From Actinomycetes bacterium (GTDB lineage Bacteria; Actinomycetota; Actinomycetes; S36-B12; UBA5976): a stretch of DNA of 33,705 bases. The notes below the pieces were generated by a model that worked only from the letters and a program-made list of their open reading frames with translations, was not told where the DNA came from and searched no databases. The stretch covers positions 1 to 33,705 of the forward strand of contig JAKAIC010000012.1 of NCBI GenBank assembly GCA_021814565.1. Direction: 5' to 3'. This document shows positions 1-33,705 of this stretch, piece after piece (the first letter of the stretch is position 1; each line of letters opens with the position of its first letter). The translations under genes and the position numbers were made by a program.

Positions 1-720
1 GGCGAGTGCGGCGCGCAGCGTCTTGCGGCGCTGCGCAAACGCTGCGTCGATGACTGCGAATACCGCCTTGCGCGTGACATCCAGGCGTGGTGGCTGCGTC
101 CGCGTGAAGGAGACCAGCCCCGAGTCAACGTTGGGCGCCGGCCAGAACACGTTGCGGCCGATATGGCCGGCTTGGCGCACATCGCCGTACCAGCGCGCCT
201 TCGCCGACGGCACACCGTAGGTGCGGGAACCTGGCTCCGCGGCCAGGCGCTGGGCGACCTCCAACTGCACCATCACCAGCGCACGCGTGATGGAGGGGAA
301 GGCCTCCAGGAAGTGGAGCAGCACCGGCACCGAGACGTTGTAGGGCAGATTGGCGACCAGGGCCGTGGGCTGCAACGGCAAGGCCTGTGCCTGCATGGCG
401 TCGGCCTGCACGACGTGCAGCTGCGCGGCCCGTTCCGGCAAGTGCTTGCGCACGGTCTGCGGCAGGCGAGCCGCCAACGCCGGATCGATCTCCACCACGA
501 CCACGTCCTGAGCGGATTGCAGCAGGGCCAGGGTGAGCGAGCCCAGGCCGGGGCCGATCTCCACCACGACGTCATGGGCGTCAATACCGGCGGTTTTCAC
601 GATGCGACGCACGGTGTTGGCATCGATGACGAAGTTCTGGCCCCACTGCTTGGTGGGGTGCAGACCCAGCTCGGTTGCCAGCGCGCGGATCTCAGCGGCG
701 CCAAGCAGCGCGTCAGCCAT
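1..720 (-). CDS. rsmA: 16S rRNA dimethyladenosine transferase RsmA (KsgA), 3'-truncated by window edge
   Basis: RsmA uses S-adenosylmethionine to dimethylate two adjacent adenines in helix 45 of 16S rRNA during small-subunit maturation. The first 240 codons are visible; the C-terminal part lies outside the window. Visible motifs are QNFVID (29-33), the SAM-binding loop VEIGPGLGS (53-61), the acidic motif VEIDP (76-80) and the catalytic NLPY (124-127). ATG at 720 is the best start because the N-terminus then matches the family length; an in-frame GTG at 735 is an alternative. The Shine-Dalgarno is poor (AGAGG almost touching the ATG). The gene follows tatD in the same direction across a 99-nt gap that contains a large perfect palindrome. 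In many actinobacteria rpfB lies between tatD and rsmA; it is absent here. Confidence 0.95.
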
Positions 721-735
721 GCCTCTGCACCGCAC

Positions 736-799
736 TTCTGCCACTTGAACGCGCGTTCAGGCGGCAGTTACCGCCTGAACGCGCGTTCAAGTGGCAGAA
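736..799. repeat. Perfect 29-bp inverted repeat with nested 14-bp palindromes upstream of rsmA
   Basis: The left arm (736-764) and right arm (771-799) are perfect reverse complements separated by a 6-nt spacer, CAGTTA. Each arm contains the palindrome TGAACGCGCGTTCA (746-759 and 776-789), with centres 30 bp apart, close to three helical turns. No T-tract follows on either strand, so it is not a classical intrinsic terminator. It lies in the tatD-rsmA gap, 16-79 nt before the rsmA start codon. It could be a tandem operator for a dimeric repressor (the half-sites resemble TetR-type operators), an RNA hairpin controlling rsmA, or a dispersed repeat. Confidence 0.9.
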
Positions 800-819
800 C
801 CTCGAGGGCGGGAGCGGGG

Positions 820-1692
820 TCACGCGAAGCTGCCGAAGATGCGTTCAGTATTGGCACTCACGGCGGCGCACAGGGCATCGAGATCGACACCCCGCACTTC
901 GGCCATGGCGCGCATGGTGTGCGGGATGAGGTACGAGGCGTTGGGCTGGCCACGGTGCGGCGTGGGTGCGAGGAACGGCGCATCGGTCTCGACGAGCAGC
1001 AGCTCCTGCGGCAGCAGTGAGACAGCGGCGCGCAGATTGGCGGCATTCTTGAAGGTCAGGGTGCCGGCGAAGGAGCAGTACCAGCCGTGCTGCGCGGCGA
1101 TGCGCGCCAATGACTCATCTCCACTGAAGCAGTGGAACACCACCTGCGTGACGCCCTCGTCAAGCAACACGCGCACTATGTCGTCGTGAGCGTCGCGGTC
1201 GTGGACGACCACCGCCTTGCCCAGCGCACGGGCCACGGCGATGTGCCGGCGGAAGGAGTACTCCTGCCATTGCTGGTCCACCGCATCGGGTGTGCGGAAG
1301 AAGTCGAGACCGGTCTCCCCCAGGCCGCGGACTCGCGGGTCGTGAGCCAATTGCTCGATACGGTCGAGGGCCTCGTCCAGCGCGCCAGCGCCTTCCTGCT
1401 GCACGATGCGAGGTGCCTCATTGGGATGCAATGCGACGCAGGCGAGGATGCGCTCGTACCTGTTGGCCGCGTCTACGCCCCACTCCGAGGAGGGCACGTC
1501 GACGCCGATCTGCATGATGCGATCGACCCCGGCCGCGTCAGCGAGCCGTTGCGCCTCCTCGACCTCCAGCCACTCTTCGTTGTAGCCGATGTCCAAGTGA
1601 CAGTGGGAGTCCGCAACCTTGATGGCGAGTGGCTCAGGCAGCGGCGGCCGTTCGCCCCTGGCCACCGATTTCGAGCGTGGCGCCTCGGTCAC
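820..1692 (-). CDS. tatD: TatD-family metal-dependent hydrolase / DNase
   Basis: TatD proteins are two-metal TIM-barrel hydrolases with 3'-5' exonuclease activity in characterised members, acting in the cytoplasm. The 290-residue product carries the N-terminal metal motif DSHCHLD (28-34), the glutamate motif GETGLDFF, the histidine motif VFHCFSG and the C-terminal ETDAPFLAP, in family order. The start is GTG at 1692, overlapping the metG stop by 4 nt (GTGA), which indicates translational coupling. About 24 residues precede the first beta strand, a short extension. The metG-tatD-rsmA order is a conserved actinobacterial arrangement. Confidence 0.93.
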   Translation of the reverse strand: MTEAPRSKSVARGERPPLPEPLAIKVADSHCHLDIGYNEEWLEVEEAQRLADAAGVDRIMQIGVDVPSSEWGVDAANRYERILACVALHPNEAPRIVQQEGAGALDEALDRIEQLAHDPRVRGLGETGLDFFRTPDAVDQQWQEYSFRRHIAVARALGKAVVVHDRDAHDDIVRVLLDEGVTQVVFHCFSGDESLARIAAQHGWYCSFAGTLTFKNAANLRAAVSLLPQELLLVETDAPFLAPTPHRGQPNASYLIPHTMRAMAEVRGVDLDALCAAVSANTERIFGSFA

Positions 1693-3263
1693 TCAGCCTC
1701 CTCGAGGCGGGGGAAGAGCACTGCGCCCTTGGTGATGACGGATCCCGCGGGCAGCTGACCCCACGTGCCGGCGTTGCGAACATCCTGGGCATCGAGCGCG
1801 CCCAGTACCGCTTCGGCCCCCAGCTGCCGCCACAATTCGGCCATGGCCTTGGGCATCAACGGGTTGTACAGAACCGCAATGCCACGCAGTGCCTCGCAGA
1901 TGACGTAGAGGATGGTCTCGACGCGCGGCATGCCCGCTTGGTCCTTGGCCACCTTCCATGGTTCCTGCTCGGTGACGTAGAGGTTCACGGCGTCGATGAG
2001 TTCCTTGACCGCACCGATGCCACCCGCAAAGTCGAGCTCCGTGACGCGCTCATCGGCGACGGCGGCCACTTCGCTCAGCTTGTTGATGATGACCTGGTCG
2101 GCCTCTGTGTAATCGTGACGGGCCTGCAGCACACCACCGCTGTACTTGCCCACCATGGCGGCCGCACGCGAGGCCAGGTTCCCCAGGCCGTTGGCCAGTT
2201 CCGCCGTGTAGCGGGCGCTCATGTCCTCCCAGGAGAAGGAACCATCGGCGCCGAACTGGATGGCGCGCAGGAAGTAGTAGCGGAAGGCATCGGAACCGAA
2301 GTGGTCGATGATCTGCGCGGGTGCGATGCCGGTGAGCTTGGACTTGCTCATCTTCTCGCCGCCGACGAGCAGCCAGCCGTGCGCAAACACGCACTTGGGC
2401 AGGTCGACGCCCGCCGCCATGAGCATGGCCGGCCAAATCACCGCATGGAAGCGCAGGATGTCCTTGCCCACCAGGTGCACATCCGCGGGCCAGGTGGCCG
2501 CGAACTTCTCCGCTCCCTCGCTGCCGGCCGGATCGTCGAGACCGACGGCTGTGGCGTAGTTGAGCAGGGCGTCGAACCACACGTAGACCACCTGCGACGG
2601 ATCCCACGGCACCTCGATGCCCCAGTCAAAGCTGGAGCGCGAGATGGAGAGATCGTTGAGGCCCTGCTTCAGAAACGACATGACCTCGTTGTAGGCGCTC
2701 TGCGGCCGCACCGCTTCGGGGTGCTCCTGGTAGTGCTTGATGAGCGCCTCACCGTATGCGGAGAGGCGGAAGAAGTAGTTGGTCTCCTCCACGCTCTCCA
2801 CGGGCCTGCCGTGGATGGGGCAGCACTTGGCGCCGTCGACCTCGATCAGGTCGCCCTCGAGCTTGAACTCCTCACAGCCCACGCAATAGGGCCCCACGTA
2901 ATTGCCCTCGTAGATGTGGCCCGCGTCCTTGAGACGCTGCAGGAAGCGCTGCACCCGCTCCATGTGACGGGGCTGCGTGGTGCGAATGAAGTCGTCGTTG
3001 CGTGCGTCGATGGTGTCGAGCACAGGCAACCAGGCGCTCTCCACCAGCTTGTCCGCCCACACCTGCGGCTCGACGCCGTTGGCCTCGGCCGTGCGCATCA
3101 CCTTCTGGCCGTGCTCGTCAGTGCCGGTGAGGAACCACACGGCCTCGCCGCGCTGACGGTGCCAGCGCGTGAGCACGTCGCCCGCCGTCGTCGTGTAAGC
3201 ATGCCCGATATGGGGGGCGTCGTTCACGTAGTAGATCGGCGTGGTGAGGTAAAAGGCCTTCAT
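1689..3263 (-). CDS. metG: Methionyl-tRNA synthetase
   Basis: MetRS charges tRNA-Met with methionine using ATP. The 524-residue product is a class I synthetase: it starts with a Rossmann nucleotide-binding region containing PHIGHAY (the HIGH motif) and has GEKMSKSK (the KMSKS loop) in the middle. A zinc-knuckle insertion is visible as CVGC followed by CCPIH. The length matches the short bacterial form without the C-terminal EMAP-like tRNA-binding domain. ATG at 3263 was chosen because the protein then begins MKAFYLTTPIYY, the usual MetRS N-terminus; an in-frame start further upstream would add unrelated residues. No Shine-Dalgarno is present; a TAGAAT hexamer 8 nt upstream suggests leaderless expression. 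tatD follows with a 4-nt overlap. Confidence 0.97.
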   Translation of the reverse strand: MKAFYLTTPIYYVNDAPHIGHAYTTTAGDVLTRWHRQRGEAVWFLTGTDEHGQKVMRTAEANGVEPQVWADKLVESAWLPVLDTIDARNDDFIRTTQPRHMERVQRFLQRLKDAGHIYEGNYVGPYCVGCEEFKLEGDLIEVDGAKCCPIHGRPVESVEETNYFFRLSAYGEALIKHYQEHPEAVRPQSAYNEVMSFLKQGLNDLSISRSSFDWGIEVPWDPSQVVYVWFDALLNYATAVGLDDPAGSEGAEKFAATWPADVHLVGKDILRFHAVIWPAMLMAAGVDLPKCVFAHGWLLVGGEKMSKSKLTGIAPAQIIDHFGSDAFRYYFLRAIQFGADGSFSWEDMSARYTAELANGLGNLASRAAAMVGKYSGGVLQARHDYTEADQVIINKLSEVAAVADERVTELDFAGGIGAVKELIDAVNLYVTEQEPWKVAKDQAGMPRVETILYVICEALRGIAVLYNPLMPKAMAELWRQLGAEAVLGALDAQDVRNAGTWGQLPAGSVITKGAVLFPRLEEAE

Positions 3264-3271
3264 AGAGCGCA

Positions 3272-3277
3272 ATTCTA
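3272..3277 (-). promoter_or_regulatory. Putative leaderless -10 box for metG
   Basis: On the minus strand TAGAAT lies 8 nt before the metG ATG. A -10 hexamer at this distance puts the transcription start at or next to the start codon, which fits the absence of a Shine-Dalgarno. It sits in the 54-nt gap between rsmI and metG. No convincing -35 box was found. Confidence 0.5.
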
Positions 3278-3317
3278 GGTAGGCACCCGCGGCCACCATG
3301 CCCACAGCAAACGGGGA

Positions 3318-4160
3318 TCACGCGCGCTTGGCGGCCACCACCGCGTCGTAAACCTGACGTCTGGGCACACCCAGTGCCTTTGCCACCTCGCCCACCGCAT
3401 CCTTGCGGTCGGTCCCCGCGTCAATGCGCGCCTGCACCTCCGCTACGAACAGTTCCGGTGTCAGTTCGCGGTGGCGGTCTGCCGGCATTCCGGATACGAC
3501 AATTGTGAGTTCGCCGAGGATCTCACGCTCCGCCCAGCTGCAGGCCTGGTCGAGGGTGCCGCGCACGATTTCCTCATAGGTCTTGGTGAGTTCGCGGCAC
3601 ACGGCACAGCGACGATCAGCTCCGAAGGCCTCGCGCATGGCCTCCAGCGTCTCTCGCGTGCGATGCGGCGCCTCGAAGAAGACCATGGTGCGTGGTTCGC
3701 TTGCCAGGCTTTCCAGCGCGCGCGCCCGTTCCCCCGCCTTACGCGGCAGGAAGCCCTCGAAGGTGAAACGATCAACGGGCAGGCCGCTGATGGCAATGGC
3801 CATGGTGACCGCTGACGGCCCTGGGAGCAGCTGCACCTGAAGGCCGGCACGCACGGCGGCATCCACCAGTCGGTAGCCGGGGTCGCTCACCGAAGGCATG
3901 CCGGCATCCGTGACCAGCAGCAGGTTGGCGCCCTCCCGCAATTGCTGCACCAGCCAGGGCGTGCGCTCAAGTTCGTTCTGGTCGAAATACGACACCACCT
4001 GTGCCGAGCTGGAGATGCCCAGCAATGACAGCAGTTTGCGCAAGCGTCGCGTGTCCTCAGCGGCGATGAGGTCGGCCGCCTGCAAGGCGGCGATCAACCG
4101 TTGCGAGGCGTCCCCCACATTGCCTATGGGCGTCGCTGCAAGCGTGAGGATTCCGGGCAC
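3318..4160 (-). CDS. rsmI: 16S rRNA (cytidine-1402-2'-O)-methyltransferase RsmI
   Basis: RsmI methylates the 2'-hydroxyl of C1402 in the ribosomal decoding centre with S-adenosylmethionine. The 280-residue product has the SAM-MT fold of the tetrapyrrole methylase class: ATPIGN near the N-terminus, AEDTRR, the glycine-rich VTDAGMPSVSDPGY, and LLPGPSAV, followed by FEGFLPRK and FFEAPHR. The C-terminal tail (DRKDAVGEVAKALGVPRRQVY) is the small helical domain of RsmI. The start is GTG at 4160, preceded by GGGGAG with a 9-nt spacer. It is divergent from pmt, with only 40 nt between the two start codons, a conserved actinobacterial pairing. Confidence 0.95.
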   Translation of the reverse strand: MPGILTLAATPIGNVGDASQRLIAALQAADLIAAEDTRRLRKLLSLLGISSSAQVVSYFDQNELERTPWLVQQLREGANLLLVTDAGMPSVSDPGYRLVDAAVRAGLQVQLLPGPSAVTMAIAISGLPVDRFTFEGFLPRKAGERARALESLASEPRTMVFFEAPHRTRETLEAMREAFGADRRCAVCRELTKTYEEIVRGTLDQACSWAEREILGELTIVVSGMPADRHRELTPELFVAEVQARIDAGTDRKDAVGEVAKALGVPRRQVYDAVVAAKRA

Positions 4161-4200
4161 ATCCGCATTCTCCCCGTTATGCCCCGCCTACGCTTGCGCC

Positions 4201-5778
4201 ATGCAGGTGGCTGGGGTCGCGGGAGCACTTCGGGAGCGCTTCGCCGTTGTCAGCAGCTGGTGGGTGACGGGTGCCCTGGCAGTGCTGGCGGCGCTACTGC
4301 GCCTGCCCGCGCTCAGCCGGCCGCGCGAGTTCTCCTTTGACGAGACCTATTACGCGAAGGACGCCTTCAGCCTGCTTCGCTTCGGATACGAGCGCGCCTT
4401 CGTGGACGGCGCCAACGCACTGCTGCTGGCCGGCCGCACCGACGTCTTCGAGAATCGGCCCGAGTTCGTGGTGCATCCGCCGCTGGGCAAATGGGCCATC
4501 GCCATCGGTGAAGCCCTGTTCGGAATGAATCCCCTCGGCTGGCGCATGGTCCCGGCCCTGCTCGGCATCTGGGCGGTGGTGCTGGTCCACCGCATCATGC
4601 TGCGCCTCAGCGGCAGCCTCATGACGGCCGCACTCGCCGGCTTGTTCATGGCCATCGACGGACTGGCCATCGTCTTGAGCCGCACCGCGCTGCTCGATCA
4701 GATGCTCATGTTCTTCGTCGTAGCCACCTTCTGGGCGCTCCTCCGCGACCGTGACCAATACGCGCACACCCTGACGCTGCGCGAATACGACGTCCCCACA
4801 GCACCGTGGCGCCTACTGCGCCCCTGGCGGCTGCTGGCGATCGCACTCATCGCCGCTGCGGTGGCGTCCAAGTGGTCGGGCTTGTGGTTCGCGTTGACCT
4901 TCGCCGTTGTGGCACTGCTGTGGGACCTGCAACTACGTCGGGATCACGGCCTGCCCACGGGCCAGGGGTGGCTGGGTGATCTGGCCTGGGTGCTGACAGC
5001 GGCCGTGCTCGGTGCCGGCGGCTACTTGCTGAGTTGGGTCGGCTGGTTCCGCTCCACCGCCGCCTGGGATCGCACCTGGTCAGCAGGGCCGCAGTGGCTG
5101 CCCCAGGCCCTGCGCGCGCTACTGCACTACCACCAGGAGGCCCTGCAGTTCCATACCAACCTCACGACTGACCACCCCTACAAGGCGGCGCCCTACTGGT
5201 GGCCGCTGATGCTGCGCCCCACCTCGTTCTCCTACGACACTGCCAAGGTCGGACAGCAGGGTTGCCGCGTGTCGTCCTGCTCGGCGGAGGTGCTGGCACT
5301 GGGCAATGTGGTGCTGTGGTGGTTGGCATCGCTGACGATGTTGGCCCTGCTCGGGTTCGCGGTCGCACGCCTGCTCCGCATCGACAGCAGTGCCGGCTCG
5401 CGCATCCGTTGGGACATCGCCTGGCCCCTGCTCGCCGCCGTGGGTGCGGGTTGGCTGCCCTGGATCTACTGGCACAACCGGACCACCTTCAGCTTCTACT
5501 CAATCGCCTTCGCTCCCTTCATGTTCATGCTGGCCGCCTACGGACTCAACTGGTTCTCGGGCCGCCGGGTGGTGGTGTCGGTGGAAGCCGCCGATGCCCC
5601 GGCTACCCCGGTGTCGCAGTTGTCGCGCCACGCTGTCTCCCCGGCTCGCGTCAGCATCGCAGTCGTCCTGGTTCTCGCGATGGTCGCCTTCAGCGCCTTC
5701 TTCTACCCGGTGTGGACGGGCCAGCAGTTGAGCTATGACGGCTGGCTTTCGCGCATGTGGCTCAGCTCCTGGATCTGA
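4201..5778 (+). CDS. pmt: Dolichyl-phosphate-mannose--protein mannosyltransferase (GT39)
   Basis: Pmt transfers mannose from polyprenyl-phosphate-mannose to serine or threonine of exported proteins, at the outer face of the cytoplasmic membrane. The 525-residue product is a multi-spanning membrane protein. The first helix is at about 22-38, followed by the catalytic acidic pair in FDETYY (D47, E48) and the HPPLGKW motif (92-98). ALLDQMLMFF lies in a later helix, and conserved loop residues follow. Start ATG at 4201 gives the usual N-terminus; an open frame continues upstream but overlaps divergent rsmI. No clear Shine-Dalgarno was seen. The pmt-rsmI divergent pair is conserved in mycobacteria. 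Confidence 0.94.
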   Translation: MQVAGVAGALRERFAVVSSWWVTGALAVLAALLRLPALSRPREFSFDETYYAKDAFSLLRFGYERAFVDGANALLLAGRTDVFENRPEFVVHPPLGKWAIAIGEALFGMNPLGWRMVPALLGIWAVVLVHRIMLRLSGSLMTAALAGLFMAIDGLAIVLSRTALLDQMLMFFVVATFWALLRDRDQYAHTLTLREYDVPTAPWRLLRPWRLLAIALIAAAVASKWSGLWFALTFAVVALLWDLQLRRDHGLPTGQGWLGDLAWVLTAAVLGAGGYLLSWVGWFRSTAAWDRTWSAGPQWLPQALRALLHYHQEALQFHTNLTTDHPYKAAPYWWPLMLRPTSFSYDTAKVGQQGCRVSSCSAEVLALGNVVLWWLASLTMLALLGFAVARLLRIDSSAGSRIRWDIAWPLLAAVGAGWLPWIYWHNRTTFSFYSIAFAPFMFMLAAYGLNWFSGRRVVVSVEAADAPATPVSQLSRHAVSPARVSIAVVLVLAMVAFSAFFYPVWTGQQLSYDGWLSRMWLSSWI

Positions 5779-5844
5779 AGCGGTTCCAGGCGCCTCACCC
5801 GGAACTCGGATCTGCGTCAGCAATATCGAGTCAAGGCCGAATGA

Positions 5845-5886
5845 CGATGGGGGCGGCTGAGGCTGAGCCCCCAGCCACCCCCATCG
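5845..5886. terminator. Bidirectional hairpin between convergent pmt and importer operon
   Basis: CGATGGGGG (5845-5853) pairs with CCCCCATCG (5878-5886). After one mismatch the inner GGCT (5855-5858) pairs with AGCC (5873-5876). It lies in the 136-nt gap between the ends of pmt and the substrate-binding protein gene, where transcription from both sides must stop. There is no strong T-tract, which is common for actinobacterial terminators. Confidence 0.6.
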
Positions 5887-5914
5887 GTGGTGGTCGACGC
5901 GAACGCCGTTGGTG

Positions 5915-6853
5915 TTACTTGATGAGCTTCGCGGCGCGCAGGAAGTCCTTGGCGACGGTGTCGGCATCCTCACCGAGCACGTCGACGCGGGCGTTCATGA
6001 CAGCCATCGTCGCGTTGTTGATCTTGCCGGCAATCGGCGCAAGGAGCTTGACCAGCTTGGGGTACTTCTTGGCATAGCTCGCGTTCATCGTGATGGCAGC
6101 GTTGTAGGGCGGGAAGTAGTTCGCATCGTCCTGCAGCACCTTGAGCTTGAGAGCGCCGATGCGGCCGTCAGTGGCGAAGACCTCACCGAAGGTGCACTGG
6201 TCCTGCGCAGTTGCCTGGTAGATGGCACCGGTGTCGAGCACCTTGAGGTTCGAGGGCTTCAGGTTGTACTTCGCCGCAACGCCGGCCCAGCCATCAGGAC
6301 GGCTCTGGAACTCCGACTCCACGCACCAGACCTGATCGGACGCGGGAACCTTGGTGGCAGCCTCGGACATGGTGGTGACGCCGTACTGCTTGGCCTTGGC
6401 CTGCGTCATGGCGAACGCGTAGGTGTCATTGAATGAGGTCATGGGCAGCCATGCGACCTTGTGGCTCTTGAGGTCGCCGGCCTTCACCTTCGCGTACAGC
6501 TGCGACGGCGGCAGCAGCGATGTCTGCTTCAGGTAGTTGAACCACGCCGTACCGGTGTACTCCCAGTACAGGTTGATGGCACCCTTGAGCATCGCGTCAC
6601 GAGTGGTGACGGAGCCCTTGATGTTCGTCTTGTCAACGACGCTTCCGCCTTTGGCAAGGACCAACTGCTTCACGATCTTCGACAGCAGAATGCTCTCGGT
6701 GAAGTCCTTGGAGCCGACGATGACCTTCACTCCCTTGAGCGGGCCACCCTTCGACGCTGCTGGTGTGGCGCTGGCTGTCGCGGTCGATCCCGCTACCAGG
6801 CCGAACGCGATAAGGCCAGCGACAGCCGCAACTTTCACGCGGTTCAACTGCAT
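5915..6853 (-). CDS. Osmoprotectant-type ABC importer substrate-binding protein (OpuAC/ProX/OsmF-like)
   Basis: This is the extracellular binding component of the importer encoded upstream. The 312-residue product has an N-terminal export signal (basic MQLNRVK, hydrophobic core about 8-22, then AGSTATASAT). The mature part begins KVIVGSKDFTESILLSKI, typical of glycine betaine/choline/carnitine binding proteins; YWEYTGTAW and a late DGRIGALKL segment also fit the family. ATG at 6853 is preceded by AAGGGAAG at good spacing; an in-frame ATG at 6868 lacks one. Unusually there is no lipobox cysteine: LVAGS (19-23) sits where LVAGC would be expected. The substrate cannot be read from sequence. It is the last gene of a four-gene operon. 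Confidence 0.88.
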   Translation of the reverse strand: MQLNRVKVAAVAGLIAFGLVAGSTATASATPAASKGGPLKGVKVIVGSKDFTESILLSKIVKQLVLAKGGSVVDKTNIKGSVTTRDAMLKGAINLYWEYTGTAWFNYLKQTSLLPPSQLYAKVKAGDLKSHKVAWLPMTSFNDTYAFAMTQAKAKQYGVTTMSEAATKVPASDQVWCVESEFQSRPDGWAGVAAKYNLKPSNLKVLDTGAIYQATAQDQCTFGEVFATDGRIGALKLKVLQDDANYFPPYNAAITMNASYAKKYPKLVKLLAPIAGKINNATMAVMNARVDVLGEDADTVAKDFLRAAKLIK

Positions 6854-6870
6854 ATTGCTTCCCTTCATTG

Positions 6871-7647
6871 TCAGATCCCCCGAGGGCGGAGGACATGTTC
6901 TGCAACGCGTGCAAGCCAATCAAGCGTGAAGGCGAGGAGTGCGGTGAGCATTCCCCCCGTCACCAGAACGGTTTGCCGGCCCAGTTTGAGACCCGGCACG
7001 ATGATCGTGCCGAGGCCACCACCGTTGACGAAGACGCCAAGCGTGGCGACGCCAACAGTGAGGATCAGAGTGGTGCGGATACCCGCGAGAATGACGGGCA
7101 CTGCCAACGGGATCTCCACCCGGAACAGTGCCTGTCGTGCCGTCATGCCCATACCGCGCGCGGATTCCACGACGAAGGGATCGATCTGCTGCAGCCCGAC
7201 GATGGTGTTGCGCAGGATCGGCAGAAGCCCGTAAGCGGTGAAGGCGGCTACGGCAATGGGCACGCCGAATCCGAACTTGATGCCCATCAGGATGACGAGA
7301 CCAACGGCAGGAAAGGCCTGACCGATGTTGGCGATACCGAGGATGAAGGGCGTCGCGAATTTGAGCCGTGGGCGAGTCAGGAGGATTCCCGCCGGCACGG
7401 CCAGGCAGAGAATGATGGCCGCGGAGATGAAGGACAGCCTGATGTGTGCGGTGATGGCCGTCGTGATGTAATCGCGGTTGAGTGTGACGAGTTCGATCTT
7501 GTCCAGCTGATGCGAGGTGACCCACACGTACAAGGCAGCGCCCGCAACCGCGATCAGCAAGGGTTGCAGTCCGAGCTCGCGAACCTTGCCCTGCTTGCGC
7601 GGGCCGGCCTCGGCGCTTCGTGCCGAACGCATGGTCATGACACTCAT
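6871..7647 (-). CDS. ABC importer permease (OpuBB/OpuCB type)
   Basis: Second transmembrane subunit of the osmoprotectant-type importer. The 258-residue product has a hydrophilic N-terminus, one helix near residue 30, and the binding-protein-dependent permease core with several helices. The EAA loop, which docks onto the ATPase, is visible as VVESARGMGMTARQALFRVEIPLAVPVILAG. The start ATG at 7647 overlaps the stop of the ATPase gene by 4 nt (ATGA). The downstream binding-protein gene begins 17 nt after its stop. Confidence 0.9.
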   Translation of the reverse strand: MSVMTMRSARSAEAGPRKQGKVRELGLQPLLIAVAGAALYVWVTSHQLDKIELVTLNRDYITTAITAHIRLSFISAAIILCLAVPAGILLTRPRLKFATPFILGIANIGQAFPAVGLVILMGIKFGFGVPIAVAAFTAYGLLPILRNTIVGLQQIDPFVVESARGMGMTARQALFRVEIPLAVPVILAGIRTTLILTVGVATLGVFVNGGGLGTIIVPGLKLGRQTVLVTGGMLTALLAFTLDWLARVAEHVLRPRGI

Positions 7648-8633
7648 GCGACGGCACCCGAGTCACTGCGCAGGTGCGAGATCGCGGTCTGCACATCCGA
7701 GAAACGGATGTGGCGAAGGTTGCCACTATCGGACTTGATGTTGACGAACTCCTCGCCGGCGATGAAGACATCCATGGCTTCGCGCAGTGTCTGCGAGGAG
7801 TCGAGGGTGATGGCACCCGGGGCTTCACCGGGCTGGCCTTCGAGCCGGTCGACCGGGATGAGAGACAGCATGCGTACACGTGCAGCCTGGCCCACGAACT
7901 TGCGCACGTGTTCGGTGGCCGGGTTGGAGAGGATCTCCACCGGCGTCCCGTACTGGTCAACATGTGAACGGTCGGAGAGGACGGCGATGCGGTCCCCGAG
8001 AAGCAGCGCCTCCTCGAAGTCGTGGGTCACGAAGACCACGGTCTTGCCAAGCTCCTGCTGGATGGCACGGAACTCCTTCTGCAGGCGCAGCCGGGTTATC
8101 GGGTCGGAGGCACCGAAAGGCTCATCCATGAGCAGCACCCCGGGATCGCCGGCCAGCGCACGGGCCACGCCGACGCGCTGCTGCTGGCCACCGGAGAGTT
8201 GCTTGGGATAGCGCTTGGCGAACTTGGCCGGATCGAGGCTCACCAGTTCTAGCAGTTCACCCACGCGGGTGCGGATGCGCTGACGGTCCCAGCCCAGCAG
8301 CCGCGGCACGGTGGCGATGTTCTCCTCGATGGTCATGTGCGGGAAGAGGCCGATCTGCTGGATCACATAGCCGATGTGTCGGCGCAGCTCGTCACCCGGA
8401 GTGGCCGTCACATCGTTGCCACCGAGGAAGATGCGCCCCGACGTCGGTTCGATGATGCGGTTGATGAGGCGCATGGTGGTCGTCTTGCCGCATCCCGAGG
8501 GCCCCACGAACACAACCAGGTCGCCAGCCGGGATGGTCAGCGAGAAGTCTTCGACCGCAGGCACCGTGGTGTTGGGGTAGATCTTCGACAGATGCTCGAG
8601 TCGGATCTCCACGCCTGCTGATGATTCAAACAC
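7644..8633 (-). CDS. ABC importer ATP-binding protein (OpuCA/ProV type)
   Basis: ATPase of the quaternary-amine type importer. The 329-residue product contains Walker A GPSGCGKTT (44-52), a Q-loop in YVIQQIGLFP, the signature LSGGQQQR, Walker B VLLMDEPF and the H-loop histidine in VFVTHD. After about residue 235 there is a tail of roughly 90 residues. It ends in a region resembling a single CBS-like unit rather than the usual two CBS domains. GTG at 8633 is preferred because AGGGG lies 5 nt before it; it overlaps the upstream permease stop by 8 nt. An in-frame GTG at 8612 is the alternative. Confidence 0.92.
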   Translation of the reverse strand: MFESSAGVEIRLEHLSKIYPNTTVPAVEDFSLTIPAGDLVVFVGPSGCGKTTTMRLINRIIEPTSGRIFLGGNDVTATPGDELRRHIGYVIQQIGLFPHMTIEENIATVPRLLGWDRQRIRTRVGELLELVSLDPAKFAKRYPKQLSGGQQQRVGVARALAGDPGVLLMDEPFGASDPITRLRLQKEFRAIQQELGKTVVFVTHDFEEALLLGDRIAVLSDRSHVDQYGTPVEILSNPATEHVRKFVGQAARVRMLSLIPVDRLEGQPGEAPGAITLDSSQTLREAMDVFIAGEEFVNIKSDSGNLRHIRFSDVQTAISHLRSDSGAVA

Positions 8634-9348
8634 GAACGCCCCTAGAGGTAGTGAGTCGACGGAGGATGACGAACAGCGCATCGAAGGTGAGCGCAAGCAG
8701 CGTGATGCCGAAGGCACCGATGAGCGTCTCGTTCATGGAGTTGAAGGCACCGAGTTCGGCCAGCCCCGAGAACATGAGATCGCCGAAGCCGGGCCCGCCG
8801 ACGTAGGCGGCGATGGCGGAGATGCCGAAGATCATCATCGATGAGACCCGCAGGCCCGCAATGATGACCGGCCAGGCGAGGGGGAACTGGATGCGGAGGA
8901 GGACCCGCCACGGTCCCATGCCCATGGCCCGAGCCGATTCCATGACCGCCGGGTCGACCGACCGCATGCCGGCGATGGTGTTGCGGATCACCGGCAACTG
9001 CGCGTACAGCCACAGCGAGATCACCGTCGGCACCCAGCCCAGCCCGAAGGGGCCGATCATGAAGGTCAGCATGGCCAAGGAGGGGATGGTGAGAATGGCG
9101 GCGAAGAGGTTCGTGGCGAACTCAGCAGCCATCGTCCGACGCCAGACGAGCAGCCCGATTCCGATGCCGGTGATGGCCGTGATCCCCATGACCAGCACCA
9201 GCAACTGGGTCTGGGCCAGCGCCACCTCGCGGATGTGGTCAGTGTGCGCCTGGAAGTACTGCATGAGATTCGGTGGAGTGAGATCACCGAAATTCATGGA
9301 GGTACCGAAGATGTTGTCGGTGCCGCTCCCGCTGCCGTTGCCACTCAT
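8626..9348 (-). CDS. ABC importer permease, first gene of the operon
   Basis: First transmembrane subunit of the importer. The 240-residue product has a Gly/Ser-rich N-terminus (MSGNGSGSG), then a hydrophobic segment (TQLLVLVMGITAITGIGIG) and the permease core. The EAA docking loop is VMESARAMGMGPWRVLLRIQFPLAWPVIIAG. Start ATG 9348 is chosen because the frame further upstream is low-complexity and non-homologous; ATG 9297 is a shorter alternative. Neither has a good Shine-Dalgarno. The gene is preceded by a 281-nt regulatory region that carries the putative IclR site. Confidence 0.88.
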   Translation of the reverse strand: MSGNGSGSGTDNIFGTSMNFGDLTPPNLMQYFQAHTDHIREVALAQTQLLVLVMGITAITGIGIGLLVWRRTMAAEFATNLFAAILTIPSLAMLTFMIGPFGLGWVPTVISLWLYAQLPVIRNTIAGMRSVDPAVMESARAMGMGPWRVLLRIQFPLAWPVIIAGLRVSSMMIFGISAIAAYVGGPGFGDLMFSGLAELGAFNSMNETLIGAFGITLLALTFDALFVILRRLTTSRGVRV

Positions 9349-9398
9349 GGATGGGAATGCTGGCAAGGGGCCTTGGTCGATGCAATAGATCCACCAAA

Positions 9399-9420
9399 TG
9401 TTGGCATATTGGCAACCAAT
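9399..9420 (-). promoter_or_regulatory. Putative IclR-type operator upstream of importer operon
   Basis: The minus strand reads ATTGGTTGCCAATATGCCAA and continues CA. This matches the sequence at 10548-10569 over the iclR start (18 of 22 positions). On the plus strand 9394-9419 shows two small palindromes, CCAA-ATG-TTGG and TTGG-CAA-CCAA, separated by CATA. The site is 51-72 nt upstream of the permease start codon, a position typical of operators. The link to the neighbouring IclR protein is inferred from proximity and from the repeated sequence. Confidence 0.55.
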
Positions 9421-9429
9421 TCCCACACG

Positions 9430-9629
9430 CTCCCGTGATATGGAACTCCTGCCGCAGGCATGGGCTGCCGGTGGTTGCGGAGTAGTGACGCCCTGGACCC
9501 CCAGCAGGCCCGGCGGGCCCACGCGCAGTGATGCGCACGGCCACACGCCTGCCCCGCCAGTATGGGCGCAGGCAGCACAAACCGGCCCACCCCCAGGGGA
9601 AGGCGGGCCAGATCGTTATGAAACGGGGC
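9430..9629. other. Non-coding stretch with three hairpins between iclR end and importer promoter
   Basis: No gene is supported here. Three inverted repeats are visible: GGCCC-GGC-GGGCC (9507-9519), GCGCA-GTGA-TGCGC (9523-9536), and GGCCC (9584-9588) with GGGCC (9605-9609). The last one follows the iclR stop on the minus strand and is then followed by GGTTTGTG, so it may terminate iclR transcription before the importer promoter. Confidence 0.4.
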
Positions 9630-10559
9630 TCAGCCGGTGCTGCCCGACGGGCGGGGCCGGGCGGCCTGCGTGTCCGAATGCGGCGTAGCTCCCAGCCGCG
9701 CCGACAGCCGATCAGCAGCACGTGCCACGTACAGGCCCAGGCGATCGAGGTGCGGACCCACGCGGGCTTTCGGTGCACTCACATTCAGGGCAGCGACAAT
9801 GCGATCAGTGTGATCACGCACGGGCGCTGACGCCGCCACCACCCCGATCTCGAGTTCCTCATCCGAAGTCGCGTAACCGATCCTGCGAATGCGTGCCGTT
9901 TCAGCAAGCAGGCTGGGCAGGTCGTACACGGAACGCCGGCTCTCCACGCTGTCCAGCCAAGGTGGTGCAGGCGTCGACAGCTCCGCGGGATGCAGGCTGG
10001 AGACTTGGAGCGGGGCGCTGAGGTGGAGGGCAGCGCTGGCCTGCTGCGCATACCAGTCGGCGAGCTCGGAGTCGGACCACTCACACACCAGCACACGGCC
10101 GGACGGCGTGCGCAGCGGATCACTTCCGCGCCCCTCCCAGCTGGCCGTACGCACCTCATTGGGGCTCAACTCGCTGATGAGTGTGAGCACAGCGCCGCCT
10201 CGGAGCACGCTGAGGTGCGCGGTCTCGCGAGACTGGCGGGCCAGGCGCCGCAGGAAGGGTCGCGCCTCGCGCACCAAAGTGGCCTCTGCGGAGAGCGCGG
10301 CAAAGGCGAAGATCTTGGGGCCGATGCGGTACAGCCGCGAATCCTCGTCTCTGCTCAGGATGCCGGCTTCGGCAAGCGTGGACATAGCCCGGGACACCGT
10401 CGCCTTGTCCCGGCCCAGTACCGCGGCCACCCTCACGACTCCCAGGCCCTCGGGGCTGTCAGCCTCGGCCAGCACCTCCAGGATCTGGATGTCACGAGCC
10501 AATCCACTGGCATTGCGGCGCGAGGTTTCGTTATCAATTTGACGCTTACTGGTTGCCAT
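9630..10559 (-). CDS. IclR-family transcriptional regulator
   Basis: IclR proteins have an N-terminal winged helix-turn-helix and a C-terminal effector-binding domain, and usually control adjacent catabolic genes. The 309-residue product shows the HTH in about residues 20-75 (IQILEVLAEA, then RDKATVSRAMSTLAEAGIL), then YRIGPKIFAFAALS leading into the effector domain. ALNVSAP lies near the C-terminus. ATG 10559 has no Shine-Dalgarno but TAGGTT 6 nt upstream, suggesting a leaderless transcript. The gene is divergent from the Fae operon with 82 nt between start codons. A sequence shared with the importer promoter covers the iclR start codon, suggesting autoregulation. Confidence 0.88.
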   Translation of the reverse strand: MATSKRQIDNETSRRNASGLARDIQILEVLAEADSPEGLGVVRVAAVLGRDKATVSRAMSTLAEAGILSRDEDSRLYRIGPKIFAFAALSAEATLVREARPFLRRLARQSRETAHLSVLRGGAVLTLISELSPNEVRTASWEGRGSDPLRTPSGRVLVCEWSDSELADWYAQQASAALHLSAPLQVSSLHPAELSTPAPPWLDSVESRRSVYDLPSLLAETARIRRIGYATSDEELEIGVVAASAPVRDHTDRIVAALNVSAPKARVGPHLDRLGLYVARAADRLSARLGATPHSDTQAARPRPSGSTG

Positions 10560-10569
10560 TACGCCAACC
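10548..10569 (+). promoter_or_regulatory. Putative IclR operator over the iclR start codon, iclR/fae divergent region
   Basis: ACTGGTTGCCATTACGCCAA followed by CC matches the minus-strand sequence at 9399-9420 at 18 of 22 positions. The core GGTTG-N9-CAACC is an inverted repeat. It spans the iclR start codon (10557-10559) and lies 73-94 nt upstream of the fae start. A further partial copy, TGGTTGC, is at 10600-10606. Confidence 0.55.
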
Positions 10570-10571
10570 TA
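10566..10571 (-). promoter_or_regulatory. Putative leaderless -10 box for iclR
   Basis: On the minus strand TAGGTT ends 6 nt before the iclR ATG. This fits the TAnnnT pattern of actinobacterial leaderless promoters and overlaps the edge of the putative operator, so binding there would block iclR transcription. Confidence 0.4.
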
Positions 10572-10641
10572 GCATGCGCCAGTCGCATCAGCAGTGCCAT
10601 GGTTGCGCCCGTTCACCTGACCCCTGAGCGAAGGAGCCACT

Positions 10642-11169
10642 GTGCCGGAAGCCCACGCTTCGACCGTCCAAATCGGCGAGTGTTTCGAAGGCAGCGGCGT
10701 CAATGCCGCCCACATCAACACCGTCCTCGGCCATCGGGAGGGGCCGGCAGGAAGCGCCTGGGCCACCGCGTTGGCCTCGCCCAGCCAGGGGCATGTGCCG
10801 TTCGTCGCCGTGCTGCGACCCTCACTGCCCGTGAAGCCGCTCACCCTCTTCGTCACCAAGGCCGCACCAGCGAATGACACGCATGGCCTCATGCAGTGGG
10901 GGCCGGCACAGGCTGGTGTCGCCGGTGGTGTCGCCGACGCCGTGGCCGAGGGCATCATCACCGCCGAGCAGGCCGATACCCATGTGGTCATCGCTGCGGT
11001 CTGGGTGAACCCGGGCGCGGACGACGCCGATGAGGTGTACCGCAACAACCGCAGCGCCATGTTGACGGCACTGCGCAATGGCGCCAACCACCTGCCCCAG
11101 CTCGATGACGTGCTCGCCGCGCGTCACTCCGTCACCAACCCCTTCTACACACCCGGGAGCAAGGCCTGA
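10642..11169 (+). CDS. fae: Formaldehyde-activating enzyme (Fae) family protein
   Basis: Characterised Fae enzymes condense formaldehyde with tetrahydromethanopterin in methylotrophs and archaea. The 175-residue product follows the family from end to end: IGECFEGSGVNAAHINTVLG near the N-terminus with the active-site histidine (H24), LPVKPLTLFV, the central WGPAQAGVAGGVADAVAEGI, EQADTHVVIAAVWV, and a C-terminal HSVTNPFY. The GTG start at 10642 has an excellent Shine-Dalgarno (AAGGAG, about 6 nt spacing). It is the first gene of a six-gene operon, and its stop overlaps the next start (TGATG). No other methanopterin-pathway gene is in the window, so the cofactor and true substrate are uncertain; a related aldehyde-condensing role is possible. 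Confidence 0.85.
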   Translation: MPEAHASTVQIGECFEGSGVNAAHINTVLGHREGPAGSAWATALASPSQGHVPFVAVLRPSLPVKPLTLFVTKAAPANDTHGLMQWGPAQAGVAGGVADAVAEGIITAEQADTHVVIAAVWVNPGADDADEVYRNNRSAMLTALRNGANHLPQLDDVLAARHSVTNPFYTPGSKA

Positions 11170-12092
11170 TGGGCACCAACCAGCCGACCGTCGGCTTCAT
11201 CGGATTGGGCAGTATGGGTTCGGGCATGACCCGCAACCTTGCCAGGAACGGTTTCCCCTTGGTGGTGCACGATGTTCGTCGCGCCGCTGCCGACGAGGTG
11301 ATCGGGATGGGCGCCACTTGGGCGGACAACCCGGCCGACGTGGCCTCCGCCAGTGACCTCGTCATCACCATGCTGCCCACGCCACGCCACGTAGCCGAAG
11401 TCGCCTCCGGCGAGCACGGCATCCTGGCCGGCATCAAGGACGGCGGCACCTGGATCGACATGTCCACCTCGGTGCCCGAGCCCGTGGATCAGATCGCGGC
11501 CGCCAACGCCCACCGCGGACTGCACCTGCTGGATGCCCCTGTGTCCGGCATGTCGGTGGGCGCCGCCAACGGCACCCTGCAGATCTTCGTTGGCGGCAGC
11601 GCTGAGGACTACGCGTCCGTGCGCCCCGTGCTCGAGGGCATGGGCGATCCGGAGCGCATCCTGCACGTGGGTGGCAAGGGCGCCGGCTACGCGGTCAAGC
11701 TCATGATCAACCAATTGTGGTTCTCGCATCTCGTCGCCACCGCCGAGGTGCTCGCTATCGGCGTGCGCGCCGGCGTCGATCTGGCGGTCCTGCGCAACTC
11801 GCTGGTGGCCAGCCCCGCCAATTCCAACTTCATCGAGCGCGACGTGTTGTGCGTGCTCAACGACGGCGATTACGACGAGGGCTTCGCCATCGCCTTGGCC
11901 TGCAAGGATCTGGGCCTCTCCATCGATCTCGCCCGCTCGGTCGGCGTGCCGGCGGAAGTCTCCGCGCTGGTCGAGCAGGTGTACCGACGCGCCAAGGCCT
12001 CGTACGGTGATCGTGCCGGTGAAATGACCCCCATCAAGCTCTACGAGGACCTCCTGGATTCGCCGTTGCGACTGCAGGCGACGCTGGCATGA
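11169..12092 (+). CDS. NAD(P)-dependent beta-hydroxyacid dehydrogenase (3-hydroxyisobutyrate/tartronate semialdehyde reductase family)
   Basis: This family interconverts beta-hydroxyacids and their semialdehydes with NAD(P). The 307-residue product has the Rossmann motif GFIGLGSMG (9-17), the substrate-binding DAPVSGMSVGAANGTL (122-137) and the catalytic lysine in GAGYAVKLMINQ (K177), followed by the all-helical C-terminal domain. The ATG overlaps the fae stop by 1 nt, and the stop overlaps the aldehyde dehydrogenase start by 4 nt. It probably works on an intermediate made or used by the neighbouring dehydrogenases. Exact substrate not deducible. Confidence 0.88.
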   Translation: MGTNQPTVGFIGLGSMGSGMTRNLARNGFPLVVHDVRRAAADEVIGMGATWADNPADVASASDLVITMLPTPRHVAEVASGEHGILAGIKDGGTWIDMSTSVPEPVDQIAAANAHRGLHLLDAPVSGMSVGAANGTLQIFVGGSAEDYASVRPVLEGMGDPERILHVGGKGAGYAVKLMINQLWFSHLVATAEVLAIGVRAGVDLAVLRNSLVASPANSNFIERDVLCVLNDGDYDEGFAIALACKDLGLSIDLARSVGVPAEVSALVEQVYRRAKASYGDRAGEMTPIKLYEDLLDSPLRLQATLA

Positions 12093-13570
12093 CCGACGCC
12101 AAGGCGGAAGCCGAACTGTTGCGCCGCACTCCCACTGGTGTCTTCATCGACGGCGCATGGCGCGACGCGGGGAACGGCGCCACTTTCGAAGTCCAGGATC
12201 CTGCCACCGGGGCGACCTTGGCGCGAGTTGCCAATGCCAGCCCCCGGGACGGCATGGCGGCACTGTCTGCAGCACACGCCGCGCAGGAGGGCTGGGCGCA
12301 CACGCCCAGCCGGCAACGCAGCGAGATCCTGCGACGCGCCTTCGAACTGGTGCGCGAGCGCAGCGAAGATCTGGCGCTGCTCATGACCATGGAGATGGGC
12401 AAGCCACTGGCGGAATCACGCGGCGAAGTGGCCTATGCCAACGAGTTCCTGCGCTGGTTCTCGGAGGAGGCACCCCGCATCTCCGGACGCTACGCCGCCT
12501 CCCCCGACGGTGCGACGCGCCTGCTAGTGACCAAGCGGCCGGTGGGGCCCTCGCTCATGATCACCCCCTGGAACTTTCCGCTGGCCATGGCCACCCGCAA
12601 GATCGCACCCGCGGTCGCGGCAGGGTGCACCATGATCCTGAAGCCGGCGGAACTCACGCCACTCACTGCCCTTTACTTCACGCAACTGATGGCGGAGGCC
12701 GGCCTGCCCGCGGGCGTGCTCAACGTGCTTCCCACGACCGACCCCGGCGGTGTCACCGGTCCACTGATCAGCGATCCGCGCCTGCGCAAGCTTTCCTTCA
12801 CGGGCTCCACCGCTGTGGGCAGTCGGCTGATGGCGGCGAGTTCCCAGCAGGTGCTGCGCGTCTCCATGGAGTTGGGCGGCAACGCCCCATTCATCGTCTT
12901 CGAGGACGCCGATATGGACGCGGCCGTGGCCGGCGCGCTCATGGCCAAGTTGCGCAACGGCGGTGAAGCCTGCGTTGCTGCCAATCGCTTCCTGGTGCAC
13001 GAATCTGTCGCTGCTGAATTCTCGGCCAGACTCACCGAGGCCATGGCCTCCTATCGCGTGGGCCGCGGCACCGAGGCCGACACCAAGTTGGGCCCGCTCA
13101 TCAATGCAGCGGCTGTGGCCAAGGTGCGTCGACTGGTTGATGAGGCGGTGGCGGCAGGAGCGGTCGTTGCACTCGGTGGCGCTGCACTTGATCGTCCCGG
13201 CTTCTTCTTCGAGCCAACCGTCCTGACCAATGTGCCGTCCCACGCCTCCATCGCGCAGGAGGAGATTTTCGGTCCGGTCGCCGCCGTCCAGACCTTCAGT
13301 GACGAGCGCGAAGCCATCGCCGCTGCCAACTCCACCCCCTTCGGGCTCGTGTGTTTCGTGTACACGCGCGACCTGAGCCGGGTGCTGCGCCTGGCCGAGC
13401 GTCTGGAGACAGGCATGCTGGGCGTCAACACCGGCGTGGTGTCCAATGCCGCGGCGCCTTTCGGCGGCGTGAAGTCCTCGGGCCTGGGCCGTGAGGGCGG
13501 CTTCGAAGGCATCGACGAGTACCTCGAGACGGTCTATGTGGCGGTCTCCGATCCGTTCTTGGGAGCATGA
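12089..13570 (+). CDS. NAD(P)-dependent aldehyde dehydrogenase (succinate-semialdehyde dehydrogenase-like)
   Basis: Oxidises an aldehyde to the carboxylic acid. The 493-residue product is a full-length ALDH: ITPWNFPLAM (158-167), FTGSTAVGSRL (237-247), the general base in MELGGNAPF (E261), and the catalytic cysteine in NGGEACVAANR (C295). EEIFGPV and FGGVKSSGLGREGG follow near the C-terminus. The overall pattern is closest to the GabD-like subgroup. It overlaps both neighbours by a few bases (ATGA at both ends), so it is translationally coupled within the operon. It may oxidise the semialdehyde produced by the preceding dehydrogenase. Confidence 0.92.
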   Translation: MTDAKAEAELLRRTPTGVFIDGAWRDAGNGATFEVQDPATGATLARVANASPRDGMAALSAAHAAQEGWAHTPSRQRSEILRRAFELVRERSEDLALLMTMEMGKPLAESRGEVAYANEFLRWFSEEAPRISGRYAASPDGATRLLVTKRPVGPSLMITPWNFPLAMATRKIAPAVAAGCTMILKPAELTPLTALYFTQLMAEAGLPAGVLNVLPTTDPGGVTGPLISDPRLRKLSFTGSTAVGSRLMAASSQQVLRVSMELGGNAPFIVFEDADMDAAVAGALMAKLRNGGEACVAANRFLVHESVAAEFSARLTEAMASYRVGRGTEADTKLGPLINAAAVAKVRRLVDEAVAAGAVVALGGAALDRPGFFFEPTVLTNVPSHASIAQEEIFGPVAAVQTFSDEREAIAAANSTPFGLVCFVYTRDLSRVLRLAERLETGMLGVNTGVVSNAAAPFGGVKSSGLGREGGFEGIDEYLETVYVAVSDPFLGA

Positions 13571-14346
13571 TGAAGATCACTGAATTCGGACTGGATGTGT
13601 TCTCCCTGGCCGGCAGGAACGCGATCGTCACCGGCGGCAACACCGGCTTGGGCCAGGCCTTTTCCCTGGCCCTGGCCCAGGCGGGTGCCAACCTCTTCGT
13701 TCCAAGTCTCACTCCCGAGGACGGCACCACCCGTGCCCTCATCGAAGGTGTGGGCCGTCGCATGGAGTTCATGGAGGCCGACCTCACGATGAGTGGCATG
13801 CCGGAACGCGTTATCAATGAATGCGTGGCGCGTTTGGGCTCGGTGGACATCCTCGTGAACTCCGCGGGCATCTGTCTGCTCGACGAAGTGGCCGACTTCG
13901 ATCGCGACAAGTGGGATCCCATGGTGGCCGTGAACCTCACGGCAGCCTTCGAGCTCTCGCATCACGCCAGCAAGCACATGCGTCGGCAGGGCCACGGCAA
14001 GATCATCAACATTGCCTCGCTCTTCTCCTTCCTGGGTGGTCAGTGGTCCCCGGCCTACGCCGCCACCAAGGCGGGAATCGTGGGCTTCACCAAGGCCTAT
14101 TGCGACGAGTTGGGGCAGTACAACATCCAGGTCAACGCCATTGCCCCTGGCTACTTCGCCACCGCCATCACCGAGACCACACGTTCCAATCCCGAAGCCG
14201 ACCAGCGCATCACGCAGCACATTCCTGCGGACCGCTGGGGCGATCCGGCCGACCTCATGGGTGCCACCGTCTTCCTCGCCAGCCCCGCGTCCAACTACGT
14301 CAATGGTCACGTCCTCGTCGTCGATGGCGGCTACCTCGTCCGTTAG
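13567..14346 (+). CDS. ygcW: YgcW-like short-chain dehydrogenase/reductase
   Basis: SDR enzymes oxidise or reduce hydroxyl/carbonyl groups with NAD(P). The 259-residue product has the cofactor motif GGNTGLG (23-29), NSAG (98-101), and the catalytic Ser151, Tyr164 and Lys168. The segments FSLAGRNAIVTGGNTGLGQA, YCDELGQYNIQVN, HIPADRWGD and the end VVDGGYLVR closely match, from memory, E. coli YgcW, an uncharacterised dehydrogenase of the deoxygluconate-dehydrogenase type. The start may be ATG 13567 or the adjacent ATG 13570; both overlap the ALDH stop. A YgcU-like oxidase and sugar kinase follow, as in the E. coli ygc locus. Confidence 0.85.
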   Translation: MMKITEFGLDVFSLAGRNAIVTGGNTGLGQAFSLALAQAGANLFVPSLTPEDGTTRALIEGVGRRMEFMEADLTMSGMPERVINECVARLGSVDILVNSAGICLLDEVADFDRDKWDPMVAVNLTAAFELSHHASKHMRRQGHGKIINIASLFSFLGGQWSPAYAATKAGIVGFTKAYCDELGQYNIQVNAIAPGYFATAITETTRSNPEADQRITQHIPADRWGDPADLMGATVFLASPASNYVNGHVLVVDGGYLVR

Positions 14347-14369
14347 CAATCAACCGCAAAGGCGCACTC

Positions 14370-15863
14370 ATGGTCACCTCCCGTTCCGCACTCAGCCGCA
14401 ACCAGATCGTCACAGGTCTTCGTGACCTGCTCGGTGATGCTGCAGTCGTCACCGACGAGGCCGCACTCAAAGCGGCAAGCGTCGATCGCTTCAAGAAATA
14501 CATGACAGTGCACGGCATCTTTCAGGGACCGATGCCGGCGGCCATCGTGCGCGCACGTTCAACGGACGACGTCGCCAGGGTGTTGAACTTCGCCAACGAG
14601 CACTTGATCAATGTGGTGCCACGCACCGGTGGCACGGCCACCGAGGGCGGGCTGGAGACCATAGTCGAGGATTCCATCGTCCTTGACTGCTCACCCATGA
14701 ACGCCATCCTCAACATCGACACCGAGAACATGCAGGCCACCGTGCAATGCGGCGTGCCGCTGCAGGCGCTGGAGGATGCGGTTCGCGCGCTGGGGCTGAC
14801 CACTGGGCACTCCCCGCAGTCCAAGCCCATTGCACAGCTGGGTGGGCTGGTTGCGACGCGTTCCATCGGCCAGTTCTCAACGCTGTACGGCGCCATTGAG
14901 GACATGGTGGTGGGGCTGGAGGCAGTATTCCCCGGCGGCCAGGTGACCCGCATCAAGAATGTGCCCCGCCGTGCCGCAGGGCCAGACATCCGACATATCG
15001 TGATCGGCAATGAAGGCGCCCTCTGCGTCATCACCGAGGTCACCGTCAAACTCTTCCGTTTCTACCCCGAGAACCACCGCTTCTACGGCTTCCTGATGGA
15101 TGACTTCGCCGCCTCGGTTGATGCGCTTCGGCAATTGGTGACGGCCGGCTACCGGCCGTCGGTGTGCCGCGCCTACTCGCCGCAGGATGCCCGCCAGCAC
15201 TGGGACTGGTCGGGCGACAAGAACGTGGTGGTGCTCGTTGCCGAAGGGCCCAAGCCGCTGGCCGATGCCACCGCCCAGGCCATCGAAGAGCTCTTCGCCA
15301 CCATCCCGCACCAGCCGGTGGATCCGCAGCACATCCAGCACTGGTTCGACAACCTCAACTGGGGACAGGACAAGGTGGACGCCGAGAAGGCGGACATGCT
15401 GGCCAACTCGCGACTGGGGTACACAACCGAGGTCTCGGTGGATTGGTCGCGCGCCGGCGAACTCTTCAGCCGTGTCATGTCGCGCGTGGAGCGTGAGTTC
15501 CCGCGCTTCGCCGACCTCACCATGCTGGGTGCGCACTCCTCGCACAGCTACCAGACGGGCACCAACCTCTACTTCGTGTACGACTACGAGATCCACTGCG
15601 ATCCCAGCGAGGAACTGCACGAGTACCACGTACCGCTGAACGCCATCATCGTCGAGGAGGCGCTGGCGGTCGGCGGTTCCATGGTGCATCACCACGGTGT
15701 CGGCAAGTACCGGACCCCATGGGTCAGGCAGGAGCACGGCAGCGCCTATGTTCTGCTCGAAGGTCTCAAGCGCGCCTTCGATCCGAAGGGCATCATGAAC
15801 GCTGGCACCATTTTCCCTGTCGAAGGTTTCCACGATCCGCTGCAAGGTCTGCATCGATCGTGA
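14370..15863 (+). CDS. ygcU: YgcU-like FAD-linked oxidase (VAO/AGPS family)
   Basis: Flavoenzymes of this family use an N-terminal PCMH FAD domain and a C-terminal cap. The 497-residue product has VPRTGGTATEGGLE and GLVATRSIGQFSTLYGAIED in the FAD domain, the conserved IGNEGALCVITEV, and HHHGVGKYRTPW near the C-terminus, the histidine-rich motif shared with alkyl-dihydroxyacetone-phosphate synthase. Many segments match, from memory, E. coli YgcU, whose substrate is unknown. The ATG at 14370 has AAAGG about 7 nt upstream and lies 23 nt after the SDR stop. The stop overlaps the kinase start by 4 nt (GTGA). It probably oxidises a hydroxyacid or polyol; no assignment beyond that is justified. Confidence 0.87.
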   Translation: MVTSRSALSRNQIVTGLRDLLGDAAVVTDEAALKAASVDRFKKYMTVHGIFQGPMPAAIVRARSTDDVARVLNFANEHLINVVPRTGGTATEGGLETIVEDSIVLDCSPMNAILNIDTENMQATVQCGVPLQALEDAVRALGLTTGHSPQSKPIAQLGGLVATRSIGQFSTLYGAIEDMVVGLEAVFPGGQVTRIKNVPRRAAGPDIRHIVIGNEGALCVITEVTVKLFRFYPENHRFYGFLMDDFAASVDALRQLVTAGYRPSVCRAYSPQDARQHWDWSGDKNVVVLVAEGPKPLADATAQAIEELFATIPHQPVDPQHIQHWFDNLNWGQDKVDAEKADMLANSRLGYTTEVSVDWSRAGELFSRVMSRVEREFPRFADLTMLGAHSSHSYQTGTNLYFVYDYEIHCDPSEELHEYHVPLNAIIVEEALAVGGSMVHHHGVGKYRTPWVRQEHGSAYVLLEGLKRAFDPKGIMNAGTIFPVEGFHDPLQGLHRS

Positions 15864-17269
15864 GCGCGCGCTATGTGCTGGCGATCGACAACGGCTCGCA
15901 GAGCACCAAGGTCCACATCGTCGATGTCGCGGGCGTTGTTGTCGCGTCCGCGCAACAGCCACTGCGTCCCTACGCCTATCCGGAGCCCGGCCATGTCGTG
16001 CATCCCGACGATGATCTCTGGGACTCCATCGCCTCCACCTGTCGTGCCGCGCTACGCGCGTTCGATGGTGATCCCCAGGACATCGCGGCCGTAGGCCTGT
16101 GCACCATCCGCTTCTGCCGGGCCCTGCTCGACGAACACGGGGCGCTTACGGAACCGGTGTTGAGCTGGATGGACGTGCGCGTTCCGCGTCCGCACCAGTC
16201 CGACCCAGGCGTCGCCTACGTGACAACCTCATCGGGCTACATCACGCATCGCCTGACCGGGCAGTTCAACGACACTGCTGCCAACTACGCGGGCCTGTGG
16301 CCCATTGATCCGCGCACCATGCGCTGGTCCACGGATGAGGCCGCTTTCGTAGCCGCGGGCATGCCCCGCGCACAGTTGTTCAACCTGGTCGACCCCGGTG
16401 ACCTGTTGGGTCACATCACCGCAGACGCGGCCGCAGCCACCGGCCTGCCGGTGGGCCTCCCCGTCTTCGCCACCGCCAATGACAAGGCGGTGGAGGCACT
16501 GGGCGCGGGCGTCGACGAACACACAGTGCTGCTGAGTCTCGGCACCTACATCGCGGCCATGACCATGGGCCGCACCTGGAGCGAAGGCCCCACCCACTGG
16601 GCCAACTACGCCTGCCTCCCTCACCGCTACCTGCATGAGAGCCTGGGCATCCGGCGCGGCATGTGGACGGTGTCCTGGGTGCGCGACCTCTTGTTCCCAA
16701 CGGGCTTCGCGCCCGCCGATGGCCGCTCCCTGGAGGAGTTGCTGAATGCCGAGGCGGCCATGGCACCGCGCGGCAGCGGTGGCCTGCTCACCCTGTTGGA
16801 CTGGCTGGCTCCGACCGATGCGCCGTTCCGCCGCGGCGCCTTCCTCGGCTTCGATGGCACGCAGGGACGATCGCACCTGTTCCGCTCCGTGCTCGAGGCC
16901 ATCGCCATCACCATGGCCGACCACATCGAGGCCATGGAAAACGCGCTCGGGAACTCCTATGACGCTGTCGTCGTCACCGGTGGTGGAGCCAAGTCGGATC
17001 TTATGATGCAGATCGTGGCCGATGTGCTGGGCCGACCTTCACTTCGGGCTGCCATCGACGATGCGGCCGGTCTGGGCGCGGCCATCTGCGCCGCGGTCGG
17101 CGTGGGCCTGCATGCCGACTGGGACACCGCCATTGCGGCCATGGTTGGTCCGGGCACCGTGTTCACACCCGATGCCCAGGGCGTCGCGGAGTACCTGCCG
17201 GTGCGTGCCCGCTATCGAGCGCTGCGCGCCCATGCCGACCCCCTCTTCTCTGCTCTCGCCGAGGCCTGA
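15860..17269 (+). CDS. FGGY-family carbohydrate kinase (YgcE/xylulokinase-like)
   Basis: FGGY kinases phosphorylate pentuloses, hexuloses or polyols with ATP. The 469-residue product starts with the phosphate-binding AIDNGSQSTKV (8-18), has the catalytic aspartate in SWMDVR (D105), then SGYITHRLTGQF, ATANDKAVEALGAG, and the adenosine motif VVTGGGAKSDLMMQIVADVLGRP. The region between WMDVR and the YITHRLTG segment is shorter than in xylulokinase proper, as in a subgroup that neighbours YgcU/YgcW-type genes. The start is GTG at 15860, overlapping the oxidase stop; the frame is open further upstream but overlaps the oxidase. Last gene of the operon. Its substrate is unknown. Confidence 0.86.
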   Translation: MSARYVLAIDNGSQSTKVHIVDVAGVVVASAQQPLRPYAYPEPGHVVHPDDDLWDSIASTCRAALRAFDGDPQDIAAVGLCTIRFCRALLDEHGALTEPVLSWMDVRVPRPHQSDPGVAYVTTSSGYITHRLTGQFNDTAANYAGLWPIDPRTMRWSTDEAAFVAAGMPRAQLFNLVDPGDLLGHITADAAAATGLPVGLPVFATANDKAVEALGAGVDEHTVLLSLGTYIAAMTMGRTWSEGPTHWANYACLPHRYLHESLGIRRGMWTVSWVRDLLFPTGFAPADGRSLEELLNAEAAMAPRGSGGLLTLLDWLAPTDAPFRRGAFLGFDGTQGRSHLFRSVLEAIAITMADHIEAMENALGNSYDAVVVTGGGAKSDLMMQIVADVLGRPSLRAAIDDAAGLGAAICAAVGVGLHADWDTAIAAMVGPGTVFTPDAQGVAEYLPVRARYRALRAHADPLFSALAEA

Positions 17270-17315
17270 GCCGGCAGTGACGGCCCGGGATTTCGGCCCT
17301 CCGGCAGCGCCTTGC

Positions 17316-17321
17316 TAGGCT
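17316..17321 (+). promoter_or_regulatory. Putative -10 box for tRNA-Ala
   Basis: TAGGCT lies 12 nt before the first base of the tRNA, giving a transcription start about 6 nt upstream of the mature 5' end. No good -35 was found. The 64-nt gap after the kinase gene holds only short GC inverted repeats and no convincing terminator. Confidence 0.35.
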
Positions 17322-17333
17322 CGGCCACCGCAA

Positions 17334-17409
17334 GGGGCTGTAGCGCAGTTGGTAGCGCGCTTCGTTCGCATCGAAGAGGCCAGGGGTTCGAATCCCCTCA
17401 GCTCCACCA
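17334..17409 (+). tRNA. tRNA-Ala (anticodon CGC), CCA encoded
   Basis: The 76-nt sequence folds as a cloverleaf. The acceptor stem is GGGGCTG with CAGCTCC, including the G3-U70 wobble pair that is the alanine identity element. The D-arm is GCGC/GCGC. The anticodon stem CTTCG/CGAAG carries loop TTCGCAT with anticodon CGC. The T-arm is AGGGG-TTCGAAT-CCCCT. Discriminator A and CCA are encoded. It decodes GCG alanine codons. It directly precedes the abortive-infection-like locus, so it may mark an integration site, although no repeated tRNA 3' end was spotted nearby. Confidence 0.97.
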
Positions 17410-17420
17410 CTGGGTCTTAT

Positions 17421-17546
17421 GTAAACTAGGACTTCTCCCACAGGTGTACGCAGGCTCACCTGACGACGGCGCAGCCGTGTATGGTTTACCCCGACAGAGC
17501 CCCTGCCAAGCCTCTCCACGATGCTCAAATGCGCAGGGGCCTTCTT
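17421..17546 (+). ncRNA. Putative structured ncRNA upstream of Abi_2/AbiF-like gene
   Basis: Between the tRNA and the HEPN gene there is no open frame but ordered pairing. GTAAAC (17421-17426) can pair with GTTTAC (17484-17489), enclosing hairpin CAGGTG/CACCTG (17441-17446 with 17457-17462) and hairpin ACGGC/GCCGT (17466-17470 with 17474-17478). These are followed by a terminator-like hairpin. Abi_2/AbiF genes are known to be preceded by a conserved structured RNA (the abiF RNA motif), which fits this position. Possible -10 boxes (TTATGT or TAAACT, 17418-17427) would start the RNA at or inside the outer stem, so the GTAAAC pairing is tentative. Membership of the motif has not been tested. Confidence 0.5.
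17499..17546 (+). terminator. Terminator-like hairpin between ncRNA and Abi_2 gene
   Basis: GCCCCTGC (17499-17506) is perfectly complementary to GCAGGGGC (17533-17540), followed by CTTCTT. The 26-nt loop is long. It lies 15-62 nt before the Abi_2 start codon. The RNA-terminator-toxin layout is the arrangement used by RNA-antitoxin systems, where partial read-through expresses the protein. Confidence 0.55.
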
Positions 17547-17560
17547 ACGTTCGGAGTGCG

Positions 17561-18438
17561 ATGAGCGTGAAGCCCTGGCTCAGCCTGGACGAGCAGGTCG
17601 CCTTGCTGCAGGGCCGTGGGCTGATCGTGAGCGACGCCGCCGCCTGCCGCACCTTCCTGCAGCGGATCGGCTACTACCACCTGTCTGGGTACGGTCGGTA
17701 TTTCCAAGTTGACCCCGCCCGAGGAGATAACAGTTTCCGGTCAGGCACGAGGTTCGAAGATATCTCAGAATTGCAGGTGCTGGACTCGCAATTGCGCCTG
17801 TATGCCTGGGCCCACTGGCTGATGTTGAACTGTCATTGCGAACCGGCTTTGCGTATCGGTTTGCTGAGTTGTTTCGAGCGCCGGGCGCATTGTGGCATTC
17901 CACCAGTTTCAGCACCGCGGGATCGTCGACGACCCCGATTCACGAACTCGTGCTTGCCGACCTCGACAAGGCCAAACTGCCATTCATCATCCGGCACCGG
18001 AATAGTCGCGGCCAGTACCCGGATCTACCGGTATGGGTGGCAGTTGAAGCGCTGAGTTTCGGTACGCTCTCGCGTGCAATCGAACACTGCGCCGAAGCTG
18101 ATGTCCGCAAGCACCTTGCCAACGACCTGAATGTCGCGCAGCAAGGTTTCTCTTCGCAGATCCGCGCGTTCGTGACGCTAAGAAACGCTTGCGCTCACAA
18201 CAATCGCCTCTGGAACGACGTGGCCAGGATTCAGGCCTCGGTGCCAAATAACCTGCTGCACCGAGCAAAGAAGCGTGTCGGCAACTTCAACTCAAACAGC
18301 CAGTATCAGGTGCTCGTTGCACTTGCGCAGTTCCTCTCCGGACCTGCCAAAGCACAGGAATTCATGTCCGACGTTGATCAGCTATTGGCAACCAATGACA
18401 CCTTTCGCGCTGGCGTGATGAACCCACGGTCATACTGA
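17561..18438 (+). pseudogene. Abi_2/AbiF-family HEPN abortive-infection protein, disrupted by a frameshift
   Basis: Abi_2 proteins are HEPN-fold RNases linked to phage abortive infection. The first part (ATG 17561, GGAG Shine-Dalgarno 4-5 nt upstream) reads MSVKPWLSLDEQVALLQGRG, then CRTFLQRIGYYHLSGYGRYF and LDSQLRLYAWAHW, typical Abi_2. Near 17805-17821 homology passes to another frame: ADVELSLRTGFAYRFAELF, then LPVWVAVEALSFGTLS and the HEPN motif RNACAHNNRLWN (R at 18181, H at 18196). It ends at 18438. Joining the frames with a 1-nt deletion restores the usual spacing between the LR and VE residues. The shift lies by a GGGCCC run (17808-17813). Composition (lower GC, more AAT/AAC) differs from neighbours, suggesting transfer. 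A sequencing error cannot be excluded. Confidence 0.75.
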
Positions 18439-18459
18439 CTTTCGTAAAGCAAGACCGGG

Positions 18460-18793
18460 CTACTTGCTTGGGGAAGTCCTGGCCCACAGGTAGGGCCAGA
18501 CTTCGTCGTCGCGAACCCTCGGAAACTCCTGCAGTGGCTCGACATGTGCCGCCTGGAGCGCTGTCAACGGCCAGTGTGATTTCCCTTTGGGCGGTCATGA
18601 GATGTCCTTGTTCGAGGAGTCACCCTCGGGCCGTCGCAGCTTGATCGCTTCCGCTGATGCGTCGTAGGAGCTGTCGATATCCCTGCTGAGCCGGTGGTTG
18701 AGCCGGAACATCAGCACCGTTCCGCCGCCGAGCGACCAAGGTACGGCGAACCCGCATTCCGCTTCCGCCGCATCGACCAGCCTGTGGGGCCGA
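18460..18793 (-). pseudogene. Decayed nucleotidyltransferase (AbiEii/AbiGii-like) remnant
   Basis: In one minus-strand frame the region reads RLVDAAEAECGFAVPWSLGG followed by GTVLMFRLNHRLSRDID, matching the GGGT-x-L-(x)n-HR-x-S-x-DID nucleotidyltransferase motif of AbiEii-like proteins. DASAEAIKLRRPEGD then resembles a later part of the same family, as if about 15-20 residues after DID were deleted. A TGA interrupts at 18595-18597; beyond it the same frame continues with HWPLTALQAAHVEPLQEFPR to a stop at 18460-18462. There is no start codon of its own, and the frame runs back into the end of the hydrogenase-like gene. This is a broken relic; family membership rests on one motif. Confidence 0.45.
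18473..18504. terminator. Strong hairpin downstream of the Abi_2 gene
   Basis: GAAGTC (18473-18478) pairs with GACTTC (18499-18504), and after one bulged C the inner TGGCCC (18480-18485) pairs with GGGCCA (18493-18498) around a 7-nt loop. It lies 35 nt after the Abi_2 stop and could terminate transcription from either side. It also overlaps the decayed reading frame on the minus strand, so it may be fortuitous. Confidence 0.45.
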
Positions 18794-18797
18794 GTCG

Positions 18798-20288
18798 TCA
18801 GAGGTCGTTGCCCGCGTAGGACTGGTTGAAGCTCTTGTTGGTCAGCGGGAAGTCGGGGACGATCGTGTCCGCCAGGGCGACCGGCAGCGCGGTCCAGTTG
18901 AAGAACGATGGATCGACGATCTTGGTCCGCGTAAGGCGCCCGTCGGCAGCGAGTTCTACACGGTGACTGATGAGCCCGCGCCAGCCTTCCACGAAGCCCA
19001 GGCCCGCGCCGGCGCGGGCAGGCTGGACGGCTTGGCCCGACCCGGTGTGCCCGTCGAGACGACGCACCACATCGGCGATGATCCGTGACGAAACCACCGT
19101 CTCCCGCACGCGCAGCAGGTAGCGGCTCATGACGTCGCCGGCAGATTCGACGACTACTTCGAGCGCGTCACCGAGGTCGATGAAGGGATGGTCACGGCGG
19201 GCGTCGATGTCTCTGCCCGAGGCCCGGGCCACATAGCCGAGGGCGTCGAGGCGACGTGCGGATTCGAGGTCGAGGACGGAGGTGCCGCCGAAGCGATCCC
19301 GCACGGTGGCATTGCTCAGCGTCAGCTCTGCCAGTTCCGCAACCTCCTGGGCCAGAGCCGCGACAGCCTTGGTGTCGGGCAGGTCGAGGACACGAGAGCC
19401 GCCGATCAGGACGCCACCCCGAAGCAGGCGATGGCCCGTGACCTGCTCGTTCATGCGCAACATGCGCTCACGTATGCGCAGGGCATGCGCGTTCATCAGG
19501 CCGTACCCGACGTCATTGGCCATGGCGCCTATGTCGGCAATGTGGTTGTGCATCCGCTCGAGTTCGAGCAGCAAGGCCCTGACCAGGAGGTCTTCCTGGC
19601 TGACGTCGATGGCCGCGGCCTCCTCGACAGCCATGGCGAAAGCCAGCGCATGCCCCACTGCGGTATCGCCGCTGACGCGCTCCGCGATCTCCAGGGCGTC
19701 ACCGGGTCGACGACCCTCGAACAGCTGCTCCAGGCCGCGGTGCACGAACCACAGGCGGGCCTTGAAGCGCAGGATGGTTTCGCCGACCACGGAGAAGCGG
19801 AAGTGCCCTGGCTCGATGAGACCCGCGTGAATCGGTCCCACTGGTATCTCGTACACCCCATCGCCTTCGACGGAAAGGAAGGGGAACGAACCGAAGTCCT
19901 CGCTGAATGCCGGCCTCGGCTCGGTGGTGCGCAGCATCGGATGCCAGTCCTCCGGCCAGTGGCCGTGGCGCACGATACGTCGTGGCAGCGGATGGTCGAC
20001 CGGGGTGATGCCGTAAAGATCCCGCACTTCACGCTCGAACCTGCTCACCGCATAGTCGAGCCTGGCCAGGCTGGGGATCCGTGGTTCGTCACGCGACACA
20101 GGCAGCACCAGTTCGACACGTCGGTCATCTGAACTGCGCAGCAGCACATAGACCAGCCGGAACCCTGATTCGTCCTCGTGGCAGGCCACCATCCGCAAGC
20201 GGAATCCATCGGCCAGGTGCGAGGAGAAGACGTCAGGGATGCCCTGCTCCGTCACTGTGATCCGCTCGGTTCTCGACATCGCTGTCAT
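18798..20288 (-). CDS. HycE/HyfG-like large subunit (NuoC-NuoD fusion) lacking Ni-Fe ligands, Ehr complex
   Basis: This is the catalytic-type peripheral subunit of hydrogenase-4/formate hydrogenlyase relatives. The 496-residue product has a NuoC-like N-terminus (FEREVRDLYGI, 84-94) and a NuoD-like remainder (LRFKARLWFVHRGLEQLF). The site that is ERVCGIC in hydrogenases reads ERVSGDT (203-209). The C-terminus ends SFNQSYAGNDL with no DPCxxC; the only cysteine of the protein is C36. It therefore cannot bind a Ni-Fe centre and belongs with energy-converting-hydrogenase-related (Ehr) complexes such as mycobacterial Rv0087. ATG 20288 overlaps the preceding gene by 4 nt. Last gene of its operon. 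Confidence 0.88.
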   Translation of the reverse strand: MTAMSRTERITVTEQGIPDVFSSHLADGFRLRMVACHEDESGFRLVYVLLRSSDDRRVELVLPVSRDEPRIPSLARLDYAVSRFEREVRDLYGITPVDHPLPRRIVRHGHWPEDWHPMLRTTEPRPAFSEDFGSFPFLSVEGDGVYEIPVGPIHAGLIEPGHFRFSVVGETILRFKARLWFVHRGLEQLFEGRRPGDALEIAERVSGDTAVGHALAFAMAVEEAAAIDVSQEDLLVRALLLELERMHNHIADIGAMANDVGYGLMNAHALRIRERMLRMNEQVTGHRLLRGGVLIGGSRVLDLPDTKAVAALAQEVAELAELTLSNATVRDRFGGTSVLDLESARRLDALGYVARASGRDIDARRDHPFIDLGDALEVVVESAGDVMSRYLLRVRETVVSSRIIADVVRRLDGHTGSGQAVQPARAGAGLGFVEGWRGLISHRVELAADGRLTRTKIVDPSFFNWTALPVALADTIVPDFPLTNKSFNQSYAGNDL

Positions 20289-21736
20289 TGTCCCGTCCCG
20301 AGGAGTTGTGCGGCGCGTGCGATGAGGTCCGCAGTGGGGCCGGCGACGAAGCCGAGCATCGCGGTGACCGCCAGAGCAGCGATGAGCGGGACCCGGGGGC
20401 CATGCCAGGAGCGATCGATGTCGGCCTCCTCAGCCGCTGCCTCGCGGCCTCCGAACAGAAGGTCGGCGCTGTGGTGGGCTAGCCCGATGAAGGCGACCAG
20501 CAGCAGCGCGACGGCCGCACCCGTCACCCAGCCCAGGCCGCGCTGGAAGCCGGCGACGATGATCGTCACCTCGGTGAAGAACAACGCGAACGGCGGCATG
20601 CCCAGCAGTGCCAGCATGGCCACCAGGAAGGGTGCGGCCACCGCCGGCCGGCGCGCGAGCAGCGAGCGCAACTGCGCGATCTTCGTGGTGCCATCTGCTG
20701 CGAGGATGCGGCCCGACGCCACGAAGATGCTGGACTTGGCGAGACCATGCCCGAGCATGTGGAGCAGCGCTGCACCGATGGCCAGCGGCCCTCCTATGGC
20801 AGCGCCGAGCGCGATGATGCCCATGTGCTCGATGCTGGAATAGGCGAGCATGCGTTTGAGGTCGCGTTGGCGCATGATGAGAGCGCCGGCTTGGGCGATG
20901 GAAAGCAGGGCACCGGCAATCAGCAGGCTGCGCATGAGCGTGGGTCCGAGCACCTGGTTGGTGATGGCCTGCACGCGCAGGATGCCGTAGAAGGCGACCG
21001 AGAGCAGCACCCCCGACATCAGGCCCGACACCTCGGCCGGAGCCTGACTGTGCGCATCCGGAAGCCAGCTGTGCATGGGCGCGAGCCCGGCCTTGGTGGC
21101 GAAGCCCAGAAGCGTCAAGCCCGCCGCCATCTTCACCAGGCCGTGGTCGAGCGTGCCACCCGAGTGCATGAGCGACACCCATGACAGCGTGGGGCTCCCG
21201 GCCGCCACCGTCGCGGAGTACAGCAGCACGATGCCCAGCAAGGCGATGGCCACGCCGACCGATCCCAGGATCACGTACTTCCAAGCAGCCTCGAGGGCCT
21301 GCCGGGTGCGGTGGTGGCCCACCAGAAAGGCCGTGGTGATGGTGGTCGCCTCGATCGCAATCCACAAGATCCCCAGGTTGTCAGCCAGCACGGCGAGCGA
21401 CATGGCGAGCAGGAATCCGACGAGCAGCACCGGATAGGCGTAGGCCCCGCGCTTCACGACGTCACGGGCTGCCAGACCACCCCAGGTGGCGGTCAGGCCA
21501 ACGGCGCCGATGGCGGTGAGCATGAATGCAGTCAGCGCATCGGCACGCAGCAGGCCGCCGAGTGCAGTGAGCGTGTGACCGGCGAGCACCTGGGTGGAGA
21601 TGGCGAGGCCACTCGCCAGCACGACGGCGGCCGCCAGGACACCGGACAGGCGGTTGAGCCAGGCCTGCCTCGCGAGAGCAGTGATGAGGCCAAGTGCCAC
21701 GCACACGGCAAGCGGGGTGATGAGCAACAGATCCAT
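20285..21736 (-). CDS. HyfF-like proton-translocating membrane subunit (NuoN/NuoM family)
   Basis: Antiporter-like subunit of the Ehr/hydrogenase-4-type complex. The 483-residue product is a polytopic membrane protein with about 14 hydrophobic segments. It carries the family's buried glutamate in WIAIEATTITTAFL and the lysine motif in GFATKAGLAPMHSWLPDAHS followed by APAEVSGLMSG. KRMLAYSSIEHMG and GHGLAKSSIFVASG are also conserved. ATG at 21736 overlaps the upstream stop by 1 nt (TGATG). It likely corresponds to HycQ (Rv0086) of mycobacteria. It probably conducts protons across the cytoplasmic membrane. Confidence 0.9.
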   Translation of the reverse strand: MDLLLITPLAVCVALGLITALARQAWLNRLSGVLAAAVVLASGLAISTQVLAGHTLTALGGLLRADALTAFMLTAIGAVGLTATWGGLAARDVVKRGAYAYPVLLVGFLLAMSLAVLADNLGILWIAIEATTITTAFLVGHHRTRQALEAAWKYVILGSVGVAIALLGIVLLYSATVAAGSPTLSWVSLMHSGGTLDHGLVKMAAGLTLLGFATKAGLAPMHSWLPDAHSQAPAEVSGLMSGVLLSVAFYGILRVQAITNQVLGPTLMRSLLIAGALLSIAQAGALIMRQRDLKRMLAYSSIEHMGIIALGAAIGGPLAIGAALLHMLGHGLAKSSIFVASGRILAADGTTKIAQLRSLLARRPAVAAPFLVAMLALLGMPPFALFFTEVTIIVAGFQRGLGWVTGAAVALLLVAFIGLAHHSADLLFGGREAAAEEADIDRSWHGPRVPLIAALAVTAMLGFVAGPTADLIARAAQLLGTGQ

Positions 21737-22386
21737 CAGTCTCGCAACTCCGTGAGGTCGTCGAGATCGGTGGCGCCGAACTCACTGCGGATGCGGCCGG
21801 TGAGGACATACAGGATGAGGATCACGAGCAGAACGTCAAGCACGACCCCGAGTTCGACGATGATGGGAACCCCGCCCGACGAAAGGAATGCCACGGTCGA
21901 GGTGCCGTTGTCGATGACGAGGAATCCCACCAACTGCACGATGGCGTGGCGACCGGTGACGAGCAGCAGGAATCCGTAGAGCACGAGCGCGATACCGACG
22001 GGGATGGCCTGGATGGTGGGCCCTGTGCCGAGCGATGCCATGGGCGCGCTGACGGCATAGGCGATGGCCGTCAAGGCCGCCATGGCGATGAGTGAGGTTG
22101 CGGTGTTGATGAGTGGGGCGCCGCCCCGCTCTCCTCGACTGCTGCGCACCAACACCAGGGGCAGCACCACCGCCTTGAAGGCGAGCACCAGAACCGCCAC
22201 GCCCAGCAACTCCGGGCTGTGCTGCTTGAGGCCCAGCACAGCCACCAGTCCTGCAAGCGCCAGGCCTTGCAGTGAAATGAGCGGAAGTGCGGCGGCCTGC
22301 GCGCGACGCCACACCAGGAGCACTGCGGACAGCAGCATCGCGGCGGAGCAGGTGCCGATCAGCTGTGCGAATAGGGCGTCTGTCAT
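21736..22386 (-). CDS. HyfE-like membrane subunit (NuoK-related)
   Basis: Small integral membrane subunit of the hydrogenase-4-type complex. The 216-residue product has about six or seven hydrophobic helices, beginning AQLIGTCSAAMLLSAVLLVW. It contains RHAIVQLVGFLVIDNGTSTV, the part that resembles NuoK, and a hydrophilic end (RSEFGATDLDDLTELRD). The ATG at 22386 lies 2 nt after the preceding stop. It corresponds by position to HycP (Rv0085) in mycobacteria. Confidence 0.86.
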   Translation of the reverse strand: MTDALFAQLIGTCSAAMLLSAVLLVWRRAQAAALPLISLQGLALAGLVAVLGLKQHSPELLGVAVLVLAFKAVVLPLVLVRSSRGERGGAPLINTATSLIAMAALTAIAYAVSAPMASLGTGPTIQAIPVGIALVLYGFLLLVTGRHAIVQLVGFLVIDNGTSTVAFLSSGGVPIIVELGVVLDVLLVILILYVLTGRIRSEFGATDLDDLTELRD

Positions 22387-22388
22387 TT

Positions 22389-23342
22389 CTACACCGTCAC
22401 CGTCAGGTAGGACGTGATGACCGCGAGCAGGGCGAGCACGAAGGAACCGGCGAGCAGTTCAGGTACGCGGAAGAGCCGGAGTTTGGCGAGGAATACCTCG
22501 ATGGTCGCCAGCGCCATCGCCAGCACCGCCAGCCGGAGCCCCAGCGTGAGCACTCCGACCAGCAACGGCAAGGGCGCGACCTCGAGCGCCATGCCCCACG
22601 GCAGCGCCAGCGCACCGATGAGCCCGAGCATGGCGGAGAGTCGGAGCCATGAGCCGAGTTCCAGCCAGGCCAGGTCGCGACCCGAGCTCTCCAGAACCAT
22701 GGCCTCATGCACCATGGTGAGCTCGAGATGCGTTGACGGGTTGTCAACGGGCATGCGACTGGTCTCGGCAACGACTGCGATGGCGAGTGACACCATGGCC
22801 AGCAGGCTGACCGGCGCCGCCATGGTCGCGGGCTCAGCGATGCGCTGGTTGACGATTCGGGACAGCGCGGAGGAGCCGATGGGGACAGAGAGCGCGTAGA
22901 TGGAGACAAGAACCGTCGGCTCCACGAGCGCGGCGATGGTCATGTGCCTGCTTGATCCCATGCCGCCGAAGGCCGAACCCGCATCGAGGCCGACCAGTGC
23001 CAGTGCGACGGTTCCGATGAGCAGTACCCCGACCACGACGAAGAGGTCGTCGGGCAGCCCGGGGAAAGCGATGGTGCCAACCAGCGGGATGAGCGCACAC
23101 AGGATCAGGCTCGACACCACAAGCACGATGGGGCCGACTGCCTGGATCCAACTGATGCCCGGCGCACGGAGCGGCTCCTTGCGCATGAGCTTGCGCAGAT
23201 CGCGCCACGGCTGCCCGACGCCGGCGCCGACTCGCCCTTCCAGCAAACTTCGCACCTGGCGCATGATGCCCACGAGCAGCGGAGTGAAGGCGATCATTGC
23301 CATCACCTGGATCAGCGCCAACAAGGCCGGTGCCACGTTCAC
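22389..23342 (-). CDS. HyfC/HycD-like membrane subunit (NuoH family)
   Basis: NuoH-type subunit that connects the peripheral arm to the membrane arm. The 317-residue product has about eight hydrophobic helices. Cytoplasmic loops carry family motifs: KLMRKEPLRAPGISWIQAVG near the N-terminus and ETSRMPVDNPSTHLELTMVH followed by EAMVLE, the acidic loop characteristic of HycD/NuoH. GTG 23342 overlaps the upstream stop by 4 nt (GTGA). It is equivalent to HycD (Rv0084) of mycobacteria. Confidence 0.9.
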   Translation of the reverse strand: MNVAPALLALIQVMAMIAFTPLLVGIMRQVRSLLEGRVGAGVGQPWRDLRKLMRKEPLRAPGISWIQAVGPIVLVVSSLILCALIPLVGTIAFPGLPDDLFVVVGVLLIGTVALALVGLDAGSAFGGMGSSRHMTIAALVEPTVLVSIYALSVPIGSSALSRIVNQRIAEPATMAAPVSLLAMVSLAIAVVAETSRMPVDNPSTHLELTMVHEAMVLESSGRDLAWLELGSWLRLSAMLGLIGALALPWGMALEVAPLPLLVGVLTLGLRLAVLAMALATIEVFLAKLRLFRVPELLAGSFVLALLAVITSYLTVTV

Positions 23343-25330
23343 AACGACATCACCACCAGCACCACCAGGAATGCGACGAACGAGTAGGCCAGGTAGAAGT
23401 GGATCTTGCCGTTCTGCAGGCGTCTGGCGGATGCGCCGATGCGCTCCACGAAACTGATGATCGGCGTGTACAGACGCGAGTCGAAGACGTCGGAAAGTCG
23501 CTGACGGTACTGGATGCGATCCACCAGATATCGGGCCTCGGTCGAGTGCGTGACGATGACGTCACGCTCGGGGCGCAACGAGTCGTCGAAGATGCGCGAC
23601 AGCGGTTCGGCGTACGAGGTGGCGGTGTACTGCATGCGCGGGCTCAACCGGTTGCCGCCACAGCCCCAGGCCAGATCCACCGCACGACGCGGCCGTTTCC
23701 GAGCCACGACAGCCGCGGTTGCGACCACCGGCAGGACCAGGACCAGGGCCAACGCGAGGAGTTGGCCCGGGTTGAGCGTTGCCGCCACACCCGAGAGATC
23801 GATGGTCAGCGGTCCCGTTGCCTTCACGCTGCTGATCCCCGCTGCCAGGGCTATGGCGTGCGCGGTCAGCCCCGGCGTCAACCCCATGGCGATGACAATG
23901 GCCGCACCCAGCAGCATGGCGATACGCATGCTGATCGGCGACTCCTTGGCACGGGATGTGCCTTCGCTGCGGGGGCGCGCCAGAAACGCGATCCCGTAGG
24001 CCTTGACGAAGGTCATGAGCGCGAGCCCAGCGGTCAGGGCAACTGCCCCGACGGCGATGGGCATGGTGATGGCGAGAATCCGGTTGGTGGCGCCGGCACC
24101 GTGGATGAGCGACTGCAGCAGCACCCATTCGGAGACGAAGCCGGCCGTCAGCGGTAGTGCCGCAGCTCCCAGCGCCGCGAGGCCGAAGGCGATGCTCGTG
24201 ACGGGCATGCGGCTTCCGAGGCCGCCGAGAAGATCGAGGTCGCGCTGCCCGCTCGCTCGCAGGATGGAACCGGCTCCAAGGAAAAGTGTGGTCTTGAAGG
24301 CGGCGTGGGCGATGACGAGGAACAGGCAGGCAGCGATCGCCGAGTCGGCAACGGCGTTGATCCCGTTGGCGCGCAACATGGAGGCGGCACCCAGTGCGAG
24401 GAACATGAGCCCGACATTCTCGGTGGTGGAGAAGGCCAGCAGTCGCTTCAGGTCGCTGGTCACCGACGCTTGCAGGATTCCGTAGACCGCGGACACCGTG
24501 CCCAACGCCAGCAAGAGCACGCCCCACCACATGGTGTCAGCCCTGAGGAACTGTGTGGACGTCAGGATGGCTCCGTAGATGCCGAGCTTCACCATGGCCG
24601 CGCTCATGAGCGCCGAAACGTGGCTGGGCGCTTCCGGGTGTGCGCGCGGAAGCCACACATGCAAGGGGACGATGCCGGATTTCGCGCCGAAGCCGAGAAC
24701 CAGGAGCACGAAGGCCAGATTGGCGGTGGCTGCGTCCCAGTGGGTGGCCCGGAAGACGGCGAACTGCGTGCTGCCCGCCCCGGCGCTCAGAATCCCCAGT
24801 CCGATGAGCACCAGGAAGAAACTCAGTTGCGTCATAGCCACGTACCAGAGGGCGGCGGTCTTGACTGCCGGCCGCTGCGCGTGCTCGGTCACGACGAGTA
24901 TCGCCGAGGTGACCGCCATGAGCTCCCACGCGAGCAGGAACGCAACCACGTCAGCCGCAGCAGGTACGAATTCCATGGCCGTGACGAACACGGCGAGCGC
25001 GATCCAGGAGGTGCGCGATGCGGCAGGGCCGTGCACGTAGCCGATGGCGTAGATCCCGCAGATGGCGCCGACCGCACCGATGACGAGCATGAAGTAGCCA
25101 CCGAGCGCCGATGGCGCGAACGTGACCGCGCCCAGGGGAATGGTGATGGGCACCGGCAGACTGCCGTGCTGTCCCGTGACTGCGGCCCAGCCCGTCACGA
25201 CACCGGCGATGCCGATCGCGCTCACCACCGGACCGGTGAGCAGGGCGCGGTAGCGCGCCGGAGCGACGATGGCGACGGATATTGCCAGCAGCATGAGCAG
25301 GAACTGGACGAGCAGGCTGGTGTCGATCAC
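23339..25330 (-). CDS. HyfB-like proton-translocating membrane subunit (NuoL/NuoM family)
   Basis: Largest antiporter-like subunit of the complex, 663 residues with about 16 hydrophobic helices. It shows the buried glutamate in LLAWELMAVTSAILVV and the lysine motif GFGAKSGIVPLHVWLPRAHP followed by EAPSHVSALMSAAMVKLG. LKRLLAFSTTENVG and a C-terminal hydrophilic stretch (RIFDDSLRPERDVIV) before a last helix are typical of HyfB. GTG 25330 overlaps the NuoB-like stop by 4 nt. It likely corresponds to Rv0083. No Na+/H+ specificity can be read from sequence. Confidence 0.9.
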   Translation of the reverse strand: MIDTSLLVQFLLMLLAISVAIVAPARYRALLTGPVVSAIGIAGVVTGWAAVTGQHGSLPVPITIPLGAVTFAPSALGGYFMLVIGAVGAICGIYAIGYVHGPAASRTSWIALAVFVTAMEFVPAAADVVAFLLAWELMAVTSAILVVTEHAQRPAVKTAALWYVAMTQLSFFLVLIGLGILSAGAGSTQFAVFRATHWDAATANLAFVLLVLGFGAKSGIVPLHVWLPRAHPEAPSHVSALMSAAMVKLGIYGAILTSTQFLRADTMWWGVLLLALGTVSAVYGILQASVTSDLKRLLAFSTTENVGLMFLALGAASMLRANGINAVADSAIAACLFLVIAHAAFKTTLFLGAGSILRASGQRDLDLLGGLGSRMPVTSIAFGLAALGAAALPLTAGFVSEWVLLQSLIHGAGATNRILAITMPIAVGAVALTAGLALMTFVKAYGIAFLARPRSEGTSRAKESPISMRIAMLLGAAIVIAMGLTPGLTAHAIALAAGISSVKATGPLTIDLSGVAATLNPGQLLALALVLVLPVVATAAVVARKRPRRAVDLAWGCGGNRLSPRMQYTATSYAEPLSRIFDDSLRPERDVIVTHSTEARYLVDRIQYRQRLSDVFDSRLYTPIISFVERIGASARRLQNGKIHFYLAYSFVAFLVVLVVMSL

Positions 25331-25815
25331 GTGCCGGTCACCGATCGCAGGGCGCGGACGATCGCGTCGGGAGTCGGTGGGCAGCCCGGAATCTCGAGAT
25401 CAACCTCGACCACGTCGCTCACGGCACCCACCACGCCGTAGCAGTTCGCGAAGATGCCGCAATTCCGGGCGCAATCGCCCATCGCGATGACCAGCCTGGG
25501 ACGCGGTGTCGCCTCGACGGTACGTCGAAGCGGCTCCTGCATGTTGTGGGTCACGACACCGGTGACCAGCACGACGTCCGCATGCCGCGGCGAAGCGACC
25601 AGACGTGCGCCGTAGCGCTCAAGGTCGTACACGGGGCCGAAGGCATTGGCGATCTCAATCTCGCAGCCGTTGCAGGACCCGGCGTCGACATGCCTGATCT
25701 GCACCGTGCCATTAAGTTCTGCAGGGCGGTCGGGCAGTGGCTCCGGTCGCTGCGGGGCGGGCTCGGCCACACGTCCCGTGCCGACCATGAGTTGGACAAC
25801 CTTGCGGATGCTCAT
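25327..25815 (-). CDS. NuoB/HycG-like [4Fe-4S] small subunit
   Basis: Electron-transfer subunit adjacent to the large subunit in complex I and group 4 hydrogenases. The 162-residue product has all the expected ligands of one [4Fe-4S] cluster: CNGC (C48, C51), GDCARNCG (C115) and GCPPTP (C145). So the iron-sulphur path is intact although the Ni-Fe site of the partner subunit is missing. It is the first gene of the six-gene operon. ATG 25815 has no strong Shine-Dalgarno. No HycB/HyfA-like ferredoxin subunit, formate dehydrogenase or hyp maturation gene is nearby. Confidence 0.9.
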   Translation of the reverse strand: MSIRKVVQLMVGTGRVAEPAPQRPEPLPDRPAELNGTVQIRHVDAGSCNGCEIEIANAFGPVYDLERYGARLVASPRHADVVLVTGVVTHNMQEPLRRTVEATPRPRLVIAMGDCARNCGIFANCYGVVGAVSDVVEVDLEIPGCPPTPDAIVRALRSVTGT

Positions 25816-26215
25816 GGTGCGACAACCCCGGCAAGTGGGTGCGCAGATGACGGCGACCAGCGCCGCAGTGGAGCCCTGTCCGGTCGCCGGTGCATAGCCG
25901 GATAGCAGCGCGCCTGCCAGTCAGTGCCGCCGCAGCATCGGCAGCACCTGATCATTGGCGGCACCTCCGGCGCGGACACGAGCGATACGGGCCGGACACG
26001 GCCAGGCCACTTTCCGGGTGGCCTTGGACATGATACTCGGCCGTGCTGGGTGGCCTGGCACTATGCCACAGCGCGGTCCGGCGTCTGCGCCTGGCCAAAC
26101 GCTGCGGATGGCAAGCGCAGTGGCGGATCGAGTGGGGCCCGCCTCGAGGAGCGCGGGAACCGGACACGCAGCAGTGACCTGACCAGACTGCCTCCCCGGG
26201 TGGGAGCATGACGTC
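25816..26215. other. 400-nt non-coding region upstream of the Ehr operon and divergent DMT gene
   Basis: No recognisable protein is encoded on either strand. Visible structures: GTGCCGCC (25924-25931) pairing with GGCGGCAC (25957-25964), in the 5' leader of the Ehr operon. AGGCCAC (26004-26010) pairs with GTGGCCT (26018-26024). The palindrome TGGCA-CTA-TGCCA is at 26056-26068. CGGACACG occurs three times (25973, 25993, 26161), the first two exactly 20 bp apart. A minus-strand TATCAT (26029-26034) could be a -10 box with the palindrome near the -35 position. These are candidates only. Confidence 0.45.
26029..26068 (-). promoter_or_regulatory. Putative Ehr operon promoter with palindromic operator
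   Basis: On the minus strand TATCAT (26029-26034) resembles a -10 box, and the 13-bp palindrome TGGCATAGTGCCA (26056-26068) covers the expected -35 zone. This would give an untranslated leader of about 200 nt before the NuoB-like gene, containing the hairpin at 25924-25964. Inferred from position and sequence only. Confidence 0.3.
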
Positions 26216-27061
26216 GTGATCTCAGGACTGGCTGCCGCACTCGTCGCCGCCGTCGCCTACGGCTCCGGCACCGTGCTGCAAGCCCTCGCGGTGCAGGCCA
26301 TGGCGCAGCTGCCGCAGGGGGCTCCACTGGTGCAGCGCCTCCGGCGCGGCTGGGCGTACGGCGTGGGCCTGCTGGTGGATGGCGCCGGATTCCTCGCTGC
26401 GCTCGTGGCCTTCCGCGACCTGCCGCTGTTCCTTGGGGAGTCTGCCATTGCCTCGTCGGTCGCAGTTACGGCGGCCCTGTCGGTGGCACTCCTCCACATC
26501 CGCCTGAGCCGAACGGAGGCCGTCGCCGTACTCGGCGTCGTGGTCGGCCTGGCGCTGCTTGGTGCTTCGGCCCAGGACGGACCGGCCGCGGTGGTGGGTT
26601 CCAGCACAGGCTGGTGGCTGCTGGGGTCCACGCTCATGGTGGCGATCGTTCTGGGCCTGGGCCTCATGTCTCAACATCAGCGAAGCGCGTCGCTGCTGCT
26701 CAGCAGCGCGGCCGGCCTGGGTTTCGGGGTGCTCGGGGTCGCGGCGCGTGTGCTGGTGGTTCCACAGCCCTGGTGGCATCTGCTGTCGGATCCGACGCTG
26801 TGGTCGTTGCTCGTGGGCGGCGGACTGGCGCTGGTGGGCTATGGCTTCGCGCTCGATCGCGGGCGCGTGACCACCGTTGCCGCTGTCACCTTCGCCGTTG
26901 AGACGATCCTGCCCGCGGCCATCGGGCTGCGCTGGCTCGGGGACACGGTGCGCCCTGGCCTGGCCATGGTGGCCGCACTCGGCTTTGTGGTCACGCTCGC
27001 CAGCTGCCTTGCGCTAGCCGGTCGTGCCGAGCCTCCGGCGCCTGTCCGGACTAGGCCGTGA
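26216..27061 (+). CDS. Integral membrane protein, DMT (EamA-like) superfamily
   Basis: The 281-residue product has nine or ten hydrophobic helices arranged as two halves: first GLAAALVAAVAYGSGTVLQA, later STLMVAIVLGLGLM and GFGVLGVAARVLVV. The helix organisation and short loops resemble drug/metabolite transporters, but no residue defines a substrate. GTG at 26216 is preceded by GGGAG with a 9-nt spacer; the nearby ATG at 26208 is out of frame and stops at once. The end overlaps the convergent SepX/GlpR-like gene by 11 nt. Confidence 0.75.
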   Translation: MISGLAAALVAAVAYGSGTVLQALAVQAMAQLPQGAPLVQRLRRGWAYGVGLLVDGAGFLAALVAFRDLPLFLGESAIASSVAVTAALSVALLHIRLSRTEAVAVLGVVVGLALLGASAQDGPAAVVGSSTGWWLLGSTLMVAIVLGLGLMSQHQRSASLLLSSAAGLGFGVLGVAARVLVVPQPWWHLLSDPTLWSLLVGGGLALVGYGFALDRGRVTTVAAVTFAVETILPAAIGLRWLGDTVRPGLAMVAALGFVVTLASCLALAGRAEPPAPVRTRP

Positions 27062-27866
27062 TGCGGATGACCGGGATCTCGGCAGTGTCGGCGTCCTTGT
27101 GCGACACGATGGGCTCGCCCAAGGTCTGGAACACCGGTCCCTGCTCGGCCATGGCCTGAGCGGCCTGATGCTCCTCGGCCCGTGCCGCATGCGCGGCACT
27201 GACCATGGCCGAACCCGTCCAGCCACCAGCGGCATCGATGGCACGGGGCACAGCGGTGGCCGCGGGGGCATGGACGTATGAGGGCGCAGGCGTGCGCACC
27301 GGCTGCCACGAGGCAGGCGCACCGACGGTTGGAACGGCTGGAGCCCGCTCCACGGAATCGGCAGCGGCCGTGGCACTGCGGCGCACGGCACGTGCCACCG
27401 CAAGCGTGCGGGTGAAGGTATTGGGTGCAACAGCGGTCAGGGGCTCGCCCTGTTCGGCCGCCCGGCGGGCACGTTCAGTGCGCACCTGGGTCCGGGCCAG
27501 TGTCAGGAAGGTGACGATGAGCATGGCGGGAAGGGCCACCACGTACACATCGGCACCGAGCATCCGGGCCAGCACACCAATGAGCTGCAGGCCCGTCAGT
27601 CCGGCCAGTACCCGGCGGCGACGCTCAGCGGCCGAGAGGCGCCGCGTCGGTTCCAGCCCCGCGCGCACTGCGTGCTTCACCTGGACCTGCCGGTGCGTGC
27701 TGTTCTCGAGCACCTCGACCCGGGACTTCGAAAGTTCCGTCATGGCCCGGCGGAACTTGTCAACCTGCTTCGACTCATCGACCTGCTCGTGATTGCGAAG
27801 CCAGGTGGGGAGGAGCACCAGCGCCCAGAGACCTATGACCAGCGCATAGATCAATCCGGAACCCAC
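27051..27866 (-). CDS. SepX/GlpR-like divisome membrane protein
   Basis: SepX (Streptomyces) and GlpR (Corynebacterium) are actinobacterial membrane proteins of the cell-division machinery; GlpR is the membrane receptor of the MoeA-like protein Glp. The 271-residue product has TM1 at 4-20 (LIYALVIGLWALVLLP), a conserved juxtamembrane stretch WLRNHEQVDESKQVDKFRRA (22-41), two further helices at about 86-102 and 106-124, and a long Ala/Pro-rich tail. GTG 27866 is chosen because it puts the first helix at the N-terminus; TACCGT 7 nt upstream suggests leaderless expression. It is downstream of rimJ, moeA and galU, as in mycobacterial Rv0996. Assignment rests on topology, the juxtamembrane motif and synteny. 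Confidence 0.78.
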   Translation of the reverse strand: MGSGLIYALVIGLWALVLLPTWLRNHEQVDESKQVDKFRRAMTELSKSRVEVLENSTHRQVQVKHAVRAGLEPTRRLSAAERRRRVLAGLTGLQLIGVLARMLGADVYVVALPAMLIVTFLTLARTQVRTERARRAAEQGEPLTAVAPNTFTRTLAVARAVRRSATAAADSVERAPAVPTVGAPASWQPVRTPAPSYVHAPAATAVPRAIDAAGGWTGSAMVSAAHAARAEEHQAAQAMAEQGPVFQTLGEPIVSHKDADTAEIPVIRITA

Positions 27867-28027
27867 GTGGCAAACGGTAAGTGCTGACAACGCGAAATCC
27901 GGGCAACTCGCGCATTTCGTGTGTTCGTGTCGCGCAAGATCATGTCGACGGGTCTGTGCCCCGCGCGGGAGCTTGCCTGTCAGTGGTACTGCCAAAGCAG
28001 CAGGTTGCGGTTGGAATCCCAGCCGTG
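27867..28027. other. 161-nt gap before the SepX/GlpR-like gene
   Basis: No gene was found. It holds TACCGT (minus strand, 27874-27879), a possible -10 box 7 nt before the GTG start. An inverted repeat of CGAAAT and ATTTCG (about 27894-27920) may terminate rimJ or act as an operator. Confidence 0.3.
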
Positions 28028-28630
28028 TCAACGGCTTTCGAGGCTGCGCTCGCGCAGCCATCGGGCCAGGAATCCTCCGCATGGAGCGGTGTCCTGATAG
28101 GCAACGTAAATGTTGTGATCGCGCCAGTCGCCCGCGATATGCAGATAGCGCGGGCGCCTTCCCTCGAGTGGCAGGCGCAGCTTCTCCACCACACGCAGAC
28201 TGGGCGCGTTCTCGGGGCGGATGGAGATCTCGATGCGGTGCAATCCCAACTCGCCCAGCCCGAAATCGAGGGCCATGGCCACCGCGGTGGGCATGATGCC
28301 GCGCCCGGCGACGCGATGGTCGATCCAGTAGCCGATGTACGCGGCCTGCAACGAGCCCCGGATGATGTTTCCTATGGTGAGCGTGCCCGCGTACCGGCCC
28401 TGGTATTCGATGGCGAAAGACACCGTGCGTCCGGCCGCCATCTCCGCGTTCACCGTGCGTAGCATGGTGCCGAAGCTGGTCTCGGGCTTGTGGCCATCAG
28501 GGCTGGTGCCCTCCCACGGCCGCAGCCAGTCGCGGTTGGTCTCGCGCACTTCACGCCAGGCCGGCCCGTCCGATCGCCGCAGCATGCGCAGCACCACCTC
28601 GTCGCTGCGCAGTTCGAGCCCCTTGCGCAT
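28028..28630 (-). CDS. rimJ: GNAT-family acetyltransferase, RimJ-like
   Basis: RimJ/RimL-type GNAT enzymes acetylate protein N-termini with acetyl-CoA. The 200-residue product has the fold from VVLRMLRRSD at the N-terminus, YIGYWIDHRVAGRGIMPTAV (acetyl-CoA motif, with R-x-x-G-x-G/A loop VAGRGIM), then LGLHRIEISIRPENAPSLRV and the terminal YLHIAGDWRDHNIYV. ATG 28630 overlaps the moeA stop by 1 nt; GTG 28633 directly before it is equally possible (4-nt overlap). The galU-moeA-rimJ-sepX order is conserved in actinobacteria. The actual protein substrate is unknown. Confidence 0.85.
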   Translation of the reverse strand: MRKGLELRSDEVVLRMLRRSDGPAWREVRETNRDWLRPWEGTSPDGHKPETSFGTMLRTVNAEMAAGRTVSFAIEYQGRYAGTLTIGNIIRGSLQAAYIGYWIDHRVAGRGIMPTAVAMALDFGLGELGLHRIEISIRPENAPSLRVVEKLRLPLEGRRPRYLHIAGDWRDHNIYVAYQDTAPCGGFLARWLRERSLESR

Positions 28631-29850
28631 CACCCAGCTCCATCCAGCACGTAGATGTCGACGATGTCGCCGGCCAGGATCTGCTCCACCATCTCGGGTA
28701 TGACGAGCAGGCAGTCGGCATGGGCCAGTTCAGCGGTGACATGTTCCGAGTGCAGGGGCTGCACGCGCAGTACCCCGTCGGCACCGAACACACGCAGCGA
28801 GGGCACGTACTGCCGACGCCCCGATCCGGAACGGATGCCGGTGAGCAGCTCCGCGCGCACCGAATTGGGAACCACGTCGTCCGCGCCGGCCATGCGCATG
28901 ATGACCGGCCGCACGAAGACCTCAAAGGACACGAAGGCGGCCGCGGGATAGCCGGGCAGGGTGAGGGTGGGGATGCGATCGTCACCCAGCTGCCCCAGCC
29001 CCTGCGCAGCGCCGGGCATCATCGACACGCGATGGATCTCCATGCTGCCCAGACGGTTGGCCACCTCCACCACGGTCTCGTACGAGGTGGCAGCGACACC
29101 ACCCGCGATGACGACCAGGTCTGCTCGCACCAGTTGATCGGCGAGCACCTGCTCCAGCACATCCGCATCATCTGCGATCGGACCCACTCGGTAGGCGACG
29201 GCACCGAGCTGCTGCACCAAGGCCGAGAGCATGACGCCGTTGCTGTCACTCACCGTGCCCGGCAGCATGGCAGCACCGGGTTCCACCAACTCGTCACCGA
29301 TGGTGACGATGACGACGCGCGGACGTGGATGAGCACGCACCCGGCCCACGCCTGCGGCAGCAAGCAGGGAGATGCGGCGGGCATCGATGCGCGTCCCGCG
29401 CTCGAGAACCACGGAGTCCCGGGCCAGCTCCACGCCCGCACGCCGGATATGCGCACCCTGGCGAATGGCTTGCCTAACCGTGATGACGTCATCGCCCAGC
29501 ACCACCTCATCGGCTGGAATCACCGCCTCGGCACCTTCAGGCAGGGCCGAACCCAGCCGGACACGTACCGCGGCACCCGGCACCACAGCCAGGCGGGGCC
29601 GCGATCCCGGAACCACCGCATCCACCACCAGCAGTTGCACCGGCCTGGTGTCCGAGGCCTGCGCACAGTCGGCGACCCGGACCGCGTAACCCTCGCAGGT
29701 GGCACTCGAGAACGCCGGCAGGGCGAAGGGAGCGATGACGTCGTCTGCCAGCCGACAGCCGCGTGCGTCCAGCAGGCCCAGTTCGAAAGGGGGAAGTGGA
29801 GCGATCCCGGACAGCACGTCCGCGAGATGTGCTTCGACCGAACGTTCCAC
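28630..29850 (-). CDS. MoeA/gephyrin-like protein, probably the divisome protein Glp rather than a molybdenum transferase
   Basis: MoeA inserts molybdate into molybdopterin; actinobacterial Glp is a MoeA-fold protein that works in cell division with FtsZ and GlpR. The 406-residue product keeps the MoeA fold: YAVR (55-58), LPEGAEAVIPADEV, TIGDELVEPG (183-192), VSDSNGVMLSAL and FEVFVRP. Several family motifs are altered. DNSAMDGYA is SSATCEGYA (48-56, with Glu53 at the essential Asp position), GGVSVGDYD is GGVAATSYE (250-258), PGKP is PGAA (279-282), and LPGNP is LPGYP (298-302). The start is GTG 29850, overlapping the galU stop. Position in the galU-moeA-rimJ-sepX cluster supports Glp; residual catalysis cannot be excluded. 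Confidence 0.82.
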   Translation of the reverse strand: MERSVEAHLADVLSGIAPLPPFELGLLDARGCRLADDVIAPFALPAFSSATCEGYAVRVADCAQASDTRPVQLLVVDAVVPGSRPRLAVVPGAAVRVRLGSALPEGAEAVIPADEVVLGDDVITVRQAIRQGAHIRRAGVELARDSVVLERGTRIDARRISLLAAAGVGRVRAHPRPRVVIVTIGDELVEPGAAMLPGTVSDSNGVMLSALVQQLGAVAYRVGPIADDADVLEQVLADQLVRADLVVIAGGVAATSYETVVEVANRLGSMEIHRVSMMPGAAQGLGQLGDDRIPTLTLPGYPAAAFVSFEVFVRPVIMRMAGADDVVPNSVRAELLTGIRSGSGRRQYVPSLRVFGADGVLRVQPLHSEHVTAELAHADCLLVIPEMVEQILAGDIVDIYVLDGAG

Positions 29851-30752
29851 TACCGGTCCCCGTCCGGGAAGTCATCGCCGACGAAGTCGCGCAGCCAGGT
29901 ACGCAGGCCGTCACCAAGGTCAGGGCGTCGCACCGCCAGCCTGATGGTTGCCTGCAGCCACCCCAACTTGTCGCCGGTGTCGTACCGGCGGCCGGTGAAG
30001 ACGATGCCGTGCACACCACCACCCTGCTCGGGCGGCAGCGTCGCCAGCACCCGCAGGGCATCGGTGAGCTGGATCTCGCCTGAGCGGCCGGGCGGCGTCA
30101 CCTCGAGCACGGAGAAGACGGCGGGATCGAGCACGTACCGACCGATCACCGCGTAATCGCTGGGAGCCTGGTCCGCCGGCGGCTTCTCCACCAGGTCGAG
30201 AACCCGCATGACGTCAGGCTCGTCGGTGGGCGCGACATCCGCGACTCCGTACAGCGGGAGCGCCTCGCGCACCATGCGCATGAGCGCGATGACGCTGCCG
30301 CCTCGCTGCTTTCGCACCTCGATCATGCGCGAGAGCAGATGGTCGCGTTCATCGATGAGGTCGTCCCCGAGCAGCACCGCAAAGGGCTCTTGGCCCACGT
30401 GATCCGCGGCCTGCAACACCGCATGCCCGAGGCCGCGTGGATCGCCCTGGCGCACGTAATGGATGTGGGCGAGTTCGGCCGAGCGCCGGATCTCATCGAG
30501 CCGCCCGGCATCGCCACGCTGCGCCAGCGCCTGCTCCAGCTCGTAGGCGCGATCGAAGTGGTCTTCAAGTGCACGCTTGTTGCGCCCCGTGATGAGCAGG
30601 ATGTCGTCGAAGCCGGCTGCCGCCGCTTCCTCGACGACGTATTGAATGGCCGGTCGATCAACGACGGGCAGCATCTCCTTGGGGGTGGCCTTCGTCGCCG
30701 GTAGGAATCTCGTTCCGAGACCGGCTGCGGGGATCACCGCTTTGCGCACCAT
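29850..30752 (-). CDS. galU: UTP--glucose-1-phosphate uridylyltransferase
   Basis: GalU makes UDP-glucose from UTP and glucose-1-phosphate for envelope polysaccharides and sugar interconversion. The 300-residue product shows the nucleotide-binding AVIPAAGLGTRFLPATKATP followed by KEMLPVVD, QGDPRGLGHAVLQA, the catalytic VLLGDDLID, LVEKP, IGRYVLDP and the GRRYDTGDKLGWLQA region. Start ATG 30752 gives the standard N-terminus. It heads a galU-moeA-rimJ operon with 1-nt overlaps and is divergent from the 5-FCL gene. Confidence 0.96.
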   Translation of the reverse strand: MVRKAVIPAAGLGTRFLPATKATPKEMLPVVDRPAIQYVVEEAAAAGFDDILLITGRNKRALEDHFDRAYELEQALAQRGDAGRLDEIRRSAELAHIHYVRQGDPRGLGHAVLQAADHVGQEPFAVLLGDDLIDERDHLLSRMIEVRKQRGGSVIALMRMVREALPLYGVADVAPTDEPDVMRVLDLVEKPPADQAPSDYAVIGRYVLDPAVFSVLEVTPPGRSGEIQLTDALRVLATLPPEQGGGVHGIVFTGRRYDTGDKLGWLQATIRLAVRRPDLGDGLRTWLRDFVGDDFPDGDR

Positions 30753-30770
30753 GGCCCAACCCTACGTTCG

Positions 30771-30788
30771 CGGTGTGCTCACACACCG
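30771..30788. promoter_or_regulatory. Inverted repeat in the galU / 5-FCL divergent region
   Basis: CGGTGTG-CTCA-CACACCG is a perfect 7-bp inverted repeat, 18 nt upstream of the galU start codon on the divergent side. A second short one (CCGCC-GCT-GGCGG, 30821-30833) lies closer to the 5-FCL gene. An operator for galU is plausible but untested. Confidence 0.35.
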
Positions 30789-30864
30789 TTGCGACGTGAC
30801 CGAGCTGCCCGGCTTTCACGCCGCCGCTGGCGGTTTCGAAGGCCATACGTGCGAGGATGCGCCC

Positions 30865-31458
30865 GTGACCTCCAACCGCGAGTTGCGACCGATCCTGCGG
30901 GCCCAGCGCGCCGCTATCGAGATGGAACACGACGAACGCTCAGTGCGCCTGGCTGATGCTGTGATGTCACATCCCATCATCGCGGCTATGCCGGTGGGCT
31001 CCTGGGTGACCTGCTATTCCAGCTACCGCGACGAGCCTCCCACTCGTGTGCTGCTGCAGCGGCTCTGCGATGCCGGTTATGAAGTGCTGGTGCCGGCGGT
31101 CGTGGGCGAACATCTGCACTGGCACGACGTCACCGGTGAGGTTGACGATCCCAGGGCCTGGACGCTGGACTCCTACGGCATCCCGCGCCCGACCACGCCG
31201 GAGATTGCCACCAGTCCCAGCGAACTGCTGGCCCTGGGCGTCCGTGTCATCATCACCCCCGGTCTGGGCATGGAGCGCAGCGGGGCACGGATCGGGCAGG
31301 GCGGCGGCTACTACGACCGCTTCTACGAGCACATCCCGCGCTTCGCGGCGGGGGGTCCGTTCCGGCTCGGCATCACGCATTTCGGTGGATTGCTGCCCGA
31401 TGGCACCATCGAACTCAAGCCGCACGACCAATTGGTCGACGACGTCATCGAGGGCTAG
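30865..31458 (+). CDS. 5-formyltetrahydrofolate cyclo-ligase
   Basis: Converts 5-formyl-THF to 5,10-methenyl-THF with ATP, recycling a storage folate. The 197-residue product has N-terminal RPILRAQRAAI, the MP-VGSWVTCYSSYRDEP segment, and the defining ITPGLGMERSGARIGQGGGY followed by YDRFYE. GTG 30865 has GAGGA about 7 nt upstream. The frame is open from further upstream, including ATG 30751, but that would begin inside the divergent promoter and add unrelated residues. It is divergent from galU, as in mycobacterial Rv0992c/galU. Confidence 0.93.
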   Translation: MTSNRELRPILRAQRAAIEMEHDERSVRLADAVMSHPIIAAMPVGSWVTCYSSYRDEPPTRVLLQRLCDAGYEVLVPAVVGEHLHWHDVTGEVDDPRAWTLDSYGIPRPTTPEIATSPSELLALGVRVIITPGLGMERSGARIGQGGGYYDRFYEHIPRFAAGGPFRLGITHFGGLLPDGTIELKPHDQLVDDVIEG

Positions 31459-31463
31459 GCGGG

Positions 31464-31829
31464 TCAGGAACCAAGACGCAGACCGAGTGCCGCGAGAGCG
31501 ATCCCCAGCACCATCACCGAGGCACCGTAGGTGATTGCCAGTTGGCGATTGGCCTTATGACGCAGGCGGTTCTCAATCTGACCCATGAAGCCGCTGAAGG
31601 TGGTGAGAGCACCGCAGAAGCCCGTCCCCAGCAACAGCAACAGGTCATGCGAGATGGCCCCGCGACGGGCAAGTGCGAACACCAGCCCCAGGATGAAGGC
31701 GCCCAGCAGGTTGACGAAGGCCGTGCCGTAGGGCACCCGTTCGCCGAAGCGCCGCACCGAGAAACGTTCGGAGTAGTAGCGGGCGAGTGCGCCCGTGGCA
31801 CCGCCGATGATCACCATGACGACCGTCAT
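31464..31829 (-). CDS. crcB: Fluoride channel subunit CrcB/Fluc (second copy)
   Basis: Fluc channels export fluoride passively as dual-topology dimers. The 121-residue product has four hydrophobic helices with GGATGALARYY (10-20), GTAFVNLLGAFILG and GFCGALTTFSGF, where the TTFS break coordinates the central Na+. ATG 31829 overlaps the upstream crcB stop by 4 nt. Paired crcB genes as here usually form heterodimers. It is the end of an OYE-crcB-crcB operon, convergent with 5-FCL. Confidence 0.92.
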   Translation of the reverse strand: MTVVMVIIGGATGALARYYSERFSVRRFGERVPYGTAFVNLLGAFILGLVFALARRGAISHDLLLLLGTGFCGALTTFSGFMGQIENRLRHKANRQLAITYGASVMVLGIALAALGLRLGS

Positions 31830-32245
31830 GTGCTCACGCTCCAGAGGGCGCGGGCCCCGTTGTTGCCTGCGCTGTAGGCAGCGATACCCAGCACCACGCT
31901 CCCCACCAGGTAGGCCAGCGCCACCGGCACTGCCAGATGGTTGAGTTCCACGACCAGGGTGGAGAAGGTGGTGAAACCGCCCAGGACGCCGGTCGCCAGG
32001 AAGGGTCGCCACACGCGAACCCACCACTTCTGATGGTGATGGGGATGCCCACCGTGACGTCCGACCACCTCACCGGCGACGAGCACCACACCCAGGGCGA
32101 AACAGCCCAGCAGGTTGGTGATGAACGTGGCGATCGGCAGGTCGCTCACGATGGCGGACGCCAGTCCCCAGCGTGCGACCGCACCGATGGCACCACCGAT
32201 GGCCACGGCCAGTGGCACCTCTACGGATTCGACGCGATTGGACAT
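31826..32245 (-). CDS. crcB: Fluoride channel subunit CrcB/Fluc (first copy)
   Basis: Partner of the downstream crcB. The 139-residue product has GGAIGAVARWGLA near the N-terminus, TFITNLLGCFALG and LGGFTTFSTLVVE with the conserved Na+-binding TTFS. A cytoplasmic or periplasmic His-rich loop (GRHGGHPHHHQKWW, about 62-75) is longer than usual. ATG 32245 lies 3 nt after the OYE stop. No fluoride riboswitch (crcB motif) was recognised upstream of the operon. Confidence 0.92.
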   Translation of the reverse strand: MSNRVESVEVPLAVAIGGAIGAVARWGLASAIVSDLPIATFITNLLGCFALGVVLVAGEVVGRHGGHPHHHQKWWVRVWRPFLATGVLGGFTTFSTLVVELNHLAVPVALAYLVGSVVLGIAAYSAGNNGARALWSVST

Positions 32246-32248
32246 CGG

Positions 32249-33313
32249 CTACACGGTTCTGCTGCGCATGAGCTGGTCGGGAATGTCGAGGTGATAGCCC
32301 AGCGCTTCGGCCGCCTGGTAAGGCCAACGCGGATTGCGCAGTGCTGCCCGCGCGATCATCACCGCGTCGGCATCCCCGTCCTCAAGGATGGAGTTGGCGG
32401 CCTGGGGGTCGGTGATGAGGCCCACGGATGCGGTGGCAATGCCTGTCGCCCTGCGGATGGCCGCACCGAAGGGCACCTGGTAGTGCGGACCAACCTTCAC
32501 CTGCTGTTCGTGGGCCAACCCGGCCGTGGAGACATCGAGCAGGTCGACGCCCTCCGCCTGCAACAGCTGCGCCAGCTTGATCGACTGATCGAGATCCCAG
32601 CCCCCCTCGATCCAGTCGGTGGCGGAGATCCGCACGAACAGCGGCATGCCCGCCGGCATGACCGCGCGCACCGCCTGCACCACCTCCATGAGCAGCCGAC
32701 AGCGGTTGTCGAAGCTACCGCCGTACTCGTCCGTGCGCTGGTTGCTGATGGGGCTCAGGAACTGGTGCAGCAGGTAACCGTGAGCCGCATGCAGTTCAAG
32801 CACATCAAAGCCCACGCTGATGGCGCGACGGGCCGCATCGGCAAAGGCCTGCACGATGAACGGCAGTTCGTGGCCTTCCAGGGCACGCGCCGTGGGATAG
32901 CCGTGATAGGCGTTGGCGCTGGGTCCCACCACCTGCCAGCCACCTTGCTCGGGGCCGGCGCCACCGCCAACCCAGTCAAGGTTGCGCGAGCCCTTGCGGC
33001 CGGCGTGCGCGAGCTGGATGCCGATGGGCGTTCCCATGGAGTGCACGAAGTCCACAACCGGACGCCAGGCCTCAGCCAGCTCGTCGTTCCACAGTCCGGG
33101 GCATCCGACGGAGATGCGCCCCTCGGGTACCACCGCCGTGGCCTCGGCCACGATGAGGCCCGGCCCACCGGTTGCGAAGCCACCGAGGTGCACGAGATGC
33201 CAGGTGCCCACCCGACCTTCGTCCGCGCTGTACTGGCACATGGGCGAGATCCAGATGCGGTTCTTGAGCGTCAGATCACGCAGCTCGAGCGGGTTGAACA
33301 GCGCCGGGGTCAT
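32249..33313 (-). CDS. NADH:flavin oxidoreductase / Old Yellow Enzyme (YqjM-like)
   Basis: FMN-dependent ene-reductases of this class reduce activated C=C bonds with NAD(P)H. The 354-residue product has the YqjM-type SPMCQYSADEG (Cys26 near the flavin), QLAHAGRKGS, the substrate-binding pair in ELHAAHGYLLHQF, GGSFDNRCR, and a C-terminal DAVMIARAALRNPRWPYQAA. ATG 33313 is preceded by GAGGAG with an 8-nt spacer. It is the first gene before the two crcB genes; the link to fluoride is unclear and may be only positional. Confidence 0.9.
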   Translation of the reverse strand: MTPALFNPLELRDLTLKNRIWISPMCQYSADEGRVGTWHLVHLGGFATGGPGLIVAEATAVVPEGRISVGCPGLWNDELAEAWRPVVDFVHSMGTPIGIQLAHAGRKGSRNLDWVGGGAGPEQGGWQVVGPSANAYHGYPTARALEGHELPFIVQAFADAARRAISVGFDVLELHAAHGYLLHQFLSPISNQRTDEYGGSFDNRCRLLMEVVQAVRAVMPAGMPLFVRISATDWIEGGWDLDQSIKLAQLLQAEGVDLLDVSTAGLAHEQQVKVGPHYQVPFGAAIRRATGIATASVGLITDPQAANSILEDGDADAVMIARAALRNPRWPYQAAEALGYHLDIPDQLMRSRTV

Positions 33314-33410
33314 GGCGGGAACTCCTCTGTGCGTCAGGGGCCGGGGAACGCCTCGAACTGACGTGCGCCAAGCCTAATCCGCGAGCGACGGTGGCCCGGA
33401 CGGGCCCGGA

Positions 33411-33416
33411 TATCCT
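33411..33416 (+). promoter_or_regulatory. Putative -10 box for yajQ
   Basis: TATCCT is 22 nt before the yajQ start, leaving room for a transcription start near 33423 and the Shine-Dalgarno AAGGAG at 33428-33433. No clear -35 was seen. Confidence 0.35.
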
Positions 33417-33438
33417 TGACCCGAGCTAAGGAGCAGCA

Positions 33439-33705
33439 ATGGCGGACAGCAGTTTCGACATCGTGAGCAAGGTCGATCGCATGGAGGTCGACAACGCTCT
33501 CAACCAGGCCAAGAAGGAACTCTCCCAGCGCTTCGATTTCAAGAACACCGGCGCCGACATCGACTGGAAGGGCGACGACGTCATCGAGCTGGTGGCCAAT
33601 TCCGAGGACCGCGTCAAGGCAGCGCTGGACGTGTTCAAGGAGAAGGTGGTGAAGCGCCAGCTCAGCCTCAAATGCATTGACGCCGGCGAGCCGCGCCTCT
33701 CGGGC
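33439..33705 (+). CDS. yajQ: YajQ-family nucleotide-binding protein, 3'-truncated by window edge
   Basis: YajQ proteins are small two-domain proteins; some bind cyclic di-GMP. The visible 89 codons read [20 protein letters not shown], then [17 protein letters not shown] and [20 protein letters not shown], the classic N-terminal half. AAGGAG lies 5 nt before the ATG. The rest of the gene is outside the window. Confidence 0.93.

Follow-up and report, generated by a model that had tools for sequence, protein, structure and literature searches.

The abiF RNA and the AbiF protein form a demonstrated type III toxin-antitoxin system that has been linked to Cas13 (PMC12373285, PMC12737573, PMC12165695), and what the earlier note on the present locus had stated of AbiF-type proteins, their RNA partners, their toxin-antitoxin function and their tie to Cas13 is borne out by this literature. 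In the pair AbiFCd-RCd22 of C. difficile, the RNA RCd22 neutralizes AbiF in trans via direct binding (PMC12373285), and PDB entry 8VZ6, which corresponds to PbAbiF-AbiFr, has been cited as an AbiF-ncRNA complex (PMC12737573). Phage PhiTE was reported to escape the ToxIN system with a copied antitoxin RNA, a strategy described as ToxI mimicry (PMC3475682). Phage tRNAs, in turn, evade defences that cut tRNAs (PMC10264068, PMC11555353).

The locus studied here is located in a stretch of 33,705 nucleotides, referred to as the window, from a draft genome of 2.0 Mb in 156 contigs that is 97.7% complete. Since this genome contains two WhiB genes, it is considered actinobacterial, and the G+C content of 66% agrees with the high-GC actinobacterium that had been proposed as the host. 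The locus (Table 1) shares with AbiFCd-RCd22 and PbAbiF-AbiFr the RNA family and an Abi_2 protein with the HEPN R-x4-H motif, and its RNA is likewise found directly upstream of the gene and on the same strand. However, RCd22 holds two RNA motifs whereas the RNA of the window holds one, and the toxin gene of the window is frame-broken.

Table 1. Features of the abiF RNA locus in the window
Feature	Position	Strand	Remark
tRNA-Ala (anticodon CGC)	17334..17409	+	Precedes the RNA by 91 nt; also present in the sister species
Lineage-specific spacer containing the upstream stems of the earlier note	17413..17496	+	Without evidence of structured RNA
abiF antitoxin RNA with extended stem	17497..17545	+	RF03085 match at 17502-17538
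AbiF (Abi_2) gene, 5' part	17561..17800	+	First frame; Pfam match
AbiF frame break (frameshift)	17797..17815	+	Frame switch in the alignment to intact homologues
AbiF (Abi_2) gene, 3' part	17815..18438	+	Second frame; carries the HEPN motif RNACAH

The gap of about 150 nt behind the tRNA gene and the strong hairpin at about 17499-17541 in front of the Abi_2 gene, both noticed earlier, are present. This hairpin had been regarded as terminator-like. It does fold strongly (z = -3.6, equalled by none of 200 shuffles), with its stem paired in the window, but it is not merely a terminator: because Rfam assigns it to family RF03085, the supposed terminator is the RNA of interest. The match to the covariance model, which had been suggested as a check, spans the full length of the model (1-37) and reaches 51 bits, compared with a gathering score of 37; it ends 5' of the gene start, at 17538. 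The structured abiF RNA expected in the gap is thus present as a hairpin of 37 to 49 nt, and not as the ordered stems further upstream. The letters of these stems (CAGGTG/CACCTG, ACGGC/GCCGT and GTAAAC/GTTTAC) exist, but they were ruled out as part of the abiF RNA, since the stretch 17421-17490 showed no excess folding (z = -1.3, equalled by 19 of 200 shuffles) and blastn matched it to none of the approximately 440 loci compared. The whole gap from tRNA-Ala to the gene gave a z value of -0.7 against shuffles. Similarity to the sister species stops at 17412, and the tRNA is common to both, whereas the flanking genes tested are not. Integration of the module directed by the tRNA was rejected, given that no stretch of 14 nt or more from the 3' end of the tRNA recurs in the window and that the sister species shares the tRNA alone. 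Matches to permuted tmRNA and mascRNA in the window were weak, below cut-off, and are ascribed to chance. A search for a sigma-70-like promoter ahead of the abiF RNA was negative, although this says little for an actinobacterium.

The gene behind the RNA was correctly recognized as encoding an AbiF-type HEPN protein, as evidenced by its Abi_2 matches and the motif RNACAH, which is unbroken at 18181-18198 in the second half of the protein. What the earlier note missed is a frameshift. Both protein halves match Pfam family PF07751 (Abi_2), each in a different frame, and intact actinobacterial homologues span the two halves, with the frame switch falling between them in the alignment; in the present sequence, the gene is therefore disrupted. 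As no intact reading frame of the toxin exists in the sequence, the locus is not a complete toxin-antitoxin pair, and of the RNA-antitoxin locus that had been proposed the abiF RNA in front of an AbiF gene stands, whereas an intact toxin does not. The second half also matches PDB entry 8vz6, annotated as an "Abi family protein", and intact AbiF homologues are present in other actinobacteria. The G+C content of the gene (17561-18438) is 58%, compared with 66-67% in its neighbours, which suggests a recent acquisition.

Among 99 related genomes, the abiF RNA was detected in only one other, that of a member of the same family but another genus (G030). All 49 letters of 17497-17545 are identical there, the flanking DNA bears no relation to that of the window, and a search of this genome for Abi_2 was negative. 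Within the class, 7 of 395 sampled genomes, including that of the window, had an abiF RNA match. A search of genome contigs with a piece of the AbiF protein of the window returned no relatives, whereas the DNA pattern of the RNA did give matches. In bacterial genomes this RNA-core pattern occurs at 119 places or more, chiefly in Bacteroidales and often together with AbiF. Of 39 genomes searched in which the RNA has no AbiF gene beside it, 12, G030 included, contain no Abi_2 at all, and solo abiF RNAs are consequently not exclusive to phages. Such chromosomal RNAs in genomes devoid of any Abi_2 gene were seen at several Bacteroidales loci (L033, L051, L075 and L116). Some bacterial solo RNAs in Abi_2-free genomes may be prophage copies.

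Virus contigs provided at least 44 matches to the RNA-core pattern, and 42 of the 44 records lack Abi_2; the two that contain it served as positive controls of the Abi_2 search. In 50 further virus records retrieved with related patterns Abi_2 was again not detected, resulting in 0 of 92 in total, and no toxin remnants were found across 105 records comprising viral records and named phages, some of which may be fragments. There were 253 distinct viral contexts among the matches listed, and inspection of the flanking DNA placed AbiF next to the RNA in only 2 of them. As the pattern scans fix the core of the RNA, the viral and bacterial counts are lower bounds and not unbiased, and conservation of the core is not independent evidence. 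At least 16 of 20 short virus loci checked pass the Rfam cut-off.

The RNA was also found in 13 named phages, none of which has Abi_2, namely, the mycobacteriophages LittleE, Lolly9, Bromden and MrMagoo, the T4-like phage Acj61, the cyanophages S-SZBM1 and S-CREM1, Salicola phage CGphi29, T7-like Aeromonas and Roseobacter phages, Arthrobacter phage Mimi and Rhizobium phage Pasto. The Rfam cut-off for RF03085 is passed by 11 of the 13 and missed by Mimi and Pasto. A stretch of 42 nt in the solo RNA of LittleE matches the RNA that accompanies AbiF in the actinobacterium Gordonia effusa. On plasmids of Pseudomonadaceae and Rhizorhabdus, the AUGCC...GCAC variant known from phages precedes its cognate Abi genes; the variant of the Aeromonas phage had no match in E. 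coli genomes. In the T7-like phages (L204, L205, L208 and L210), the solo RNA lies in gaps around the scaffold and capsid genes and not in tRNA arrays, at similar positions in Aeromonas, Roseobacter and Rhizobium phages.

A clear association emerges between the solo RNAs and tRNA genes. Of 193 solo RNAs with a stem, 108 of which belong to a single flank cluster, 71 have a tRNA within 30 nt, whereas 3.75 would be expected if they were placed randomly in this DNA. In each of the 71 cases, RNA and tRNA share a strand, and the distance is typically 3-8 nt. When flanks were grouped by single-linkage clustering, 11 of 63 groups were tRNA-adjacent, compared with at most 2.4 expected. Among the bacterial pattern loci, only the window has a tRNA within 400 nt (the tRNA-Ala, 91 nt upstream of the core). 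The 3' ends also differ: of 58 bacterial RNAs linked to AbiF, 57 have a T-run behind the stem, whereas this is the case for 8 of the 64 solo RNAs that are directly followed by a tRNA. RNase P, by cutting at the 5' end of the next tRNA, could release the array copies.

The toxin-free viral RNAs are maintained, since compensatory pairs are kept in both stem and loop. Such changes, for which the earlier note had proposed to check related loci, were found in 174 distinct viral RNAs. The inner pair (positions 8/24) is formed in 173 of these, compared with 89.8 expected when the two sides are dealt randomly, and A-U, U-A, G-C and C-G are all represented; part of this set comes from scans that fix the inner pair, but a scan with both sides free gave one non-pair only. 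For the loop pair (15/19), on which the scans set no constraint, the counts are 105 C-G, 66 U-A and 3 U-G, whereas most other loop letters were imposed by the search patterns and do not count as independent evidence. In the outer stem the letters change freely while pairing is kept, with at least five consecutive pairs in 181 of the 253 contexts compared with 51.5 expected.

Another example of a toxin-free copy is provided by an 88.8-kb contig (L158) in which 47 letters are identical to 17497-17543 of the window, in unrelated surroundings and without a toxin gene. The region around this RNA (L212, phage record G487) contains 33 tRNA genes on the same strand, with the RNA at the end of the array. 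An RtcB RNA ligase is encoded directly downstream, and proteins with TROVE (Ro60-like) and HD_4 domains are also present. The closest proteins are those of actinobacterial phages, with RtcB matching that of a Mycobacterium phage at 56% and an exonuclease that of a Rhodococcus phage at 37%. RtcB is also found beside the tRNA array and solo RNA of MrMagoo. The genes for RtcB, HD_4 and TROVE proteins (L212, 8481-10587 and 16144-17919) near the array and the abiF RNA may represent an RNA-repair island.

The explanation that we consider likely is that 17497-17545 is an AbiF antitoxin RNA before a frame-broken AbiF gene and that the solo copies of phages are antitoxin mimics, with which phages probably switch off AbiF. 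According to this model, which is built on sequence comparison, the solo RNA would be transcribed upon infection with the tRNA array or with a late transcript, and within arrays it would probably be released by tRNA processing at the next tRNA, without a terminator. It would then bind the presumed AbiF of the host and block the HEPN site, so that AbiF would fail to abort the infection. In the host of the window, the RNA may still guard against incoming AbiF although its own toxin is broken. Several observations fit the mimic explanation less well: solo RNAs also occur in Bacteroidales genomes without Abi_2, two of the named phages remain below the Rfam cut-off, more than half of the stem-bearing solo RNAs are from one flank cluster, and AbiF in the real hosts of the phages is presumed.

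A more conservative view, which we hold to be possible but rather doubtful, is that the window contains an ordinary AbiF type III locus with a toxin that is intact in nature, the frameshift having been introduced by sequencing or assembly and the copies elsewhere, in phages or as orphans, having no bearing on this locus. The well-kept RNA, HEPN motif and protein halves, together with the fragmented draft state of the genome, would agree with it; yet the frame is broken as sequenced, and the identical solo RNAs in G030 and the phage contig are left unexplained. It is unlikely that the phage copies are terminators, 3'-end stabilizers or tRNA-array markers unrelated to AbiF. Although the hairpin lies between genes and in many phages looks like a terminator, 77 of the 193 solo RNAs having TTT behind the stem, a terminator needs neither a conserved loop nor a compensatory loop pair, the letters are identical to those of the known partner of AbiF, and the array copies mostly lack a T-run, where termination would moreover cut off the next tRNAs.

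Slightly less probable still is that solo copies are decaying leftovers of AbiF modules after toxin loss. The window, with its RNA and broken toxin, seems to be losing the toxin, and G030 has the RNA alone, but toxin loss would not explain why unrelated phages have the RNA at 3-8 nt from tRNAs, strict compensatory pairs would not persist without a toxin, and the 105 records hold no toxin remnants. Least probable of these alternatives, and very unlikely in our view, is that the solo RNA serves another, unrecognized phage protein, such as a remote HEPN or other effector, as part of a toxin-antitoxin pair or regulator of the phage's own. Sequence domain searches miss remote folds, and many neighbours are hypothetical proteins; however, the neighbouring genes differ completely among carriers (capsid, rtcB, tRNAs, homing endonuclease), and there is therefore no consistent partner protein.

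Under the mimic explanation, the phages resemble the pseudo-ToxI case of PhiTE, in that they possess a copy of a type III antitoxin RNA of the host but not its toxin. One escape phage acquired that RNA from the host locus by recombination (PMC3475682). Pseudo-ToxI differs in its toxin family, its RNA fold and its repeat expansion under selection (PMC3475682), whereas the abiF RNAs are natural single complete copies, spread over numerous phage lineages and frequently placed within tRNA arrays. The solo RNA of S-CREM1, an Rfam match between tRNAs (L211), was reported before as an abiF sRNA, as a single match with an unconfirmed role (PMC9964418; reviewed in PMC12197685), and that report (PMC9964418) did not connect it with a lack of AbiF, with tRNA arrays or with other phages. 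It is the only toxin-free phage abiF RNA in the openly searchable full texts; subscription literature may describe this class. The locus of the window represents a type of system already known, here with its toxin broken, and the toxin-free phage RNAs are probably what is new.

The arrays carrying the RNA are the same as those implicated in defence evasion (PMC10264068, PMC11555353), with RtcB in L212 and MrMagoo, but the array member considered here is an RNA inhibitor of a ribonuclease and not a tRNA. There appears to be an even chance that phage tRNA arrays are composite anti-RNase islands that combine replacement tRNAs, the repair ligase RtcB and a 37-nt solo AbiF antitoxin that RNase P releases in place of a terminator, with exchange of the RNA between phages and hosts; such exchange would account for the identical RNA in the window, a second genus and an actinophage-like contig. 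If so, the fact that the RNA travels with tRNAs and RtcB would make tRNA a likely target of AbiF. That AbiF cuts tRNA is a guess drawn from this company and from analogy to the collateral tRNA cleavage by Cas13a (cited in PMC12373285). Should the mimic explanation hold, a natural and widespread phage RNA that silences AbiF would be for this toxin what pseudo-ToxI is for ToxIN. It would also be an RNA-only counter-defence against AbiF as the presumed ancestor of Cas13, and phage tRNA arrays, which have been a matter of debate for decades, would thereby gain a second function.

Two further arrangements were observed in bacteria. Three tandem abiF RNAs in a member of Ignavibacteriales (L112) and two in a member of Bacteroidales (L110), spaced by about 135-146 nt, precede AbiF and form small antitoxin arrays. 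On plasmid pT75-VIM (CP113227.1, 71845-75889; L446), an Abi family gene and an abiF-like RNA are located within a type I restriction-modification operon, where the methyltransferase gene lies on one side and that of the specificity subunit on the other.

Follow-up and report, generated by a model that had tools for sequence, protein, structure and literature searches.

Ehr complexes are widespread and include the Mycobacterium tuberculosis operon that is annotated as a formate hydrogenlyase. The M. tuberculosis hyc genes have been tied to hypoxia and macrophage stress (PMC2799521; PMC6901956). The archaeal MBS complex still has two of its four [NiFe] cysteines as well as ferredoxin-type clusters, has a proximal cluster bound by three cysteines, and provides a precedent for direct catalysis by that cluster after loss of the [NiFe] site (PMC7684303). 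The window, the whole stretch of 33,705 nt analysed here, belongs to an actinobacterium with a 2.0-Mb draft genome (97.7% complete) and carries six genes on the minus strand, from 25815 to 18798, that can be assigned with high confidence to an Ehr-type non-hydrogenase complex of the actinobacterial (Rv0082-Rv0087) type. The same assignment had been made in an earlier note on this DNA, and gene order, tree and motifs all agree with it.

The gene order is small subunit, HyfB, HyfC, HyfE, HyfF, and large subunit (S-B-C-E-F-L), with genes that overlap or nearly abut (intergenic gaps of -4, -4, +2, -1, and -4 nt). Subunits were assigned with Pfam and NCBIfam, and chance matches to the assigned families are no concern because the E-values of the assigning matches range from 1e-12 to 1e-163. 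The NuoB/HycG/MbhJ-like small subunit of 162 aa (25327..25815, minus strand, as for all features below; PF01058, E 4e-32) has HycG (7z0s_G, E 3e-33) as its closest solved chain, followed by MbhJ. The membrane arm is encoded by genes for a HyfB-like antiporter subunit of 663 aa (23339..25330; NF005086, hydrogenase 4 subunit B, E 1e-163), a HyfC/NuoH-like anchor of 317 aa (22389..23342; PF00146, E 2e-31), a HyfE-like membrane subunit of 216 aa (21736..22386; NF008556, hydrogenase 4 membrane subunit, E 2e-16), and a HyfF-like antiporter subunit of 483 aa (20285..21736; NF005044, hydrogenase 4 subunit F, E 3e-99). The last gene (18798..20288) encodes the HycE-like large subunit of 496 aa, a NuoC-NuoD fusion with NuoC and NuoD/NiFe-N-terminal domains in Pfam and NCBIfam, which lacks the [NiFe] ligands and aligns with HycE across most of its length (7z0s_E, E 5e-62). 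The operon encodes no ferredoxin subunit among its six genes. An AlphaFold model of the large subunit (pLDDT 82) has HycE (7z0s_E) as its best fold match, at TM 0.84; since the model is a single chain in which the C-terminal pocket (residues 490-496), like residues 129-171, has a pLDDT <50, the claims about the pocket are kept free of it.

The former active site has been rebuilt in the manner described by the earlier note. The large subunit has ERVSGDT (residues 203-209; 19662..19682) where hydrogenases have ERVCGIC and SFNQSYAGNDL (residues 486-496; 18801..18833) where they have the C-terminal DPCxxC, and the four [NiFe] ligand positions are occupied by S206, T209, S490, and G493. Alignment with HycE reveals no C-terminal extension, and as the gene stops directly after SFNQSYAGNDL there is no maturation peptide. 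Conservation of the site was scored in 85 relatives with a large-subunit identity of at least 48% (83 relatives for the C-terminal positions). S206 is found in 80 and T209 in 83 of these close relatives, G207 and D208 in all 85, and S490, Y491, G493, N494, and D495 in 83 of 83. D208 and N494 are neighbours of the ligand positions that are unlike the hydrogenase residues, yet fixed. Such near-invariance of the replacement residues argues for a maintained new site and not for decay, and the conservation pattern indicates that this site is under strong selection. The loss of catalytic ligands, together with ligand erosion in sister lineages, could also be read as the mark of a degenerating pseudo-operon; that reading is hardly credible, because the six overlapping frames are intact and normal in codon-position GC, the replacement residues are invariant across ~85 relatives, and the operon occurs in more than 20 genera.

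Gene names and best family matches suggest a [NiFe] hydrogenase or formate hydrogenlyase, as the homologous M. tuberculosis operon is annotated, but none of the four [NiFe] cysteines is present, near-invariant S/T/S/G standing in their place, and the C-terminal peptide is missing. HypD, the only protein by which the Hyp maturation system was judged, is absent from the 97.7% complete host genome and from four other operon-bearing genomes, each at least 95% complete, and the complex is therefore independent of [NiFe] maturation. There is no second [NiFe] large subunit elsewhere in the host genome, and no formate dehydrogenase was recognised in it, the PF00384 matches being NuoG, a NarG whose gene is divided between two contigs, and a single weak fragment of 263 aa. 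The absence of nearby hyp and formate dehydrogenase genes, pointed out by the earlier note, thus extends genome-wide for HypD and for recognised formate dehydrogenases. A weak PF00346 match on contig C13 was considered as a part of the operon and rejected; it is a stand-alone NuoD-like gene of 284 aa. Because HypD, a second [NiFe] large subunit, and a recognised formate dehydrogenase are all missing, a role as hydrogenase or formate hydrogenlyase can for practical purposes be excluded.

The host also harbors Nuo genes (contig C3) and, as read from the sequence, a nitrate reductase operon that includes a NarK-like transporter gene; Nuo and Nar together show that the cell with this complex also has a respiratory chain. 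Quinone-based respiration is plausible in this setting, and the homology to NuoD/NuoB and a remodelled cavity that adjoins the cluster would suit a proton pump that reduces quinone, in effect a short complex I fed by a soluble donor. This reading is improbable, as the positions of the complex I quinone His and Tyr (NuoD) are I158 and G207 in the window, both fixed non-ligands in close relatives, and the best sequence and fold matches are to hydrogenase, not NuoD. With the [NiFe] ligands and the quinone His/Tyr both absent, the complex can carry out neither the hydrogenase reaction nor the textbook chemistry of complex I.

The remaining parts of the machine are complete. The small subunit keeps the four [4Fe-4S] ligands C48, C51, C115, and C145 (CxxC, C, C), in agreement with the earlier note, and carries the further cysteines C119 and C125. 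All four ligands are kept in the nearest clade of the window and in most of the wider clade, with C145 as the most variable (72 of 78 relatives). Intact residues of the ion path comprise E136, K217, D293, K295, H342, K346, E401, and K443 in the HyfB-like subunit and E129, K153, K215, K294, H330, K334, and E389 in the HyfF-like subunit; across both, all 18 checked charged or histidine positions match HyfB/HyfF. The Glu/Asp cluster of the NuoH-like subunit is likewise intact (E141, E193, D200, E207, E213, E218, and E282), and its 13 checked positions agree with HyfC/HycD except for two K/R exchanges. The proton-channel subunits are therefore as complete as had been claimed, and the proposed pumping of protons or sodium draws its support from these channel residues.

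Searches with the large subunit in 396 genomes of the phylum returned a match at 1e-60 in 17, two of which are DR(V/I)CGIC hydrogenases, and searches with the small subunit in 395 genomes of the class returned a match in 33. For the family comparison, 80 named loci were read. The closest large subunits, at 62-70% identity, are those of metagenome-assembled genomes (MAGs) and Nocardioides. The phylogeny that the earlier note had called for separates all Ehr large subunits from HycE, HyfG, and two actinobacterial DR(V/I)CGIC hydrogenases with a support of 100/98, in a tree that samples four hydrogenases and one NuoCD and has an Ehr side made up of the loci read here, without published Ehr reference sequences. 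The large subunit of the window lies outside the group 4 hydrogenases and NuoD of this tree; it is group 4-like in sequence without the CxxC...CxxC Ni/Fe ligands (S206/T209/S490/G493), and NuoB-like, NuoH-like, and antiporter-like subunits are encoded with it, all of which are features of Ehr complexes. Mycobacterial rows sit within the same 28-row clade, and the tree places the window complex in a large actinobacterial Ehr clade that includes mycobacterial members.

A finding that is new here is the repeated loss of the cluster ligands in relatives whose proton-path residues and modified large-subunit site are intact. From the alignments, the cysteines of the sole [4Fe-4S] cluster have been lost or reduced at least four times among relatives, the number of ligand-state changes that well-supported branches force on a large-subunit tree free of the trait's own columns. 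Near the window, the exceptions to the four-cysteine rule form a side branch in which Cryobacterium and the MAG G2_35 have C-C-C-T/S and Lacisediminihabitans, beside the clade of the window, has G-C-A-S. Further away, six genomes from two genera of one actinobacterial family (f28) all carry T-C-D-D, in small subunits that are 69-94% identical over aligned columns, while a second operon of that family has C-C-C-N and another family (f19) has C-C-P-S with shifted cysteines. Although the genomes are drafts, sequencing error is ruled out for T-C-D-D because it is common to six of them. The five readable T-C-D-D operons keep the order S-B-C-E-F-L and every checked HyfB, HyfF, and HyfC residue, and those with a complete large subunit keep the S-G-D-S/T...S-Y-S/A-G-N-D site. 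No conserved set of cysteines in the T-C-D-D large or NuoH-like subunits looks able to replace the missing ligands.

By analogy with MBS (PMC7684303), the three-cysteine forms could still hold a cluster. The T-C-D-D and G-C-A-S forms are almost certainly unable to bind one, and some members of the family thus almost certainly carry no redox centre. As judged from the aligned residues, it is the modified pocket together with the ion path that the whole family conserves, and the cluster lies outside this conserved part. Loss of the ligands at least four times with the rest intact argues that redox chemistry is dispensable for the function conserved family-wide. For the family, a redox-free transporter is therefore a serious rival. 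It would use the peripheral arm as a ligand-binding or structural regulatory module and act either by secondary antiport or as a gated route for ions, with the kept cluster as a structural element or sensor. Mrp, which works with related membrane subunits, offers an analogy. The large-subunit site (S-G-D-S/T...S-Y-x-G-N-D) is the same with or without cluster ligands, and the fixation of T-C-D-D, the G-C-A-S form so close to the window, the repeated ligand changes, and the lack of a recurrent redox neighbour point in the same direction. However, all four cysteines are present in the window complex and across most of its clade, and selection would not preserve them unused, and for the window this rival is the less likely account, albeit a possible one.

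For the window itself, a single-cluster, redox-linked ion pump is the likeliest of the readings, with a probability of about 50%. A redox role is likelier for this complex because it keeps the four ligands, as do its closest relatives apart from the side branch. The closest solved relatives are the large and small subunits of FHL and MBH, and the fold match to HycE, the separation of Ehr from hydrogenases, the conserved former site, the intact proton path, and the absence of HypD and of another [NiFe] large subunit are in keeping with such a pump, as are the respiratory chain of the host, the MBS precedent, and the hypoxia and stress links of the M. tuberculosis genes. The membrane part of the complex consists of a NuoH-like anchor, a HyfE-like subunit, and two antiporter-like subunits of the proton path. 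The peripheral arm is made of two proteins and would hold one [4Fe-4S] cluster together with the former active site, now remodelled and free of metal. A soluble low-potential donor, a ferredoxin or flavoprotein, may dock at the position of HycF/MbhN/NuoI and reduce the cluster. In a manner similar to archaeal MBS, whose proximal cluster reduces polysulfide directly, the electrons would pass from this cluster to a small or hydrophobic acceptor, here in a cavity with S206-G-D-T209 and S490-Y-A-G-N-D495 along its walls. Shifts of charge in the cavity could then drive H+ (or Na+) along the Glu/Lys path, and the complex probably serves under energy limitation or low oxygen. Against this stand the lack of a ferredoxin-like subunit to wire the single cluster, the repeated ligand loss in relatives, and the neighbourhood of the operon.

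The flanking genes of ~35 lineages were scanned with Pfam for a redox partner. Among the families listed, no ferredoxin, flavoprotein, or formate dehydrogenase recurs beside the operon, and the idea of a partner in the neighbourhood was rejected: the recurrent neighbours are limited to ArsR (23 of 109 upstream and 4 of 111 downstream proteins), PEPCK and universal stress protein (6 and 5 proteins downstream, respectively), and CBS domains. Such neighbours are in line with reports that hypoxia and stress regulate the M. tuberculosis operon. The electron partner assumed by the earlier note is only partly supported, with the four kept ligands in its favor and the missing redox neighbour and the ligand losses against it. 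Most relatives have an ArsR gene immediately upstream of the operon, and the window has none upstream of 25815; ArsR-like genes with 38-44% identity are present elsewhere in the host genome. A SulP anion transporter close to the operon in Streptomyces, L023, and L027 is a suggestive observation. A first clustering of neighbourhoods was dropped, as automatic ORF calling in high-GC loci had led to many antisense shadow ORFs.

Relatives in which the ion path is complete and the modified pocket kept, and which lack cluster binding, amount to natural cluster-free versions of the complex, and they allow one to ask directly whether Ehr complexes depend on electrons. Should this prove not to be so, the complex I superfamily would offer a way to study coupling in the absence of redox chemistry. 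A tentative, rather unlikely generalization is that actinobacterial Ehr complexes are hydrogenase-derived ion transporters that are no longer redox enzymes, in which the remodelled pocket would bind a ligand or charge that gates ions and the repeated cluster loss would be the trace.

Described Ehr complexes (PMC6349859, PMC10284858, PMC7304191) share with the window the group 4-like and antiporter subunits and the lack of Ni/Fe cysteines; the window differs as a minimal six-gene form without a ferredoxin subunit and without associated formate dehydrogenase or NuoE/F-like genes. The mycobacterial operon Rv0082-Rv0087 (hycDPQE), to which likeness was judged through mycobacterial homologues and not the Rv genes themselves, has the same gene order, S-B-C-E-F-L, and the window clusters with these homologues: the large subunits of L056, L065, and L110 are 55-59% identical to that of the window and have ERISGDT/ERVSGDT sites. 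L056 and L065 have an ArsR gene upstream, whereas the window lacks this Rv0081-like gene. E. coli Hyc/Hyf resembles the window in large-subunit fold, in proton-path residues, and in equivalents of HyfB/C/E/F/G/I, but the window has no [NiFe] ligands and no equivalents of HyfA, HyfD, HyfH, HyfJ, and HycI, and its small subunit is shorter than that of Hyf and encoded first. Archaeal MBS is likewise a former hydrogenase with lost [NiFe] cysteines and a proximal cluster that faces an empty cavity; in contrast to MBS, the window has four cluster cysteines, no [NiFe] cysteines, and no ferredoxin subunit in the operon. Compared with complex I, the window is without the quinone His/Tyr, the NADH module, NuoI, NuoA, NuoJ, and NuoK, and it shares with the complex I core (NuoB/CD/H/L/M/N) a homologous set of subunits and a charged path through the membrane.

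In the actinobacterial family f28, the residues threonine, cysteine, aspartate and aspartate (T-C-D-D) occupy the [4Fe-4S] ligand positions of the Ehr small subunit that are C48, C51, C115 and C145 in the window (loci L103:3945-4442, L105:3885-4343 and L118-L123). This small subunit is kept in six genomes of the family with the rest of the Ehr operon intact, and on sequence grounds the product is apparently a hydrogenase-like complex without a cluster. The small subunit of Lacisediminihabitans profunda (L027:4050-4808) retains one of the four cysteines (G-C-A-S), and the other subunits of its complex are 48-65% identical to their window counterparts.

Family f28 also harbors a second Ehr-like operon (L182, L183 and L184) with the gene order C-E-F-L-S-B, in which alanine and threonine occupy the [NiFe] ligand positions of the large subunit and alanine replaces an otherwise universal glutamate of the HyfF-like subunit (E129 in the window). 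A possible intermediate between hydrogenase and Ehr is encoded at L108 (genome G338, contig C350), where all four cluster cysteines are present and the large subunit, ERACGAD...ELCYACADR, retains some [NiFe] cysteines. The Ehr of L059 (JABBOD010000003.1), a contig labelled Acidobacteria, groups beside Microbacteriaceae, reflecting either mis-binning or lateral transfer.

In the host genome, a stand-alone NuoD-like gene (284-aa product; L112:7730-8584) lies on the 9.8-kb contig C13, with no further Nuo subunits seen on that contig. An Abi_2 (abortive infection-like) gene at window 17312-18438 is divided between two reading frames, through a sequencing error or because a frameshift has made it a pseudogene.

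Among relatives, a SulP-type anion transporter gene lies close to the Ehr operon in three lineages (L023:153-1877, L057:137-1675 and L027:1327-3012), which could hint at a bicarbonate or sulfate connection. Genes for 97-aa and 250-aa proteins, to which no NCBIfam family was assigned, are conserved 3' of Ehr among Pseudonocardiales loci (L061:11461-14290 and others), followed by a GTP-dependent PEPCK gene. Directly 3' of the large-subunit gene of a cluster-free Ehr operon is an AHSA1/polyketide-cyclase-like gene (L181:4144-4575), similar to Rv0088, which follows the Mycobacterium tuberculosis operon.
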